Shown piece by piece: positions 1 to 64,000 of a stretch of 64,000 bases of DNA. Made by a program: the position numbers and the translations under genes. Within the stretch, counting starts at the first letter, position 1, and each line of letters starts with the position of its first letter. Origin of the DNA: Desulfosediminicola ganghwensis (GTDB taxonomy: Bacteria > Desulfobacterota > Desulfobulbia > Desulfobulbales > Desulfocapsaceae); contig NZ_CP050699.1 in assembly GCF_005116675.2 (NCBI RefSeq), positions 682,001 through 746,000 on the forward strand, read 5' to 3'. The notes under the pieces were generated by a model. The model worked only from the letters and a program-made list of their open reading frames with translations. It did no database searches and was not told the origin of the DNA.

Positions 1-62
1 AACTGCACTATAAGAAAGCGGTTCAGCCTTTTTCGCATACAAGGAAAAAATTTACATTCCCC

Positions 63-704
63 ATGACAGAGTCCTGTACCCCACAACCGCCGGGAGCATA
101 TCCATCAGACTGTGAAGTCATGGATGGGTACCGCAAGATGGCCCGCGAACGAGAATTGAACTCCCTCTCAGGTATTGATCCCCTCGTTCTTGAAAAAGCG
201 AAAAACATCAAATTGCTGTTGCTTGATGTCGATGGTGTTCTTACCGACGCCGCTCTACTCTACACCAGCAACGGTGAAGAATGTAAAGCATACAATACCC
301 AGGACGGCTTTGGAATTTCCCTGCTGCACCAGGCGGGACTCGAAACAGGTATTATCACTGCGAGAAAATCAGCCATGGTCGAACGTCGGGCAAATGAGCT
401 TAACATCACCCATATCTACCAGGGCGCCAGAAAGAAAAACGAGGCGTTCAAGGAGATTCTGAAAAGCACAGGCATCAAACCCTTTGAAGTCGCTTACATG
501 GGAGATGACTGGCTCGATCTCATATTGCTGCAGCAGGTGGGGCTGGCCGTAACCCCGGCCAATGGTGCCGATGAACTCAAGAGTGTGGTACACTACATCA
601 CATCACGCCCCGGCGGCCACGGTGCTGTTCGTGACTGCTGTGATCTCATCCTTAAAGCGCGCGGCGATCACCAGAAACTGCTCAGACAATACACTTTGGG
701 ATGA
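63..704 (+). CDS. kdsC: KDO-8-phosphate phosphatase (KdsC-type HAD hydrolase)
   Basis: The protein should remove phosphate from 3-deoxy-D-manno-octulosonate 8-phosphate in LPS inner-core synthesis, in the cytoplasm. The HAD nucleophile motif DVDGVLTD lies at residues 55-62, the substrate-loop region TARKS follows near residue 99, and GDDWLDL near residue 147 supplies the Mg-binding acidic pair. The family usually starts about 10-20 residues before the DxD motif, so the long N-terminus here suggests that Met26 or Met21 may be the true start; no strong ribosome site is seen at base 63. Its stop overlaps the lptC start as ATGA, so the two are probably translationally coupled. The family assignment is firm; the start is uncertain. 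Confidence 0.9.
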   Translation: MTESCTPQPPGAYPSDCEVMDGYRKMARERELNSLSGIDPLVLEKAKNIKLLLLDVDGVLTDAALLYTSNGEECKAYNTQDGFGISLLHQAGLETGIITARKSAMVERRANELNITHIYQGARKKNEAFKEILKSTGIKPFEVAYMGDDWLDLILLQQVGLAVTPANGADELKSVVHYITSRPGGHGAVRDCCDLILKARGDHQKLLRQYTLG

Positions 705-1279
705 TCAAACGACGAAACCTCATCTGGCTTGTACCCCTGGCACTGATATTCTCTTTTCCGGCCTGGAAAATACCGGTGGGCAACTTTCTCACGCCTCGCG
801 GCGGTGCAGACTCCGAGTCGATACCCGGTAAAGAGCAGTCCCAGAATTTCAACATGGAGCAGGTCAAAATCGTCCAGAGCAAAAACGGCAGGATTACCGC
901 TGAGATCCGTGCAGTATCTGCATTTACAACGGAAAAGACCGGCGAATATATGCTGGACAAGGTCGATGCGGATATCTTCAATGAGTCTGGAGATATTACC
1001 AATGTCGTCGCCAAAAGAGGTATCTTTGACGGCCAGAGTGAAGTGCTCACCCTGATGGACGATGTGGTCATAACCAAGCAGAAGGATGACCAGAACCTCT
1101 ACACAGACCTGTTTTATTACAACGACAAGGATCAGACAGTTCATTGCCCCGGCCCCACCCGGATAGAGGGTGAGGGTATCCAGGTAGATGGTACATCCTT
1201 CGATTATGATATGGCCGAAGGGTACTACGAAATGGAAGGTCGGGTACTCTGCCTGATTGAAGGCTCTATTTCTTCGTGA
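701..1279 (+). CDS. lptC: LPS export periplasmic protein LptC
   Basis: LptC-family protein of 192 residues that would take LPS from LptBFG at the inner membrane and pass it to LptA across the periplasm. A single hydrophobic segment at about residues 6-22 serves as an N-terminal anchor. The rest is beta-rich and alternates polar and hydrophobic residues, as in the jellyroll fold, with the typical run on decay/ITN/V-AKRG-FD near residues 110-122. The ATG overlaps the kdsC stop by four bases. The usual lptA and lptB genes do not follow; a convergent trmO gene ends 19 bases downstream. Confidence 0.82.
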   Translation: MIKRRNLIWLVPLALIFSFPAWKIPVGNFLTPRGGADSESIPGKEQSQNFNMEQVKIVQSKNGRITAEIRAVSAFTTEKTGEYMLDKVDADIFNESGDITNVVAKRGIFDGQSEVLTLMDDVVITKQKDDQNLYTDLFYYNDKDQTVHCPGPTRIEGEGIQVDGTSFDYDMAEGYYEMEGRVLCLIEGSISS

Positions 1280-1297
1280 TGAACGGAAAAGGCCGCA

Positions 1298-2011
1298 TCA
1301 ACCACAAGCCCCGGCCTGCTCACAGCTGAAAACCTCAAAACCATTCCCTGTTGCGCGCCAGCGAACATTCACGTCCCAGAGCAGCACCCCAAACTCCCGC
1401 ACCGCTGCACGCTGGCTTGCGGGCCTCGGATCATATTGCAGAGTCTGAACAATAAGTTCCCGCAATTCCCGGCCGGTCTCATGCTGATATTGTCGACAAA
1501 AATCCTCCACCTGCTGAGCTATTCGCAGTTCAACCTTCGGGATGGGATCAAATGTGTAACCACAACCAGCCTCATCGACCACATCTGAGTATGGTACGTA
1601 TGGCTTGATATCCAGTACCGGCGTACCATCGAGCAGATCAACCCCGGAAAGCTCAAGCCTGACCGGCCCGTCATCCTTCACTATCTTTTCAAGACGAACC
1701 GCAGACATGCCGATGTGATTGGGCCTGTGGGGGCTTCGGCTTGCATAAACGCCAACCCGCTTCTGTCCCCCCAGGCGAGGAGGCCTTGCTGTGGGCTTCC
1801 AACCCTCTGCCACCGTTTCGTGAAAGAGAAAAATGATCCAGATATGAGTGAACTTATCCAACTGATTGAACATCTCGGGTCGCCCAAAATCAGGATAAAA
1901 ATGCAAAATACCTTTGGCGGCCGTCACCAGCCGGGGCTGCCTGGGTACCCCGAATTTTTCGGAGTAGCAAGAGTGTATTACACCAATTGGTTCGACATTG
2001 TATGAAGACAT
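1298..2011 (-). CDS. trmO: tRNA (adenine-N6)-methyltransferase TrmO-like (TsaA/YaeB)
   Basis: This belongs to the TsaA/YaeB (VirR) family, whose E. coli member methylates N6 of t6A37 in threonine tRNA using SAM. The family signature SRSPHRPNHIGMSAVRL is at about residues 91-107, and the later conserved stretch around DLLDGTPVLDIKPYVPYSD is at 124-142. At 237 residues it matches the length of the two-domain enzymes, with a C-terminal domain after about residue 160. It is convergent with lptC and stands alone. The start is the ATG at 2011, which gives the expected N-terminus ending in PIGVIHS. Confidence 0.88.
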   Translation of the reverse strand: MSSYNVEPIGVIHSCYSEKFGVPRQPRLVTAAKGILHFYPDFGRPEMFNQLDKFTHIWIIFLFHETVAEGWKPTARPPRLGGQKRVGVYASRSPHRPNHIGMSAVRLEKIVKDDGPVRLELSGVDLLDGTPVLDIKPYVPYSDVVDEAGCGYTFDPIPKVELRIAQQVEDFCRQYQHETGRELRELIVQTLQYDPRPASQRAAVREFGVLLWDVNVRWRATGNGFEVFSCEQAGACG

Positions 2012-2220
2012 TTTCTACGTCGTGCTCCCTGACCACATTCAAAAATATAAAAGAGAACACCAGATACCATGGTGCCCCATACTTGCTCAGCAATTCCCAA
2101 AAGGGTATCTTTCATCACATTTCCATACTATTACAACCATTACTGGAAGTAATTCAGGATATGGAAATCCTCTTCCGTCCACACCGGCCGGATAATACCA
2201 CAGCAGCCTGAGGAGCAAAA

Positions 2221-3342
2221 GTGAACTCACCCCACGACAGTTTCGCACCCTCAAGTCAGAAGCCGGTTCGTCTTGCAGCATGTATTACCGCCCATGGGTT
2301 TGGCCACTCCACCCGGTCAATAGCAATTCTGCAGGCGGCACAAAGAAAGTGCCCGCATCTGGAATTACTGCTCTTCACCACCGCCCCCGCCCACCTCTTT
2401 GAGGAGTCGTTAAAAAATTTCACCATTATCCCTATCGAAAACGATGTAGGTCTCATCCAGCGTGACGCACTGACAGCAGACCTTCCCGCCACCATAAAGG
2501 CTCTGGACAGACTGTTTCCACTTTCTCCTCAACATATTCACTCTGTGGCAGAAAAGCTGGCCGGGTGTTCAGCCGTTCTCTCGGACATCTCCCCGCTCGG
2601 AATAGTCTCAGCCTCAGCCGCCAATATCCCGTCAGTGCTTGTTGAAAATTTCACCTGGGACTGGATATATAAGCCATTCGCCGCCTCCTTTCCTGAAATT
2701 GTGCCGCATATCGAAACGCTGAGATCAATCTACACTAAAGCCACCCACCACATCCAGACTGAACCGGTATGTGTCCCAACTTCAACCGCGCAACGTTGCG
2801 GCCCGATCTTTCGATTCAGCAGCGCCAGCCCCGCTCAAATCAAAGCAAACATAAAAGAAGAATTTTGTGTGGGCGACCGTCACTTGATCCTGGTCTCCAT
2901 GGGAGGCTTCAATTTTTCACTCTCCCTCTGGACCGAGATCTTTGAACGCAAAGATTATTTCTTTCTTCTTGCAGGTCAGCCCGAACAAAAACGTATTGCC
3001 GGCAACGTCATGAGCCTGTGCCACGACTCAGGTTATTATCATCCGGACCTGATTGCGGCCGCTGACCTTGTAATCTGTAAAAGCGGATACTCAACTATTG
3101 CCGAATGTTTCCAGGCAGGCACCCGGGTCATTGGCATAGACCGGCCCTTTTTCGCCGAATCAGCAATACTTGCCAACTTCGTTACAACAACACTCAAGGG
3201 CAAGGTAATAAACGATACAGACTTTATCGAGGGCAGGTGGCTGAACTTGATCGATAACTCTGTGAAGGAGCCAAGACCTCGGCCTGCAGAGAACAACTGT
3301 GCGGACCAGGTTGCCGACATTCTGCTCAACTATTGCAGGTGA
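2221..3342 (+). CDS. GT-B-type glycosyltransferase-like protein
   Basis: A 373-residue protein of the nucleotide-sugar GT-B fold. The N-terminus carries a glycine/histidine loop, AHGFGHSTR (residues about 24-32), like the ones in MurG/MGT proteins and the N-terminal region of plant L-arabinokinase. The C-terminal half has the acceptor/donor region VSMGGF and a DLVICKSGYSTIAECFQAGTRVIGI stretch, the usual nucleotide-sugar-binding loop of GT28-like domains. The start is GTG with a strong GAGGAG six bases upstream. It lies alone between trmO and a large histidine kinase. The sugar and the acceptor cannot be read from the sequence. Confidence 0.7.
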   Translation: MNSPHDSFAPSSQKPVRLAACITAHGFGHSTRSIAILQAAQRKCPHLELLLFTTAPAHLFEESLKNFTIIPIENDVGLIQRDALTADLPATIKALDRLFPLSPQHIHSVAEKLAGCSAVLSDISPLGIVSASAANIPSVLVENFTWDWIYKPFAASFPEIVPHIETLRSIYTKATHHIQTEPVCVPTSTAQRCGPIFRFSSASPAQIKANIKEEFCVGDRHLILVSMGGFNFSLSLWTEIFERKDYFFLLAGQPEQKRIAGNVMSLCHDSGYYHPDLIAAADLVICKSGYSTIAECFQAGTRVIGIDRPFFAESAILANFVTTTLKGKVINDTDFIEGRWLNLIDNSVKEPRPRPAENNCADQVADILLNYCR

Positions 3343-3533
3343 TTTTACAGATCGACAAAATAGTTACCGAAAAATCGCCGAAGAGAGACGACACACTTGA
3401 CTTTTACGAAGAGTCTTTTACGCTGCATCACTAATACCAATATCCCATGAACATTTTGTCGAAATACAGAATCATGATGTGCGTATCAGACATCATCAAC
3501 AATCGAATTCTGTATTCTATCGGTTCAGACATT

Positions 3534-3557
3534 TGTGATAATCCCCTCATTATCACA
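3534..3557. promoter_or_regulatory. 9-bp inverted repeat upstream of the large sensor kinase
   Basis: TGTGATAAT, six bases, ATTATCACA form a perfect dyad about 50 bases before the kinase start. No T-run follows, so an operator is more likely than a terminator. No regulator can be named. Confidence 0.35.
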
Positions 3558-3607
3558 GTGCTGTCAGCTCACCCTATGGAGCTTTTGCAACAGTTGGAGA
3601 TCGATCA

Positions 3608-6600
3608 TTGTCCAGCATAGTCGGCTACCCCGCCTCCCAGGCTGCTAAAAGTGCCTTTACTTTTTCCCCCGCACTTTATGGCCGTTGGCATGAATTACAA
3701 CTACTGCGCAAAGGCCTGCAGAATGCGCATCATGGTTCCGCTGTATTTACCATGATCTCCGGCGAGGCCGGTATTGGCAAGAGCGCTCTCGCACGGGTAT
3801 TTTTAACCACCGCGGCAGGTAAAACCACCTTCGTTCTCTCCAGTAGCATTCAGCGCAGATCCGAATCCACCCCATATGCCGCAGTCTCCCACTGCCTGCA
3901 ACAATTGGCCAGACAGATTCTGAGCCGTGATCCAGATGTAATTGCCTCCTGGAAAAAGGCCCTGCATCGCACAATCAAGGGTGATGCCCGGGTGCTGGCA
4001 GAGATTTGTCCGGAAATAGAAGACCTTCTTCCCGCCAGTGACGAGCACGACGAGGTTACCCCCCAGGAACAACTCTCATTTCCCATAGCGGCAAAAAAAT
4101 TTATCAGAGCCGCCAGCCAGGCACACTCAACCCTGATAATTTTTATCGACGATTTGCACCTGGCTGACAGGGCTAACCTGGAGCTCCTCATAAATATCCT
4201 CGACCCGACAGATCTTTCACGGGTCATGTTTATCGCGGCACATCGTGACCCAGCACACATTTACCCAAGTCACTTCAGTGAATTCACTGAACAGCTCAAA
4301 ACTCTTCACCCGAAAGTTGATCAGATCCTGGTTGCCCCGCTGGGTGCGGCCGAGGTGGAAAAACTCCTGCACAACGCCTTTATTCGCTTTAACGGCAATC
4401 TTTCCTCGCTTGTCAGCCATTGCAATCGGATAACCGGAGGCAACCCTCTGCGCCTGATACAATTTCTCCATAAACTCCATGACGACGCAATTCTTTATCG
4501 TGATCAGCAAAGCAACTCATGGGCTTGGATTGATGAGAATATAGCCGTAATTTCTCCACTTGAAAGCACCATTACGCTCTTAAAAAATCGACTCGCCACT
4601 TTACCTGAGCAGTGTCAAAAGCTGCTCGTTACAGCCTGTTGCAGCGGGAAATATTTCACGATAAGACTCCTCAGCGAACTGAACGGAGTCTCCCTGGACA
4701 CAACGCGGGAACAACTCCAGTATGCCGTGCAGCTAGGCTTTTTGGTGCAGGATTCTCCCGATAATCTGATAGCAGCCAATAGCGGGGTGACCTGTTCACC
4801 AGCCAGCGAAGACCAACCCGAAGAGTGTACATACTGTTTCAGTCATGAGATGATTCGGGATACGCTTTTTTCTCAACTGGCAGCCGAAGAAGTCTCGAGA
4901 ATTCGCTTCAGGGTCGGACAATACCTGGTCCAGTTTTTGCCAACCAGGGAGTATGAGAGGCGCCTCTATGAAGTATCAAACCATCTCAACCACAGCCTGA
5001 AATTCATCGGTTCAAGAGATGAGAGAGTTCAACTGGCCCATGTGAACCTGTCGGCGGGAATCAAAGCTAAATTGCTCTCTGACCACTCCTCGGCTTACCA
5101 TTATCTGCAAACAGGCCTGAAGTGTCTGGATCACGACAGCTGGCAAGGTGAATACTCCCTTTGTATAGGACTGCACATAGAGGCGTGTGATTGCGCCTTT
5201 CTCTGCGCAAAATACAGTGAAGTGGAGCGGCTCTTTAGGGAGGTCTGCGACAAATCAAAAAACATCTACGACAAATGCCACGTCTATAAAGCCTACATCA
5301 TGGCGTTAAAGGCTCAGAATCAATATGACAAGGCATTCTCGGCAAGTCTTGAGGCACTTGCCATGCTTGATATCCATATCCCCAGATATCCCGGCAGACT
5401 CAAAGCCTGGAGATCGCTCTTATCAACAGAGTTTCGCTACATGTTCCGATCGCCCAGGCAACTGGACAGCCTCCCTGAAATGCAGGACAGGACTGCCAGA
5501 GCGATTATCAGCTTTCTCTATGATGTAACCACAGCCGCCCTGCTGACCAATTCACAACTTCTGCCCCTGCTCTCTGCCCACAGCATCCGTCTGTCGCTGA
5601 AATGGGGCAACGACCGAAGGTTTTCCATCCTCGGTTATATGGTCCACGGCTTTCTGCTCTGCACATTCTTCTCTGACAAACTGGTCAGGCGCGGTTGTGC
5701 CCGGGGCAATCAGGCCCTCGATTTACAAAAGAAAATTTCCGGAGCAAACAGCAACTGCCAGCCCACGCTGATGTACAACGTTTATATGGCGCATTGGCAA
5801 AGCCACCTCAAAAATACCCTTCCTAAATTGAGGGAAATGTTGCTCAACTGCCAGCGCCAGTACGATGGAACATCCGCTGGAAATGCGACCTTTACCATTA
5901 TTATGCACAGCTATTTGCTCGGTCACAGTCTCAGCTTGTTGCGCTCAGAGCTTGATCACTTCATCTCTCGTGCCACAGAAACCCGGCAGCAGCTTATTTT
6001 GACGCGACTTCAGATGTTTCGCCAGGCTACCGCCAATCTTATGGGGGAAAGCGAAAACCACATTCGCCTAAAAGGCAACTTCTTCGACGAGAGTGCTCTC
6101 CTGGCAGGTTTTCCCCATTCCCATGACCCTATTTCATACTGCATGGCCAACGTGGTCAAACTTATCCATGCTGTGCTTTTTGGCCGCTACAAACATGCTC
6201 TTTATTATTCTGAACTGGCCAGACCCCATGTTCACAAACTGACCTCGACCTTTCTCTATCCCGTTTACGTCTTCTATGATTGCCTGGCCAGGATAACCAG
6301 GCTCAAAACCCAGAGCGTTACCCGACGTCTGATAAACCTGCAGTTAATACGCAGCAATACGAGAAAACTGCGGCGCTGGGCGACCCTCAGCCCACAGAAT
6401 CACGGCCACAGATATCGGCTCATCGAAGCTGAACTTGCACGGATAAAAGGGAAAACCGAGCGAGCAATGGAGCTTTATGATGAGGCTATACAGTTTGCCA
6501 AAGAACACGAATTCCTGCACGAAGAAGCATTAGCCTATGAGCTTGCATCACGTTTTTATAAAAATCGTAAAAAAGAGCATATAGCCAGGATGTATATGCG

Positions 6601-8146
6601 AGAAGCTCGCTATTGCTACCATCGCTGGGGTGCCAAGGCCAAAGTGAGCCAGCTCAACAGCATGGAGATAGTCAATGGTTCACCCTATGAGGGCAGCGAT
6701 AGCGGGACAGTTTACGACAGCAACGACCACGCCACCTCGCTTATTCCGGTGGAGGGTGGTTCCCGCCTGGATATGATGACGGTTATCAAGGCATCCCGAA
6801 TTCTCAGTGATGAAGTGGTGTTTGGAGAATTGTTGAAAAAGATGATGTGGATAGTACTGGAAAGCAGCCGTGCTCAACGTGGCTTTCTTATCTTAAAAGA
6901 TGATGATGAATGGTATATCAGGGTCCACGGATCGATCTACCGCAACTCGAGGGTTAAACTGACACGAACCTCAATAACCGAGCAGGATGTAGCTTCTCCG
7001 GCGATTATAAATTATGTGATAAACAGTGCCACCGATGTAGTGCTTAACGACGCCTGCAAGGAGGGACTGTTCACCAGCGATCCATATATTTTAAAGAAAA
7101 TGCCCCGCTCCCTGCTCTGTATGCCGATTATTCACCAGGGCGAGATCTTCTGTATACTCTACCTCGAAAACAATATCGTCACCGGAGCTTTTCCGCCAGA
7201 TCGTCAGGAACTCCTGCATCTCCTCGGAACCCAGGCGGCAATATCGCTGAAAAACTCTTCGCTCTTTGAAGAGCTTGAATCGACTGTAAATCGACTGAAC
7301 CTGGAAGTTGAAAAACGACGTGAAACCCAACTGCAGCTGCTGCATGCCGAAAAACTGAGCGCTCTGGGCCGACTTTCCGCCTCCGTTGCCCATGAATTCG
7401 GCAATCCGCTGATGGGAGTCCGCTACCTGATCGAGGATTTTTATAAACGCCACGATCTGAGCAACGCAGACAAACAGTTACTTGAGCTTGGTCTTGAAGA
7501 GTGTGGTCGTATGAAAAAGCTTATCCAGGATCTGCAGCGGTTCAACAAACCCTCTACCGGTCGTTTCGACACAGTTGATATTCACCAGTTGATAGACAAG
7601 GTGCTCCTGTTCCAAAGGAAACATTTTGCTACCAACAGGATCAGGGTGGCCAAGACCTTTGATAACTCAATGGAGGAGATCCTGCTTATCGAGGACCAGC
7701 TCACCCAGGTATTGTTCAACCTGACCATGAATGCGGTAGATGCAATGCGACAGTATGGTGGAGAGCTGAGAATATCCACCAAAAAGGGAGATGAAACCAT
7801 TGAAATAGAAGTAGCGGATACCGGCGCAGGTATCGCCTATGAAGATCAGGGCCGTATTTTCGAGCCGTTTTACTCGACTAAAAAGCAGGAAGACGGTACA
7901 GGCCTTGGCCTGGCGATCTCCTACGGAATCATCAAGCACCACAATGGTAGCCTCAACTTTGTTTCCAAACCTTTTGAAGGCACGGCGTTTACCATTTCAT
8001 TGCCGGCAGTGACCTCCGGAGACGCGGCCGCCACAAGCCCGGATCAACCTTCGCAAGCTCCTCCAGACACGAAACCGGAGCCGAAAGTCAGCGCCGGTTC
8101 AGGTTACACTCCTGAACAACTCCCAGAGCCTGTTCAAGATTTTTAA
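3608..8146 (+). CDS. Giant sensor protein: AAA-type ATPase, TPR-like region, GAF, histidine kinase
   Basis: A 1512-residue cytoplasmic signalling protein. It has a Walker A motif GEAGIGKS at residues 52-59 and Walker B IIFIDDLHLAD near 177-187, the arrangement of the MalT/AfsR-type ATPase modules. A long helical region (about 450-1030) resembles TPR repeats. A GAF domain covers about 1055-1215, a coiled coil follows, then HisKA with the phospho-acceptor His at 1262 (AHEFGNP) and HATPase_c with NAVDAM, DTGAGI and GTGLGLAIS to about 1465, and a Pro-rich tail. Most relatives begin with a Ser/Thr kinase domain; none is present here. The start is TTG with GGAGA seven bases upstream. No partner receiver gene is adjacent. 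Confidence 0.88.
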   Translation: MSSIVGYPASQAAKSAFTFSPALYGRWHELQLLRKGLQNAHHGSAVFTMISGEAGIGKSALARVFLTTAAGKTTFVLSSSIQRRSESTPYAAVSHCLQQLARQILSRDPDVIASWKKALHRTIKGDARVLAEICPEIEDLLPASDEHDEVTPQEQLSFPIAAKKFIRAASQAHSTLIIFIDDLHLADRANLELLINILDPTDLSRVMFIAAHRDPAHIYPSHFSEFTEQLKTLHPKVDQILVAPLGAAEVEKLLHNAFIRFNGNLSSLVSHCNRITGGNPLRLIQFLHKLHDDAILYRDQQSNSWAWIDENIAVISPLESTITLLKNRLATLPEQCQKLLVTACCSGKYFTIRLLSELNGVSLDTTREQLQYAVQLGFLVQDSPDNLIAANSGVTCSPASEDQPEECTYCFSHEMIRDTLFSQLAAEEVSRIRFRVGQYLVQFLPTREYERRLYEVSNHLNHSLKFIGSRDERVQLAHVNLSAGIKAKLLSDHSSAYHYLQTGLKCLDHDSWQGEYSLCIGLHIEACDCAFLCAKYSEVERLFREVCDKSKNIYDKCHVYKAYIMALKAQNQYDKAFSASLEALAMLDIHIPRYPGRLKAWRSLLSTEFRYMFRSPRQLDSLPEMQDRTARAIISFLYDVTTAALLTNSQLLPLLSAHSIRLSLKWGNDRRFSILGYMVHGFLLCTFFSDKLVRRGCARGNQALDLQKKISGANSNCQPTLMYNVYMAHWQSHLKNTLPKLREMLLNCQRQYDGTSAGNATFTIIMHSYLLGHSLSLLRSELDHFISRATETRQQLILTRLQMFRQATANLMGESENHIRLKGNFFDESALLAGFPHSHDPISYCMANVVKLIHAVLFGRYKHALYYSELARPHVHKLTSTFLYPVYVFYDCLARITRLKTQSVTRRLINLQLIRSNTRKLRRWATLSPQNHGHRYRLIEAELARIKGKTERAMELYDEAIQFAKEHEFLHEEALAYELASRFYKNRKKEHIARMYMREARYCYHRWGAKAKVSQLNSMEIVNGSPYEGSDSGTVYDSNDHATSLIPVEGGSRLDMMTVIKASRILSDEVVFGELLKKMMWIVLESSRAQRGFLILKDDDEWYIRVHGSIYRNSRVKLTRTSITEQDVASPAIINYVINSATDVVLNDACKEGLFTSDPYILKKMPRSLLCMPIIHQGEIFCILYLENNIVTGAFPPDRQELLHLLGTQAAISLKNSSLFEELESTVNRLNLEVEKRRETQLQLLHAEKLSALGRLSASVAHEFGNPLMGVRYLIEDFYKRHDLSNADKQLLELGLEECGRMKKLIQDLQRFNKPSTGRFDTVDIHQLIDKVLLFQRKHFATNRIRVAKTFDNSMEEILLIEDQLTQVLFNLTMNAVDAMRQYGGELRISTKKGDETIEIEVADTGAGIAYEDQGRIFEPFYSTKKQEDGTGLGLAISYGIIKHHNGSLNFVSKPFEGTAFTISLPAVTSGDAAATSPDQPSQAPPDTKPEPKVSAGSGYTPEQLPEPVQDF

Positions 8147-8291
8147 AAAATTTCAGCTGCTCGGGGTTTTCAGGATCGTTCTCCAGTAACCCTTCATAAA
8201 TAGAAAATAATCTCGTCAGCACCTGCATCGCCTCAAACTCATCCAGGCTGCCAAGAGATTCCCAGAGATCTCCAGGTTCTTTATCACTCAT
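8088..8291 (-). CDS. Small acidic hypothetical protein (67 aa)
   Basis: A 67-residue acidic, helical protein that I do not recognise. It is the last member of the minus-strand group oleA-like, AMMECR1, YkgJ-like, and starts 47 bases after the YkgJ-type gene. Its 3' end overlaps the 3' end of the large kinase gene by 59 bases tail to tail. Codon use and amino-acid composition look natural, and its position in the operon supports it. No cysteine clusters or membrane segments are visible. Confidence 0.6.
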   Translation of the reverse strand: MSDKEPGDLWESLGSLDEFEAMQVLTRLFSIYEGLLENDPENPEQLKFFKNLEQALGVVQECNLNRR

Positions 8292-8338
8292 AGCACTTCT
8301 CGTTTATATATGAACCAATCTTCATCAACCAAACCGCT

Positions 8339-8965
8339 TCACCTCTCACAATGGGGCGTGGGAATGGTCGGGAATTCTTTGACTATCATCTCTGCAATAC
8401 AGAGCTTGACTCTGGGGTAGAGGTGGCGTTTGAACTCCAAAAGCTCGCTTTCAATATTGACCAGCTCCGTTAGATGCTTTGTTCGGTCAACCCTTGGGGT
8501 TTTCAATCCACTCTTTTCACGCTCGGCAACAATCTCCTGGCAACGAAAACAACCAGGAAACTCCAGGGTCTGCCCATCAGGGCGACGCATTCTCGCAGGT
8601 ACACCATGAGTTCTGCATACCAACAGCCTGTGCTTGTAGAGAATACAGAGACCATTTTCGTTTAAGGGGCACATTATCTGAGGCCGCTCACCCTTGGCCA
8701 ATATCTTTTGCGATTGCTCCAGATATTCTTTAGAGCGTGCCAGAACCGTCTCTTGCTGCTCTTGGTCGAGCAGCAGAAATCCCTGCCTGAGATATGCCCA
8801 CTCCGCATGGGTGTGGTGAAGAAAATACGAATCGCAGCAGTTGTCGGAACACCCCTCACAACCAAACCCGAGCGCTCTCGCCACGTTGTTGTACTGCTTT
8901 TCCATCTCTACATACAGACTCTCGAGACGCTCTGTGAGATCTGCGGGTAATACCAGTTCCTTCAT
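8339..8965 (-). CDS. YkgJ-family Cys-cluster (Fe/Zn-chelating) protein
   Basis: The protein has the cysteine pattern of the YkgJ/UPF0153 family: CEGCSDNCCDSYFLHHT near residue 35, then CPLNENGLCILYKHRLLVCRTHG near 100, and CFRCQ near 140. These are thought to bind a metal or an Fe-S cluster, and the biochemical role is unknown. I chose the ATG at 8965 over an in-frame TTG one codon earlier, because this ATG shares its A with the AMMECR1 stop (TGATG), giving translational coupling. Confidence 0.78.
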   Translation of the reverse strand: MKELVLPADLTERLESLYVEMEKQYNNVARALGFGCEGCSDNCCDSYFLHHTHAEWAYLRQGFLLLDQEQQETVLARSKEYLEQSQKILAKGERPQIMCPLNENGLCILYKHRLLVCRTHGVPARMRRPDGQTLEFPGCFRCQEIVAEREKSGLKTPRVDRTKHLTELVNIESELLEFKRHLYPRVKLCIAEMIVKEFPTIPTPHCER

Positions 8966-9546
8966 CAATCTTCCTCACCAAAACTCTGTACCTGATAAAC
9001 AAATATATCGGGATGGTCTTTCTCCCAACATCTCTCATAAAGCCCTGCTTTTCTGCAGAGGTGGCCTAAAAACTGCTCCGGGTCCGGCAACTGCTCCCAG
9101 ACCTGAGGTAAAAACGTCGCTCCTGCTTTACCATGGCACAAGACAACACCGTCCACTCCCGGTCGCAGGCGGTGCAGCAACTCTTCACCTTCATCATAGG
9201 CCAGGGGTTCCAGCTTGGTCAGCACGGAAATATGAATATCAATTTCATCCAGTTCTTCAAGGCTGAGCGGCATAAAGCGCATATCACCAAACGCGGCTTT
9301 TACCGCATTTTCGCTCACACTCGTCCAAAGTGACAATGATGGCTCCAGGTTGCCCATGCATCCTCTTAAGGCACCTTTGATCTTCAGAGTTACAAAGGTC
9401 GCCGCCTCTTCATTGAAAACCGCTTCATCCGGAATATCGACACTGCACGCCACCCCACGCAGACGGGCTGCAATCGCTTCCCGGGCCAGGTTCAACAGTA
9501 CTGCTGCCTGCTTCTTGTCGACTGTTCCAGTCACTATTTCCCCCAC
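8965..9546 (-). CDS. AMMECR1-domain protein (AmmeMemoRadiSam system protein A type)
   Basis: A 193-residue AMMECR1-family protein. The hallmark LRGCMGN is at about residues 60-66 and is followed by the conserved segment AAFGDMRFMPLSLEELDEIDIHISVLTKLEPL and a later GVVLCHGKAGATFLPQVW. In many bacteria the family occurs with a MEMO protein and a radical SAM enzyme; neither is next to it here. The start given is a GTG at 9546 that overlaps the upstream gene. A second GTG at 9534 (TAGTG junction, GGGGG just upstream) is as likely. The function remains unknown. Confidence 0.85.
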   Translation of the reverse strand: MGEIVTGTVDKKQAAVLLNLAREAIAARLRGVACSVDIPDEAVFNEEAATFVTLKIKGALRGCMGNLEPSLSLWTSVSENAVKAAFGDMRFMPLSLEELDEIDIHISVLTKLEPLAYDEGEELLHRLRPGVDGVVLCHGKAGATFLPQVWEQLPDPEQFLGHLCRKAGLYERCWEKDHPDIFVYQVQSFGEED

Positions 9547-10577
9547 TCAACCCCAAGCATGAGACAATTAATGCCACTGCCGATTCCAAGCAGTGCGCCC
9601 TTGTGACCAGGCCGGTACACATTTTCCTCTATCGCCCGGGCCAGGGTGATGGGCGCGGATACAGATCCGACATTGCCAAACGACGCCAGGGTCTCAAAGT
9701 TTTTATCCAGCTCAAGCCCCAGGGTATCGAACAGTAATCGCGCATGGGCTGTTCCAACCTGATGGCAGAAAAAACCATCTATATCCCCTGCTCCCCAGCC
9801 CGGTTTACTGGAAAACAGTTTCCAGGTCTGGTGTGCGGTCTCCACCCCACGGTGCAACAGCTCTTCTGAATCAGTCTCCATCAGGGTCGATTTTCCGCCC
9901 GCCTGATTGCCATGACAGAGGTCGGAGTGGGCCGTGTTAGCCTGCCAGGCGCCGTGAACCAATTTCGGTTTGGTCTCAGCATCTCCGCACTTTCTCATAA
10001 ACAGACCAACTGATCCGGAGCCGATGGTAAGAGAGGCAAAGGCCGGCTTAATGGTTTTCCTGCTCAGATTCCTGTTGTCGACCAAAGCCATAATAGTAGA
10101 CTCAAGCAACTCTTCCGCGGTCTCACCCGAGACCACCAGGCCGTTTTGCACCTGGCCCAGCTCGATCATGTTAGCCAGCATCACCATCCCATCCAGAAAC
10201 CCGAGACAGGCATTCGATATATCAAATATAAGGCAGGTACAGGGAAGCCCAAGGGCGTTATGAACAAAAGAGGCAGTTGCCGGTTCCATCATATCTCTGG
10301 ATACAGAGGTGAAAATCAAACATTCAACAGCAGTCCGGTCTATATCACCATTGGCAAAAACTGCCTCACCTGCCATGGTGGCCGCTTCACTGGGGCGGGT
10401 TCCATCGGGCCAGAGCCTGCGCTCGCGGATACCGCTCATCAGCTCCAGCCTGCCCTGGGGAAGCTTTAAGCGTTCATAAACTTCAGCAAGTCTGTTTTCA
10501 ATGTCTTCTGAAGTGAGAGTGCGGGGAGGAAGTTCATAGCCGAACGTATCGAGACAAACCTTGGAGTAACTGATCAT
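9534..10577 (-). CDS. oleA: OleA/FabH-type 3-oxoacyl synthase III
   Basis: A thiolase-fold condensing enzyme of 347 residues. The nucleophilic Cys sits in SNACLGF, the catalytic His in FFCHQVG, and the Asn in SFGNVG near residue 300. EPATASF carries the Glu that in OleA activates the substrate alpha carbon. Its N-terminus (YSKV, YELPP, SGIRERRLWP) and its C-terminus (GIGSGINCLMLG) match OleA, which condenses two fatty acyl-CoAs, better than FabH as I recall them. OleB, OleC and OleD, the later steps of long-chain olefin synthesis, are not in the window. It heads a four-gene minus-strand group. The alternative is a FabH-like priming synthase. Confidence 0.72.
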   Translation of the reverse strand: MISYSKVCLDTFGYELPPRTLTSEDIENRLAEVYERLKLPQGRLELMSGIRERRLWPDGTRPSEAATMAGEAVFANGDIDRTAVECLIFTSVSRDMMEPATASFVHNALGLPCTCLIFDISNACLGFLDGMVMLANMIELGQVQNGLVVSGETAEELLESTIMALVDNRNLSRKTIKPAFASLTIGSGSVGLFMRKCGDAETKPKLVHGAWQANTAHSDLCHGNQAGGKSTLMETDSEELLHRGVETAHQTWKLFSSKPGWGAGDIDGFFCHQVGTAHARLLFDTLGLELDKNFETLASFGNVGSVSAPITLARAIEENVYRPGHKGALLGIGSGINCLMLGVEWGK

Positions 10578-10736
10578 AACTGCCGTATATAAATGCTGTC
10601 TGGTTTCCCAAAAGCGCGATTAGGGGTTAAAGGTGAGGGTTCATTCCGCCAGCCGTGCATTATACGGTGCCTTGGACGATGAAACAAGAGATTTAGCTTC
10701 CGCTCTTTTTCAGCAGTGGGCCGTTCTTGCACCTTT

Positions 10737-12332
10737 TCAAGCCGAGACCTGTTTCAGCACCTCATGTAGATCGTCCCTGGTGAGTGGTTGCCTGAGACTG
10801 CCATCCAACCCTTCCGGCAGAGAACTCTCCTGTTTATCCACTACCCCAAAAATATACGCCCTTCTCCCTGAGTATTCCTCGAGCTTTCTGATGACCTTGG
10901 CAGCCTCCAGTCCACCTGAGACAGCATCTCCGGTCTCGAGAATGACCAGATCAAACCGATTCAAGGAAGCCTCATAAAGTGCTGAACGTGGAGATTCTGC
11001 AATAGTGACTTCCCAACCCTCCTCGACCAGAGCTCGAACGGTTGTCTGCTGATCAACTACATCGCTGATCATAACCAATGCTGTTCTGGTCAAATAGCGG
11101 GTCAGCATTTCCAACAAGGATCCCTTATCTATTGGCTTCGCCAGATAGTCATCCATTCCGGCTTGCAGACACTTTTCCCTGTCTCCCTGCATGGCCAGGG
11201 CAGTGAGTGCTATCACCCTCACCCGGCCCGAACCATGTTGCCTCTCGCGTTTCCTTATGCGCTTCGTTGCTTCCAGACCGTCCAGTTCCGGCATCTGTAC
11301 ATCCATCAGGACCAGTTCAAAACTCTCCTCTGCTGTTCGTTGCACAGCCTCCCTGCCATTTTCAACAGATACAACTTCTGCTCCCGCCTGGGTAAGTATG
11401 GTTTCCGTCAGAAGTCGATTGATCGGCTCATCTTCAGCGAGCAGAATTTTTGCCCCCTGCAAGGCGTAGTGTGCCGCTTCCTGCTGCCGATCCGGCGATT
11501 GTTCTGTCTGGAATCCTGCCACCTCCTTAAAAGGTACGGTAAACCAGAAGCTTGACCCCAGGTCGCCGGAGGCCATGCCGATCTCGCCCCCCATAAGCCT
11601 GACCAGTCTTAAGCATATAGCAAGACCAAGCCCCACGCCCCCCCCAGGATGCACTTGCCCAAAATCTTCCACATCAAACGCTTGAACAATATCCTGTTGT
11701 TTTGAGAGCTCGATACCCTCCCCCTGATCCCTTACGGTAAAGAGAAGTACCAGGTTATCTTCTTCATCATACCCCTCATTACTGATCTGGATGGAGATGT
11801 CGCCACGCTCTGAACATTTTATGGAATTACTGATAAGGTTGGTGAGGACCTGGACGACTCTCTTGGGATCTCCACAGATGTTTTCGGGCACATCTTTATT
11901 GATTTCGCAACCGAGCGTCAGCCCCTTTTGTTCAGCTGCAATGCGTAAGAGATACAGACTGTTATCAAGGCTGGCCTTCAGATTAAAATCCACAGGCTCC
12001 AATTCAAGCTGGCCCGCTTCAATCTTGGCGTAATCCAGTACTTCACCAACTCCTTCAAGCAACCTGTCCACCGAAGTGCTTATCATCTCGAGATATCGCT
12101 CCTGCTCCGGGTTGAGTACCGTGTCATAGAGCAACGTCGTCATGCCCACTACCCCATTTACCGCGTCACGGATGGTGTGACTCATGTTCTCCAGGTACTC
12201 GCTCTTGATCAGACTTGCCCGCTCAGCCCGGTGCACGCGCTCTTCCAGAGTAGCAATCCGCTCTCGTAATGCTCTCAGTTCGCTTGTTTTACTTTGCATT
12301 TTTTGCCCTTTTGCTCTCTCTTTTTCCCCCAT
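10737..12332 (-). CDS. Hybrid histidine kinase with two receiver domains
   Basis: About 531 residues with no membrane segment or sensor domain. A coiled coil leads to HisKA, where the acceptor His is in MSHTIRDAVNGV (about residue 52). The next residues depart from the usual HEIRTPMN. HATPase_c carries NLISNSIKC, DQGEGI and GGGVGLGLAI. The first receiver (ILLAEDEP, LVLMDVQMPELDG, KP) is complete. A second receiver at the C-terminus has LVILETGDAVSGG, with the phospho-acceptor Asp replaced, so it is probably inactive. The start is ATG 12332 with GAGGGG upstream rather than TTG 12356. It follows the Hpt and receiver genes and probably forms a phosphorelay with them. Confidence 0.88.
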   Translation of the reverse strand: MGEKERAKGQKMQSKTSELRALRERIATLEERVHRAERASLIKSEYLENMSHTIRDAVNGVVGMTTLLYDTVLNPEQERYLEMISTSVDRLLEGVGEVLDYAKIEAGQLELEPVDFNLKASLDNSLYLLRIAAEQKGLTLGCEINKDVPENICGDPKRVVQVLTNLISNSIKCSERGDISIQISNEGYDEEDNLVLLFTVRDQGEGIELSKQQDIVQAFDVEDFGQVHPGGGVGLGLAICLRLVRLMGGEIGMASGDLGSSFWFTVPFKEVAGFQTEQSPDRQQEAAHYALQGAKILLAEDEPINRLLTETILTQAGAEVVSVENGREAVQRTAEESFELVLMDVQMPELDGLEATKRIRKRERQHGSGRVRVIALTALAMQGDREKCLQAGMDDYLAKPIDKGSLLEMLTRYLTRTALVMISDVVDQQTTVRALVEEGWEVTIAESPRSALYEASLNRFDLVILETGDAVSGGLEAAKVIRKLEEYSGRRAYIFGVVDKQESSLPEGLDGSLRQPLTRDDLHEVLKQVSA

Positions 12333-12389
12333 CAAGGGTCCCCTCGACCTGTTCAACTCCGCTCTTGGTCCGCCTTTCGAGTTGCGGCT

Positions 12390-12767
12390 TTACTCCTCAC
12401 CATAGTGGAGAATCTCCAACACTCCCTGGCGAATCCCCTCTACCATCTCTAAATAGTTATCAATATCTTTTTGCTTAGCACCTTCTTCCATCTCTCTTGC
12501 AACTCCCGCCCATTTTGCTTCGCCAAGATTGAGAAACAGCCCCTTCAGACTGTGGCCTATTCGCGCCATTTCTTCAAAATCAAGCTGTTGGCCATCGGTA
12601 GCATGGTGAGCCCTGACCAGAATGGCCTGCAGCGATTCCCTTGAGCTTTGCAACATCAGTTCGACCTGCTCCTCATTAAACTGATATTTATCGGCAAAAT
12701 GTGCCTTAAGTGCTTGAGTGTTAATTGGTAAAGGGTATTTTCGGGGTAGCTGCTGTTCCATGTCCAC
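12390..12767 (-). CDS. Hpt histidine phosphotransfer protein
   Basis: A 125-residue stand-alone Hpt protein. The phosphorylated His is His72 in IGHSLKGLFLNLG, the standard Hpt core, inside a predicted four-helix bundle. It would shuttle phosphate between the receiver of the neighbouring hybrid kinase and the free receiver encoded upstream. The start is GTG at 12767 (GAGGGG upstream), with an in-frame ATG two codons later. It lies between the receiver gene and the kinase gene on the same strand. Confidence 0.85.
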   Translation of the reverse strand: MDMEQQLPRKYPLPINTQALKAHFADKYQFNEEQVELMLQSSRESLQAILVRAHHATDGQQLDFEEMARIGHSLKGLFLNLGEAKWAGVAREMEEGAKQKDIDNYLEMVEGIRQGVLEILHYGEE

Positions 12768-12877
12768 AGGGCCCCTCTATTTTCGTGATCAGGACAATTC
12801 AGATCATGCTGCAGTTGCCTGTTCACCAGCGGCCCCCTCCGACTGAGCACCACCATCGTGTCAGGCTAACATATTTT

Positions 12878-13279
12878 TTACCCGGCCACCAGTCCCAGTT
12901 CCTTGAGGTGATACAAAAGTTTATCACGATCGAGTGGCTTGGTCAGATACGCTTCACACTTTCCCTGGTGAAAGGCACGCATGATGTTCTCGGAATCATC
13001 CTGGGCGGTTATCATGATAACCTTGCAGGCATCAAGCCCCGAGATACCATGTTTTTCTTCTATTTGACGGATATCATGAAGTGCTTTCTGACCATCCATG
13101 ACCGGCATAACAATGTCCAGGCAGATGAGGTCATATGGCGAATTTTCGGCATAAGCCCTGGTAACCGCAGCAAGCGCCTCTTCACCGTTCGCAGCAACAT
13201 GACAGACGCCGTACTCGGAGAGCAGGGCCGAGAGAAGTGATCGTGTCAGGAAGTCATCTTCAACGATAAGGATTTTCAT
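12878..13279 (-). CDS. CheY-like single-domain response regulator
   Basis: A 133-residue receiver with no output domain. The acidic pocket is Asp8/Asp9, the phospho-acceptor is Asp55 in ICLDIVMPVMDG, and TKPLD holds the conserved Lys. It is the first gene of a receiver-Hpt-hybrid-kinase set transcribed leftwards. Its target is not evident; a protein-interaction output or return of phosphate to the Hpt is plausible. Confidence 0.88.
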   Translation of the reverse strand: MKILIVEDDFLTRSLLSALLSEYGVCHVAANGEEALAAVTRAYAENSPYDLICLDIVMPVMDGQKALHDIRQIEEKHGISGLDACKVIMITAQDDSENIMRAFHQGKCEAYLTKPLDRDKLLYHLKELGLVAG

Positions 13280-13333
13280 AATATTCCAGTATCAAAACGG
13301 TCTGTGCGAGACGTTATAGTAAGTTTGATACCA

Positions 13334-13364
13334 GCCCATCGCGGAAATAAAAACCGCGATGGGC
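13334..13364. other. 11-bp perfect hairpin between rlmKL and the receiver gene
   Basis: GCCCATCGCGG and its complement CCGCGATGGGC are separated by nine A/T-rich bases. It lies between rlmKL and the receiver gene on the minus strand. It could end rlmKL transcription or protect an mRNA end, but there is no clear T-run. Confidence 0.5.
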
Positions 13365-13438
13365 AACTGCTTAATTGTAGCACGATACTGGTCAACCAGG
13401 AAATTTAGATAGCCGTTGTTGCCGGGCCTTTCGGCGAA

Positions 13439-15574
13439 TTATCCTCGTTTTCTAAACTCCCAGCATTTATGAATTTTCCTGTTTCGTGAAAAATCAAAGG
13501 GAATGGTGCTGTCACCTATATCATCAACCTGATACAGCTCTGTCATTTCCGGGTCGAGAGTAAATCTTCGATAATTCGTTGAAAAAATCAGCAGTCCGTC
13601 TTCCGACAATCGCTCCATACAGTTTGTCAGTAACTCCACATGATCCCTCTGCACGTCAAACACACGTTTATCTTTTTTGGTATTTGAAAAAGTTGGCGGA
13701 TCGACGAAGATCAGGTCGTAGGTTCCCTGATCCTCTCGCAACCACTGCATGCAGTCTGCAGCAACAATCTTGTTTTTGCGGGTATCGAAACCGTTTAACG
13801 CCAGGTTCATTCGCGCCCAGTGCAGATAGTTGTTTGACAGATCAACGGTAACGGTCGACGCGGCACCCCCCGAGGCCGCCTGAACGGTCGCTGTGCCGGT
13901 ATAACCAAACAGGTTCAGAAACCTTTTTGATTTGGCTATGGAATGAATTTTTGCCCGAACCGGTCTATGATCCAGGAAAATACCGGTGTCGAGATAATCG
14001 GTAAAATTGGCCAGGAGAAGACTCTCTCCCTCGCGCACCACGTGCATTTTCTTTCTGGCCGATTTTTTCTGGTACTGCTGCTTGCCCCGCTGTCGCTCAC
14101 GGGTCTTGATAAAGACCCTGTCGGCACGAAGCCCAAGGGTTTCCCTGATAGCCCTCAAGGCGGTCTGGAATCGTGCGGATGAAAGCTTTTTGTCGACGCT
14201 CGACGGAGGTGCGTATTCCTGCACATGCACCCATTTTTCGTAAAGATCAACGCTTATATTAAACTCGGGCAGGTCACGGTCATACACCCGGAAACAGGTG
14301 ATGTTTTCCTTTTCCGCCCACTTCAGCACCTTTTTCAGGTTCTTCTTCAGGCGATTTGCAAAATCGGCACCTTCACCCTCAGCCGGTTCAGGGTTGAACT
14401 GCCACCGAAAATCGACCGGTTCCCTCCCAGCTACAACAGTCGTAAGCAATCGGCATTGAAGCGAGCCGTTATAAAGGCGGTGCTTGTCATCCCACTTCAG
14501 TCCGAAACTATCAGTCAACTCCGGGTTGGCGATAAAGACGCCAAGCCTCCAGCCCTGGAACAAATCCTGCGCCTTATTGCCAATAGCCCGATAGAGCCAG
14601 GAAACCTCTTCGGCATCTGAGAGACGCTCACCAAAGGGCAGATTTGACAACAACATGCCTTTCTCCGAATCCACCGGAGGCTGCAGCAACGCCAACTCCT
14701 GCTGTTCGATATGAATTTTATCCTCAAGGCCGGCCTGAACCAGGTTTTTCCGAGCGGTTCGTACAGTCTGGATATCTGAATCGTAGCCGATAATCTGTGG
14801 CCACTCCTTCTGCAAGCCATCATCTTCACGGCCCATGGCTTCATCAACGAGCCTGTTCCAAAGCTTTCTATCGTGCTGCCGCCACCCCATAAAGCCAAAA
14901 TAGTTACGCGACAAGCCCGGGGCGGAATCACCATACATAAGGGCAGCCTCAATCAACAGCGTCGCAGAACCACACATGGGGTCAATCAGCGGACCGCCCC
15001 CCCCATCAAGCCAGCCACTGAGCTTCACAATAGCGGCGCCGAGGTTTTCTTTAAGAGGTGCAATGCCTGTATCAACACGGTAACCCCGGCGATGGAGACT
15101 CTCGCCGGACAGGTCAATGGACAGCTCTGCAACATCTTCCCGTATGAGTAAGTGAACCCGGATTCCAGGTCTGCCGGTATCGACCGATGGACGCTCCCCG
15201 CACCGATCCCTGAACTGGTCCACAATGGCATCCTTAACCTTGAGCGAAGCATACTTGCTGTGGATCTGCAGGGCTTTTGCTGCAACTGTGCAATCAACAG
15301 CGAAGGTGGTGGAGCTTCCCATGTGCTCCTGCCAGTCAACGGAGAGCGCTCCCTCATAGACCGATTCTTCATTTTTCACATGAAATTCGGCGATCTTCAG
15401 GTAAACCCTGGAAGAATATCGTGACCAGAGACAGGCTCGATAACCGCTTTCGATCTCACCCCTCCAGGTAACGACACCTCTCCCCTCTACTATCTCGGAA
15501 GCACCAAAGTTTTCTATTTCTCCGGCCACCAGGGCTTCAGTTCCTGCTCCGCAGGTTGCTGCAAAAATCAACAT
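13439..15574 (-). CDS. rlmL: 23S rRNA G2445-N2 / G2069-N7 methyltransferase (RlmKL)
   Basis: A 711-residue bifunctional rRNA methyltransferase that acts on 23S rRNA during 50S assembly. An N-terminal THUMP domain (about 1-150) is followed by the RlmL methyltransferase, with PLIDPMCGSATLLIEAAL near 195 and the catalytic SNLPFGER near 310. The RlmK half carries the SAM loop FLNLFGYTGTATV near 550 and the DPPTFSN motif near 630. The length matches the fused enzymes of gammaproteobacteria. It stands as a single gene; the start is the ATG at 15574. Confidence 0.93.
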   Translation of the reverse strand: MLIFAATCGAGTEALVAGEIENFGASEIVEGRGVVTWRGEIESGYRACLWSRYSSRVYLKIAEFHVKNEESVYEGALSVDWQEHMGSSTTFAVDCTVAAKALQIHSKYASLKVKDAIVDQFRDRCGERPSVDTGRPGIRVHLLIREDVAELSIDLSGESLHRRGYRVDTGIAPLKENLGAAIVKLSGWLDGGGGPLIDPMCGSATLLIEAALMYGDSAPGLSRNYFGFMGWRQHDRKLWNRLVDEAMGREDDGLQKEWPQIIGYDSDIQTVRTARKNLVQAGLEDKIHIEQQELALLQPPVDSEKGMLLSNLPFGERLSDAEEVSWLYRAIGNKAQDLFQGWRLGVFIANPELTDSFGLKWDDKHRLYNGSLQCRLLTTVVAGREPVDFRWQFNPEPAEGEGADFANRLKKNLKKVLKWAEKENITCFRVYDRDLPEFNISVDLYEKWVHVQEYAPPSSVDKKLSSARFQTALRAIRETLGLRADRVFIKTRERQRGKQQYQKKSARKKMHVVREGESLLLANFTDYLDTGIFLDHRPVRAKIHSIAKSKRFLNLFGYTGTATVQAASGGAASTVTVDLSNNYLHWARMNLALNGFDTRKNKIVAADCMQWLREDQGTYDLIFVDPPTFSNTKKDKRVFDVQRDHVELLTNCMERLSEDGLLIFSTNYRRFTLDPEMTELYQVDDIGDSTIPFDFSRNRKIHKCWEFRKRG

Positions 15575-15621
15575 AATTATCTACACGATAGTAAAATTAA
15601 CATTCTGGATTTTCCTGAATT

Positions 15622-16038
15622 TCATTTATCCCTGGCCAGGTCCGTCACCCGATTTTCTATATCCAGTAACTCCAGGTTCAGGGCGTCAACAGACAGAAGT
15701 ATCTCCTTCAGGGAAATAGACAGAGAGACCATAAACATGGCAAGTGCCAACACGAAAAGTATTTTACCGAAAAGTGTCCACCCGGCAAACAGAACAAACA
15801 TACAGAAGATACACAGAAAAAGCCCGCCCACTGCACAGGCCTGCATATTTCTAATAAGGACAACCCTGCGCTTGAGGCTGACAATCTGTTTTAAAACAAT
15901 TGCGTCCGATGTTGATCTATACCGCTCATGCAGGCTACGTATTCGCGCTCCGGTGGCGAGGAATCTGCTGGTGTAGGCAACCAGCAGAAAGGCAACGGCA
16001 GGAAACAACAGAGCGGGTGTGGTTAGGGTAATATCCAT
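15622..16038 (-). CDS. DUF2721-family membrane protein
   Basis: A roughly 138-residue membrane protein of the DUF2721 family, function unknown. It shows the characteristic N-terminus MDITLTTPALLFP as the first membrane segment, a basic cytoplasmic loop with SLKRRVVLIRN, and two further hydrophobic stretches in the second half. The start is the ATG at 16038, with GGAG ten bases upstream. Longer in-frame starts (TTG 16062, ATG 16047) lack spacing to a ribosome site. It lies 47 bases upstream of rlmKL on the same strand and may be co-transcribed with it. Confidence 0.78.
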   Translation of the reverse strand: MDITLTTPALLFPAVAFLLVAYTSRFLATGARIRSLHERYRSTSDAIVLKQIVSLKRRVVLIRNMQACAVGGLFLCIFCMFVLFAGWTLFGKILFVLALAMFMVSLSISLKEILLSVDALNLELLDIENRVTDLARDK

Positions 16039-16307
16039 TATTTTCATTCTCCATGACTTCAATTCGTTTTCACAACATTATCACAGGCAGAGGGTGCTGT
16101 CTTGCACGCTGAAACAGTGAAACGCCGGATTCTCCCGGCCCTGCCTGCGGAGGTGGGCTCCCTGCAGTAAAAGCCATAGATATCCTATCAAATTTTCTTG
16201 ACCTCGCCTCCATTACGGCTAGAATAACTCACCATACGTTACAACAGTAATCGCCCCCAGGTGTGAATCGTACGAAATACACACATTACAGTTTAACAGG
16301 AGACATC

Positions 16308-16934
16308 ATGAAAACGAGGATCAGCTCGACACTTCTTGTTACAGCACTTGCCGGATCGCTTATCTTATTTGCTGGCGGTTGCAGCAAGAAGAGTGTTATT
16401 CCACCTGACACTAACAGCCAGCCCAGCTTAGGGGCCGGTACCAACATCAACTATCCGGCAGCTGACCGTGAGGGATATTCCGAAGAAAACCTGCCCGTCG
16501 AAGGAACCCTTGATGACACCTATGTGAACAATATTCCAAGTGCCACCGACGGTGGGGTTGACTCAAGGTCCGGCGACCAGAAATTTATCCAGGGCCGCAC
16601 CTCAGAGGGAATGCTCCCAGTCTACTTCAGCTTTGACCAGGCCACCATCAAGCCGGACATGGTTGAAAACATGGTAAATAATGCCAGTTACCTCAAAGAG
16701 GTGCCTGCTGCTCACGTAATCGTAGAAGGTAATACCGACGACAGGGGCACCAAGGAATACAACCTTGCCCTTGCTGAAAGGCGGGCCCAAAATACCAGGC
16801 AATACCTGATTGACCTCGGGGTGGATCCAATCCGGGTCAGAACCGTATCATACGGCGAGGAAAAGCCATTATTTCTTGGCCAGGATGAGGAGTCCTACGC
16901 CAAAAACAGGCGTGCGGATTTCGTTCTGGAATAA
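16308..16934 (+). CDS. pal: Peptidoglycan-associated lipoprotein (Pal, OmpA family)
   Basis: An outer-membrane lipoprotein of 208 residues in the OmpA-C peptidoglycan-binding family. A signal peptide ends in the lipobox LFAGGC, with Cys at about residue 25. A Pro/Ser-rich linker follows, and the OmpA domain from about residue 105 carries YFSFDQATIKP and the diaminopimelate-binding segment NTDDRGTKEYNLALAERRA. The ATG at 16308 has AGGAG at ideal spacing; an upstream TTG-type extension lacks this. No tolB or tolQR is adjacent, so Tol-Pal function is inferred from the family. Confidence 0.9.
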   Translation: MKTRISSTLLVTALAGSLILFAGGCSKKSVIPPDTNSQPSLGAGTNINYPAADREGYSEENLPVEGTLDDTYVNNIPSATDGGVDSRSGDQKFIQGRTSEGMLPVYFSFDQATIKPDMVENMVNNASYLKEVPAAHVIVEGNTDDRGTKEYNLALAERRAQNTRQYLIDLGVDPIRVRTVSYGEEKPLFLGQDEESYAKNRRADFVLE

Positions 16935-16949
16935 ATCCCCATCACTGCA

Positions 16950-16995
16950 CAAACAACTCACCGGAAGAGATCTCTACTTTCCGGTGAGTTGTTTG
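16950..16995. terminator. Long perfect hairpin between pal and cmk
   Basis: A 17-bp perfect inverted repeat begins CAAACAACTCACC and has a 12-base loop. It sits between the convergent pal and cmk genes and probably terminates both. Confidence 0.8.
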
Positions 16996-17006
16996 TTAGC
17001 AAAAAG

Positions 17007-17699
17007 CTAACGACCTGATCTACTGTTGCGAACAGCCTTCAGCACTTCTTCACATACTTCATCAATGGTTAGCCTGGTGGTATCAATAGCCATGGCATCT
17101 TCGGCCTGTATCAGTGGGGCAATGGCGCGTTCCCTGTCATTTTTATCACGCTCGATGGTCATGGCCAGGATCTCTTTTTCATCCGCCTCTTCGCCCTTTG
17201 CCCGAAGTTGCAGCACCCTCCTGTGAGCTCGCTCTTTGGGATCTGCCACCAGAAAAAACTTATGGGCCGCTCCTGGAAAAACCACAGTCCCGGTATCACG
17301 CCCCTCGGCAACAATGGAACCGTCACTGCCGATTTGTTGCTGCATTCTGGTTAATTTCTCGCGAACAATTGCCAGTTTTGACACAGCTGAAGCTGCCATG
17401 GACATTTCCGGGGTGCGGATCGCATCGCTCACATCCTCCCCCATCAGCAAAACTGTCACATCGCTGTTTTCATCCTGGGCAGGCAGCAACTCAAGAACCA
17501 ACTCATCCATTGCCGCAGATATTGCATCACTATCATCCAGCGCAATTCCCCGCCTTTGCACAAAAAGTGCAACCGCCCGATACATGGCACCCGTATCGAG
17601 GTAGGTGAATTGCAGCGCTGCCGATACTCTTCTGGATATAGTCGATTTGCCAACCCCGGCCGGCCCATCTATAGTTACAATGTCTTGTGTGTTAGACAT
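17007..17699 (-). CDS. cmk: Cytidylate kinase
   Basis: Phosphorylates CMP and dCMP with ATP in pyrimidine nucleotide synthesis. The P-loop GPAGVGKST is at residues 12-20, LDTGAMYRAVAL near 35, the CMP-binding VAEGRDTGTVVFP near 130, and RDKNDRERAIAPL near 190. The length of 230 residues is normal. Its ATG lies eight bases inside the 3' end of hisC, so the two are translationally coupled. It is the last gene of the leftward HD-GYP/gatC/gatA/hisC/cmk group. Confidence 0.94.
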   Translation of the reverse strand: MSNTQDIVTIDGPAGVGKSTISRRVSAALQFTYLDTGAMYRAVALFVQRRGIALDDSDAISAAMDELVLELLPAQDENSDVTVLLMGEDVSDAIRTPEMSMAASAVSKLAIVREKLTRMQQQIGSDGSIVAEGRDTGTVVFPGAAHKFFLVADPKERAHRRVLQLRAKGEEADEKEILAMTIERDKNDRERAIAPLIQAEDAMAIDTTRLTIDEVCEEVLKAVRNSRSGR

Positions 17700-18804
17700 A
17701 TTTCAACTCTTTGAGGCACTCGGAAAAAGTGTTCAGAAAACGGTCATTCTCTTCTACAGTACCCACTGTTATCCGTATATAAGTGGGAAAACCATAGGCC
17801 CGCATCGAGCGAATTATAACCCCTTTGTGCAGCATCGCCTCGTAAAGCGGATCAGCCTCACCTTTTATATCGATAAAGATAAAATTGGTCTGGGAAGGAA
17901 CACAGCTGCAACCAAGTTTTTCAACCTCATCAACCAGAAACTGACGACCTTGGCGGGTCCGGCTGATGGTCGCCGCAAAAAAATCATCATCCTCAATCGC
18001 CGCCTGGGCGGCCACCTGGCCGAGGCTGTTCAGGTTGAATGGCTGGCGGACCTTGTGCAGGCACTGAGCTATCTCCTGGTTCATCAAGCCAAAACCAACC
18101 CTCAACCCGGACAACCCATACGCCTTTGAAAAGGTTCGCAGAAAAACCACCGGGCACTTTGCTTCGTCTCGTTCCAAAAGTGCGTGGAAATCGGGACGAA
18201 GCTCATCATCCATAAAATCCACGTATGCCTCATCGAGCACCACAATTACCTGCTCAGGCACCCTTTCAAGAAAACTGGTCAGAACTTCGGGGGCAAGGTA
18301 GGTACCGGTCGGGTTATTCGGATTATCAAGAAATACCAGTCTGGTTTTGGGGGTAATTGCAGCCAGGATGCCTTCCAGGTCGTGATGCAAGCCCTTAAGG
18401 TCAATGACGATATTTTCACCACCACGAACCTGAACGAATTTTTGATACATTAAAAATGAGGGATGCGAAGTGATCACCTCATCCCCGGGCATAACAAAAG
18501 CTTTTACCAGAAACTCAATCAACTCGTTGGAACCGTTACCAACAACGACCTCGGCAGGCCTTACTTTCTGGTTTTTCGCGATGGCCTCAACCAGGTAATA
18601 GCTCGAACCATCCGGATATCTGTTCAAATTGGAGCAGGCGGCCAGTAATGCCTCGATTGCCTTTGGTGAAGGCCCCCACGGGTTTTCATTGGAAGCGAGC
18701 TTGATCGGATTTTTCACCCCATATTCACGCTCCAGTTCATCCATTGGCTTTCCTGGAGGATATGGGACAATTGCTTGTATATTTTCAGGAATGTTCAGCT
18801 TCAA
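17692..18804 (-). CDS. hisC: Histidinol-phosphate aminotransferase
   Basis: PLP-dependent class I/II aminotransferase of the HisC family, about 370 residues, making histidinol phosphate from imidazole acetol phosphate with glutamate as donor. Visible motifs are KLASNENPWGPSP (near 32), GNGSNELI, NPNNPTGTY, and the PLP lysine in RTFSKAYGLSGLRVG. I placed the start at the TTG at 18804, which has GGGAGA six bases upstream and gives the family-typical LKLNIPENI. The longer ORF to 18894 lacks a ribosome site. Other his genes are absent nearby, so broader specificity for aromatic amino acids is possible. Confidence 0.88.
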   Translation of the reverse strand: MKLNIPENIQAIVPYPPGKPMDELEREYGVKNPIKLASNENPWGPSPKAIEALLAACSNLNRYPDGSSYYLVEAIAKNQKVRPAEVVVGNGSNELIEFLVKAFVMPGDEVITSHPSFLMYQKFVQVRGGENIVIDLKGLHHDLEGILAAITPKTRLVFLDNPNNPTGTYLAPEVLTSFLERVPEQVIVVLDEAYVDFMDDELRPDFHALLERDEAKCPVVFLRTFSKAYGLSGLRVGFGLMNQEIAQCLHKVRQPFNLNSLGQVAAQAAIEDDDFFAATISRTRQGRQFLVDEVEKLGCSCVPSQTNFIFIDIKGEADPLYEAMLHKGVIIRSMRAYGFPTYIRITVGTVEENDRFLNTFSECLKELKYV

Positions 18805-18923
18805 TGATACTCTCCCATCATTTCCGGGGCATAGTGCCGGAAACAGTTTGTAGATAAGAAGAACAACAGAAACCGGGCTGCCGCACCTGTTCAACCACTC
18901 ACGGCAACCTGGATATCGACGGA

Positions 18924-20381
18924 TTAACGGTGGGCTACACGTACACCCAGTTGAAGGCTTTTTTCGATATTAAAGGCTGTTTTCAGGAGAACATCCTCTC
19001 TGAAATGTGCACTCTGCAACTGGATCCCAACAGGCAGACCTTCTTTATTGAAGCCTCCAGGTACCGACATGCCGGGAATACCAGCCAGGTTGGTAGAGAG
19101 GGTGAGGATATCGGTCAGGTACATGGCCAGCGGATCGTCGGAATTCTCGCCTTTTGGCCAGGCAGGTGTCGGAGTTACCGGGGAAACGAGTACGTCACAT
19201 TTCTCAAAGGCCGCCTTGAAATCGTTTAAAATGATGGTTCGTACCTGGGAGGCCTTTTTGTAATAGGCGTCGTAATATCCTGAAGAAAGCGCGTAGGTGC
19301 CAATGAGAATACGTCTTTTTACCTCAGCTCCGAAACCCTTCGAGCGTGTCTCCTTATACATATCAACCAGAGAGGCCGCATCCTGCGCACGATAACCGTA
19401 AGCCACACCGTCAAAGCGGGCGAGGTTTGAGCTTGCTTCCGCCGGTGCTATCAGATAGTAAACAGCGACACAGTAGTCAGTGTGTGGCAGGGACACATCC
19501 ACAATTTCAGCCCCACCCTCTTTTAACACCTTTATGCTGTTTTCAACTATACTGCGCACCTCCGGATCAAGGCCCTCACCAAAATATTCCCTTGGCACAC
19601 CAACGCGAAGCCCTTTCACCCCTTCTACCAGAGATGAGGTGTAATCGGGTGTGTCAATATTCACAGAGGTGGAATCTCGCTGGTCGTAGCCACTGATAAC
19701 ATTCATCATCAGGGCACAGTCAGACACATCACGGGACAGCGGTCCGATCTGATCCAGCGAAGAGGCAAATGCTACCAGCCCGTAACGGGAAACCCTACCG
19801 TATGTTGGCTTCATTCCCACTACACCGCACAAAGAGGCAGGCTGCCTAATCGAACCACCGGTATCAGATCCGAGAGTGACCAGACACTCACCAGCAGCGA
19901 CAGCGGCGGCCGAACCACCAGAGGAACCACCGGCTACGTACCCCTCCCTCCAGGGGTTTTCAGGTACTCCGAACTTACATGTTTCAGAGGTCGAGCCCAT
20001 GGCAAATTCATCCATGGTCAGTTTACCTAATACAACACCGCCCTCTTTTTTAATCTTTTCAACAACGGTGGCGTCGTAGGGGGGGATAAAGTTGCCAAGA
20101 ATATCAGACCCGCAGGTTGTTCGCACTCCCTCGGTACATAACAGGTCTTTCAGCGCCAGAGGAATACCGAGCAGTTTACCGTTTTCCCCATTCGCTCTTT
20201 TGGAATCGGCCTGTTCCGCCTGGGCAACTGCGGACTCTTCATCATGGGAAATAAAAGCCTGAACCTGGGGTTCGACTTCGGCTATTCTGTCCAGGCAGCT
20301 TCTGGTCAGCTCAACCGATGACAACTCGCCAGACTCCATTTTTTCCATGGCCTCTGCCATGGTCAGCTCATAAGGTTTCAT
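18924..20381 (-). CDS. gatA: Asp-tRNA(Asn)/Glu-tRNA(Gln) amidotransferase subunit A
   Basis: The amidase subunit of GatCAB, which frees ammonia from glutamine for the transamidation of Glu-tRNA(Gln) and Asp-tRNA(Asn). The Ser-cisSer-Lys triad is visible: Lys in GIPLALKDLL (near 76), the cis-Ser in GGSSGGSAAAVAAG (near 152) and the nucleophile Ser in SDTGGSIRQPAS (near 175). The length of 485 residues is typical. gatC lies 83 bases upstream on the same strand, while gatB is separate, at 47.2 kb. Confidence 0.96.
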   Translation of the reverse strand: MKPYELTMAEAMEKMESGELSSVELTRSCLDRIAEVEPQVQAFISHDEESAVAQAEQADSKRANGENGKLLGIPLALKDLLCTEGVRTTCGSDILGNFIPPYDATVVEKIKKEGGVVLGKLTMDEFAMGSTSETCKFGVPENPWREGYVAGGSSGGSAAAVAAGECLVTLGSDTGGSIRQPASLCGVVGMKPTYGRVSRYGLVAFASSLDQIGPLSRDVSDCALMMNVISGYDQRDSTSVNIDTPDYTSSLVEGVKGLRVGVPREYFGEGLDPEVRSIVENSIKVLKEGGAEIVDVSLPHTDYCVAVYYLIAPAEASSNLARFDGVAYGYRAQDAASLVDMYKETRSKGFGAEVKRRILIGTYALSSGYYDAYYKKASQVRTIILNDFKAAFEKCDVLVSPVTPTPAWPKGENSDDPLAMYLTDILTLSTNLAGIPGMSVPGGFNKEGLPVGIQLQSAHFREDVLLKTAFNIEKSLQLGVRVAHR

Positions 20382-20464
20382 TATTTACCTCTGAAAACAG
20401 GCCTATGCCTAATTGAATTGATTCAGTGATTACTTTTAAGGCGCGAGATAGATTGTCTCACAGT

Positions 20465-20749
20465 TTAGATAACCCTGGGAACCTTGAACATTTCACCATT
20501 ATCTTCCGGAGCATTTGCAATGGCATCTTCTCTGGGTAATGATTTATGCACCTTATCCTCGCGGAAGGCGTTCACTGATTGATGAGCATGGGTGGTGGGA
20601 GCTATGTTTTCCGTATCGAGTTCAGAAAGCTTATCCACATAACTGAGGATTGTATCAAGCTGAGCTGTCATCTTCACAAGCTCATCCTCATCAAGATTGA
20701 GGCGTGCCAAATGAGCCACGTGCAATACTTCTTCTCGTGTAATTTTCAT
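20465..20749 (-). CDS. gatC: Asp-tRNA(Asn)/Glu-tRNA(Gln) amidotransferase subunit C
   Basis: A 94-residue GatC, the small subunit that wraps around GatA and stabilises the GatAB complex. It begins with the family pattern MKITREEVLHVAHLARLNLDEDEL and has the LDTILSYVDKLSELDTENIAPTTH core and a C-terminal VPRVI. It starts 50 bases after the HD-GYP gene and precedes gatA. Confidence 0.94.
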   Translation of the reverse strand: MKITREEVLHVAHLARLNLDEDELVKMTAQLDTILSYVDKLSELDTENIAPTTHAHQSVNAFREDKVHKSLPREDAIANAPEDNGEMFKVPRVI

Positions 20750-20798
20750 ATTATCTTCAGTATATTCTGGGTGTTACTTTTATAAGATGCACAACGTG

Positions 20799-21905
20799 CT
20801 ATTTGATTCGCCCATAGACTTCCCCTGTTTCCCGCTGAGAAAAAACACCGTTGTAGGGGATAAAATCAACAACACTTCTGGAAAAATACTCCACGGTGTC
20901 ATAATCAAAATGTGTACCACTGCATTTATACAACTCTTCCAGTGCCTCGTCCATATTGAGATTTTGTCTATAGTTTCTTTTCGAGGTCATGGCATCATAA
21001 CTATCGACAACTATAAGTATCCTGGTCAGAAGGTCGAGATCCTCACCACTTAAGCCGTCGGGATATCCTTTACCATCCATTCGTTCATGATGATGTCGGA
21101 TTATAAACTGCTCCCGATCCAGAAAAGGAAGCGGTTGCAGAATGTTCGCACCAATTGTGGGGTGTTTTTTTATAGTATGCCACTCATCATCAGTGAGGGT
21201 ACCTGCTTTCTGAATACAGCTGAGGTCTACTACAAGTTTACCTATATCGTGCAGTTGTGCGGCGCGGCGGAGAATCATCAGCTCATCAGTGCTGAGATCC
21301 ATGCTTTTTCCCAATAGAAGCGCATACTCAGTAACACGCATGGTGTGACCGGCGGTATACTGGTCTTTTTCCTCCATTAATGTCTGGAGGCTTGACATAA
21401 ACTGAACAGTCGACTTCTCCAGATTGCTACTGTACTGCTGCAGTAATCTGTTGGTTTCTTCAAGTTCGGAAGCTTTTTTGCGATTATCGCTTTCAAGCGC
21501 TGACTTATAGCGACGCTCTTTCAATATAAATGTTCTTTTTTCTATGGCCCTTCGTATTTTAATGTCGAAGATGTCTAAATCTTCTATGGGCTTGGTCAGA
21601 AAATCGTATGCTCCGAGATTGATTGCTTTCATCGCATAATCCATGGAACCTGCGCCGGTCAGAAAGAGCACCGGAATATCGAGCTTGAGCATATTCAGGG
21701 TGGACATGGTTTGAAAGCCGTCCATGTCCGGCATGTTAATATCGAGAATGATGACATCAAAGCTGTCATCTACAATATCAATGATTGTCTGGCCGTCCTG
21801 GGCGGTGTGCACTTTGTGTCCAAACATCTCCAGTACTCTGGATATGGTGGAAAGCACCAACGGGTCATCATCCGCTATAAGAATTTTCGACTGCTTGCTC
21901 TTCAA
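20799..21905 (-). CDS. Response regulator with HD-GYP phosphodiesterase domain
   Basis: A 368-residue protein. The N-terminal receiver has Asp12-14 and the phospho-acceptor Asp55 (VIILDINMPDMDG). A coiled coil follows at about 115-165. The HD-GYP domain from about 180 has HTMRVTEYA, LHDIGK, RHHHERMDGKGYPDGL and SYDAMTSKRNYR, so all metal and signature residues appear present. It should hydrolyse cyclic di-GMP on phosphorylation. The start is TTG at 21905 with GGAG ten bases upstream. It is upstream of gatC on the same strand. No partner kinase is adjacent. Confidence 0.93.
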   Translation of the reverse strand: MKSKQSKILIADDDPLVLSTISRVLEMFGHKVHTAQDGQTIIDIVDDSFDVIILDINMPDMDGFQTMSTLNMLKLDIPVLFLTGAGSMDYAMKAINLGAYDFLTKPIEDLDIFDIKIRRAIEKRTFILKERRYKSALESDNRKKASELEETNRLLQQYSSNLEKSTVQFMSSLQTLMEEKDQYTAGHTMRVTEYALLLGKSMDLSTDELMILRRAAQLHDIGKLVVDLSCIQKAGTLTDDEWHTIKKHPTIGANILQPLPFLDREQFIIRHHHERMDGKGYPDGLSGEDLDLLTRILIVVDSYDAMTSKRNYRQNLNMDEALEELYKCSGTHFDYDTVEYFSRSVVDFIPYNGVFSQRETGEVYGRIK

Positions 21906-22276
21906 AAGTCACTATCTCCATAAAAATATCTGAACAGTTCGCAAGATTACATTCTCCAGTTGTTTTTTGCAACTTTGCTGAACTATCTATTATTTATATG
22001 GTCCAGCGTATGTTTTTTTACATTTCCGTAAACATTACAACAGGATCACTTTCATTGAATGGCAACCCGCTCAAACCTGATACCAACCCAACCAGTTCAT
22101 TCTTCCCGGTAGATATGGCAAATAAAAATTTAATTACCTCTAAAGCTCAACTTCAAGAAGTGAGAAGAAAAGTGACACGAGTAACAGTTTAAAGCCGAAA
22201 AACTCTAAGCTACAAGCCGGTCCGTCACCTCTATCACCTCACCATTTCAAGCTGTAGATCAAGGGTCATCATAAAT
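21906..22276. other. Intergenic region upstream of the HD-GYP gene
   Basis: About 370 bases between the yedE terminator and the HD-GYP regulator. A 64-codon ORF at 21998-22192 has no ribosome site or recognisable protein, so I do not call it. The stretch probably holds the leftward promoter of the HD-GYP/gat operon. Confidence 0.4.
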
Positions 22277-22315
22277 AAAAAAGGCCATACCCCTCAAAGG
22301 AGAGGTACGGCCTTT
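22277..22315 (-). terminator. Rho-independent terminator of the YedE gene
   Basis: On the minus strand a GGCC-based stem with two G-U wobbles is followed by a run of U. The wobbles pair only in the minus-strand RNA, which supports leftward use. Confidence 0.8.
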
Positions 22316-22341
22316 CAAACTGGTTACAGATGATCTTTGTA

Positions 22342-23586
22342 TCACATAGGTACGATTAATTTATTCGTATCCTCGTTCCAGGTAACCACCACATACCAGA
22401 TCATCATTGCGCCAACGATGAGGGTCAGCGTTCCACCATAACCAAAGACGTCCGGGAGATAGACATAAGAGCCTAAAACACCATCACTCTCAAAATCATT
22501 ATCCTTGATCCAGGCTGTCATCATGGAAGTCGACAGAGCAAAGAACGGCACCACCATCATCAGTTTTACCTGCCCCTCGCCAACCCTCCATAAAGTGCCT
22601 GAACCGCAACCACCGGCAAACATGGCACCAAGACCGAAAACAAAACCGCCTACAACACTTCCCCAACCGAAAGTACCGCGTACATAGTGAGCCGGGTTTA
22701 AAACAGCTTCACCTTCTGCTCGCATTGGTACTCCGTACTTAAGAACAGCAGCACCAATTGCCACAATAACGATGGAGAGCATTACGGACTTGGCCATGGT
22801 GCAGTCACCGGTCATATGTGGTTCACGGAACCCCTGTACCATACACCAGCGACCACGCTGCATCGCATACCCCAAAGCTGCAGATATCACAAGAATACCA
22901 CTCAGTGATGCCACATAATCACTGTCTTCATTCCCTGCGTACGCATACGCTCCCGCAATAATCGCGACAATAGCTACCACTGCCAGAACAGGGCTTGCTG
23001 GACCAGGGATGGAGAATGTTTTTGAACCTGTTGAACCCCAGGTGATATGTTCCATTTCAAGATAAAGCAGCTTAAGGCCCAGAATTACCCCAAACACCAG
23101 TCCGAGCATCATGGAGAATCCATTGGCAGAAAGATTGCCTATGGCATTATAGAAACCACCAACATTACAACCACCTGCCAGCGATGCCCCAACACCCATC
23201 AAAATACCGGCGATTACGGCTTTAACCATCTCCCGGTAAGGGGGAATTCTCAGTGCAAAATCTTTTCCCAGACAGGCGGAAATAAATGCACCAGCAATAA
23301 ATCCCAACCCTATTACCGAACCTGAGTTAATAAAAATAGATCTCGGTACCTCCTCGTACAGGGCCAGCAACCCAGAATCAGAGCCAAAGACTGAAGCGAC
23401 TCCATACATCATCCAGTCCCCCCAACTCCTTAGCGCACCCACAGCTCCCCACGGTCTCCACCACGCCATAATCATAACAGAAAGAAAGCCAACCACCACG
23501 CCTGTTACGGTTGGGTTCCACTCTGTCTGGCAAAGCGTTTTATACAATTCCTTCACCTTAGATGCTAATACGGATTCTGCACTCAT
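22342..23586 (-). CDS. yedE: YeeE/YedE-family sulfur-compound transporter
   Basis: A 414-residue polytopic inner-membrane protein of the YeeE/YedE family, which includes the thiosulfate importer TsuA. Two repeated halves each contain the signature GGC: LAGGCNVGGFYNA around Cys140 and FAGGCGSGTLWR around Cys327. A Cys248 in QRGRWCMVQGF and Cys262 complete the set thought to pass the sulfur compound. It is transcribed away from a TusA gene across a 321-base promoter region, the common YedE-TusA arrangement. The substrate could be thiosulfate, another sulfur species or a selenium compound; the sequence does not decide. Confidence 0.87.
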   Translation of the reverse strand: MSAESVLASKVKELYKTLCQTEWNPTVTGVVVGFLSVMIMAWWRPWGAVGALRSWGDWMMYGVASVFGSDSGLLALYEEVPRSIFINSGSVIGLGFIAGAFISACLGKDFALRIPPYREMVKAVIAGILMGVGASLAGGCNVGGFYNAIGNLSANGFSMMLGLVFGVILGLKLLYLEMEHITWGSTGSKTFSIPGPASPVLAVVAIVAIIAGAYAYAGNEDSDYVASLSGILVISAALGYAMQRGRWCMVQGFREPHMTGDCTMAKSVMLSIVIVAIGAAVLKYGVPMRAEGEAVLNPAHYVRGTFGWGSVVGGFVFGLGAMFAGGCGSGTLWRVGEGQVKLMMVVPFFALSTSMMTAWIKDNDFESDGVLGSYVYLPDVFGYGGTLTLIVGAMMIWYVVVTWNEDTNKLIVPM

Positions 23587-23907
23587 TAATTCCCTCCAGC
23601 TTTTACGTCATATAGGTGTACAAATTCGCCAAAATAAATACTGCTTTACAACTACCTATTTTTTTTGTCAAGCACCACAAAAATGAATAGTCATTCACTC
23701 GATATTTAACCTCCACAGCGTCGTACAAAATTGGTCTTTTTCTTAGTTATTACAAGGTTCTTGACCCGTTTTTTTCGTTCTTGACAGATTCTGTGCTCTA
23801 CAGTATAGGTCATCTATGTGATCCGCATACTGTGTAGTAGCGGTTTGTTGATTCCTAACATACTACTATGTAGTACAAACAACGCTTAACATTGTCAGGA
23901 GGAAGAC
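23587..23907. promoter_or_regulatory. Divergent promoter region between yedE and tusA
   Basis: An AT-rich region between divergent genes. It includes the tusA promoter and a dyad TACTAC-TAT-GTAGTA at 23861-23875. The sequence GTAGTACAAAC at 23870-23880 recurs inverted upstream of the next gene, at 24238-24248. Confidence 0.6.
23781..23809 (+). promoter_or_regulatory. Sigma-70-type promoter for the tusA cluster
   Basis: TTGACA at 23781-23786, a 17-base spacer and TATAGG at 23804-23809. This predicts a leader of about 90 bases that contains the TACTAC/GTAGTA dyad. Confidence 0.7.
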
Positions 23908-24165
23908 ATGAGTGATTTCAAAAAAGTTGATGATGGTGTTACCCCTAATGCCAAACTGGATGCCAAGGGATTAAGCTGCCCTATGCCCCTTCTTCGTACT
24001 AAAAAAGAGATAGGTAAACTCGCCAGCGGCGAAATTCTTCAGATAGATGGTACCGATCCAGGCTCCAGAAATGATCTGCCCGGTTGGTGTGAACGCGCAG
24101 GACATGAGTACCTGGGTGAGAAGGAAGAAACCGGCTATATCTCCTTCTTTATCAAGAAAGGTTGA
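23908..24165 (+). CDS. tusA: TusA-family sulfurtransferase
   Basis: An 85-residue TusA/SirA/YedF-family protein. The sulfur-carrying Cys24 is in the signature CPMPLLRTKKEI, and the C-terminal half contains IDGTDPGSRNDLPGWCERAGHEYLG. Such proteins carry persulfide sulfur between partners. Its pairing with YedE and DsrE-like genes indicates cytoplasmic sulfur relay rather than the tRNA-thiolation role of E. coli TusA. AGGAGG precedes the ATG. Confidence 0.9.
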   Translation: MSDFKKVDDGVTPNAKLDAKGLSCPMPLLRTKKEIGKLASGEILQIDGTDPGSRNDLPGWCERAGHEYLGEKEETGYISFFIKKG

Positions 24166-24237
24166 TCCTGATCAAAACCGGATTCTCTGATTTTTTTACA
24201 GGGAGTCAACCAGCTTTATAAATCCGCGTCAGGTACT

Positions 24238-24248
24238 GTTTGTACTAC
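24238..24248. promoter_or_regulatory. GTTTGTACTAC motif, inverted copy of the tusA leader motif
   Basis: The 11-base sequence is the reverse complement of 23870-23880 and sits 40 bases before the DsrE-like gene. It is a possible shared operator, or a site for coordinated control of the two parts of the cluster. Confidence 0.4.
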
Positions 24249-24289
24249 AGTTCAACTGTTCGCAGATTTTTTTTTAACAGGAGTACATC

Positions 24290-24604
24290 ATGGCAAAAAG
24301 CTTAGGTATATTTGTCACTACAGAAGACTCAATGGATCATGTCATGGGTATAACCAGGGCAGCAAAAAGCAAAGGATCCTCTGTAAAGATCTTCTTTACC
24401 TGGAAAGCGACACACCTCTCCAAACACCCTGATTTCAAAGAGCTGTGTGAAATAGCAGACGATGTATCCATCTGCGTCGACAGTTACGCGAAGCAAGGAT
24501 ATGATATTAATGACATTCCAGCCGGACTTGATGCCAAGAAAATGGCTACTCAGGCTCAACACGGAATTATCATCGAAGATTACGACTGTTATCTCAGTCT
24601 GTAG
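24290..24604 (+). CDS. DsrE-family sulfur relay protein
   Basis: A 104-residue DsrE/TusD-like protein with the alternating beta-alpha pattern of the family. The likely sulfur-carrying Cys62 is in VSICVDSYAKQGY, the position of the active Cys in DsrE; Cys53 is nearby. It follows tusA by 124 bases and precedes a second DsrE-like gene by 11. The transfer would be of persulfide sulfur among TusA and these subunits. A strong AACAGGAG precedes the ATG. Confidence 0.8.
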   Translation: MAKSLGIFVTTEDSMDHVMGITRAAKSKGSSVKIFFTWKATHLSKHPDFKELCEIADDVSICVDSYAKQGYDINDIPAGLDAKKMATQAQHGIIIEDYDCYLSL

Positions 24605-24615
24605 GAGGTGTAGGG

Positions 24616-24918
24616 ATGGAGTATAACAAAGTATGTTTGATGTTCAGGCATGAGGATTATGCCCTCGACGGCATTCGCTCTGCGCTGGGTCTGGCAGTAG
24701 AAAATATGTACGCATATGGTGTAGTAATGGATAAAGAGCTGCCTGCTTTTGACGATTACACCAAAGAGACCATCGAGATGCTGCGTGACATGGAAGGTGA
24801 TATTCTCACAACAGTTCCAGCCAACATCGAAAAGAGTGATCTTACCGGAATCACACTTGAAGAACTTGGTGAAAAGCTTCGCGAGATGACCCATATCATT
24901 CCTTACGGAATTAAATAG
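24616..24918 (+). CDS. DsrE/DsrF-like small protein
   Basis: A 100-residue protein with the same overall size and strand/helix alternation as DsrE-family subunits. It has only one cysteine (Cys7), in the first strand, and none at the DsrE active-site position, as in the non-catalytic DsrF/TusC type. It starts 11 bases after the DsrE-like gene with GGAGGTG just upstream, so the two are co-translated and probably form a complex. Assignment to DsrF is inference from context and length. Confidence 0.65.
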   Translation: MEYNKVCLMFRHEDYALDGIRSALGLAVENMYAYGVVMDKELPAFDDYTKETIEMLRDMEGDILTTVPANIEKSDLTGITLEELGEKLREMTHIIPYGIK

Positions 24919-24937
24919 AATCCCAAAAGGTACGTAC

Positions 24938-25111
24938 ATGAAGATTCTCAATGTATACAGGTCAGAACCTGATGAGACCGTCAAAAAGCTGGTGGAGATT
25001 GTAACCAGAGACAGAGAGGATGAATCCTTCGACCTCTATGCGGACTCTCCTGATTACGACGCACTTGTAGATAAAATCTTTTCAGCAGATCAGACAATCT
25101 GCTGGTGGTAA
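24938..25111 (+). CDS. 57-aa protein, possible DsrH/TusB-like third subunit
   Basis: A short gene that starts 19 bases after the previous one. It begins MKILNVYRSEPDETV and ends DQTICWW. The C-terminal Cys-Trp resembles the end of DsrH/TusB proteins, but it is little more than half their length, so the fold may be reduced. Weak ribosome site AAAAGG upstream. Its position, third after two DsrE-like genes and before a terminator, mirrors tusD-tusC-tusB order. The function is inferred from position only. Confidence 0.55.
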   Translation: MKILNVYRSEPDETVKKLVEIVTRDREDESFDLYADSPDYDALVDKIFSADQTICWW

Positions 25112-25179
25112 CATAACAGCACTCAGAACGTAATTCCTCACCACACATCTATATATTTTCGATAGTTGCTGTTTTAACT

Positions 25180-25220
25180 CCGGATCATTTTTTTTTATAA
25201 GATGATCCGGAAATTTTTTT
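25180..25220 (+). terminator. Terminator of the tusA/dsrE-like cluster
   Basis: CCGGATCAT, a T-rich loop and ATGATCCGG, followed by AAATTTTTTT. It is 68 bases after the 57-residue gene. Confidence 0.88.
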
Positions 25221-25433
25221 GGCAATCAATGATATCCCTCTTTGTGTCATTCTCATCCAGAAAAAATAAGCGTCTAATTCATGCCGTTTACGAGTGACAC
25301 TGCAGAGTCATGGTTAAGCTACTCATTTTTTTTTCAAAATAATGAATAGTAACCATCCGTACTCCACCTCTCCTCCTGCCACAGGCGTCCCTGAATGTTC
25401 ACCGGTTCATGCTGAGCTCATGTCGCAATCATT
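25221..25433. other. Intergenic region between convergent genes
   Basis: Some 210 bases between the dsrE-cluster terminator and the 3' end of the serine hydrolase gene. I see no gene or structure in it. Confidence 0.4.
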
Positions 25434-26549
25434 CTATCGTATACTATCCAGAACCTTGTTCATCACCAGATTGTGAATAGCAGGTCTGAATGCCCGTATT
25501 TTGTCGTTCATCCTGCTTGGATGAACCCTGTTGGTCAAAAGCACCACGGATATCCCTCTTTCGAGATCCATCCAGAACGATGTTCCTGTGAAGCCGAGAT
25601 GGCCGACGCTCCTTGGTGAAAAATATTTGCCTGCGCTTGAAGCTTCAGCCGAAGGTGAATCAAATCCATAACACCATGTTGAGCCCTCAACTCTCGTCAT
25701 AAGCTTTTTCAGCATGCGTCCTGAAATCATTTTTGAACAGTCCCTGCCACCCCAGACAGCACCGAGTGTTGAACAGAGTCTCGTTACTCCTTCCACAGTC
25801 CCGAAGAGCCCTGCGTGACCGGCAACTCCCCCCAGGGCTCGACAATTGTCATCATCTACTTTTCCACAAAGCCAGGAATGGGACCAGGGACAAATTTCTG
25901 TGTATGCATACGACCGATCAGCTTTATCCTGATCGTCAGGTATAAAAAACAACTGTTCAGACAGCCCCAGGGGCTCAGCTATTTTCTCCTTGAAGTACGC
26001 ATCGAGTGATTTTCCTGAACAGCGCTCCACTATCTGACCAAGCAGCAGGTAGCCAAGATCACTATAAATGTGTTTGGTGCCGCTTCTATACTGGAGAGGC
26101 TCTTTAAGCAAAGTTTTCAGCAGCCAATCGGCTCTCAGCTGTTTCGGTACCCCCAACAGCTTAACGTAATACGGGCGGTGCGCCGGTAAACCTGAGCAAT
26201 GGGAAAGTAGTTGCCATAGCTCTATATCTGCCGTTTCCCGGCTCATGTCAATATCCTGAAAAAGCGTTGATACAGCTGTATTCATTGTTAAAATTTTATT
26301 TTCAACAAGGTTTGCAACCAGCAGAGTTGTAACGAGAGGCTTGGTCAATGATGCTAAATCAAAAACTGTCTTCTCATCAACAGCTTTATCACGTTGATAT
26401 TTATGACAATATCCAGAAAAATATTTCTTTTCAAATTGTACTCTTTCGCTTTCTACAACCACTGACAGCGACAAGCCGCAGCTCACCCCGTTTTCAACAC
26501 CGCTATCCAACAGTGACTGGATTTCATCTCGTCTATTCATAATTTCCAT
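25434..26549 (-). CDS. Beta-lactamase-family (class C-like) serine hydrolase
   Basis: A 371-residue member of the serine beta-lactamase/penicillin-binding-protein-like family. The nucleophile is Ser67 in SLTK, the S-x-x-K motif. The second motif appears as YSDLGY rather than Y-x-N, and HLGFTGTS near 305 replaces the K-T-G box. No signal peptide is visible, so it may be a cytoplasmic esterase or peptidase, not a resistance enzyme. The ATG at 26549 is used; an ATG at 26540 is possible. Its start borders the oriC candidate. Confidence 0.8.
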   Translation of the reverse strand: MEIMNRRDEIQSLLDSGVENGVSCGLSLSVVVESERVQFEKKYFSGYCHKYQRDKAVDEKTVFDLASLTKPLVTTLLVANLVENKILTMNTAVSTLFQDIDMSRETADIELWQLLSHCSGLPAHRPYYVKLLGVPKQLRADWLLKTLLKEPLQYRSGTKHIYSDLGYLLLGQIVERCSGKSLDAYFKEKIAEPLGLSEQLFFIPDDQDKADRSYAYTEICPWSHSWLCGKVDDDNCRALGGVAGHAGLFGTVEGVTRLCSTLGAVWGGRDCSKMISGRMLKKLMTRVEGSTWCYGFDSPSAEASSAGKYFSPRSVGHLGFTGTSFWMDLERGISVVLLTNRVHPSRMNDKIRAFRPAIHNLVMNKVLDSIR

Positions 26550-27635
26550 ATGGGATGTTGATAGTTATCAACAACATTAAGTCTTCGTTTTTTCAGCTTA
26601 ACCACTTATAGCAAGTAGAGTTATCAACATTTTTCAACATAGTTATCAACATTTTGACAAATTCAGATTGTGGAAAAGTTATTCACAGTCTGTTGATAAC
26701 TATGTTGAAAACGAGTAATCCACAAAATCAGTGATGTTTCCCCAAACACCATTGTGAAAAAAAAAATCTAATATCTCAGTTAGATGATCAAGATATCAAC
26801 ATATCAACCGGCTTAATAAATATAATCTTTTAAAAGACTAATAAGAAGGGGACTACCTACCAGGTAGACTGGAAGTTTTTCTCAACGTGTAACAATGAAC
26901 AGGTGTTTTTCTTTTTTTCTTTAAGGGATCTTAAAATCAGCGATTGCTCTCACCTGCACCGAGGTTTCACCTGCCCTTAGATTTCATACTGGTAAACAGG
27001 CTTTTTTTTCAATTTATCTGAAAAAGGTATCAGGGTATCTCTTTGCTTCCGACTGTCTCAAAAAGAGGCTATAGAGACTCTCATTGAGAATGTTTTAGTG
27101 AACAATCGAGCCAAGAAAGAGACAGATGACAAAAAAAGTGCATTTGAGAATATAGTCTGCTTTTCCTCTAAATCTTAAAGCTGGAATTAAAATTACACAA
27201 TATTTCAATGTGATAGATGTTTATTTTTCTGATTGCTCGTACTATTTTCTGCAAAATTGATAGCAAATCTGCAGAAAATGTTCAGATTTGTCCCTTCAAT
27301 ACAGCTCAGATACCATTATTTTATTGAATTTTTCGCATATTTTTACTAGATTGAGTAGTTGTTTCTAAATCTACTATCTACCTGATTTATCGAGCTTAAT
27401 TGAATTTCATTTCCGGTCACTAGAACCGATTTTAATAGGGGTGGCAAATTGCAGAGATAAGCCAGCAAAAAGAGTAGCTTATCTGGATCATCCTCCCCAA
27501 TAATGCCGAATTCAAGGTCACGAAGAAAAAAACATCATTTAAAGCAAGTGATTACAACTGTTTTATTGTTCGGAACCTACTGCGATACAGGAAAATTTCT
27601 TATAAATCCTTGAGGATGAAATAAAGGAGTTTCGG
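26550..27635. other. Candidate chromosomal replication origin (oriC) region
   Basis: About 1.1 kb of AT-rich DNA without a gene, directly upstream of dnaN. DnaA-box-like nonamers cluster at its left: TTATCAACA at 26565, 26621 and 26643, the same inverted at 26691-26699, TTATTCACA at 26679, TAATCCACA at 26716 and near-matches TTTTCAACA at 26631 (inverted at 26703), TTTTCCACA inverted at 26669 and ATATCAACA at 26793. An AT-rich stretch at about 26755-26850, candidate unwinding element, follows. The right-hand 700 bases show only small dyads (26853-26867; 27455-27484). Parallels with other origins are known; activity is inferred. Confidence 0.82.
26631..26711. repeat. 21-bp perfect inverted repeat carrying DnaA boxes
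   Basis: The 21 bases at 26631-26651 (starting TTTTCAACATAG) reappear as a perfect reverse complement at 26691-26711, with 39 bases between. Each arm holds one TTATCAACA box and one TTTTCAACA near-box; the middle holds TTATTCACA. Confidence 0.9.
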
Positions 27636-28766
27636 ATGCCGCTTCATTGCACTATCACCAAGAACAATTTCCTTGAAGGCTTGAACAGCCTGCAAAACAT
27701 CACCAACAAAAAAGGTACCCTGGCCATACTTTCAAATGTGCTCATAAAGGCTAAGAGCAATGGTCTTGAATTGACAGGTACTGACCTTGAAGTTGGTCTC
27801 AGGCTTTTTGTACCTGCCGATGTCCAGAATGAGGGTTCTATTACTTTACCCTGTAAAAAAATATTCGAGATTGTACGGGAATCAGGTTCAGACACCATCA
27901 CTATCGAGGAAACTGAAAATAGCTGGGTAGTTATTACAGCCGGACACAGCACCTATAACCTCGCTGGCATGGCCAGTGACGAGTATCCCGATTTTCCTGA
28001 ATATCAGGATGACAGTTTTGTATCGTTTGAATCCTACGTCTTTCTTGAACTGATTGATAAAGTCATATACTCCATTGCCAGCGAGCAGGAGAATATCTAC
28101 TCTCTTACTTCAGTTCTCTTTGAAAAAGAGCAACGTGACGGTGTTTCCTACCTCAAGATGATTTCTTCAGACGGACATCGCCTTTCCATTATGGAAAAAG
28201 ATGTTGCCTCTGATATTGAACAGTTACAGCTCAATGAAGTCACTCTTATTCCCAAAAAAGGAATCCAGGAGTGGAAAAAATTCTGTGAAGATCGTGATAC
28301 GATCGAGATCTCTTTTGAAGAGAAGCAGCTGGTGGTGAGAGAAGGCCAGGCTGTTATGGTAATCCGGTTAAAGCAGGGTGATTTTCCACAGTACCAGGCA
28401 ATTGTTGACGCTGTTCAGCTCGAAAATTGCGCTCGAATCAATCGAATTCCGTTCCTTGAGTCTCTGAAGAGAATCAATCTGTTTACCGAAGATATGTTTC
28501 ACACCATTCAGTTGCAGATTGACAACGAGAAGATGGTCTTGACTTCGCAAAATGCAGATATTGGTAATGCCAAGGATATCCAGGAGATAGAGTACCCTGG
28601 TGAAGCCTTGACCCTTGGTTTTAATTGCAGGTATTTTATCGAGGCTTTGCAGGCTATGGAGTGTGAGACGCTTGAGGCCTACATCAACTCAAACAATAGC
28701 CCTTGTCTGATCAGGTCAGAGGAAGATACTGGTTTTACAAGTATAATCATGCCAATGCAGTTGTAG
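27636..28766 (+). CDS. dnaN: DNA polymerase III beta subunit (sliding clamp)
   Basis: The 376-residue beta clamp that encircles DNA and tethers polymerase III. It shows the three-domain pattern with LPCKKIFEIVRE, SSDGHRLSIMEK near 182 and a C-terminal CLIRSEEDTGFTSIIMPMQL, the hydrophobic cleft strand. AAAGGAG is seven bases before the ATG. It is the first gene after the origin candidate; dnaA is not upstream and recF does not follow. Confidence 0.96.
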   Translation: MPLHCTITKNNFLEGLNSLQNITNKKGTLAILSNVLIKAKSNGLELTGTDLEVGLRLFVPADVQNEGSITLPCKKIFEIVRESGSDTITIEETENSWVVITAGHSTYNLAGMASDEYPDFPEYQDDSFVSFESYVFLELIDKVIYSIASEQENIYSLTSVLFEKEQRDGVSYLKMISSDGHRLSIMEKDVASDIEQLQLNEVTLIPKKGIQEWKKFCEDRDTIEISFEEKQLVVREGQAVMVIRLKQGDFPQYQAIVDAVQLENCARINRIPFLESLKRINLFTEDMFHTIQLQIDNEKMVLTSQNADIGNAKDIQEIEYPGEALTLGFNCRYFIEALQAMECETLEAYINSNNSPCLIRSEEDTGFTSIIMPMQL

Positions 28767-28813
28767 AAGCGTACTAGGTAACTCGAAACTGCTTTAATCA
28801 TGAAAACTCTTGA

Positions 28814-31240
<2,427 letters not shown>

Positions 31241-31292
31241 CAGAAGATATTTTGGCCGATTAAGGTCCCTAAATAACAGTCTTTATTGAGTT

Positions 31293-33779
31293 ATGACAAA
31301 CGAAATTGAAATTCAACAAGAAGAATTTCCGACGATATCCGTAGAGCAAGAGCTGCAGAAATCGTATCTCGAATACGCCATGAGCGTAATTGTCGGACGT
31401 GCTCTTCCAGATGTTCGTGACGGTTTGAAACCGGTTCACAGGCGTGCCTTGTTTGCCATGAGAGAACTTGGTGTTTTCTATAATCGGCCCTACGTGAAAT
31501 CAGCACGTATTGTCGGTGATGTAATCGGTAAATATCACCCCCATGGCGACTCCGCTGCATACGACACCATCGTTCGAATGGCTCAAAATTTTGCCATGAG
31601 ATACCCGCTGGTAGATGGCCAGGGTAACTTCGGTTCCCTGGATGGTGATTCTCCTGCTGCTATGCGTTACACCGAAGCAAGGATGACGCGTATAGACAGG
31701 GAAATAGTTGCAGATCTTGAGAAAGAAACCGTAGACTGGGTTCCCAACTACGACAACTCTCTGCAGGAACCAGCAGTAATGCCAAGTAAGATCCCGAACC
31801 TTCTGGTAAACGGTTCTTCCGGTATTGCTGTGGGCATGGCGACCAATATTCCACCGCATAATATAACTGAAGTACTCAATGGCCTTATTGCCATGGTGGA
31901 TGATCCGAATATAACTGTGCACGAGTTGATGTCTATCATCACCGGGCCTGATTTCCCTACAGGTGCTCTCATCTGCGGTCGCGCTGGTATTCGTGAGGCC
32001 TATGAAACCGGGCGTGGTGTCATTACCATGCGGGCGTTGACCCATGTTGAAAAATCAAAAAATGGCAAGCGCGAAGCGATCATTATCACAGAAATTCCTT
32101 ATCAGCAGAACAAAGCGCATCTGGTAGAAAAGATCGCAATTCTCGTCAAGGATAAGAAGATAGATTCTATCTCAGAAGTTCGTGATGAATCCGACAGGCA
32201 CGGTTTACGGGTTGTACTGGAACTGAAGAAAGATGAAATAGCAGAAGTGGTCATCAACCAGCTCTACAAGATGACCCCCATGCAGAAGTCGTTTGGTATC
32301 ATTTTTCTGGCGATTGTTAACAATAAGCCAGAAGTACTCAATATTAAACAGATACTGGAACACTTCATTCTTCACCGAAAGGTGGTTGTTTATAGACGAA
32401 CCGCTTTTGAGCTAAACAAAGCCGAAGAGAAAGCACATATTCTCGAAGGTTTGAATATTGCGATTAACAATCTTGATGATGTCGTTGCACTTATCAAGGG
32501 TTCTAAAAATGCGGCGGAAGCAAAAATTGGTCTTATAGAACGATTTGATTTGTCCGAAAAACAGGCTCAGACAATTCTTGATATGCGGCTGCACAGGCTC
32601 ACCGGCCTCGAACGCGAGAAAATCGCAAGTGACTATGCTGATGTTCTGAAAGAGATAGACCGGCTGAGAGAAATTCTTGCCAGTGAAGGACTGGTTATGA
32701 AAATCGTCAGGGATGAGTTAATCGAGATTAAGGAAACATATGGTGATGAACGCCGTACCGAGATTGTCGATGCTGTAGACGAAATTCTACCTGAAGACCT
32801 CATAGCGCCTGAGGATATGGTAGTTACGGTAACCCATTCAGGTTATATCAAACGAAATCCTGTCAATCTCTACAGATCCCAGAACAGAGGCGGTAAAGGT
32901 GTAACAGGGGTTAAAAACATAGAAGAAGATTTTGTGTCTAATCTCTATGTTGCCTCAACTCTCGATACATTTCTCTTTTTCACTAATCACGGAAAAGTAT
33001 TCTGGAGAAAAGTTTATCAATTGCCAATGGCTGGTAGAACAGCCAGGGGTAAAGCAATTGTGAATCTTCTTGAACTGGCGGAGGATGAGAAAGTTGCAGC
33101 AATCCTTCCTGTTGCCTCATTCGAGGATGAAGAGCTCGAAAAAACCATCATGATGGTTACCAGACTGGGCCGCATCAAAAAGACTTCTTTACAGGAGTTC
33201 AACAGGCCACTCAGAAAAGGTAAAAGGGCGCTCACCATAAGAGAGGGCGATGAAATTATCGCAGCTCACATCCTCAATGGAAACGACACCATACTCATGG
33301 TAACCAAAAAGGGTATGAGTATTCATTTCCACGAAGATGACATTCGTACCATGGGTAGAACCGCTGCCGGTGTAACAGGTATGAGGTTAGCCGAAGATGA
33401 TGAAGTGGTCAGTGCAATCGTCGTTTCAAGCGATAATTCCATTTTGATCGTCACTGAAAATGGGTACGGAAAGAGAAGTCCAATCGCTGAGTACAGGATA
33501 CAGAAACGTGGTGGTAAGGGTATCTTTGGTATCAAACAGAGTGAGCGAAACGGTAATGTAATTGCAGCAAAGCTTGTTGATGATGAAGATGAAATCATTC
33601 TTATCTCAGATAGAGGAAAGATGATAAGAATGGATCTTTCCACGGTGAGGGTAATAGGTCGTTCTACTCAGGGAGTCCGTCTCATCAATCTCGAACAGGA
33701 TGAGAAGGTTGTCGGCATGGATTCTGTTGCCAAGGAAGACTCAACCGAAGAAGATGAGTTGGAAGGTGATGAAGAGTAA
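31293..33779 (+). CDS. gyrA: DNA gyrase subunit A
   Basis: The 828-residue breakage-reunion subunit. The active-site Tyr is in [11 protein letters not shown] (near residue 125), preceded by the quinolone-determining region [19 protein letters not shown]. The C-terminal beta-pinwheel carries a GyrA-box QNRGGKG near 530 and ends in an acidic tail. Its stop lies 11 bases inside gpsA, which is unusual for this pair. Residues at the resistance positions are Ser and Ala/Tyr-type; no inference on resistance is made. Confidence 0.97.
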
Positions 33780-34779
33780 GCCAGTTGCAGTTATTGGGGC
33801 AGGGTCGTGGGGAACGGCCCTTGCCATGGTACTCTCCTCAAAAGGACATACAGTGAGGCTCTGGGGGCACAATCCTGAGCATATACTTGATATTCAGAAG
33901 GAGAGAGAGAATAAAAAGTATTTACCGGGTTTTCCTCTACCGGAAACACTACAAGCCGTTGATGACTTAGAGAGTTGTCTTGAAGACTGCAAAGTAGTCG
34001 TGATGGTTGTTCCATCACATGGTTTCCGTGCCGTATATGAGCATGTTGTACCGTTATTACAACAAGGGACATGTGTTGTTTCAGCGGTTAAAGGGATAGA
34101 AAACAGCACTCTTATGACCATGACTCAGGTCATGGATGATGTTCATAAATCCTTTGCTGATAAGAATATAGAAACAGCTGTGTTGTCAGGGCCGTCATTT
34201 GCCAAAGAAGTCGCTGCAAATATGCCGACAGCCATAACAATTGGTTGCAAGAGTATAGGTACCGCGAAGATGCTCCAGCAACTTTTTGTAACTGAAAGTT
34301 TTCGTGTTTATGCCAGCACTGATGTTATTGGTCTGGAGATAAGTGCTGCGCTCAAGAACATCGTAGCCGTAGCAGCCGGAATTTGCGACGGCTTAGGGTA
34401 TGGCTTGAATACCAGGGCAGCCCTCATAACCCGGGGTCTTGCCGAGATAACCAGGCTTGGCGTGGCAATGAAAGCTGAAGCGGCTACTTTTTCAGGTTTG
34501 AGCGGCCTCGGTGATCTGGTACTGACCTGCACCGGGGACCTCAGTAGAAACAGGTCTGTTGGCCTGAAGCTTGGCCAGGGCAGAAAGCTCGATGATATTG
34601 TCAATGAAATGAATATGGTGGCTGAAGGGGTCAAGACTACCAAATCATGTTACCATCTCGCCAGGCGCCTTGGTATTGAGATGCCTATTCTTGAACAGGT
34701 CTACGCGATACTCTATGAACAGAAAAATTGTTCTGATGCAGTGCGTGATCTTTTGAGCAGAGAACTGAAAGTTGAATAA
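33769..34779 (+). CDS. gpsA: Glycerol-3-phosphate dehydrogenase [NAD(P)+]
   Basis: A 336-residue enzyme that reduces dihydroxyacetone phosphate to sn-glycerol 3-phosphate for phospholipid synthesis. The Rossmann [13 protein letters not shown] is at the N-terminus; [11 protein letters not shown] near 140, the catalytic Lys in [17 protein letters not shown] and [12 protein letters not shown] follow. I placed the start at ATG 33769, because [15 protein letters not shown] is the family-typical N-terminus; the longer ORF reads into gyrA. It overlaps gyrA by 11 bases. Confidence 0.94.
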
Positions 34780-34818
34780 AAAAGGGAGTTGATGGAATGA
34801 CATCAACCCCCTTTTTTT
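34780..34818 (+). terminator. Terminator after gpsA
   Basis: GGGAGTTGATG / CATCAACCCCC stem with a T7 tail, directly after the gpsA stop. It ends the dnaN-gyrB-gyrA-gpsA unit. Confidence 0.9.
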
Positions 34819-34846
34819 ATGTAGATATGACTAAAGTAACTGTTGC

Positions 34847-35521
34847 TTACGTGTTGGACCAGTCGTTATCTTTAAATTCATCATGATCAGGTTTCGGTGG
34901 CTTTTCTTCTAAGAGGCGTTGTTCTAACCACTTGAGAACCTTAGGGATCTCAGCTTTAAATTCGTTTAGAGCTTTTCCTCTATGGCTTACGCTGTTCTTT
35001 CTTGGCATATCAAGCTCGGCGAAGGTCTTGCCGAACTCTTCGAAATAGAAAAGTGGATCATATCCGAATCCATTTTCACCTCGTTTCTCTTCAAGCAGCG
35101 TTCCGGTGCATGAACCTTCGTATGTTAAGGCTGGACCGGATGGAACTGCTATTGAGAGAACACATTTAAAATGAGCAGTTCTATTCTCTTTGCCCTTCAT
35201 TTCCTGCAATAATTTCGAACAATTGTCATCATCAGTGGCGTTCTCACCAGCGTATCGTGCCGAATATACTCCAGGTGCACCGTCAAGCGCGTCAACTACC
35301 AGGCCTGAATCGTCTGCAATAGCCGGAATTCCTAATATTTTCGCTGTGTGAAGAGCTTTTTTATAGGCGTTATCATCAAAAGTTTCGCCATCCTCGATCG
35401 CTTCCGGAATAGGACCAAAATCATCGAGTGATTTCAATTCTACCTGGAAATCTTTGAGAATTTCACGAAACTCCCTAACTTTGTTGGCATTACGGGTAGC
35501 CAGAACGATCATGGAAACCAT
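34847..35521 (-). CDS. rdgB: dITP/XTP pyrophosphatase (RdgB/HAM1)
   Basis: House-cleaning enzyme that hydrolyses deaminated purine nucleoside triphosphates to monophosphates. Motifs: LATRNANKVREF at the N-terminus, ADDSGLVVDAL with the metal-binding Asp pair near 70, GYDPLF near 150 and SHRGKAL near 185. The C-terminus extends about 25 residues past the family core with KPPKPDHDEFKDND. It is the third gene after the NifA-like regulator and queH on the same strand. Confidence 0.93.
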   Translation of the reverse strand: MVSMIVLATRNANKVREFREILKDFQVELKSLDDFGPIPEAIEDGETFDDNAYKKALHTAKILGIPAIADDSGLVVDALDGAPGVYSARYAGENATDDDNCSKLLQEMKGKENRTAHFKCVLSIAVPSGPALTYEGSCTGTLLEEKRGENGFGYDPLFYFEEFGKTFAELDMPRKNSVSHRGKALNEFKAEIPKVLKWLEQRLLEEKPPKPDHDEFKDNDWSNT

Positions 35522-35559
35522 TTCTATTGATCCTTTGAAATAATAAGAGGGGAGTAGGG

Positions 35560-36102
35560 TTATTTTTTCTTACGCAGACGCTTGTCGTATCTTTCCTGCT
35601 CGCTGTAAATACATCCACAATAAGGTTGTCGATACATTCCCAGTTCAATCGATTTATCTATGCCATGCTGCCAGCCGTTGCGGAAATCACGATAAATGAA
35701 ATCTATATTATATTGTTTTGCCAAAGAAAAACCACATTCCTTGAGTTTTTCATGATTTTGATAGCGACTGTACAGGAGAGTTGTGGAAAAAGCATCGAAA
35801 CCCTCTTTGGCAGCACGTGCCGCGGTTTCTTCCATCCTCCAGAGGTAACATACTGCACACCGTTGTGATTCTTTGAAAACTACCTTGCGCAGAAACTCCT
35901 GGAGCCCGTAATCGCCCAGGTCAAGAATGGGAATTCTGTTGTGCTCACAAAACTCACGAAGTGCATTTCTTCTTTTCTTAAACTCTTTGTAGGGATGGAT
36001 ATTAGGGTTGAAGAAAAATGCGGAGATATCAAATTCATCCTTGAGTTCACTGATAGGATGGATTGAGCACGGCCCGCAACATGTATGCAATAAGAGCTTC
36101 AC
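35560..36102 (-). CDS. queH: Epoxyqueuosine reductase QueH
   Basis: A 180-residue QueH (DUF208) protein, which reduces epoxyqueuosine to queuosine at the tRNA wobble position, independent of the QueG type. Cysteine motifs are present: HTCCGPC (residues 7-13), RCAVC near 81 and YCGC near 161, matching the Fe-S and metal ligands of this family. It starts three bases after the stop of the NifA-like regulator, so its ribosome site lies within that gene. Confidence 0.9.
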   Translation of the reverse strand: MKLLLHTCCGPCSIHPISELKDEFDISAFFFNPNIHPYKEFKKRRNALREFCEHNRIPILDLGDYGLQEFLRKVVFKESQRCAVCYLWRMEETAARAAKEGFDAFSTTLLYSRYQNHEKLKECGFSLAKQYNIDFIYRDFRNGWQHGIDKSIELGMYRQPYCGCIYSEQERYDKRLRKKK

Positions 36103-36105
36103 AGA

Positions 36106-37662
36106 TTAGATTTTGTACTTTTTAGGGTCTATATTATATTGATGAATCTTATAATTTATGATCCGAAGACTTGTATCAAGATACTTTGAAGTCTTGGTTT
36201 GATTACCATTGTTCTTCTTTAACCCGTCTATGATAAGCTCTTTTTCGAAGTTTTCAACAGAAGCTGTAAGAGAAAGAGGGTTATCGTCTCCTCGTGGTTC
36301 GGATGTCTGCAGAGTAGGGGGGAGATGTATCCCCTTGATGGTATCCTCGTCACAAATCAGAACTGCGCGCTCAATACAATTCTGGAGTTCACGCACATTT
36401 CCCGGCCAGTGATACTGAATGAGCATATCAATCGCAGAGGTTGATATTCTTCTAATTCTTTTATTGTTTTCCTTGGAAAATTTATCGAGGAAAAATTCGG
36501 CCAGAAGAAGGACATCAGTTCTTCTCTCACGAAGTGGCGGCATGTATACAGGGAAAACATTCAATCGATAGTAGAGGTCTTCCCTGAACGTTCCTTCCTG
36601 CACTGCCTTTTCAAGATCGCGATTGGTAGCAGCAACAAGGCGAACATCGCAATCTATGGATTGGGCTGAACCAAGTCTCTGGAAATTCCGCTCCTGAACT
36701 ACATGTAGCAGTTTAACCTGGACAGAATTGCTTATTTCGCCAATCTCATCCAGAAACAGCGTACCACCTTCCGCCTGTTCAAACCTGCCTATCTTTCTCT
36801 CGTTAGCACCAGTAAAGGCGCCTTTCTCATGACCGAAGAGTTCACTTTCAAGTAAAGTTTCGGGAAGAGCGGAGCAATTCACAACCACAAATGGTTTTTC
36901 AGATCGCTTGCCGTTGTAATGAAGGGCCTTTGCTACCAGGGTTTTTCCTGTCCCGGATTCACCTCTAAGTAGAACTGTGGCGTTGGAATCAACAACCCTG
37001 TGAACCATTTCATAGACATCCTGCATTTTGCTGGAGTTGCCTATGATGTCATTAATCTTGTTCTTCTGTGACAGTTCCCGCTTGAGTTTGAGGTTCTCTG
37101 TATGGAGTTCTTCCTTTTCCCTGTTGACGGTCTGGATACGAATGGAGGTTTGGGCAATCAGGCCGCTTAATACAGTTAAAAACTGAAGATCAGTATTGGC
37201 CTGTTCAGAGAGTCCTTTCTGGTAAATCCGATCGATACTCAGGGCACCGATAACCTGGTTGCCATCCTTGACAGGAACGCAGAGAAATGACCGGTTCTGG
37301 TCTTTGATATCGCCTCTGGAGCGGGTTCTGTTAAGGAACAGAGGCTCTTCAGCAATATGGGGGACTATTATTGGTTCTCCGGTGGCAACAACCCTGCCAG
37401 TAATACCTTCACCAATTTTATATTTACCTCGCTTTCTCCCCTCTGCGGTGATGCCATGGGCAACTTCAATCTCAAGTTTGCCAGTGAGGGGGTTAATGAT
37501 GGTGACTGTACCATTCTCCATCTCTTTCATGTCAGAAAGCAGGGTCATCGTTTTTTCGAGACAATCGCTCAAATCCATTGATGAAGCCAGCTGCTTTGTG
37601 ATTTCATAAAGACAGGTGAGGTCCTGAAGCTGCTTTTCTATTATCAAACTTTCGTCAGGCAT
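36106..37662 (-). CDS. NifA-like sigma-54-dependent transcription activator
   Basis: A 518-residue GAF-AAA+-Fis regulator. The GAF domain (about 20-190) is NifA-like, with GTVTIINP and VAHGI. The AAA+ core has Walker A GESGTGKT, the sigma-54-contacting GAFTGA and Walker [13 protein letters not shown] Fis-type helix-turn-helix lies at the C-terminus ([20 protein letters not shown]). No nif genes are nearby; NifA itself is not proven. It is the first gene of a unit with queH and rdgB. Confidence 0.9.
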
Positions 37663-37801
37663 TGTTTTGTATAGTATTGATTTTAGCAGTGGGATATACT
37701 GTGGCCCACAAGGAATTCCCTAAATTGGAAGGTTTGTAGAAAGGATATTACAAAAATGTGACTATTTTTTAAATACTTTTCTTTACAGTGCATACAGATT
37801 G

Positions 37802-37830
37802 TTGACATTAGCCACCGCTAATGGTACAAG
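37802..37830 (+). promoter_or_regulatory. Promoter of the tRNA-Ser pair
   Basis: TTGACA at 37802-37807, a 17-base spacer and TACAAG at 37825-37830, followed by tRNA-Ser at 37842. Confidence 0.65.
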
Positions 37831-37841
37831 ATAACCCGCAT

Positions 37842-37927
37842 GGAGGGATGGCCGAGTGGTTTAAGGCGGCGGTCTTGAAAACCGTTGTACGAAAGTACCG
37901 TGGGTTCGAATCCTACTCCCTCCGCCA
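37842..37927 (+). tRNA. tRNA-Ser (anticodon TGA)
   Basis: An 86-base class II tRNA with encoded CCA. The acceptor GGAGGGA pairs with TCCCTCC, G is the discriminator base, the anticodon loop reads CTTGAAA, the variable arm is long and GGTTCGAATCC closes the T arm. Confidence 0.97.
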
Positions 37928-37940
37928 TTTAAATATTCTT

Positions 37941-38033
37941 GGAGAGATGACCGAGTTGGCCGATGGTGCTCGCCTGCTAAGCGAGTGTGGGGGTAACACT
38001 CCACCGAGGGTTCGAATCCCTCTCTCTCCGCCA
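37941..38033 (+). tRNA. tRNA-Ser (anticodon GCT)
   Basis: A 93-base class II tRNA, CCA encoded, 13 bases after the first. The anticodon loop is CTGCTAA and the variable arm has a stem GTGGGGGTAACACTCC-type loop. It probably shares the first gene's transcript. Confidence 0.97.
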
Positions 38034-38039
38034 GATAAT

Positions 38040-38082
38040 AAAAGCCTGATATCTCTTTTGCAGATATCAGGCTTTTTTATTT
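38040..38082 (+). terminator. Terminator after the tRNA-Ser pair
   Basis: AAAGCCTGATATCT / AGATATCAGGCTTT stem and a T-rich tail, seven bases after tRNA-Ser(GCT). Confidence 0.9.
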
Positions 38083-38214
38083 TATAGCTACTCATAATCT
38101 AGTTTAAAGAACTAAAGGGTAAGACCAAAACCGCTGTGGGTAATGGCTGGTTGTCCTTGGTGGTTTGTACCATGCCAGTTATGAGTCTCATTTTAGACAT
38201 ACATGCAATTTGTG

Positions 38215-38268
38215 AAAAAAAAAAGCCGATAGTTCCATCATATTAGATGAAGCTATCGGCTTTTTTTT
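38215..38268. terminator. Bidirectional-type terminator upstream of the SH3 gene's end
   Basis: AAAAGCCGATAG and its complement flank a stem-loop, with A-run on the left and T-run on the right. It is placed to end the leftward SH3 gene. Confidence 0.8.
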
Positions 38269-38285
38269 GGAAAAAAGGTTCCCGG

Positions 38286-38738
38286 CTACCTTTGCCACAT
38301 TAACGTTTCTTTAATCCATCCCTCCAGTCCGCTCTCATGGCGTACTTTGATCCATCCTGACTTGCTGTCGAGCTTACGGAAAACCACTCCGTAAAATGCT
38401 TTACCAACAATATCGTATCTCGTGGATGGGCCGCTACGGATATTGATTTTTTTGTCTGTCCCTTTGTGTGATTTAACGATCACAAAAGAATCACCGGAAA
38501 GAAGTGAGGTGTGTATCCACCCGGTATCCTTCTCAAAATCTCTGACCTTTATCCACTCACCTTTTCTCTCAACAACGCGCAGTGGAAATCCATTGCCATA
38601 TGCCCATTTTATATCAAAACCTACCCCCGGGCCCGAACGAAGGTTAACATTGTCACCCTTAACGCTGAGGGTTTCTGAAAATGAGGGTTGTGCAATAAGG
38701 AAAAAGAAAAGTGTGAAGAAAAAAGCTCTTATAATCAT
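38286..38738 (-). CDS. Secreted protein with two bacterial SH3 domains
   Basis: A 150-residue exported protein. The signal peptide ends at PSFS-ETLS (about residue 22). Two SH3-like repeats follow, each with the NLRSGPG/NIRSGPSTRYDIV and WIKVR motifs (about 30-90 and 95-148). Such domains are thought to bind cell-wall peptides. It is not linked to a catalytic domain. It is the gene after parB on the same strand, beyond a hairpin at 38762-38796. Confidence 0.85.
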   Translation of the reverse strand: MIIRAFFFTLFFFLIAQPSFSETLSVKGDNVNLRSGPGVGFDIKWAYGNGFPLRVVERKGEWIKVRDFEKDTGWIHTSLLSGDSFVIVKSHKGTDKKINIRSGPSTRYDIVGKAFYGVVFRKLDSKSGWIKVRHESGLEGWIKETLMWQR

Positions 38739-38761
38739 ATTTCGTTTAGGAGATGTATGAT

Positions 38762-38796
38762 TAGCCCGACTCTAAATGTAATAAAGAGCCGGGCTA
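38762..38796. other. Hairpin between parB and the SH3 gene
   Basis: TAGCCCGACTCT and AGAGCCGGGCTA (one mismatch) with an 11-base loop. No clear T-run follows, so termination is uncertain. Confidence 0.5.
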
Positions 38797-38903
38797 TGAA
38801 TTGAAACGTTGTCAGATTATCAATATTACAGAGCTTTCAGAAATACTAGGAAATATGCACTGACGTCAAGCTAAAGCTTTGCAGAGACGTAGTAAAATCA
38901 GAA

Positions 38904-39782
38904 CTATTCCTGGATTTCGTTCATGATAACAGAAATTAGTCGCTCCAGGTCGTCTGGAGAGTAATACTCTATTTCGATTTTCCCTCTGCTGCCGGCCTGA
39001 TTGATAGCAACTTTAGATGAGAGCCTGTTCGTGAGTTGATTAACCAGGGATTTGCAGTATGTCACTGGAAGCTCATTCGCATCCTTATTCTGCGGTGATG
39101 ATTGGGACGGTTTACTGATGGCGGTGAGTTTCCTGACAGCTTTTTCTGTCTGACGAACAGAAAGGGCCTTTTTAATGATCTGATCACGAACGTCCTTCAT
39201 GGCACCAAGATCATCTGAAAGACGGAGAAGTGCACGTGCGTGACCCTCTGAGAGGGTACCCTGAACCAGGTCCTGCTTTATAAAATCAGGAAGGTTTAGT
39301 AATCTCAGCATGTTGGATATAGTTGATCTTTTTTTACCAACCCGTTTTGCTGTTTCTTCCTGTGTATAACCAAACTTTTGAATAAGTTTGTTATATGCCT
39401 CTGCTTCCTCAATCGGGTTAAGGTCGGTTCTCTGAATATTTTCTATGAGAGCGAGTTCAAGCAGGGTATCTTCGGCCTCAACATCCATAACAACAACTGG
39501 TACTTTATCCAGACCAGCGAGTTTAGATGCACGAAGCCTGCGCTCCCCAGCTACTAACTCATAACCATCTTCATTTGAAGAGACGGTAACGATGAGAGGC
39601 TGGATGACTCCATTCTCACGGATAGAATCAGATAATTCTTTGAGATTGTCTTCGTCAAAGTGGACACGTGGCTGGAATTTGTTTGGAGCAATTCTGTCAA
39701 TGTCACACTCGAAGTACTTCTCTTCTTCATCGTTGCCAAATAGAAGTCCCACCCCTTGTCCTAATCCAGTTGTTTTCGCCAC
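38904..39782 (-). CDS. parB: Chromosome-partitioning protein ParB (CTPase)
   Basis: A 292-residue ParB/Spo0J. The N-terminus carries the CTP-binding GERRLRASKLAG motif near 80 and the LIENIQRTDLNPIEEA segment. A helix-turn-helix with YTQEETAKRVGKKRSTISNMLRL binds parS. The start is GTG with AGAGG upstream. It follows parA by six bases. Two parS-like sites lie just beyond, flanking nadB. Confidence 0.95.
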   Translation of the reverse strand: MAKTTGLGQGVGLLFGNDEEEKYFECDIDRIAPNKFQPRVHFDEDNLKELSDSIRENGVIQPLIVTVSSNEDGYELVAGERRLRASKLAGLDKVPVVVMDVEAEDTLLELALIENIQRTDLNPIEEAEAYNKLIQKFGYTQEETAKRVGKKRSTISNMLRLLNLPDFIKQDLVQGTLSEGHARALLRLSDDLGAMKDVRDQIIKKALSVRQTEKAVRKLTAISKPSQSSPQNKDANELPVTYCKSLVNQLTNRLSSKVAINQAGSRGKIEIEYYSPDDLERLISVIMNEIQE

Positions 39783-39788
39783 TATATG

Positions 39789-40568
39789 CTACCTCTGATT
39801 TTGTAAAAATTCTTTTCCAAGTTGAATATACGCTTTTGCGCCTTTCGACCGAATATCGTACTGGATAACCGATTGACCATGACTTGGACACTCACTTAGC
39901 CGAACATTTCTTGGTATAACAGTTTTGAAGAGCTGCTCTGCGAAATGACGCTGAATCTCATCTGCAACCTGGTGTGTGAGTTTATTGCGGGTATCATACA
40001 TGGTGAGCAATAATCCTTCGATGTACAAAGAACTGTTGAAAGTCTTTTTAACAGAACGTATTGTATTTACGAGTTGAGCTAGCCCTTCCATAGCGAAATA
40101 CTCGCACTGCATGGGTATAAGCACCGAGTCCGAAGCAGTGAGTGCGTTAACGGTCAAGAGACCTAACGATGGCGGACAATCTATAAGGATATAATCGTAA
40201 TTGTCCTTCACCGATTTGAGAATTGACTTTAATGCCTGTTCTCTCGACTCTCTTCCAACTAATTCGATCTCTGCTGCTACCAAATCGATATTAGCCGGAA
40301 CGAGATCTAAATTCTTAATACTGGTTTTTGTTACGGCATCAGCAATACTGCAACTTCCAACAAATGCACCGTAAAGATTTGCCTTGAGAGAGCGGGAATC
40401 AACTCCAACACCACTTGACGCATTGCCCTGTGGATCTGAATCAATAAGTAAAACTTTTTTTCGTTTTTTTGCCAGGGCAGCGGCAAGATTGATTGAAGAA
40501 GTTGTCTTTCCTACTCCACCTTTTTGATTGGCAACAGCAATTGTTTTACACGATGTTGGCATCGACAT
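39789..40568 (-). CDS. parA: Chromosome-partitioning ATPase ParA/Soj
   Basis: A 259-residue Walker-type ParA ATPase. The deviant Walker A KGGVGKTTSS is at about residues 16-25, Walker A' LIDSDPQGNAS near 40 and Walker B ILIDCPPSLGLLT near 127. There is no N-terminal HTH, so it is of the chromosomal Soj type. GGGGGG precedes the ATG at 40568; an ATG at 40562 is alternative. It is divergent from nadB. Confidence 0.95.
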   Translation of the reverse strand: MSMPTSCKTIAVANQKGGVGKTTSSINLAAALAKKRKKVLLIDSDPQGNASSGVGVDSRSLKANLYGAFVGSCSIADAVTKTSIKNLDLVPANIDLVAAEIELVGRESREQALKSILKSVKDNYDYILIDCPPSLGLLTVNALTASDSVLIPMQCEYFAMEGLAQLVNTIRSVKKTFNSSLYIEGLLLTMYDTRNKLTHQVADEIQRHFAEQLFKTVIPRNVRLSECPSHGQSVIQYDIRSKGAKAYIQLGKEFLQNQR

Positions 40569-40744
40569 TCAACCCCCCAGATAGAATAAATAGGAATATA
40601 ATTAGAATATCTAAACGAAATTCCATTGTTGAACAATGTTTTTCCACATATTGAGCTAATCTTCTGCCATTTTTTATGATTTTTGGTAAAAACCGCTGTA
40701 AATTTACAATCAAAAGCTGTTCTTAAAAAAACTAATTAACGAAT

Positions 40745-40760
40745 TATTTCACGTGAAACA
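40745..40760. promoter_or_regulatory. parS-like site, 15 of 16 matches
   Basis: TATTTCACGTGAAACA differs from the consensus TGTTTCACGTGAAACA at one position. It sits between the divergent parA and nadB starts. Confidence 0.85.
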
Positions 40761-40775
40761 TTGCATGAGGCTGAT

Positions 40776-42413
40776 ATGGATAGTGACTATTTGATTATAG
40801 GGACAGGTATAGCCGGACTTTCCTTCGCTCTTAGAGCTGCAAAAAAAGGGTCCGTTAAATTAATCACCAAGAAAGAAGAGATTGCTTGTGCCACCAACCT
40901 TGCCCAGGGTGGTATTGCAGCGGTGCTGTCAGAAGACGATAGTTTTGAGCTTCATATCCAAGATACTCTCGTTTCTGGCGATGGCTTGTGTGATAGAGAG
41001 GTGGTTCGAATAGTTGTCGAAGAGGGCCCCGAACGAATTCAAGAACTTATTGAGATTGGTGTTGGTTTCGTCAAAAAGGAAGGCGAGAAGCGAGACCTAG
41101 ATCTCGGGAAAGAAGGTGGCCATTCTAGAAGAAGGGTAGCGCACGCTTATGACCTGACAGGAAGAGAGATTGAAAGGGCTTTACTGGCGGAAGCAAAACG
41201 CCATTCCAATATAGAGATATTAGAAAACTGTCAATGTATCGATCTTATTACCCATGGGAGAGAAACAAAGAAAAAATGTATTGGAGCCTTTGTCTTAACA
41301 GAAGGAGAGGTTAAGGAATTCAGAGCAAAAATTACTGTTCTTTGCACCGGTGGTGTGGGAAAAGTTTATCTCTATACCACCAACCCTGATATAGCAACAG
41401 GAGACGGAGTTGCTATGGCTTTTAGGGCAGGGGCGAAAATTGCTAACATGGAGTTTATCCAGTTTCATCCAACTTGTCTTTACCACCATCAGACAAAAAA
41501 CTTTCTTATTTCGGAAGCGGTTCGAGGGGAGGGGGCTTTTCTCGTCAACAGCAAAGGCGAAAGATTCATGGCCAAATATGACCCAAAGCGTATGGAATTG
41601 GCCACAAGGGATACTGTCGCCAGAGCTATAGACTCTGAAATGAAAAAGAGTGGTGATGATTGTGTATATTTAGACATAACTCATAAAGATCCAGAGTTTA
41701 TTAAAAATAGGTTCCCTACGATATATGGGAAATGTAAAGAGTTAGGTATAGATGTTACTAGAATGCCAATACCAGTGGTTCCGGCAGCACATTATCTTTG
41801 TGGTGGGGTATTGACAGACACGAGTGGCTGTACATCGATTAGCAACCTCCTCGCCTTAGGAGAAACGGCATGTACAGGTCTTCATGGTGCTAACAGATTG
41901 GCAAGTAACTCACTGCTGGAAGCTGTTGTTTTTGCCAAAAGAGCTGCCGATTACTGCGACAGTCTTGAACTCAACCATTCAGACAGTACGCCTCTAGATC
42001 GCCCTCAGTGGATGGATAATAGGGGTAAGTTGTTGGATGAAGCTATACTCATTAATAATAACTGGGATATTCTTCGAAGAGTGATGTGGAACTATGTTGG
42101 GATAGTGCGTAACTCACGACGTCTTGATCTGGCAAGCAAAAGAGTCGTTGAGATAGCTCGTGAAATTGAAACGCTGTACAAAGAGTATAAGGTCAGCGCT
42201 GAAATGATCGAGCTAAGGAATATAGCTATTGTGTCTCAACTCATAATAGAAGCGGCTAAGGCAAGAACCACTTCCCAGGGACTTCACTTTTTGCAGGATG
42301 AAAATCCAAGAAATGATGATGATACCTCCAATCACTGGAATGTTTTTTCACGAAAAATCAACTATGCAGATTACCCGTGGCAAAGCGAAAAAATTGAAAC
42401 AATAGAAGTGTGA
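40776..42413 (+). CDS. nadB: L-aspartate oxidase
   Basis: Flavoenzyme that oxidises L-aspartate to iminoaspartate in de novo NAD synthesis; fumarate can be the electron acceptor in anaerobes. FAD-binding GTGIAGLSFALRA is at the N-terminus, ATNLAQGGIAAV and the active-site RRVAHAYDLTGREIE near 120 follow, and the C-terminal helical domain is complete. I chose ATG 40776, with GAGG five bases upstream, over the TTG at 40761. The start is 15 bases from the parS-like site. No nadA or nadC is in the window. Confidence 0.95.
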   Translation: MDSDYLIIGTGIAGLSFALRAAKKGSVKLITKKEEIACATNLAQGGIAAVLSEDDSFELHIQDTLVSGDGLCDREVVRIVVEEGPERIQELIEIGVGFVKKEGEKRDLDLGKEGGHSRRRVAHAYDLTGREIERALLAEAKRHSNIEILENCQCIDLITHGRETKKKCIGAFVLTEGEVKEFRAKITVLCTGGVGKVYLYTTNPDIATGDGVAMAFRAGAKIANMEFIQFHPTCLYHHQTKNFLISEAVRGEGAFLVNSKGERFMAKYDPKRMELATRDTVARAIDSEMKKSGDDCVYLDITHKDPEFIKNRFPTIYGKCKELGIDVTRMPIPVVPAAHYLCGGVLTDTSGCTSISNLLALGETACTGLHGANRLASNSLLEAVVFAKRAADYCDSLELNHSDSTPLDRPQWMDNRGKLLDEAILINNNWDILRRVMWNYVGIVRNSRRLDLASKRVVEIAREIETLYKEYKVSAEMIELRNIAIVSQLIIEAAKARTTSQGLHFLQDENPRNDDDTSNHWNVFSRKINYADYPWQSEKIETIEV

Positions 42414-42418
42414 CTTTT

Positions 42419-42460
42419 TAGATAGAAGAAATGTTTCACGTGAAACATTTCTTCTATCTA
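42419..42460. promoter_or_regulatory. 42-bp perfect palindrome with an exact parS at its centre
   Basis: The 42 bases at 42419-42460 are fully self-complementary; the central 16, TGTTTCACGTGAAACA at 42432-42447, are the canonical parS. It starts six bases after the nadB stop and is followed by a T-rich stretch, so it may also act as the nadB terminator. Confidence 0.93.
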
Positions 42461-42797
42461 TTTATTGCCTCGATGAAATACGTGTCAAGTGAAAGAAAGT
42501 GTGACACCTTCATTTTAATCCAATGAAATTCCTTGGAAATCTATTTCTATTGTTTAGACGATGACGAGCTAATCTTTTGTGGGCAAAATAATAAGCAACA
42601 AAGTACCTGTAATTGCATTAAAATACATTGTTTTTGAGATTGTTTTGAACTGTTTACGTAATCACCATTTTATGGTTTCAGCCCTGAAGGTGTGTCCCGT
42701 TAAGGCTTATCATTGACATTAGAGTTGGATAGTGCCTACCATTAATTAAGTGAATGATAGAATAAATAAGATAAAAAGAACCAGCTGGAGGTGGAGT

Positions 42798-43241
42798 ATG
42801 AAAACATCTTTGAGGGCGGTACTGGCTGTTGTCTTGGTGACAATGGTGGTTTCGTGTGCTCCCCAAAATAAAGCGCAGACAGGAGCAGCAGTTGGAGCAG
42901 CAGGTGGAGCACTTGCTGGTCAGGCCATAGGAAGAAGTACTGAAGCAACTCTCATTGGTGCCTTGGTTGGTACTTTGGCGGGATACATGATTGGCAATGA
43001 AATGGATAAATATGACCGCCAACGTTTAAATAATGTATATGAGACGGGAGTGTCAGGACAGACCATTACATGGCAAAATCCAGACAGCCGTAATGTGTAT
43101 AGCGTTACTCCCCAGCCCGCAACTACCAGCACTTCAGGGCCTTGTAGAAGGGCGGAAGTAGAGGCCGTGATCGAGGGCAGGCGTGAAACAACATATACCA
43201 CAGCATGTAGAGACTATAACGGACAATGGGTACTTCAATAG
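42798..43241 (+). CDS. Glycine-zipper lipoprotein
   Basis: A 147-residue lipoprotein. A signal peptide leads to the lipobox VVSC (Cys at about residue 20), then two Gly-zipper segments (AAVGAAGGALAGQAIG and LIGALVGTLAGYMIGN, about 30-72) that resemble the Rick-17kDa/SlyB-type membrane hairpins. The C-terminus has two cysteines in GPCRRAEVEA and TTACRDYNGQW, which may form a disulphide. The start is ATG 42798 with GGAGGTGGAG upstream. The role is probably envelope integrity. Confidence 0.8.
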   Translation: MKTSLRAVLAVVLVTMVVSCAPQNKAQTGAAVGAAGGALAGQAIGRSTEATLIGALVGTLAGYMIGNEMDKYDRQRLNNVYETGVSGQTITWQNPDSRNVYSVTPQPATTSTSGPCRRAEVEAVIEGRRETTYTTACRDYNGQWVLQ

Positions 43242-43291
43242 TGTAGAAGTTATCTTGTATACCAGTCGAAAATATTTATGCTAGATGTTTA

Positions 43292-43326
43292 GGGGGGTGG
43301 GCTTATTGCCACATCCCTTTTTTTTT
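43292..43326 (+). terminator. Terminator after the lipoprotein gene
   Basis: A G-rich arm, TTATT loop, GCCACATCCC arm and T9 tail, 50 bases after the stop. Confidence 0.75.
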
Positions 43327-45056
43327 GATCATTGTCAATTTTGGTAAATTCCTATTCGTTTCAATTTTTTCTTGAACGAACATCATTTCTCACTCTATGC
43401 CGTTTAATTCTATCGCCACCTCACACCTGGGCAATTCCTGCTGAGCATCGGGGGGCTGTTTTGCTCCAGTTAGCAAGTACAGTAGCTGATGAGGTGGGTG
43501 TGTTAGGGATATCCAAAGAAGACAGACACATACAGCATTTTTTCAGGAAACAGTCTGTAGTAATTTTAGAAAGATTGTTATCCGGGTCGAATACTCTCTG
43601 ATTCTAATAGTTCGTAGTGAGATCAATTGGAGTGTGGCTGAGGTGTGTTGGCAGAATTGTGCAGGAGTATAATTAATAATCTACTGTGTGATCCATATTA
43701 TTTACTCATTACCACCAATATTCCGTAGGGAAATGTGAAGTGATGGACGTGGGGTGTCAGACGTGATTTGTTGGCATGTGGACAATCCCCGGAATAATTC
43801 TGCAAATCGGTTTGTAGAGAAATGCTTTTTAGCTTTAAGCTGTCACTCTTAACACCTTTTCCTCACGCCACACTCCTTGAAACTCAGCTTTAGTGGTGAT
43901 CAGCTATTATTCTACAAAATTCTTGAAGCAGGGGGTGAGGGGAGTGAGCAGGTGATATAGAACTTACAGGAAGTTGTGTTAAATAAATATCTATTGAGAA
44001 CTACAGTCGTACAAGGCTCCTTTTATTGCAATTCAGATAGGCATCAAATTTAACCTGATGAGCCAGGGCGGAGTGTAGTAACCATTCATATTCATTCTGA
44101 TCAGGTGACGAAAAGAAGGGAGCAGGTTGGGCAATGACTCTTGCTGCAATCAAACCTCACATAGGGGATGGGAACGCCTGATGAGCTTTAAGTTGGTACT
44201 CCTATAACCTTTCTCCTCACGCTTCAGTAATCAGCTATATATACGAGATCTTTAATTGCTGATTCTAATATGGTCAAAAGTTCAGGAGACGAGTAGCCAG
44301 GGGGAATATTATGCGGATGATGAGCAATGGATCAAGAAGGACCAATTGTGAGACGTACAATGCAGTGCCAGGAGGTTTCTTTATAAATATACTTCCTGCA
44401 AAACATCTTTGGCTGCAGTAGTGGAAAATGAATGACAATTGAATAATAGATGAAAGGTGGCGTTTCCCTAATATGTTTTTCTCTATGAGAAAAAATTAGA
44501 GGGGAGAAAAACAGCTCTATAATAGGGTGGTATGAAAAAGGTTGTTTTAGTTGAGAGTAGGATGATTAGAAGTATAAATAATAAAATGCAAAAATTATAC
44601 TTTTAGAAAGTATTACAGAAAGCTAATTATCATTAGCTTTAGCGCAAGATTATGGAAAGTCGACGCTTTGTCGTGGAGAAGTGGAAAAGAAACATATTTT
44701 GCAGATTGATATTAGGCATATAGATAGTGTGTTACATTCAGTTTCCCCCTGACATTCTGCTTAACAAAAAAGGCATTAGGCCTGGGGCAGGGGAGACAGT
44801 AAAGCTAAAAAAGTCCCTGATTACCCTTGAAACTCCACACTGCAATTGTACATTTCATTGGTAGCTTGATGGATCTTTATTCGGCTGGCAGACCGGTCTG
44901 TATTCACAGGGCAGCGGGAAACTACGATCAGTACCCTCATCAGTACCTTCTGGAAAAATCAATTTGCGTCCTGGTTTGATTTCTCTTTACGTGCCCGGCG
45001 GAGTATAAGCGGAAACAGCTATCAAAAGAAGTAAGCGGTTGTATCGATCAGAAAAG
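43327..45056. other. 1.7-kb stretch without a convincing gene
   Basis: No ORF here looks genuine. The longest, 43332-43601 (89 codons), has no ribosome site and a product I do not recognise; its end (about 43437-43601) is protein-like and may be a fragment. Two diverged copies of an approximately 60-90-base sequence occur at 43829-43915 and 44180-44245 (shared GCTTTAAG, CCTCACGC and ATCAGCTAT blocks). AAAGCTAAT/ATTAGCTTT at 44619-44640 is a dyad. It may be the remains of an element that used the tRNA region. Confidence 0.5.
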
Positions 45057-45096
45057 AAAAGGGCGATTGGTTGTAATAACCAATCGCCCTTTTTTG
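45057..45096 (-). terminator. Terminator of the second tRNA-Lys/Glu unit
   Basis: GGGCGATTGGTT / AACCAATCGCCC stem; the minus strand continues into a T-rich run. Confidence 0.85.
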
Positions 45097-45098
45097 TA

Positions 45099-45176
45099 TG
45101 GCGTCCCCAAGGGGATTCGAACCCCTGTTGCCGGCGTGAAAGGCCGGTGTCCTAGACCTGACTAGACGATGAGGAC
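45099..45176 (-). tRNA. tRNA-Glu (TTC), copy 1
   Basis: 78 bases with CCA. The anticodon loop reads CTTTCAC. The acceptor is GTCCTCA against TGGGGAC, with one T-G wobble not found in the other copy. Confidence 0.96.
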
Positions 45177-45186
45177 AAAATAAAGA

Positions 45187-45262
45187 TGGTGGGTCGTGTA
45201 GGACTTGAACCTACGACTCTCTGATTAAAAGTCAGATACTCTACCAACTGAGTTAACGACCC
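45187..45262 (-). tRNA. tRNA-Lys (TTT), copy 1
   Basis: 76 bases with CCA; acceptor GGGTCGT / ACGACCC and anticodon loop CTTTTAA. It lies 10 bases upstream of tRNA-Glu. Confidence 0.96.
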
Positions 45263-45300
45263 ACATCAATATGTTTACGTAATACATGTACTATATGATC

Positions 45301-45330
45301 ATACTAACTTTACACAATACAACTTGTCAA
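45301..45330 (-). promoter_or_regulatory. Promoter of tRNA unit 1
   Basis: On the minus strand TTGACA (45325-45330), an 18-base spacer and TAGTAT (45301-45306). Confidence 0.55.
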
Positions 45331-45419
45331 AGTTGGAATCTGTAAAGGGTGTCTACACAATCGCTGAGCAGACTTTCTGTGCATATGTCAACCAAGGTGC
45401 CGGCTTTCCAAGTGCATAG

Positions 45420-45455
45420 AAAAAGGCGATTGATTCTCAGGAATCAATCGCCCTT
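45420..45455 (-). terminator. Terminator of the first tRNA-Lys/Glu unit
   Basis: GGCGATTGATTC, TCAG loop, GAATCAATCGCC; the minus strand then runs into TTTTT. Related in sequence to the terminator at 45057. Confidence 0.82.
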
Positions 45456-45463
45456 TATATATG

Positions 45464-45541
45464 TGGCGTCCCCAAGGGGATTCGAACCCCTGTTGCCGGC
45501 GTGAAAGGCCGGTGTCCTGGACCTGACTAGACGATGGGGAC
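45464..45541 (-). tRNA. tRNA-Glu (TTC), copy 2
   Basis: 78 bases with CCA. It differs from copy 1 by few bases: the acceptor is the fully paired GTCCCCA and the D-loop side has CC rather than CT. Confidence 0.96.
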
Positions 45542-45551
45542 AGGACTTACT

Positions 45552-45627
45552 TGGTGGGTCGTGTAGGACTTGAACCTACGACTCTCTGATTAAAAGTCAG
45601 ATACTCTACCAACTGAGTTAACGACCC
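45552..45627 (-). tRNA. tRNA-Lys (TTT), copy 2
   Basis: 76 bases, identical in body to the other tRNA-Lys as far as I can read, with CCA. Confidence 0.96.
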
Positions 45628-45640
45628 GCTGAGGCCCCGT

Positions 45641-45669
45641 TATTTACAAAACACCGGGGTATCTGTCAA
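45641..45669 (-). promoter_or_regulatory. Promoter of tRNA unit 2
   Basis: On the minus strand TTGACA (45664-45669), a 17-base spacer and TAAATA (45641-45646). Confidence 0.7.
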
Positions 45670-45941
45670 CAGAAAAAGTAATCTATCTTTGATTTTTATC
45701 ATCGGCAAAAATGCAGGTCAAGGCAAAAGCATCGGATCTACCAAGGTTTAAGGTGAAGCAGAAAAAATATAAGAATGGTACATTTCAAGGGAAAATAGAC
45801 AAGAGCCTGAATGATACGCTATAGGTTAAAGCTAAAAAAAACTTTTTAGAGTATTATTTCCGTTTTTCATGCCTCATGTTCCCCAGGTCATACGGTCCGG
45901 CATCGGGGGACAGAAGTTCAGGGACCGTTCAAGGTAAAATA
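45670..45941. other. Intergenic region before rdgC N-part
   Basis: Between the tRNA promoter and the rdgC gene. AT-rich; I see no gene or strong structure apart from likely rightward promoter sequence. Confidence 0.4.
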
Positions 45942-46547
45942 ATGGGATTTTTAAGCGGTTCAGCCAGCTTTGTTCGCTTCAGTGTTGAAGGTGAGCTACC
46001 AGAAAATGCATTGGATTTTATTGCAGATCGGGTGATTGCCTTCTCCTTCAGAGATATAGATGATACTTTCGATGAGTACTCGATAGGCTGGGTTTCAGTT
46101 CTCAATATGTTTGATTCTCAGTTCAAGTATGCCTCCTATGCGGCAGGTGATTACATAACCCTCACCTTGAGAGTCGATGAGCGTAAAGTATCTCCTGCTA
46201 TTCTCAAGAAATTTGTGGCAAAGGAAGAGGAGCGGGTCAAGCAGGAGAAACAGGTGCCAAAACTCGGTCGTTCCCTCAAGGTAGAGATCAAGGAAAGGGT
46301 ACGTACTGAGTTGATGAGGAAAGCTATTCCGGTGCCAACAACGTATGAATTATGCTGGAGCCTTTCAGATTCAACCCTCACCTTTTTTACTACCAACAAG
46401 AAGGCCCACACGGTATTGGAAGATTTTTTCCAGGAGAGTTTCAACCTGATGCTTCGTCAACAGATTCCTTATGTTGTTGGTGAAACCCTTCTGAATGAAG
46501 AACAGGCAGCTCGCCTTGCGATGATCAATCCAGAAGTATTAGTGTAG
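45942..46547 (+). CDS. RdgC-like protein, N-terminal part
   Basis: A 201-residue protein resembling the first two thirds of RdgC, the DNA-binding recombination-associated protein of proteobacteria. It includes the ALDFIADRVIAFSFRDIDDTFDE region, LRVDERKVSPAILKKFVAKEE, and a segment with TTNKKAHTVLEDFF that lines up with the KKAEDTLALLRK segment of E. coli RdgC. ATG 45942 is used because the sequence before it is not family-like; AAGG lies upstream. The following gene continues the RdgC-like alignment in another frame. Confidence 0.7.
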   Translation: MGFLSGSASFVRFSVEGELPENALDFIADRVIAFSFRDIDDTFDEYSIGWVSVLNMFDSQFKYASYAAGDYITLTLRVDERKVSPAILKKFVAKEEERVKQEKQVPKLGRSLKVEIKERVRTELMRKAIPVPTTYELCWSLSDSTLTFFTTNKKAHTVLEDFFQESFNLMLRQQIPYVVGETLLNEEQAARLAMINPEVLV

Positions 46548-46587
46548 GAAATTCCCCAATAATAGACAATCCTTTCAAAGGCATATC

Positions 46588-47142
46588 ATGGATTTAGTAG
46601 ATTTAATTGCTGAAAAGCGTTTTGTTGGGCAGGAGTTCCTCACCTGGCTCTGGTTTAAAAGCGAGCAGCGCGGCGGCAGCGTCGAGTTACCCGGTGTTGG
46701 TGACATCATTGTGGTGTTCGAAAAACACATGCTGCTTGAATATGGTGAAGGAGAGACCAACGAGAAGTGTATTTGCTCAGGACTGCAGAGTGAACTGCAG
46801 GAAGCAAGAACAGGTCTTTTAATGGGAAAAAAGCTGGAGCAGGCTCGTATTCAGCTTGTCCAGGGAGATTATGAGTATAATTTCACTCTCTCCGGCGCAC
46901 TCATGGAGTTCAGGAATGTCAAGCTTCCCAAGACCGCCGGTACAGAGCAGGATGATTCGAATAACCCGGAAGAAGCTGAAGGCATGATTCTGGAGAGAAT
47001 CTTTCTTTTTGAAGAGCTTGTTCGTATAGTTAACGAATTATTACGTATTTTTCTCGAAACACGCACCTCTGAAGGATGGCGTGACGAGTTGGACAAAATT
47101 CGACAATGGATTCATGGCCCGTCTGAAAGCACCGGGGCGTGA
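46588..47142 (+). CDS. RdgC-like protein, C-terminal part
   Basis: A 184-residue protein with FLTWLWFKSEQRGG at the N-terminus and a stretch ARTGLLMGKKLEQARIQLVQGDYEYNFTLSG that matches the ITNHIEAGKVVTKLALDWQ part of E. coli RdgC by eye. Together with the upstream gene it would make one RdgC-like unit. The intergenic gap is 40 bases and the frame differs, and this gene has its own ATG and AAAGG, so two separate proteins are likely. gatB begins 31 bases later. Confidence 0.65.
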   Translation: MDLVDLIAEKRFVGQEFLTWLWFKSEQRGGSVELPGVGDIIVVFEKHMLLEYGEGETNEKCICSGLQSELQEARTGLLMGKKLEQARIQLVQGDYEYNFTLSGALMEFRNVKLPKTAGTEQDDSNNPEEAEGMILERIFLFEELVRIVNELLRIFLETRTSEGWRDELDKIRQWIHGPSESTGA

Positions 47143-47173
47143 GCAAACCTTTTTGATTTAGAGATTGACACCA

Positions 47174-48598
47174 ATGGAATTTGAAACAGTTATAGGTCTG
47201 GAAATACACGCGCAGCTCAAAACTGAATCGAAGATATTCTGTGGTTGTTCCACACAGTTCGGCTCTCCACCAAACACCAATACCTGCCCGGTCTGCCTCG
47301 GCATGCCGGGCTCTCTGCCCGTGTTGAATAAAAAAGTGGTGGAATATTCAATAAAGATGGGTCTGGCAACAGACTCTACCATCAGGCGCTATAACCAGTT
47401 TGCCAGAAAGAACTATTTTTACCCCGATCTGCCGAAAGGGTATCAGACCTCGCAGTTTGACCTGCCCATAGTTGAGCACGGCGCTGTTGAGATCGAGGTT
47501 GACGGCAAGACAAAGACCATTGGTATCACCAGGATGCACATGGAGGAGGACGCGGGCAAACTCATTCATGATGAGGTTGAGCCATACTCGTACGTGGATC
47601 TGAACAGAACAGGTACACCTCTTTTAGAGATTGTTTCAGAGCCGGATCTGCGTTCGCCCGAGGAAGCGTACGCATATCTGAAGAAGATTCATGCCATCCT
47701 GCGCTATCTCGATATCTGCGACGGCAACATGCAGGAGGGCAGTTTCAGGTGTGACGCCAATATCTCACTTCGTCCGGTTGGCCAGGAGGAACTCGGAACC
47801 AGGACTGAGCTGAAGAATATGAACTCTTTCAGAAACGTGCAGACGGCCCTGGAGTATGAGGTTCGTCGTCAGCGCGACCTGTTGCTTGACGGTGAGAAGG
47901 TCATTCAGGAGACGTTACTCTGGAATCCGGACAAGAATCGCACCGAGTCCATGCGCGGCAAGGAAGATGCCCACGACTACAGGTATTTTCCCTGCCCCGA
48001 CCTCATCCCCGTGGAGATAGACGAAGAGTGGATTGAAGAGATCAGAAAGACTTTGCCGGAGCTTCCCCAAGAGCGTAGAGAGCGTTTCCTGGGAGACTAT
48101 GGTTTGCCGGCGGATGATGCTACTATTCTCACCTCGGAGCGTGAATTAGCCGATTATTTTGAAGCATCGCTGAAGTCCGGGGCTACCCCTAAAAAGGTTG
48201 CAAACTGGATCATGACGGAGCTCCTGCGGGAATTAAAAGGGGAATCCATTGAAGGTTGTAAGGTCACTCCTGCCCAGCTCGGTGATCTGATCGCCATGAT
48301 CGACAAGGGAACCATCAGCGGCAAAATCGCCAAAACCGTCTTCCTGGATATGATGGACAGTGGCAAGGACGCCGAGGTGATCGTCAAGGAGAAAAACCTG
48401 GTTCAGGTCTCTGACGAAGGAGAGCTCATGGCCATAGTCGAGGAGATCGTTGCCGCCAATCCAGCTCAGGCTGAAGACTACAGAAACGGAAAAACCAAGC
48501 TTATGGGCTATTTTGTCGGGCAGTTGATGCAGAAAACCAAGGGCAAGGCGAATCCGAAGATGGCCAATGAGCTGTTTAACAAGGCCTTGAACGGCTAA
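47174..48598 (+). CDS. gatB: Asp-tRNA(Asn)/Glu-tRNA(Gln) amidotransferase subunit B
   Basis: The 474-residue GatB subunit, which phosphorylates the mischarged tRNA and transfers ammonia from GatA. It starts with [20 protein letters not shown], has the zinc cysteines (CGC near 21-23, CPVCLG near 40), the catalytic [31 protein letters not shown], and a C-terminal YqeY-like domain with [21 protein letters not shown]. The start is ATG 47174, nine bases inside the longest ORF. It works with gatCA at 18.9-20.7 kb. Confidence 0.96.
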
Positions 48599-48613
48599 TC
48601 GTCTGAGACAACC

Positions 48614-49351
48614 GTGGATAAGGGTGAATGGCAGCAGAAAGGAGCAGGGCACAGGGGCCGCCTGCGCGACAGATATCTGTCGCGTGGTCTCGATGGGTTT
48701 ACTGATACGGAAATCCTTGAGCTGCTGCTCTCTTTCGGCACACCAAGAAAAGACTGCAAAGAATCGGCCAGGGAGCTGCTTGCGAGATTCGGCACCCTGG
48801 CGAAAGTCCTGGAGGCACCAGCCATTCAGTTGCAGGAGGTACCTGGTGTCGGCCCGAAAAACAGCTTCGCGATCAGTTTTATTCAGGCAGTAGCATCCCG
48901 TTACCTGCAGCAACGTATCGAGGGGAAACGCTATCTGCATTCTTCAGCTGAGGTCCAGCAATACCTGGAGCACTCGATGAGAGGGCTGAAGCGGGAAATT
49001 CTCTCAGTTATCTACCTGGACTCATCCCACGCCATTCTATCTTCTGAAGTTGTCGCTGAAGGCACTATAAACGTGAACACCGTCTATCCCCGGGAGTTGG
49101 TGCAGGGCGCATTGACCAGACATGCGGCAGCTATTATTATCGCCCACAACCATCCTTCGGGTGCTCTTCGACCATCACCACAGGACATCAGCCTGACCAA
49201 AAATCTCTACCTGATCTGTTCATATCTGCAAATTCAACTCCTCGATCATTTCATAGTTGGTGATGGTGTCTATAGTTTTGCTGACAATGGCATGATAGAC
49301 ACGATCTCCCGTGAGTGTCTCAAACTCAGGGAAACCCTGAGTAGACGTTAG
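48614..49351 (+). CDS. radC: RadC/JAB-domain protein
   Basis: A 245-residue RadC-family protein, once thought to be a DNA repair factor; its function is not established. A helix-hairpin-helix segment, EVPGVGPKNS (near 76-85), is at the N-terminal half. The MPN/JAB metalloprotease-like domain has the motif AHNHPSG near 177 and the Asp in SPQDISLT. Starts with GTG at 48614, 15 bases after gatB. Confidence 0.9.
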   Translation: MDKGEWQQKGAGHRGRLRDRYLSRGLDGFTDTEILELLLSFGTPRKDCKESARELLARFGTLAKVLEAPAIQLQEVPGVGPKNSFAISFIQAVASRYLQQRIEGKRYLHSSAEVQQYLEHSMRGLKREILSVIYLDSSHAILSSEVVAEGTINVNTVYPRELVQGALTRHAAAIIIAHNHPSGALRPSPQDISLTKNLYLICSYLQIQLLDHFIVGDGVYSFADNGMIDTISRECLKLRETLSRR

Positions 49352-49439
49352 TCTGAATTTGTTACTGGCACAGGTGGAGTTTGATCAGAGCACCGCGGTC
49401 GTCGATACCTGAAAAATATTCAATTTCCGGTTCTTTTGC

Positions 49440-50567
49440 ATGAGTTCTCTCTATATCCATATTCCCTTTTGTCAGTCCAAGTGTGGTTATTGCTCCTTCT
49501 CTTCATGGCCCGGCCTGGAATCTGTGCACGCCAGCTACGTGGAGGCGGTGCACAGGGAGCTGACAGAAACAGCAAAGCAATATAGCGGGGGACCACTTAC
49601 AACACTCTTTTTTGGTGGTGGCACTCCCACGATGTTGTCGAGCAGGCAGCTGATTCGGCTGTTGAACTGCTGTGTAGACAGCTTCGGTGTGGAAAGAGAT
49701 GCAGAGGTTTCCATTGAGGCAAACCCTGGAACAATAGAGAGAATTCAACTCGACGATTTGAAGAAAGCCGGCTTTTCAAGGGTTTCTGTCGGTGTGCAGT
49801 CTTTTCTGGCTGAAGATCTCAAGGCGCTTGGCAGATGTCATACTTCGAGTGAGGCGGTTTCCGCCATTACAGATCTCAGGGCAGCGGGTTTTGAAAATAT
49901 CAGCCTGGACCTGATGTACGGCTTGCCGAATCAGACGGTGGAGAGTTGGTGCCGGAATCTTGAAAAGGCGATAGCCCTGGACCCGGAACATATTTCCATG
50001 TATCAGCTGACCATTGAAGATGGTACGGCCTTTGCCGGTCTTGCCGAGAGGGGAATGCTGGATCTGCCTTCAGAGGAGACCATCATTGCCATGGATGAGG
50101 TGAACCTGAGTCGTACCGGGTCGGCCGGGTATGACTGGTATGAAATATCCAATTATGCCAAACCTGGTTTTCGCTGCAGACACAACCTGGCCTATTGGCA
50201 CAACGAAGAGTACCTGGCAGCCGGTGCAGGGGCGGTGAGTTATCTGGGTGGTGTAAGGGAGCGCAGAGTTGATGATCCGGTTGAGTACATGGCACGGATC
50301 ATGGCCGGGAATAAAACGGTCATAGAACGGGAGCATCTGGCCCAGGATGATGCTTTCAAGGAGACTGTGATAATGGGCCTTCGTTTGACCGAAGGCGTGA
50401 AATTAGAGCAACTACAGGCTCGTTTTGGCATGGATCCGTTTTCTTACTACGGGACCACCCTGAAAAAGCTCCTGGATGCGGGTTTTATGGAGAGCTCTGA
50501 TACACATCTGAGAGTGAGCGAAAAAGGCAGGCTTTTATCAAATGCTATTCTTTCAGAACTTGTGTAG
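49440..50567 (+). CDS. hemW: Radical SAM heme chaperone HemW
   Basis: A 375-residue HemW. The radical SAM triad is C-x3-C-x2-C at Cys11, 15 and 18 (FCQSKCGYC), with GGGTPT and EANPGT of the SAM-binding region. It inserts or traffics heme; it is not the coproporphyrinogen oxidase HemN, since the HemN-specific N-terminal extension is absent. CSFSSW gives the fourth Cys-rich turn. The start is ATG at 49440. Confidence 0.9.
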   Translation: MSSLYIHIPFCQSKCGYCSFSSWPGLESVHASYVEAVHRELTETAKQYSGGPLTTLFFGGGTPTMLSSRQLIRLLNCCVDSFGVERDAEVSIEANPGTIERIQLDDLKKAGFSRVSVGVQSFLAEDLKALGRCHTSSEAVSAITDLRAAGFENISLDLMYGLPNQTVESWCRNLEKAIALDPEHISMYQLTIEDGTAFAGLAERGMLDLPSEETIIAMDEVNLSRTGSAGYDWYEISNYAKPGFRCRHNLAYWHNEEYLAAGAGAVSYLGGVRERRVDDPVEYMARIMAGNKTVIEREHLAQDDAFKETVIMGLRLTEGVKLEQLQARFGMDPFSYYGTTLKKLLDAGFMESSDTHLRVSEKGRLLSNAILSELV

Positions 50568-50725
50568 CCGCAACTTTATGCCGCAGATATGGCAAAATAA
50601 CTAGCCAGCATTTCTAGTGATCTTTGTTGACTTGAAACGAAAAACAGCCTGTTTTTTAACCGCTTCAAGCAATTCGTGTTGGCGCTCTTTTGAGAATCGA
50701 TTTATAGGGTCATGGGAAATGAGGG

Positions 50726-51205
50726 CTAGCCCTCACTCCAGTTTGTGTAGGGGTTGCGGGCAAGGCTGGCATTGTAGTAGCGTCCGTCGCCGGTAACCTC
50801 TTCGCCTATCCAGGCTGGTAGGGGAAAGTCCTGATCCTCTGCCTCCAGTTCAATTTCAGCCATTATCAGGCCAAGATTCTCGCCTAGAAATTCATCGACC
50901 TCCCAGGTGAAGCCATCATAGTCGATTTTGTGACGAAACTTCTCAATTATTGAGGACGTAGCAAGAGTTTCCAGCAGGGCGTTTGCTTCTTCAGGTGGGA
51001 TTTCATATTCGAACTCGTGGCTGGAAAAATCAGAACTTCTCCCCTTTATCGTAAGATACCCAGTCTCTCCAACAAGCCTGACCCGTACTGTCGGCCCCTG
51101 GCCGGAACTCAGGTATCCTTGTCTGTACAATATCCCCTCAGCAAGACCACGCCAGCTGTCATCTTTAACGAGGTATTTTTTTTCTATTTCAATTGCGTAG
51201 CTCAA
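50726..51205 (-). CDS. CYTH-domain protein
   Basis: A 159-residue CYTH phosphatase-fold protein. The signature E-x-E-x-K (EIEKK, residues 6-10) is present, as are basic tunnel residues VRVRLVGETGYLTIKGR and the acidic EVDEFLGENLGLIMAEIELE. Members act as inorganic triphosphatases or adenylate cyclases of class IV; the substrate is unknown. It starts close to the next gene on the same strand. Confidence 0.85.
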   Translation of the reverse strand: MSYAIEIEKKYLVKDDSWRGLAEGILYRQGYLSSGQGPTVRVRLVGETGYLTIKGRSSDFSSHEFEYEIPPEEANALLETLATSSIIEKFRHKIDYDGFTWEVDEFLGENLGLIMAEIELEAEDQDFPLPAWIGEEVTGDGRYYNASLARNPYTNWSEG

Positions 51206-51237
51206 AGTCAGGCCTCAGTAAGAAGGGAGAAGGGAGG

Positions 51238-52014
51238 TTACCGTTTCCTGTTCATTTCAATGGAGCTGAAGTTCAGGGTGGAATATATGGTCATCACCGG
51301 AAAAATACACGCCATCAGAAAGATGTTTAACAGTGGAATCATACTGACAAGGGCCGGTAACACGCCAATCTTGAAGGAGGTGCTGCCGTGCTCGCGTATC
51401 CAGAATATCTTTTGCCCGAGGGACCACCTTCTTCTTGATGACGGGTAATCAACGAACATCAGCGCTGAGTAATAGGTATAAAGCAGGAAAACGACAGCCT
51501 GACCGATACCGGGAATGAAATTCACCATCAGGGCGACCATGGTGACCAGTATGCCGAAGAAGGCAATTTTACATGCCTCAAAAATATCTATCAGGATATT
51601 ACGCAAGCTGAGACCGTCATCGGGTTCGAACTTATCACCGGTGTGAAGTTTTTCTGCGGAGACACTCAAAAAGGCATACCCGGGTGAGGTAAGAGCGTAG
51701 GCCACGAGAAAGGCGAGATAAAAAGAAACTATCCGGGTGATCAGCACAAAGAGGAATTGAGCAAACAACCAGCCCTTGTGTTTAATCCACCCAAGCACGC
51801 CTGCAGCTTCGGGTGGGCTGGAAAAAAAGCCTGAGGCGAGCGAATCGATAATTTCAACACTCAGGGTGTAGCCGGCGGCGGTGAGGGAGACTGTTGCCAG
51901 AAAGAGGAGAATAGACCAGCCAAGAAGCCGTTTTTTTCTAAACATAAAAGACAGCGAGTATGAGATAGTGTACCACCTGGGGAGCGGCAACGGTTGCCGG
52001 GTGCCTGCCATCAT
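51238..52014 (-). CDS. EI24/CysZ-like integral membrane protein
   Basis: A 258-residue membrane protein with about four hydrophobic stretches (near 33-52, 82-110, 150-178 and 220-245). The FIPGIGQAV segment near 168 and the ARMFVDYPSSRRR-type loop are typical of the EI24/CysZ family, which includes a sulfate permease in E. coli. The function here is not established. It precedes the CYTH gene by 32 bases and is divergent from radA. Confidence 0.75.
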   Translation of the reverse strand: MMAGTRQPLPLPRWYTISYSLSFMFRKKRLLGWSILLFLATVSLTAAGYTLSVEIIDSLASGFFSSPPEAAGVLGWIKHKGWLFAQFLFVLITRIVSFYLAFLVAYALTSPGYAFLSVSAEKLHTGDKFEPDDGLSLRNILIDIFEACKIAFFGILVTMVALMVNFIPGIGQAVVFLLYTYYSALMFVDYPSSRRRWSLGQKIFWIREHGSTSFKIGVLPALVSMIPLLNIFLMACIFPVMTIYSTLNFSSIEMNRKR

Positions 52015-52169
52015 GACGGAAAACGCCTCCTGTAATCACCGGTAAAGGCGATGGTTGTGATTGGGTAGTATAAAATTGATAGAGTGCTAAGTCGTACTCA
52101 AAATAGAACTTTTTTATACCATGTAAAGGGCAGGATGACATTTTTTCTATGCTGGTTTAGACTTGGCCC

Positions 52170-53546
52170 ATGACTATTATAGCAAATACCAAACAGAAGG
52201 CAGTGTATGTATGCCGGGAGTGCGGATACCTGAGCCGTAAATGGCTTGGCAGATGCCTGGATTGCGGTGAGTGGGACAGCATGGATGAGCAGATTCAGGC
52301 TGAGCCCAAGAGCAAGGTAGTGCTGTCACCAACAGATAAACCGGTTCCTCTGCATCTGGCGCCGGATGGGGATGAGGAGCGGGCCACAACCGGCATTGCC
52401 GAGCTCGACCGGGTCCTGGGGGGTGGCATAGTTCCGGGTTCTGTGACCCTGATTGGCGGTGAGCCGGGTATCGGTAAGTCCACGTTGCTGCTGCACATGT
52501 TGGCAGAGGTTGCCGCACAGGAGAAAAAGGTCCTTTACGCTTCCGGTGAGGAATCCGCCAGGCAGATCAAGCTGCGGGCAAAACGATTGGAGGCGATCCA
52601 CCCCAACGAATATCTGGCCACAGAGAATTCTGTGGAAAAGATCATCAGCATGAGCTGTGAGATGATGCCGGATCTCCTGGCGGTTGATTCGATTCAGACC
52701 TTGAGCTGTGCAGAGGTAACCTCTGCCCCAGGTTCGGTAAGCCAGGTCCGGGAATCGGCGCACAAGCTGCTGGAGATGGCGAAAAAAGAGAACATTCCTG
52801 TAGTTATGGTTGGTCATGTAACCAAGGAAGGCGCCATAGCAGGGCCGAAAGTGCTTGAACATATGGTCGATACCGTACTCTATTTCGAGGGAGACAGAAG
52901 TCACGCCTTCAGGATTCTCAGGACTGTAAAAAACAGATTTGGCTCAACCAACGAGATCGGGGTGTTTGAGATGAAGGAGGAGGGGCTGGTGCAGGTTTCC
53001 AACCCTTCTGAGATCTTTCTTGCTGAGCGGCCCCTGGATGAGCCGGGGTCTGTGGTGCTTCCGAGCGTAGAGGGTTCACGACCTATACTGGTTGAGGTTC
53101 AGGCGCTGGTGTCACCAACAAACCTGGGTACCGCCAGGCGAACAGCCATAGGAACGGATCAGCAACGGTTGTCTCTGCTCTGCGCCGTGCTGGAAAAGAA
53201 GGGTGGTATGGATCTGTATGGCCATGACATCTTTTTGAACATTGCCGGCGGCATCCGTATCGATGAACCGGCGCTGGATCTTGGTGTGGTCTGTGCCCTT
53301 GCCTCAAGTCTGCTGGAGCGTTCTATTCCGTCATCCACGGTAGTGTTCGGAGAAGTTGGACTTGCCGGCGAAGTGCGGGCCGTAGGGCAGGTGGATATCA
53401 GGGTCAAGGAGGCTGAGCGGCTTGGATTTACGCGCTGCATTATCCCCAAAAGCAACGCTGAGCGGTGCGTTCGGCCCGAAGGATTGGAAATTATCGGGGT
53501 CGCGACAATGTCTGAATTGCTCGAGGTCATATTTAACCAGCCATGA
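52170..53546 (+). CDS. radA: DNA repair protein RadA
   Basis: A 458-residue RadA (Sms), a RecA-related branch-migration helicase. The N-terminal zinc finger C-x2-C...C-x2-C (CRECG...CLDCGEW) is intact. Walker A GGEPGIGKST is near 96, followed by the RadA motif KNRFGST near 256 and a C-terminal Lon-like domain with DIFLNIAGGIRIDEPALDLG. It stands alone as a rightward gene. Confidence 0.96.
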   Translation: MTIIANTKQKAVYVCRECGYLSRKWLGRCLDCGEWDSMDEQIQAEPKSKVVLSPTDKPVPLHLAPDGDEERATTGIAELDRVLGGGIVPGSVTLIGGEPGIGKSTLLLHMLAEVAAQEKKVLYASGEESARQIKLRAKRLEAIHPNEYLATENSVEKIISMSCEMMPDLLAVDSIQTLSCAEVTSAPGSVSQVRESAHKLLEMAKKENIPVVMVGHVTKEGAIAGPKVLEHMVDTVLYFEGDRSHAFRILRTVKNRFGSTNEIGVFEMKEEGLVQVSNPSEIFLAERPLDEPGSVVLPSVEGSRPILVEVQALVSPTNLGTARRTAIGTDQQRLSLLCAVLEKKGGMDLYGHDIFLNIAGGIRIDEPALDLGVVCALASSLLERSIPSSTVVFGEVGLAGEVRAVGQVDIRVKEAERLGFTRCIIPKSNAERCVRPEGLEIIGVATMSELLEVIFNQP

Positions 53547-53697
53547 ATTTATGCTGCTGCAGGCAGTAAGCTGCGCTGCTCACCTTGTCCTGAACCTGAA
53601 GTAATTGCAAAAATAGCAACAGCTGCGTATATTCACTGTTACTGACCGATTCGATTACAAAACCAGGATGACAAAATACCTACTTGAGGAGAGAGAC

Positions 53698-53811
53698 ATG
53701 TCTGACAATCACCATGATCACCACCCGGAAGATCCCAGTGTCTGCTACCGTGTCGCCTTAGTATTCGTTGCAGTGATCGCCGCAATCACTGTTCTTGCAA
53801 TATTCAACTAA
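53698..53811 (+). CDS. 37-aa His-rich single-span membrane peptide
   Basis: A short gene with an excellent GAGGAG ribosome site seven bases before the ATG. The product starts MSDNHHDHHPED, has Cys16, then a 20-residue hydrophobic segment and ends in IFN. The His-rich head could bind metal. I do not recognise a family. A hairpin follows at 53837-53874, as expected of a monocistronic gene. Confidence 0.6.
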   Translation: MSDNHHDHHPEDPSVCYRVALVFVAVIAAITVLAIFN

Positions 53812-53836
53812 TTGCTGAACTGTTCAGAGAACCACA

Positions 53837-53874
53837 GTGGCTTTTAGCAGGGGCTTCATCCTGCCAGAAGCCAC
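53837..53874 (+). terminator. Hairpin after the 37-aa peptide gene
   Basis: GTGGCTT and GCAGG pair with CCTGC and AAGCCAC across a short internal bulge. It has no strong T-run. Confidence 0.5.
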
Positions 53875-53982
53875 GCCCTTCACCCCGTACCCGTCTGCCG
53901 TATCCTTTATTTCATCATCCCCCGCATAAAACAATTCTTCAGATAATATACGTCGCGTAATTCCCTGAATTAAAATATATAT

Positions 53983-54078
53983 ATGATCATGTCACTATCG
54001 GATGGAGCTGTTGTTCTGCCCGAAGAGGTAGTCAGACGTTTTCCGGAAATACCCATATCGGGGGGAGGGGTGATTTGA
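53983..54078 (+). CDS. 31-aa ORF overlapping the cyclase start
   Basis: A tiny ORF (ATG 53983 to TGA 54078) whose stop overlaps the TTG start of the cyclase gene (54075). It could be a coupling leader peptide. The product is not recognised and could equally be chance. Confidence 0.3.
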   Translation: MIMSLSDGAVVLPEEVVRRFPEIPISGGGVI

Positions 54079-55349
54079 GTTCTTTTGAAAGCGACCATAG
54101 TGAAGAAAGCTCTGGAATAGAAAAGGAAGTTGTCATTCTTATGACTGATATGGTGGGCTATTCACACCTTACTGCCCATATGCGGCCAAACGGCATTCGC
54201 GATTTTATTGTGGATTACCATCGCACGATCCAGGAGATTGTGGCTGCGGAAGATGAAATGGTCAGGGTGGAGCCACTGGCGGGGGATGGGGCACTGATCA
54301 TTTATGAAAAACGTGCGGATGAACTTGAGTCGGCCCTCTGCACACGGGCAACCGTTACCGCGCTGCGTCTGGCCGATGCTGTAGACAGTGGTTTGTTACC
54401 GCCAACCAGAGTTGGTCTTCACTTTGGGGAGATAATAGAGGCGAAACTCAATGGCAGGTCGGTGAAATTCGGGGCAAGCTTTGCTATTGCTGCACGACTT
54501 GAGGAGTTGTGTGACTATTTTGGCTCTCCGTTGTTGATGGATCAGAATGTTGCTCTCAGGTATCAAGGTTATAACGGCTGCGAGGAAGAATTTGTGAGTG
54601 TTGGCAGGGTGATGCTGGATAGCTTCGCGGAACCGTTGCAGATATATACCGTCTATAAACCTGGCCTGCACAATATCCCGAAAGAAGTGGATAGAGGACT
54701 CTTCAGAAATTTCATAGCCCTTAAAGAGGAGGCCATGAGATATTTCTGTGGCGAGGCGACAGCCGGGCTGGCGCCGGATTTTCCCAGAGCAGTGGAATTA
54801 TTGACTGAGGCTCAGAACCTCTACATGCAGATGAGTGGATCAACCGACAGGTCGACAGAACGAATTCTTGAATACATTCGGGAAACACCAGCACCGGATA
54901 GCGATTTTTTAACAAGCGGCATGAGGCTGAGTAAAAAGGGCAGGGAATCACTTGGCGCCAGGTTGTTTCACCTCTCAGAAGAGTTGTTGAAGGCGATGAA
55001 TCAGGAATTATATCATGCGCTGGTGGTGGACACGGCATGGGAAAAATATTTTAAGCTGGAGTGGCGAAAGATGGGGGAAAACATCATCACCATTAATGAC
55101 AGCCCCGATGGCGTCTATTTTATAGACAGCGGTGAAGTGGTGACTCTCAATGAACACGATGAAGAGATAACCACTCTCTCGGCTGGAACAATTTTTGGTG
55201 AGATGGCCTATTTCAATAAGGAAAAGAGAAGAACAGCAACAGTTCGTGCCACTACGGATGTGGTTATCAGAAGGATCTCCAGCGAAGACTTTGAGAAGAT
55301 ACCAGTGATTGTGAAGATCTTTGAGAGAATAGCCATGGCGCGGCGCTGA
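54075..55349 (+). CDS. Class III nucleotide cyclase fused to a cyclic-nucleotide-binding domain
   Basis: A 424-residue protein. The class III cyclase-like domain (about 18-200) has the metal Asp in LMTDMVGYS and in AGDGAL and the Arg in AARLE. In the spot where cyclases usually have VN-x-A-A-R, this one reads FAIAAR, so the Asn that supports the transition state is replaced by Ala. A Crp-type cNMP-binding domain (about 310-420) has PDGVYFIDSGEV, GTIFGEMAYF and RTATVRA. The start is TTG with GGAGGGG upstream. Product and ligand are uncertain; reduced activity is possible. Confidence 0.82.
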   Translation: MSSFESDHSEESSGIEKEVVILMTDMVGYSHLTAHMRPNGIRDFIVDYHRTIQEIVAAEDEMVRVEPLAGDGALIIYEKRADELESALCTRATVTALRLADAVDSGLLPPTRVGLHFGEIIEAKLNGRSVKFGASFAIAARLEELCDYFGSPLLMDQNVALRYQGYNGCEEEFVSVGRVMLDSFAEPLQIYTVYKPGLHNIPKEVDRGLFRNFIALKEEAMRYFCGEATAGLAPDFPRAVELLTEAQNLYMQMSGSTDRSTERILEYIRETPAPDSDFLTSGMRLSKKGRESLGARLFHLSEELLKAMNQELYHALVVDTAWEKYFKLEWRKMGENIITINDSPDGVYFIDSGEVVTLNEHDEEITTLSAGTIFGEMAYFNKEKRRTATVRATTDVVIRRISSEDFEKIPVIVKIFERIAMARR

Positions 55350-55378
55350 ACGTTAGCGCCGCGCGGGTGGAAGTGATC

Positions 55379-55429
55379 ATCCCGGATACCGTTTGAGGAG
55401 TTTCAAGGAGAGGGTACGGTATCCGGGAT
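55379..55429. terminator. 14-bp hairpin between cyclase and DegQ genes
   Basis: ATCCCGGATACCGT pairs with ACGGTATCCGGGAT. It lies between convergent genes, and T-rich sequence follows on the plus strand. A GC-rich dyad also overlaps the cyclase stop at 55338-55364. Confidence 0.7.
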
Positions 55430-55444
55430 ATGGGGGCTTTTCTT

Positions 55445-56887
55445 TTATTCTGCGATGAGAACGACGTATTGGCTGATTTCACCACTGCGAACCCTCAACA
55501 GTACCCGCTCGGGGTCTTCGGAGTCGGCTATTTCCTTGTTCAGCTCTGTAACGTTACTCACCAGGTTTCTGTTGACCTCTTCAATCAGCATACCAGGGCG
55601 CAGACCGGCCATGGCGGCAGGGCTGCCGGGTTCAACCTGGGAGACAACTACACCTTGTACGTTCTGGTAGCCGAGCCGTTCGGCAAGTTCGGGAGTAAGG
55701 TCCTGAAAGGCCAGTCCAAACTTTTCAAGGTTGGATTTATTGATCTGGTTGGATGAGGCAACCCTGGGGTCAGTCGGACGCTCCCCGATGAGGACGTTAA
55801 TTTGCTGATTCTTTCCGTTGCGAACCACATTGAGCTTTGCTGTGGTATTCGGGCTGAGCAGGGCAACTTTATTTCTCAGATCGGCTGTATCTGAAAGCCT
55901 GTTACCGTTCAGTTTGAGAATTACATCGCCGCGCCTGATTCCCGCTTTCTCAGCCGGAGAGTCTTTCTGGACTTCGCTGACCAGGATGCCACCGGCTTTT
56001 TCCAGGCCGAATGATTTGGCAAGATTCTCATTCACATCCTGAATAACGACACCGAGCCAGCCCCTGGTGACCTTACCGCTGGTTTTCAGCTGTGCCTGAA
56101 TATTCTTTACCATATCAATAGGGATGGCAAAGCCGATACCCATGTAGCCGCCGGTTCTGGAAAAGAGTGCGGAGTTAATGCCAACCACCTCGCCATTGAT
56201 ATTCAAGAGCGGGCCACCGGAGTTGCCGGGGTTGATAGCTGCATCGGTTTGGATAAAGTTTTCGTATTCGTTAATGCCTACACTGGAGCGGCCGGTGGCA
56301 CTGACTACGCCGACGGTGACGGTCTGGTCAAGACCGAAAGGGTTACCGATGGCGATGACCCACTCACCGACCTCGAGTTTGCTGGAGTCACCAAGGGGCA
56401 GGGTGGGGAGACTGCCGCTATCCTTGATCTGTATCAGGGCGACATCCGACTGGGGATCTGCACCGACCAACTCTGCCTTAAACTCGCGACCATCAGACAT
56501 GGTAACTGTGATTTTGTCTGCATCGGCAACAACATGGTTATTGGTGAGGATATACCCGTCCTTACTGATAATGAATCCGGAACCAAGTCCCTGTTGTTTC
56601 TGTTTGCGAGGCTGATTTGGCCCCTGGCGGAACTGAGGGCCGAAAAATCGTTCAAAAAACGGGTTGTTGAACATTTCTTCGAGCCGGGGATCCGTCATGG
56701 CCTGCACACTCTTTTCAACTTTTATGTGAACAACGGATAGTTTGGCACTTTTTACTACTTCCACAAAGCCATTATCTTTTATTGGTGCGCTGGTTGCGGT
56801 GGTAACATGCCCCATAAGCAGGCCTATCGTAAACAGCATACTGAGCAGCAAAATAGGATATGAGAGACTTCGTACCCGTATTGACAT
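55445..56887 (-). CDS. degQ: Periplasmic serine protease of the DegP/DegQ (HtrA) family
   Basis: A 480-residue exported protease and chaperone. An N-terminal signal/anchor (about residues 8-34) is followed by a trypsin-like domain with His in TNNHVVADADK, the catalytic Asp in DPQSDVALIQIK and Ser in NPGNSGGPLLN. Two PDZ domains follow (about 275-375 and 385-480). The linker QFRQGPNQPRKQKQQG is the Q-rich activation loop. It is monocistronic and convergent with the cyclase. Confidence 0.93.
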   Translation of the reverse strand: MSIRVRSLSYPILLLSMLFTIGLLMGHVTTATSAPIKDNGFVEVVKSAKLSVVHIKVEKSVQAMTDPRLEEMFNNPFFERFFGPQFRQGPNQPRKQKQQGLGSGFIISKDGYILTNNHVVADADKITVTMSDGREFKAELVGADPQSDVALIQIKDSGSLPTLPLGDSSKLEVGEWVIAIGNPFGLDQTVTVGVVSATGRSSVGINEYENFIQTDAAINPGNSGGPLLNINGEVVGINSALFSRTGGYMGIGFAIPIDMVKNIQAQLKTSGKVTRGWLGVVIQDVNENLAKSFGLEKAGGILVSEVQKDSPAEKAGIRRGDVILKLNGNRLSDTADLRNKVALLSPNTTAKLNVVRNGKNQQINVLIGERPTDPRVASSNQINKSNLEKFGLAFQDLTPELAERLGYQNVQGVVVSQVEPGSPAAMAGLRPGMLIEEVNRNLVSNVTELNKEIADSEDPERVLLRVRSGEISQYVVLIAE

Positions 56888-57104
56888 TGCGTATCTCCTG
56901 TGAATTTAAAATATTTTCAGAAGGATAAACCCAATAGTTACAAGTGGTCGTTATACGAGACTCCTGAAACAGAATGCGATGACCGCCAGGTTTACCTAAC
57001 CTCATTATAGAGGACACATTAAGCCATGTGAAAAATGGGTCAAGGAAGATTACTGAAATGTAATCTTTTGAAATATAAAGGGGATGGGGTGTGGTGGGGA
57101 AGGG

Positions 57105-57133
57105 GGGCTGTAGCTATCGAACAGCTACAGCCC
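57105..57133. terminator. 11-bp hairpin after the DAHP synthase gene
   Basis: GGGCTGTAGCT / AGCTACAGCCC, seven-base loop, between the DAHP synthase stop and degQ. It probably ends the leftward transcript, but no T-run is present. Confidence 0.55.
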
Positions 57134-57176
57134 TTGGTAAAACGGCTGAAACCGGGAACGGAATCCCGAAAAGCAT

Positions 57177-58526
57177 TTAGGAGCGAATCATATCCGCGAT
57201 CTGGAAGGCAACTTCAAGACTTTGCTCGGCATTCAGGCGAGGGTCGCAGGTGGTGAGGTAATTCTGGTGCAGTTCCTCGTCGACAATGTTTCTGGCACCA
57301 CCGGTACATTCGGTGACGTTCTCGCCGGTCATCTCAAGGTGTACACCGCCAGGAACAGTTCCCTCTGCCCAGTGGGTCTCGAAGAAGCAGGTGATCTCAG
57401 ACAGTATGTCGTTGAAATTTCTAGTCTTGTGACCGCTCTCTGCGGTGTAGGTGTTGGCGTGCATCGGGTCACAACTCCAGACGATATTGTAGCCTTCACG
57501 CTTCATCTCTCTCAGGAGTGGTGGCAGAGATTTTTCCACGTTCTTGACACCAAAACGAGTGATGAAGGTGATACGGCCAGCCTCATTATCAGGGTTGAGG
57601 GCCTCAAACATCCTCTTGACGTTGTCTATGTCATGGGTGGGTCCGAGTTTGATGCCAATCGGGTTCAGAACTCCCCGCAGGAACTCCACATGAGCACCGT
57701 CAAGCTGGCGGGTTCGTTCACCAATCCAGAGCATGTGAGCAGAACAGTTGTACCAGTCACCTGTGGTTGAATCCACCCTGGTCAACGCTTCTTCATAACC
57801 GAGCAACAACGCCTCGTGGGAGGTGAAGAGCTGAGTCTGGTTGATTTGTGGGTTGTCGGTGGCGATACCGATCGTTTCCATGAACTTTATGGCCTGGTCG
57901 ATCTGTTTTGCGATGCGGCTGTAGGAACGTCCCATCGGGGATTGGGCTACAAACTCCTGGTTCCAGGCATGTACGCGCTGCAGGGAACCGAAACCGCCGC
58001 GGGTGAAGGCACGAAGCAGGTTGAGGGTGCTGGCAGCCATATTGTATCCCATCATCATATTGTTGGGATCAGGTATCCTGGCTTCAGAGGTGAAATCGGG
58101 ACGGTTGACCATATCACCGCGGTAAGATGGCAGCTCAACGCCATCAATGGCTTCGAGGTCTGCAGAACGGGGCTTGGCAAACTGGCCGGCAATACGGCCG
58201 ATCTTGACAACAGGCTTGCCGCCGGCATAGGTGAGAACTACAGCCATCTGCAACAAGACCTTCAGGGTTTCCCTGATGGTGGGCGCGGTGACTTTGGAAA
58301 AATTCTCAGAGCAGTCGCCGCCCTGGAGTACAAATGCGTCTCCCGTAACAGCTTTGGCGAGTTGTTGCTTCAGGGTGCGAATTTCGCCGGCAAAAACCAG
58401 TGGCGGTAAAATTGAAAGATGCTGAAGCACACGATCAACTTCCTGCTGATCTGGCCAGTTTGGTTGCTGGAGAGCGGTGTAGTTCTTCCAGCTGGATTTC
58501 GTCCAGGTGTCTGAATTAGTCGTCAT
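57177..58526 (-). CDS. Class II 3-deoxy-7-phosphoheptulonate synthase
   Basis: First step of the shikimate pathway, condensing PEP and erythrose 4-phosphate. It is the plant/actinobacterial class II type of about 449 residues. Signatures are FVLQGGDCSENF (near 67), GRIAGQFAKPRS, WIGERTRQLDGAH, and VWSCDPMHANTY near 345. The longest ORF extends to 58847 but reads non-family sequence; I place the start at ATG 58526, giving MTTNSDTWTKSSWK, which is typical. No feedback domain is visible. Confidence 0.92.
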   Translation of the reverse strand: MTTNSDTWTKSSWKNYTALQQPNWPDQQEVDRVLQHLSILPPLVFAGEIRTLKQQLAKAVTGDAFVLQGGDCSENFSKVTAPTIRETLKVLLQMAVVLTYAGGKPVVKIGRIAGQFAKPRSADLEAIDGVELPSYRGDMVNRPDFTSEARIPDPNNMMMGYNMAASTLNLLRAFTRGGFGSLQRVHAWNQEFVAQSPMGRSYSRIAKQIDQAIKFMETIGIATDNPQINQTQLFTSHEALLLGYEEALTRVDSTTGDWYNCSAHMLWIGERTRQLDGAHVEFLRGVLNPIGIKLGPTHDIDNVKRMFEALNPDNEAGRITFITRFGVKNVEKSLPPLLREMKREGYNIVWSCDPMHANTYTAESGHKTRNFNDILSEITCFFETHWAEGTVPGGVHLEMTGENVTECTGGARNIVDEELHQNYLTTCDPRLNAEQSLEVAFQIADMIRS

Positions 58527-58587
58527 TCTGTTCCCTTTTATAGTGATTTGTTCCAGGTCGGTGCGGAGGGGCCGATGACGGAGGCTT

Positions 58588-59130
58588 TTACATGCAGCAT
58601 CGCTCAACGTCAAAAGCATTGAGAATTCGCAACTCCCTCTCCCTGCGTTTATCTTTACGGGGAGGGGGGAAGACAAGATTGTCCAGCATGAGTTCCGCGG
58701 ATTTTCGGTCAGGAATAGAGTGTAACCCATATCCGAGAATCTTGCCAGTTGAAGTATCAATAAGTTCGGCATCTCTGCCATTTGTGACAACGGCAAGAGG
58801 GATTTCGTAATCCGGGTTGAGTACTCTGGCCGCCGCAACAGCAGCACGCTCTCTGCTCACAAGCGATCCGGGACCATAGCGTAATATCAGGAAATCCCTG
58901 CCGGCAAGGTGGAGTGTCAGTTCAATTGTGGAGCGGACGTAACATCGGGAAAAAAGAGTTTCTATAAAGCGTCTGGGCTGCAGTTCATTCTTGCCATATC
59001 CTTTCTCTTCCACCATCATACGACTGAGCCGTTGTCTGATGCGTTCGTCATCAGTGTCGGTCAACTCCTCGCCATTGAGATAGTCTTCGAGGGTGCCGTA
59101 AACCAGGTGGTGTGAGATTTTTTCTGACAT
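58588..59130 (-). CDS. HsdR-N-like (type I restriction R subunit N-terminal domain) protein
   Basis: A 180-residue stand-alone protein with the fold of the PD-(D/E)XK N-terminal domain of HsdR. The N-terminus (YGTLEDYLNGEELTDTDDERIRQRLSRMMVEEKGYGK) and the segment PGSLVSRERAAVAAARVLNPDYEIPLAVVTNGRDAELIDTSTGKILG are the conserved parts. The nuclease E-x-K appears lost where ILRYGPG lies. No hsdM or hsdS is near, so it is probably not a restriction enzyme. It is upstream of DAHP synthase by 61 bases. Confidence 0.75.
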   Translation of the reverse strand: MSEKISHHLVYGTLEDYLNGEELTDTDDERIRQRLSRMMVEEKGYGKNELQPRRFIETLFSRCYVRSTIELTLHLAGRDFLILRYGPGSLVSRERAAVAAARVLNPDYEIPLAVVTNGRDAELIDTSTGKILGYGLHSIPDRKSAELMLDNLVFPPPRKDKRRERELRILNAFDVERCCM

Positions 59131-59434
59131 GAATGTTGAACCTCTTTTTCTTTTCAGGATGTTTGCGGGCTGTTAAAAACAAGTAATACCCGGAGGAGAA
59201 AAACACAAGAGTGAGAGGTAGTTGGGGAGGTCTCTTTAGGGTGGGTCCATGGTTTTTACTCAAGTGTTCAAGTGAAGTTGATACCGGCAGGTGCAATTGG
59301 GCACTATTACGGACCGGGATCGATATGTCTGGTAAAACAGGTCTGTTCAGTGAATGAAAACACTGGTAAGAAGTGCAAAGCGTGCAGAGTACGTTATGAG
59401 ATAAACAGAAGGTAACATTACCCGGAGCTTTGAA
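59131..59434. other. Divergent intergenic region before prmA
   Basis: About 300 bases between the divergent HsdR-N-like and prmA genes. It should hold both promoters; I see no gene or repeat in it. Confidence 0.4.
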
Positions 59435-60343
59435 ATGAAAGACTCAAAAAATATTGTGAAAATCACTCTTACCTGTGCACCGCAACTGGTTGAGGTGATG
59501 GAGGATTACCTGGTGGGTGTGCTGGAGGCTGCTGTGGAGACAGGAGTTGAAGATAAATTGCTGGAGCAGACACTCCATGCCTTTCTTGAAAAAGAGAGCG
59601 CAACAGAGGGAGAATTGGCTGAGACTGTGATGCAGCTGCTCTCGTATGGGTCTGAGATGGCAACTATATTTGGTGTGGACAAGCCAAAAGTCGAGGCAGC
59701 GCTGCTGGAAGATGAGGACTGGGCGAGCAATTGGAAAAAACACTTTGCAGCGTTCGAAATCACACCGGGTTTGATTATAAAACCGACCTGGCAGGACTAT
59801 CAGCCAGGGCCTGGAGAGGTTGTAATCGAAATGGATCCGGGTATGGCTTTTGGTACTGGTCACCATGAAACAACCAGCCTCTGTATGCAGTTGATGCAGG
59901 CAGCGCTGGCGGATTCGTCTTCTGATACAGTTCTGGATGTTGGTACCGGAACAGGCATTCTTGCCATGGCGGCGGCACTCTTTGGTTCGAATAAAGTTGT
60001 CGGTATCGACAACGACCCGGATGCGGTAGCGGCGGCTGCGGACAATGTCGCCCATAACAATCTGAGCGATAAGGTGGCAATAGACATCACCCCTCTGGAG
60101 GAGATCGAAAGTGAATATGAGGTAGTTGTGGCGAATATTATCCACGACGTCCTAATATCGATGCGGGAGGACCTTGCAAGGTGCACTGCAGCTGGCGGGT
60201 CGCTGATTTTATCAGGGATACTTGCGGGGGAGCAGGCAGATAACATCAGCAAGTGTTTTCAACAAGTGGGATTCAGGTGTTCAGATCGCAAAGAGCAGGG
60301 GGAGTGGGCTGCTCTCCGATTGATAAAGGCCGGGACGCCGTAA
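59435..60343 (+). CDS. prmA: Ribosomal protein L11 methyltransferase
   Basis: SAM-dependent enzyme that trimethylates L11 on several lysines and the amino terminus. It has the substrate-binding N-terminal domain (about 1-95), the motif DPGMAFGTGHHETTSLCMQ near 132 with SAM loop VLDVGTGTGILAMAAALFG near 168, and VANIIHDVLISMRED near 232. The length of 302 matches E. coli PrmA. GGAG lies eight bases before the ATG. Confidence 0.93.
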   Translation: MKDSKNIVKITLTCAPQLVEVMEDYLVGVLEAAVETGVEDKLLEQTLHAFLEKESATEGELAETVMQLLSYGSEMATIFGVDKPKVEAALLEDEDWASNWKKHFAAFEITPGLIIKPTWQDYQPGPGEVVIEMDPGMAFGTGHHETTSLCMQLMQAALADSSSDTVLDVGTGTGILAMAAALFGSNKVVGIDNDPDAVAAAADNVAHNNLSDKVAIDITPLEEIESEYEVVVANIIHDVLISMREDLARCTAAGGSLILSGILAGEQADNISKCFQQVGFRCSDRKEQGEWAALRLIKAGTP

Positions 60344-60361
60344 GACTGGTGCTGCGATCAG

Positions 60362-60390
60362 GCCCCCTGTAGTTCGTCAGGGGGCTTTTA
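60362..60390 (+). terminator. Terminator after prmA
   Basis: GCCCCCTG / CAGGGGGC stem with a TTTTA tail. It reaches into the 3' end of the convergent PilZ gene. Confidence 0.85.
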
Positions 60391-60745
60391 TTGGAGTGAA
60401 CTGGTAGTTGGAGTCAAATATAATACCGACACCATGTTCCTCATGCCGGATTACCACTCCGGTTGCTTCGACGAGCACATGCTGCTCTTTGAGGTTGCGA
60501 AGCGCATCGACGGAAAGAAGGATCTTCAGTTTCCTGACATCGGCCAGGGAGAGTGAAAATGCAAGCCCTACCTTGGTGGCAAGCGGTAACTGCTGTTCCG
60601 TTTGCAGAAACGCACCACCCCCGCTCAGGTTGGCAATAACCGTTTCTGTGCCTCCAACGGTATGACGGGAGACCGATTCGCTGACAGAGAGCCTGGCCTT
60701 GATATCGGGAGAAATTCTTTCCTGGATGCGACGTTCGTAGCTCAT
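60377..60745 (-). CDS. PilZ-domain protein
   Basis: A 122-residue PilZ protein, a probable c-di-GMP receptor. The binding motifs R-x3-R (RRIQER) at the N-terminus and N-L-S-G-G-G near 40 resemble the canonical RxxxR and (D/N)xSxxG. It has no second domain, so any output would be protein interaction. It lies between prmA and rsmE on the opposite strand, next to no motility genes. Confidence 0.8.
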   Translation of the reverse strand: MSYERRIQERISPDIKARLSVSESVSRHTVGGTETVIANLSGGGAFLQTEQQLPLATKVGLAFSLSLADVRKLKILLSVDALRNLKEQHVLVEATGVVIRHEEHGVGIIFDSNYQFTPIKAP

Positions 60746-60903
60746 ACGCTTGGACCTGTGTTTGTACCGGAGCTGTTGAAAAATAGCTGAAAGGGTTGTT
60801 GCAACTCAGTATTACGGAAATGCTCAGAGGAAGTCAAACTCAAATTGAGTCATAATTGCGCTTGGTTGATGAAAAAAATTAATTTAAGGCTGATTGAGGC
60901 GGT

Positions 60904-61644
60904 ATGAGAAGATTCTTTTTTGATAAAGCAGATAGAGAAGGCGATTCGATAATTCTTGATGAGGGTGAGTCAAGACACATCACGAGAGTGCTCCGTCTTG
61001 AACCTGGAGCTGAAGTTGAGTTGCTGGATGGTGAAGGGGGGCTGTACCGCGCCTGTATTGAGACTGTGACGAAACGGGTAAAGGTAAATATTGTTGAGGT
61101 ATTACCTGACGACAGCACTGATCGGGTACCGGTTACGGTCGTCCAGGGGCACCTCAAAGGCAAAAAGCTGGAGCTGGTAATCCAGAAATGTACAGAGCTT
61201 GGCGTGTCATCAATGGACCTGTTCTGGTCGAGCCGATGTCAGGGAAAACTGGACGATATTCGTGGTGGCAAAAAACTGGAGAGATACCAGCGGATTGTCG
61301 AGTCGGCGTGTAAACAATGTTATAGACCGGACCTTATGGGGTTGAGGGAAGCCGTCGATTTTTATCAGCTGCTCGACCTGTATGAAAATAAGCCGGGAAG
61401 ATTGAAACTCCTCTTCTGGGAGGAGGAGCGTACAACCTCTCTGCGGGATATTTCCTTCAATGAAGATGAAGTCAGTGAACTCATGGTTTTGCTCGGTCCG
61501 GAAGGCGGTCTGACTGAGCAGGAAGTGCAGGCTGCAAGGGATGCGGGCTGGCACTCAGTAAGCTTGGGTAAAAGGATACTTCGAGCTGAGACAGCAACCA
61601 TCACGGCTGTTTCTATCGGTCAATATCTGGTTGGCAACATCTGA
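60904..61644 (+). CDS. rsmE: 16S rRNA U1498-N3 methyltransferase RsmE
   Basis: A 246-residue SPOUT-class methyltransferase. The N-terminal PUA-like domain has MRRFFFDKA and ESRHITRVLRL; the knotted C-terminal domain has LVIQKCTELGV, LLGPEGGLTEQEV and LGKRILRAETA, the SAM-binding trefoil loop. The start is ATG 60904. It directly follows the intergenic region of the PilZ gene. Confidence 0.93.
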   Translation: MRRFFFDKADREGDSIILDEGESRHITRVLRLEPGAEVELLDGEGGLYRACIETVTKRVKVNIVEVLPDDSTDRVPVTVVQGHLKGKKLELVIQKCTELGVSSMDLFWSSRCQGKLDDIRGGKKLERYQRIVESACKQCYRPDLMGLREAVDFYQLLDLYENKPGRLKLLFWEEERTTSLRDISFNEDEVSELMVLLGPEGGLTEQEVQAARDAGWHSVSLGKRILRAETATITAVSIGQYLVGNI

Positions 61645-61675
61645 TCTCCCTTTCCGGAAAAAGGTGCTGAATCAA

Positions 61676-61702
61676 GCGTTGAGAGCCGCCTGCTCTCAAC
61701 GC
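61676..61702. other. 10-bp hairpin after rsmE
   Basis: GCGTTGAGAG / CTCTCAACGC, 31 bases after the rsmE stop. No T-run; a possible Rho-dependent or decayed terminator. Confidence 0.5.
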
Positions 61703-61731
61703 CTGGAGCCTTCCGGCGCAAGCACTTGAAT

Positions 61732-61932
61732 CTAAACAATGATCCGGGGACAGATTCCGACGGGTCCCAGGGCTTTCCGAGGCGAGTACGTTGAGTTTGT
61801 GGTGTCCCTTGGTTGGTGGCTATGACTACCTTTGCTGGAATTTTTCGGCAGGGTGTTATCGCAAAAGGGCCAACCCTCCGGTGGGAAATCAAACCCCATC
61901 AAACGAATTTCTCCCCAATACGGTTCAGCCAT
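61732..61932 (-). pseudogene. Relic of a phage tail collar (microcystin-dependent) protein gene
   Basis: The reading frame opens MAEPYWGEIRLMGFDFPPEGWPFCD, which matches the conserved start of phage tail collar/MdpB-type proteins, including the GWxFCDG motif. It loses similarity after about 30 residues and ends at 66, where family members run to 170-200. AAGGA lies before the ATG. The remainder upstream and downstream shows no collar sequence. Confidence 0.68.
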
Positions 61933-62177
61933 GGAGTTGTCCTTCGGATAGTCACCCTAGCCACTGTGTTGAAGGTCAAATTGACTCCTTGGAAAACTGT
62001 CAGCCTCAACATTGTAATGCCCATCACATGACCCATGGAGGAAGGGATGAGAGGACCTGCCTGTATGACAAATGTGAAAAGTCTGCCTTAACCTTGGTGT
62101 TGTTTCCTGATGATGTTAAGGGGCGGGACAGGAGAATGTCGATACTTCAATGACAAGGAGTTTGCTCAAGAGGTCAA
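61933..62177. other. Region without gene, beside the tail-collar relic
   Basis: A plus-strand frame of 120 codons here (61791-62153) overlaps the relic antisense and resembles no protein I know. I see no gene or clear structure. Confidence 0.4.
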
Positions 62178-62210
62178 AAAAATACCTCCAGCCGATTATT
62201 GGCTGGAGGC
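62178..62210 (-). terminator. Terminator of the ZraP-like gene
   Basis: CCTCCAGCC / GGCTGGAGG stem with a T7 tail on the minus strand. Confidence 0.88.
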
Positions 62211-62248
62211 ATAGAAAGGAGAGGGTAAAATTTAAAATCAGGGGTCTA

Positions 62249-62728
62249 TCAGATTTGATCGGCTGAATTCTGCTGCATCACAGGCATGTTTTGCTGAAGG
62301 TTCGGGTTACCTTTGCCGTGGCCACCGTGTCCTTTGCCATGGCCTTTACCGTGACCTTTCATCCCTGAACCATGGCGTTTGCCATGCCCGACATATTGCT
62401 CAACGCCGGCCTCTTTGGCTTTATTGGTCATGCTGGTATGCAGATCGAAAATCTCACCGCTAAGCTGGCCCACAGCGGCAGGATCGGGGTTGGTCCCTTT
62501 CATCATGGCTCTTTTCTCTGCCTGCTTTACCACCATTTGTTTCCGCAGATCCTGAGTATCCTTACGAAACTGATCGATCTTTGCCAAAGTTTCCTGGTCG
62601 AGTTGTTGATATTGAGAATATCTGCAACCGGCCTGTTGATTTGCTCCCCCCATACCCTGGTAGGCGAATGCTGCGGTTGAGATAGTAAGTCCTGAGATGA
62701 GTGTTGCGGCGATGATTGCTTTCTTCAT
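62249..62728 (-). CDS. ZraP/CpxP-like periplasmic metal-responsive protein
   Basis: A 159-residue exported protein. A signal peptide ends at AAFA. The helical middle (QLDQETLAKIDQFRKDTQDLRKQM) is typical of the ZraP/Spy/CpxP group; the end is a His/Gly run with HGKRHGSGMKGHGKGHGKGHGGHGKG that should bind zinc, copper or nickel. It has two cysteines or fewer. A periplasmic metal buffer or chaperone is the likeliest role. No sensor kinase is next to it. Confidence 0.72.
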   Translation of the reverse strand: MKKAIIAATLISGLTISTAAFAYQGMGGANQQAGCRYSQYQQLDQETLAKIDQFRKDTQDLRKQMVVKQAEKRAMMKGTNPDPAAVGQLSGEIFDLHTSMTNKAKEAGVEQYVGHGKRHGSGMKGHGKGHGKGHGGHGKGNPNLQQNMPVMQQNSADQI

Positions 62729-63040
62729 TATAACTGCTCCTATGTAAAAGTAGGCTTCCTGCCCTTGATAAAGAGCGATTGTGGAAGCGGTCTATTTGCC
62801 AATTCGGCTTCTTGCAGTTTTTAAAGCAAGGGGCGTGCCATGAACTGGTAAATAAACGTATGTCTATGAACTAAGCACTTTTTAGCCTTGTGACAAAACC
62901 AAACAGTCACAAGGCCGGGTGGTCATCTGAGGAAATTTTACCCAGTGTTCTGCAAAAGGTGGGTAATTATGATGGTTGCAGCAGTTGTATGGTGGCGGGG
63001 TCTGCAGATCGGTACAAAAAATGAAATGATCGCGATTGAC
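62729..63040. other. Intergenic region between ZraP-like gene and batE
   Basis: Holds a perfect dyad GCCTTGTGAC / GTCACAAGGC at 62885-62915 with an 11-base loop. No T-run follows it on the minus strand, so it may be an operator or part of a leader. No gene is seen. Confidence 0.45.
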
Positions 63041-63778
63041 TCAAAGTTTCGGAACAACAGGCTGAACATCTGATGTCAGAAGCCAGCCGGTGCGTCCTGT
63101 CTCACTCACGACATATACATAGCTTCCATGAAAATTTTGTGGAAATACGCGACGGCCTTCCCTGGCTGTACCGACTTTTGCGGCTCCTTCGAAGGGGGAG
63201 ATCAGTAATGGAGAGGATGTTATCATGATCGAGCAGAACCAGTTCTTGCGCACGCTGATCGTAGATATACCGGAGAGCAATATCAACAGCGCAGAACCGA
63301 TGCAGACTGAGGTCATAACCCTTCTGGAAATACGTAGGTAGAGCGAGCCGACAACAGTTGCGGAGACAGCGGTGAGAGCGACCAGAATCAGCATGCCCCA
63401 CTGGTTGATGCCGAGACTGTTGGCAATCCTGCTGCCTAAGGATTTGTCCCTGGTGAACAATCCGTTTTCGCTCTGAACTTTTTCGAGATTGCCAAGTATA
63501 TCGGAATTGCCGGGGCTCAACCTGAGTGCCCGCTCATAGCTGAGTATAGCCCGGCCAGGGTAGCCAACCTGGGCGTAGCTGTTTCCAAGGTTGTACAGTA
63601 CCCCTGGAGAGTAGCCATGTTCAGCAATAAGTGATTCGTAGAGGGTGATTGCAGTGGTAAAATCACCTTTGCTGTAAAAGCTGTTCGCTTCCTGAAACTT
63701 CTGGTTCTGAGAACTTGCGGTGGCAAATTGGGGAAGCAGGATCAGGGTGAGGAGGAGAAAGAGAGTGCGTGTGATCAT
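63041..63778 (-). CDS. BatE-type TPR and SH3-domain membrane protein
   Basis: A 245-residue exported protein with signal peptide (about 1-22), TPR repeats (QEANSFYSKGDFTTAITLYESLI, PGVLYNLGNSYAQVGYPGRAILSYERALRLSPGN), two membrane segments (about 128-170) and a C-terminal SH3-like domain. This domain order is that of BatE proteins of the Bacteroides aerotolerance-type operons. Its ATG overlaps the stop of the preceding gene (ATGA). The function of Bat proteins is unclear. Confidence 0.78.
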   Translation of the reverse strand: MITRTLFLLLTLILLPQFATASSQNQKFQEANSFYSKGDFTTAITLYESLIAEHGYSPGVLYNLGNSYAQVGYPGRAILSYERALRLSPGNSDILGNLEKVQSENGLFTRDKSLGSRIANSLGINQWGMLILVALTAVSATVVGSLYLRISRRVMTSVCIGSALLILLSGISTISVRKNWFCSIMITSSPLLISPFEGAAKVGTAREGRRVFPQNFHGSYVYVVSETGRTGWLLTSDVQPVVPKL

Positions 63779-64000
63779 AGGAGATTCTCCAGTTCCCTTT
63801 TAACGGTTTGAGTAGTCTCCGCCATCTCTTCACAACTCAAAACAGCACCGCTGTAGACTGCATGCTCGGCACGTTTAAGAACTTCGGCAAGAGGTGAGCC
63901 CTGAGGCAATCTGGAGGTTGCGCTGGCGCTGGTAATCGCCGCGGGTTCGCATTGCCAGAGATAACCAAGGTGTTGTTGAATGACGGCTCTGCATTGGTTG
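63775..64000 (-). CDS. Partial gene upstream of batE, cut by the window end
   Basis: The last 74 codons of a minus-strand gene that ends at 63775 and overlaps batE by four bases. The visible end reads ...LPQGSPLAEVLKRAEHAVYSG AVLS...ENLL. By position it may be a batD/DUF4381-type gene, but too little is visible to decide. Confidence 0.55.
   Translation of the reverse strand, partial: NQCRAVIQQHLGYLWQCEPAAITSASATSRLPQGSPLAEVLKRAEHAVYSGAVLSCEEMAETTQTVKRELENLL

Follow-up and report, generated by a model that had tools for sequence, protein, structure and literature searches.

The window, a 64,000-nt stretch of the genome of Desulfosediminicola ganghwensis, carries a group of five genes whose last member encodes a protein of only 57 amino acids, and the question was whether these genes constitute a sulfur relay in which this short protein is a true subunit. 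The original prediction had placed a YedE-TusA-DsrE-like cluster at positions 22342-25111, and the reading of open reading frames recovered all five genes at these coordinates, with Pfam matches to Sulf_transp and TusA. The yedE gene diverges from tusA-dsrE-dsrF-dsrH, and the intergenic gaps between dsrE, dsrF, and dsrH are 11 and 19 bp. The features of the locus are as follows.

22279-22316, minus strand: hairpin followed by a T run, resembling an intrinsic terminator, after yedE
22342-23586, minus strand: yedE/yeeE-like importer of a sulfur compound, 414 aa (Pfam PF04143 Sulf_transp, E 6.8e-47, in two stretches)
23781-23809, plus strand: candidate sigma-70 promoter of the tusA-dsrEFH operon, TTGACA-17-TATAGG, read from the sequence
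23908-24165, plus strand: tusA, sulfur carrier, 85 aa, with active Cys24 in a CPMP motif (Pfam PF01206, E 7.4e-24)
24290-24604, plus strand: dsrE type II, 104 aa, putative persulfide-carrying subunit (profile alignment to TusD; invariant Cys62)
24616-24918, plus strand: dsrF type II, 100 aa, partner subunit with a predicted DsrE fold (AlphaFold2 model and its structural neighbours)
24938-25111, plus strand: dsrH type II, 57 aa, probable reduced TusB/DsrH ending in Cys-Trp-Trp (conservation, model, and collinearity with TusB/DsrH)
25179-25211, plus strand: hairpin followed by a T run, resembling an intrinsic terminator, closing the tusA-dsrEFH unit

The gene order, strands, and sizes match those of a published cluster (PMC13293266, PMC13047784, PMC9751629), the name of which, YTD cluster, is credited to Umezawa and colleagues (2020) as cited in PMC9751629 and PMC13293266. 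In Desulfolithobacter dissulfuricans, all five proteins were more abundant during thiosulfate disproportionation (PMC9751629). The three small proteins of cable bacteria were modelled in March 2026 as a DsrEFH-like double heterotrimer (PMC13047784); the name DsrEFH type II dates from May 2026, when the three were purified as a 1:1:1 complex that includes the orthologue of the 57-aa protein (PMC13293266). In vitro, this complex exchanges sulfur with TusA via DsrE Cys67 (numbering of E. aureum) and transfers it in one direction to DsrC (PMC13293266). Both the five-gene system and the proposal made for it in the original prediction are thus already in the literature; the small additions made here are that DsrH type II can be matched to TusB/DsrH from end to end, that its Trp-Trp is invariant and preceded by a Cys/Ser position, and that a survey cut-off calls for caution. 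Taken together, the locus is very probably the YTD cluster of a sulfate reducer of the Desulfobulbales. Its products would include the sulfurtransferase DsrEFH type II, with the 57-aa protein as DsrH, and would relay sulfur from TusA to DsrE and on to DsrC.

Conservation of the 57-aa gene across genomes with the cluster, a check named beforehand, was borne out in full: when 80 named loci were fetched via DsrE alone, the gene lay 3' of dsrF in 77 of the 77 evaluable ones, the contig stopping before its position in the other three. Within the same genus, family, and order, the 57-aa gene was found in 118 of 144 genomes, with no internal stops and an identity of usually 60-91%, and DsrE was found in 117. 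The two occurred together in 116 of the 119 genomes having either, and in each of the three exceptions (G058, G079, and G112) the gene is near a contig end. Sampling across the phylum yielded the gene in 54 of 297 genomes, and all 29 loci fetched from this sample contained tusA, dsrE, dsrF, and dsrH. Since the reading frame is encoded by so many related and more distant genomes, it is not a chance or stray one; it is strongly conserved and very probably the genuine third subunit. Among the 30 loci that rank highest by the 57-aa gene itself, its product is 81-91% identical to that of the window, more than DsrE (68-81%) and usually more than DsrF (62-92%). Three genomes (G007, G044, and G071) each carry two copies of DsrE and of DsrH on separate contigs; on the contig with the closer DsrE (69-72% identical to the window), the DsrH is the more distant one (about 50%), and the DsrE of 47% shares its contig with the closer DsrH (65-67%). 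These crossed identities hint at a mixing of subunits or subtypes.

The relationship of the 57-aa protein to known families was then sought at the levels of fold and profile. Sequence-family searches with this protein gave no match. Its monomer model (beta-alpha-beta-alpha-beta, pLDDT 93) is that of a small, generic chain, for which the best Foldseek E-value was 0.26 and the best VIA-align Z-score was 5.5, both to unrelated generic alpha/beta proteins. On these grounds, the 57-aa reading frame might be taken for a small, unrelated protein that is only a passenger of the operon. We consider this very improbable, because the protein constantly accompanies dsrE and dsrF, its cable-bacterium orthologue co-purifies in the 1:1:1 complex (PMC13293266), and its sequence is collinear with TusB/DsrH. 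In the profile alignment, residues 39-56 matched the last 18 residues of TusB/DsrH (DYDALVDKIFSADQTICW / DYTDFVRLTVKHPSQMAW, P 0.0013) and residues 3-11 matched the first nine residues of TusB, a match that is weak alone (P 0.2); the two ends were matched separately and in the same order as in TusB/DsrH. When the alignment was run end to end with long internal gaps in TusB, the path skipped about 38 internal residues of TusB/DsrH, its score was reached by none of 600 column shuffles (z 4.2), and it exceeded all circular shifts. DsrH type II thus appears to be a TusB/DsrH from which about 38 internal residues are missing, an assignment that we regard as good but not final because no more than five sequences make up the type I profile and the pattern of secondary structure is lost when columns are shuffled. 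The candidate explanation that the protein is a C-terminal truncation of TusB was rejected, as an aligner given that freedom scored no better than the internal-gap path. The suggestion in the original prediction that the protein is a reduced DsrH/TusB is therefore supported, both by this collinearity and by the place of its orthologue in a DsrEFH-type trimer; neither of the outcomes named there as refuting, a lack of conservation or of TusB-like character, was observed.

The terminal Cys-Trp-Trp, to which the original prediction had also drawn attention, is present in the window but holds as a general motif only in the form [Cys/Ser]-Trp-Trp: the Trp-Trp is found in all 105 complete copies of the protein, preceded by Cys in 79 of them and by Ser in the other 26. 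A catalytic role for this cysteine was accordingly discarded; being so often replaced by Ser, it cannot be a general sulfur carrier. The invariant Leu18 aligns with the position of Cys20 in DsrH of Allochromatium vinosum, in agreement with the report that DsrH-like proteins of the cluster are without Cys20 (PMC13047784). The 57-aa DsrH is most likely purely structural, its conserved C-terminal Trp-Trp packing within the trimer. More tentatively, and with the balance leaning somewhat against it, DsrH type II could be genuinely homologous to TusB/DsrH, having lost both the internal residues and the redox cysteine while keeping its two ends, with selection acting only on a trimer interface closed by the invariant Trp-Trp; if so, DsrH would be a scaffold and not a sulfur carrier.

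The original prediction was also correct in counting two DsrE-like proteins, the second of which is recognizable by fold only. For the 104-aa protein, the Pfam DsrE model matched 12 of 15 orthologues, weakly, and profile alignment to E. coli TusD together with a DsrE from a classical set extended over 97 columns (P 6.5e-5), with Cys62 falling on TusD Cys78. Cys62 is present in 110 of 110 DsrE orthologues, and Cys53 and Cys100 are not invariant. By this alignment, the predicted sulfur carrier is Cys62, the equivalent of TusD Cys78, and we infer that it also corresponds to Cys67 of E. aureum. The 100-aa protein gave no match in sequence-family searches, and its predicted structure (AlphaFold2 monomer, pLDDT 89) is that of a DsrE/F fold: the top ten structural neighbours were DsrE/F-fold or related chains with Z-scores of 10.4-7.7, including chain 2hy5_C of A. 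vinosum DsrEFH and chain 2d1p_E of TusBCD, and unrelated proteins appeared from 6.9. A search of solved structures by sequence with the DsrE, DsrF, and DsrH profiles returned nothing significant, and a plasmid collection held no match to DsrE type II.

The locus shares with the YTD clusters of cable bacteria, Desulfolithobacter, Desulfurivibrio, and others the same five syntenic genes with the three small ones beside tusA, a single invariant DsrE cysteine, a DsrH-like protein without Cys20, and DsrAB and DsrC in the genome. No essential difference was found, so the locus is another member, from an order whose genomes commonly carry the cluster. Type I DsrEFH of A. vinosum (PDB 2HY5) and E. coli TusBCD (PDB 2D1P) likewise have three subunits with the same roles, and the DsrH described here retains their N-terminal strand motif and C-terminal DY..(L/F)V...W block; however, the sequences are barely alignable, DsrH is 57 aa instead of 95-102 aa, and type I Cys20 is replaced by Leu18. 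Classical DsrH (PF04077) was not matched in the genome of the window, and exceeded the cut-off in one of 297 Desulfobacterota genomes. The TsuA-TsuB (YeeE-YeeD) thiosulfate uptake system also pairs a Sulf_transp-family importer with an adjoining TusA-like protein, but the scores here are far below the TsuA and TsuB/YeeD cut-offs (about 103 bits for YedE against each of the NCBIfam TsuA and YedE/FdhT models, far under both), and the arrangement is divergent with an operon that runs on into DsrEFH.

Upstream of tusA, the TTGACA-17-TATAGG sequence falls below the rule of the promoter scan, position 6 of its -10 element being G, and is nevertheless a plausible promoter since its elements and spacing recur 5' of tusA in Desulfopila aestuarii (L043) and Desulfopila sp. 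IMCC35006 (L057). Between it and tusA lies a 12-nt repeat (TACTGTGTAGTA / TACTATGTAGTA; window positions 23828-23839 and 23864-23875, 36 bp apart), which is a possible regulator site; a similar TACTACCCAGTAGTA is present in D. aestuarii and absent from strain IMCC35006. As a conserved element, the direct repeat was rejected, not being convincingly retained in relatives. A search of Rfam gave no match for an RNA element around the cluster. Elsewhere in the window (62249-62728, minus strand), a 159-aa His/Gly-rich protein (GHGKGHGKGHGGHGKG) is probably secreted and resembles a metal-binding periplasmic protein.

The claim of a complete path of sulfur uptake and relay held for the importer, carrier, and trimer genes but not for completeness, as DsrC and DsrAB, which are also needed, are encoded elsewhere in the genome, a single contig of 5.65 Mb. 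The genome has DsrAB (DsrA 578 bits) and AprA, and four DsrC-family proteins are found at G000:C1 169533, 637772, 897618, and 1950337. The protein at 1950337 has both C-terminal cysteines (GACKMAGLPKPTGCV), that at 169533 retains only the last one, and the other two are without both. In the proposed pathway, YedE would import a sulfur compound and TusA, by analogy with its family, would take up sulfane sulfur on Cys24. The sulfur would then pass to Cys62 of DsrE and from the DsrEFH trimer, with DsrH as its structural subunit, to DsrC of this genome, two transfers that have been demonstrated in vitro for the cable-bacterium orthologues. The sulfur on DsrC could finally be oxidized by a reverse-running DsrAB together with AprAB and Sat.

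The role of the cluster is disputed: two reports (PMC9751629, PMC13047784) take it to mark sulfur disproportionation and another (PMC13293266) sulfur oxidation. In a disproportionation pathway, thiosulfate would be imported and split by YedE and TusA, and its sulfite or sulfide groups would be accepted by the DsrEFH-like trimer, a role put forward for cable bacteria too (PMC13047784) and in keeping with the distant relationship of YedE to the thiosulfate transporter TsuA. However, the cluster genes are present in only 25 of the 63 cultured disproportionators, and thiosulfate failed to persulfidate recombinant cable-bacterium TusA, DsrEFH, or DsrC in vitro (PMC13293266), so that we consider disproportionation rather unlikely. 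The relay from protein to protein may be identical under the oxidation and disproportionation readings. The alignment of DsrE with TusD and of DsrH with TusB would also fit a relay that supplies tRNA thiolation, like E. coli TusBCD, and not energy metabolism, but this is hardly credible for a cluster that is absent from some nearly complete relatives, adjoins an importer, and, as reported in PMC13293266, is accompanied by reductive dsrAB in 73.9% of genomes.

The distribution of DsrEFH type II may also be wider than reported. The published survey counted 985 genomes from 20 phyla using a threshold of 80 bits from each model (PMC13293266). Three loci from other families of the phylum (L155-L157) have an intact tusA-dsrEFH with DsrH at only 70-75 bits, and further DsrH copies score lower still, all against our own profile, which differs from that of the survey. 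Because DsrH scores so low in intact clusters, we suspect, and do no more than suspect, that the cut-off is strict for a protein of 57 residues and that 985 may be an undercount.

In summary, the preferred reading of the locus as a YTD cluster encoding DsrEFH type II bears on the current question of whether sulfur oxidation or disproportionation is also open to sulfate reducers whose DsrAB is of the reductive type. It adds one more genome to those with the cluster. In close relatives, few parts of the cluster are as well conserved as the 57-aa subunit, which is thus well suited to searches for the complex.
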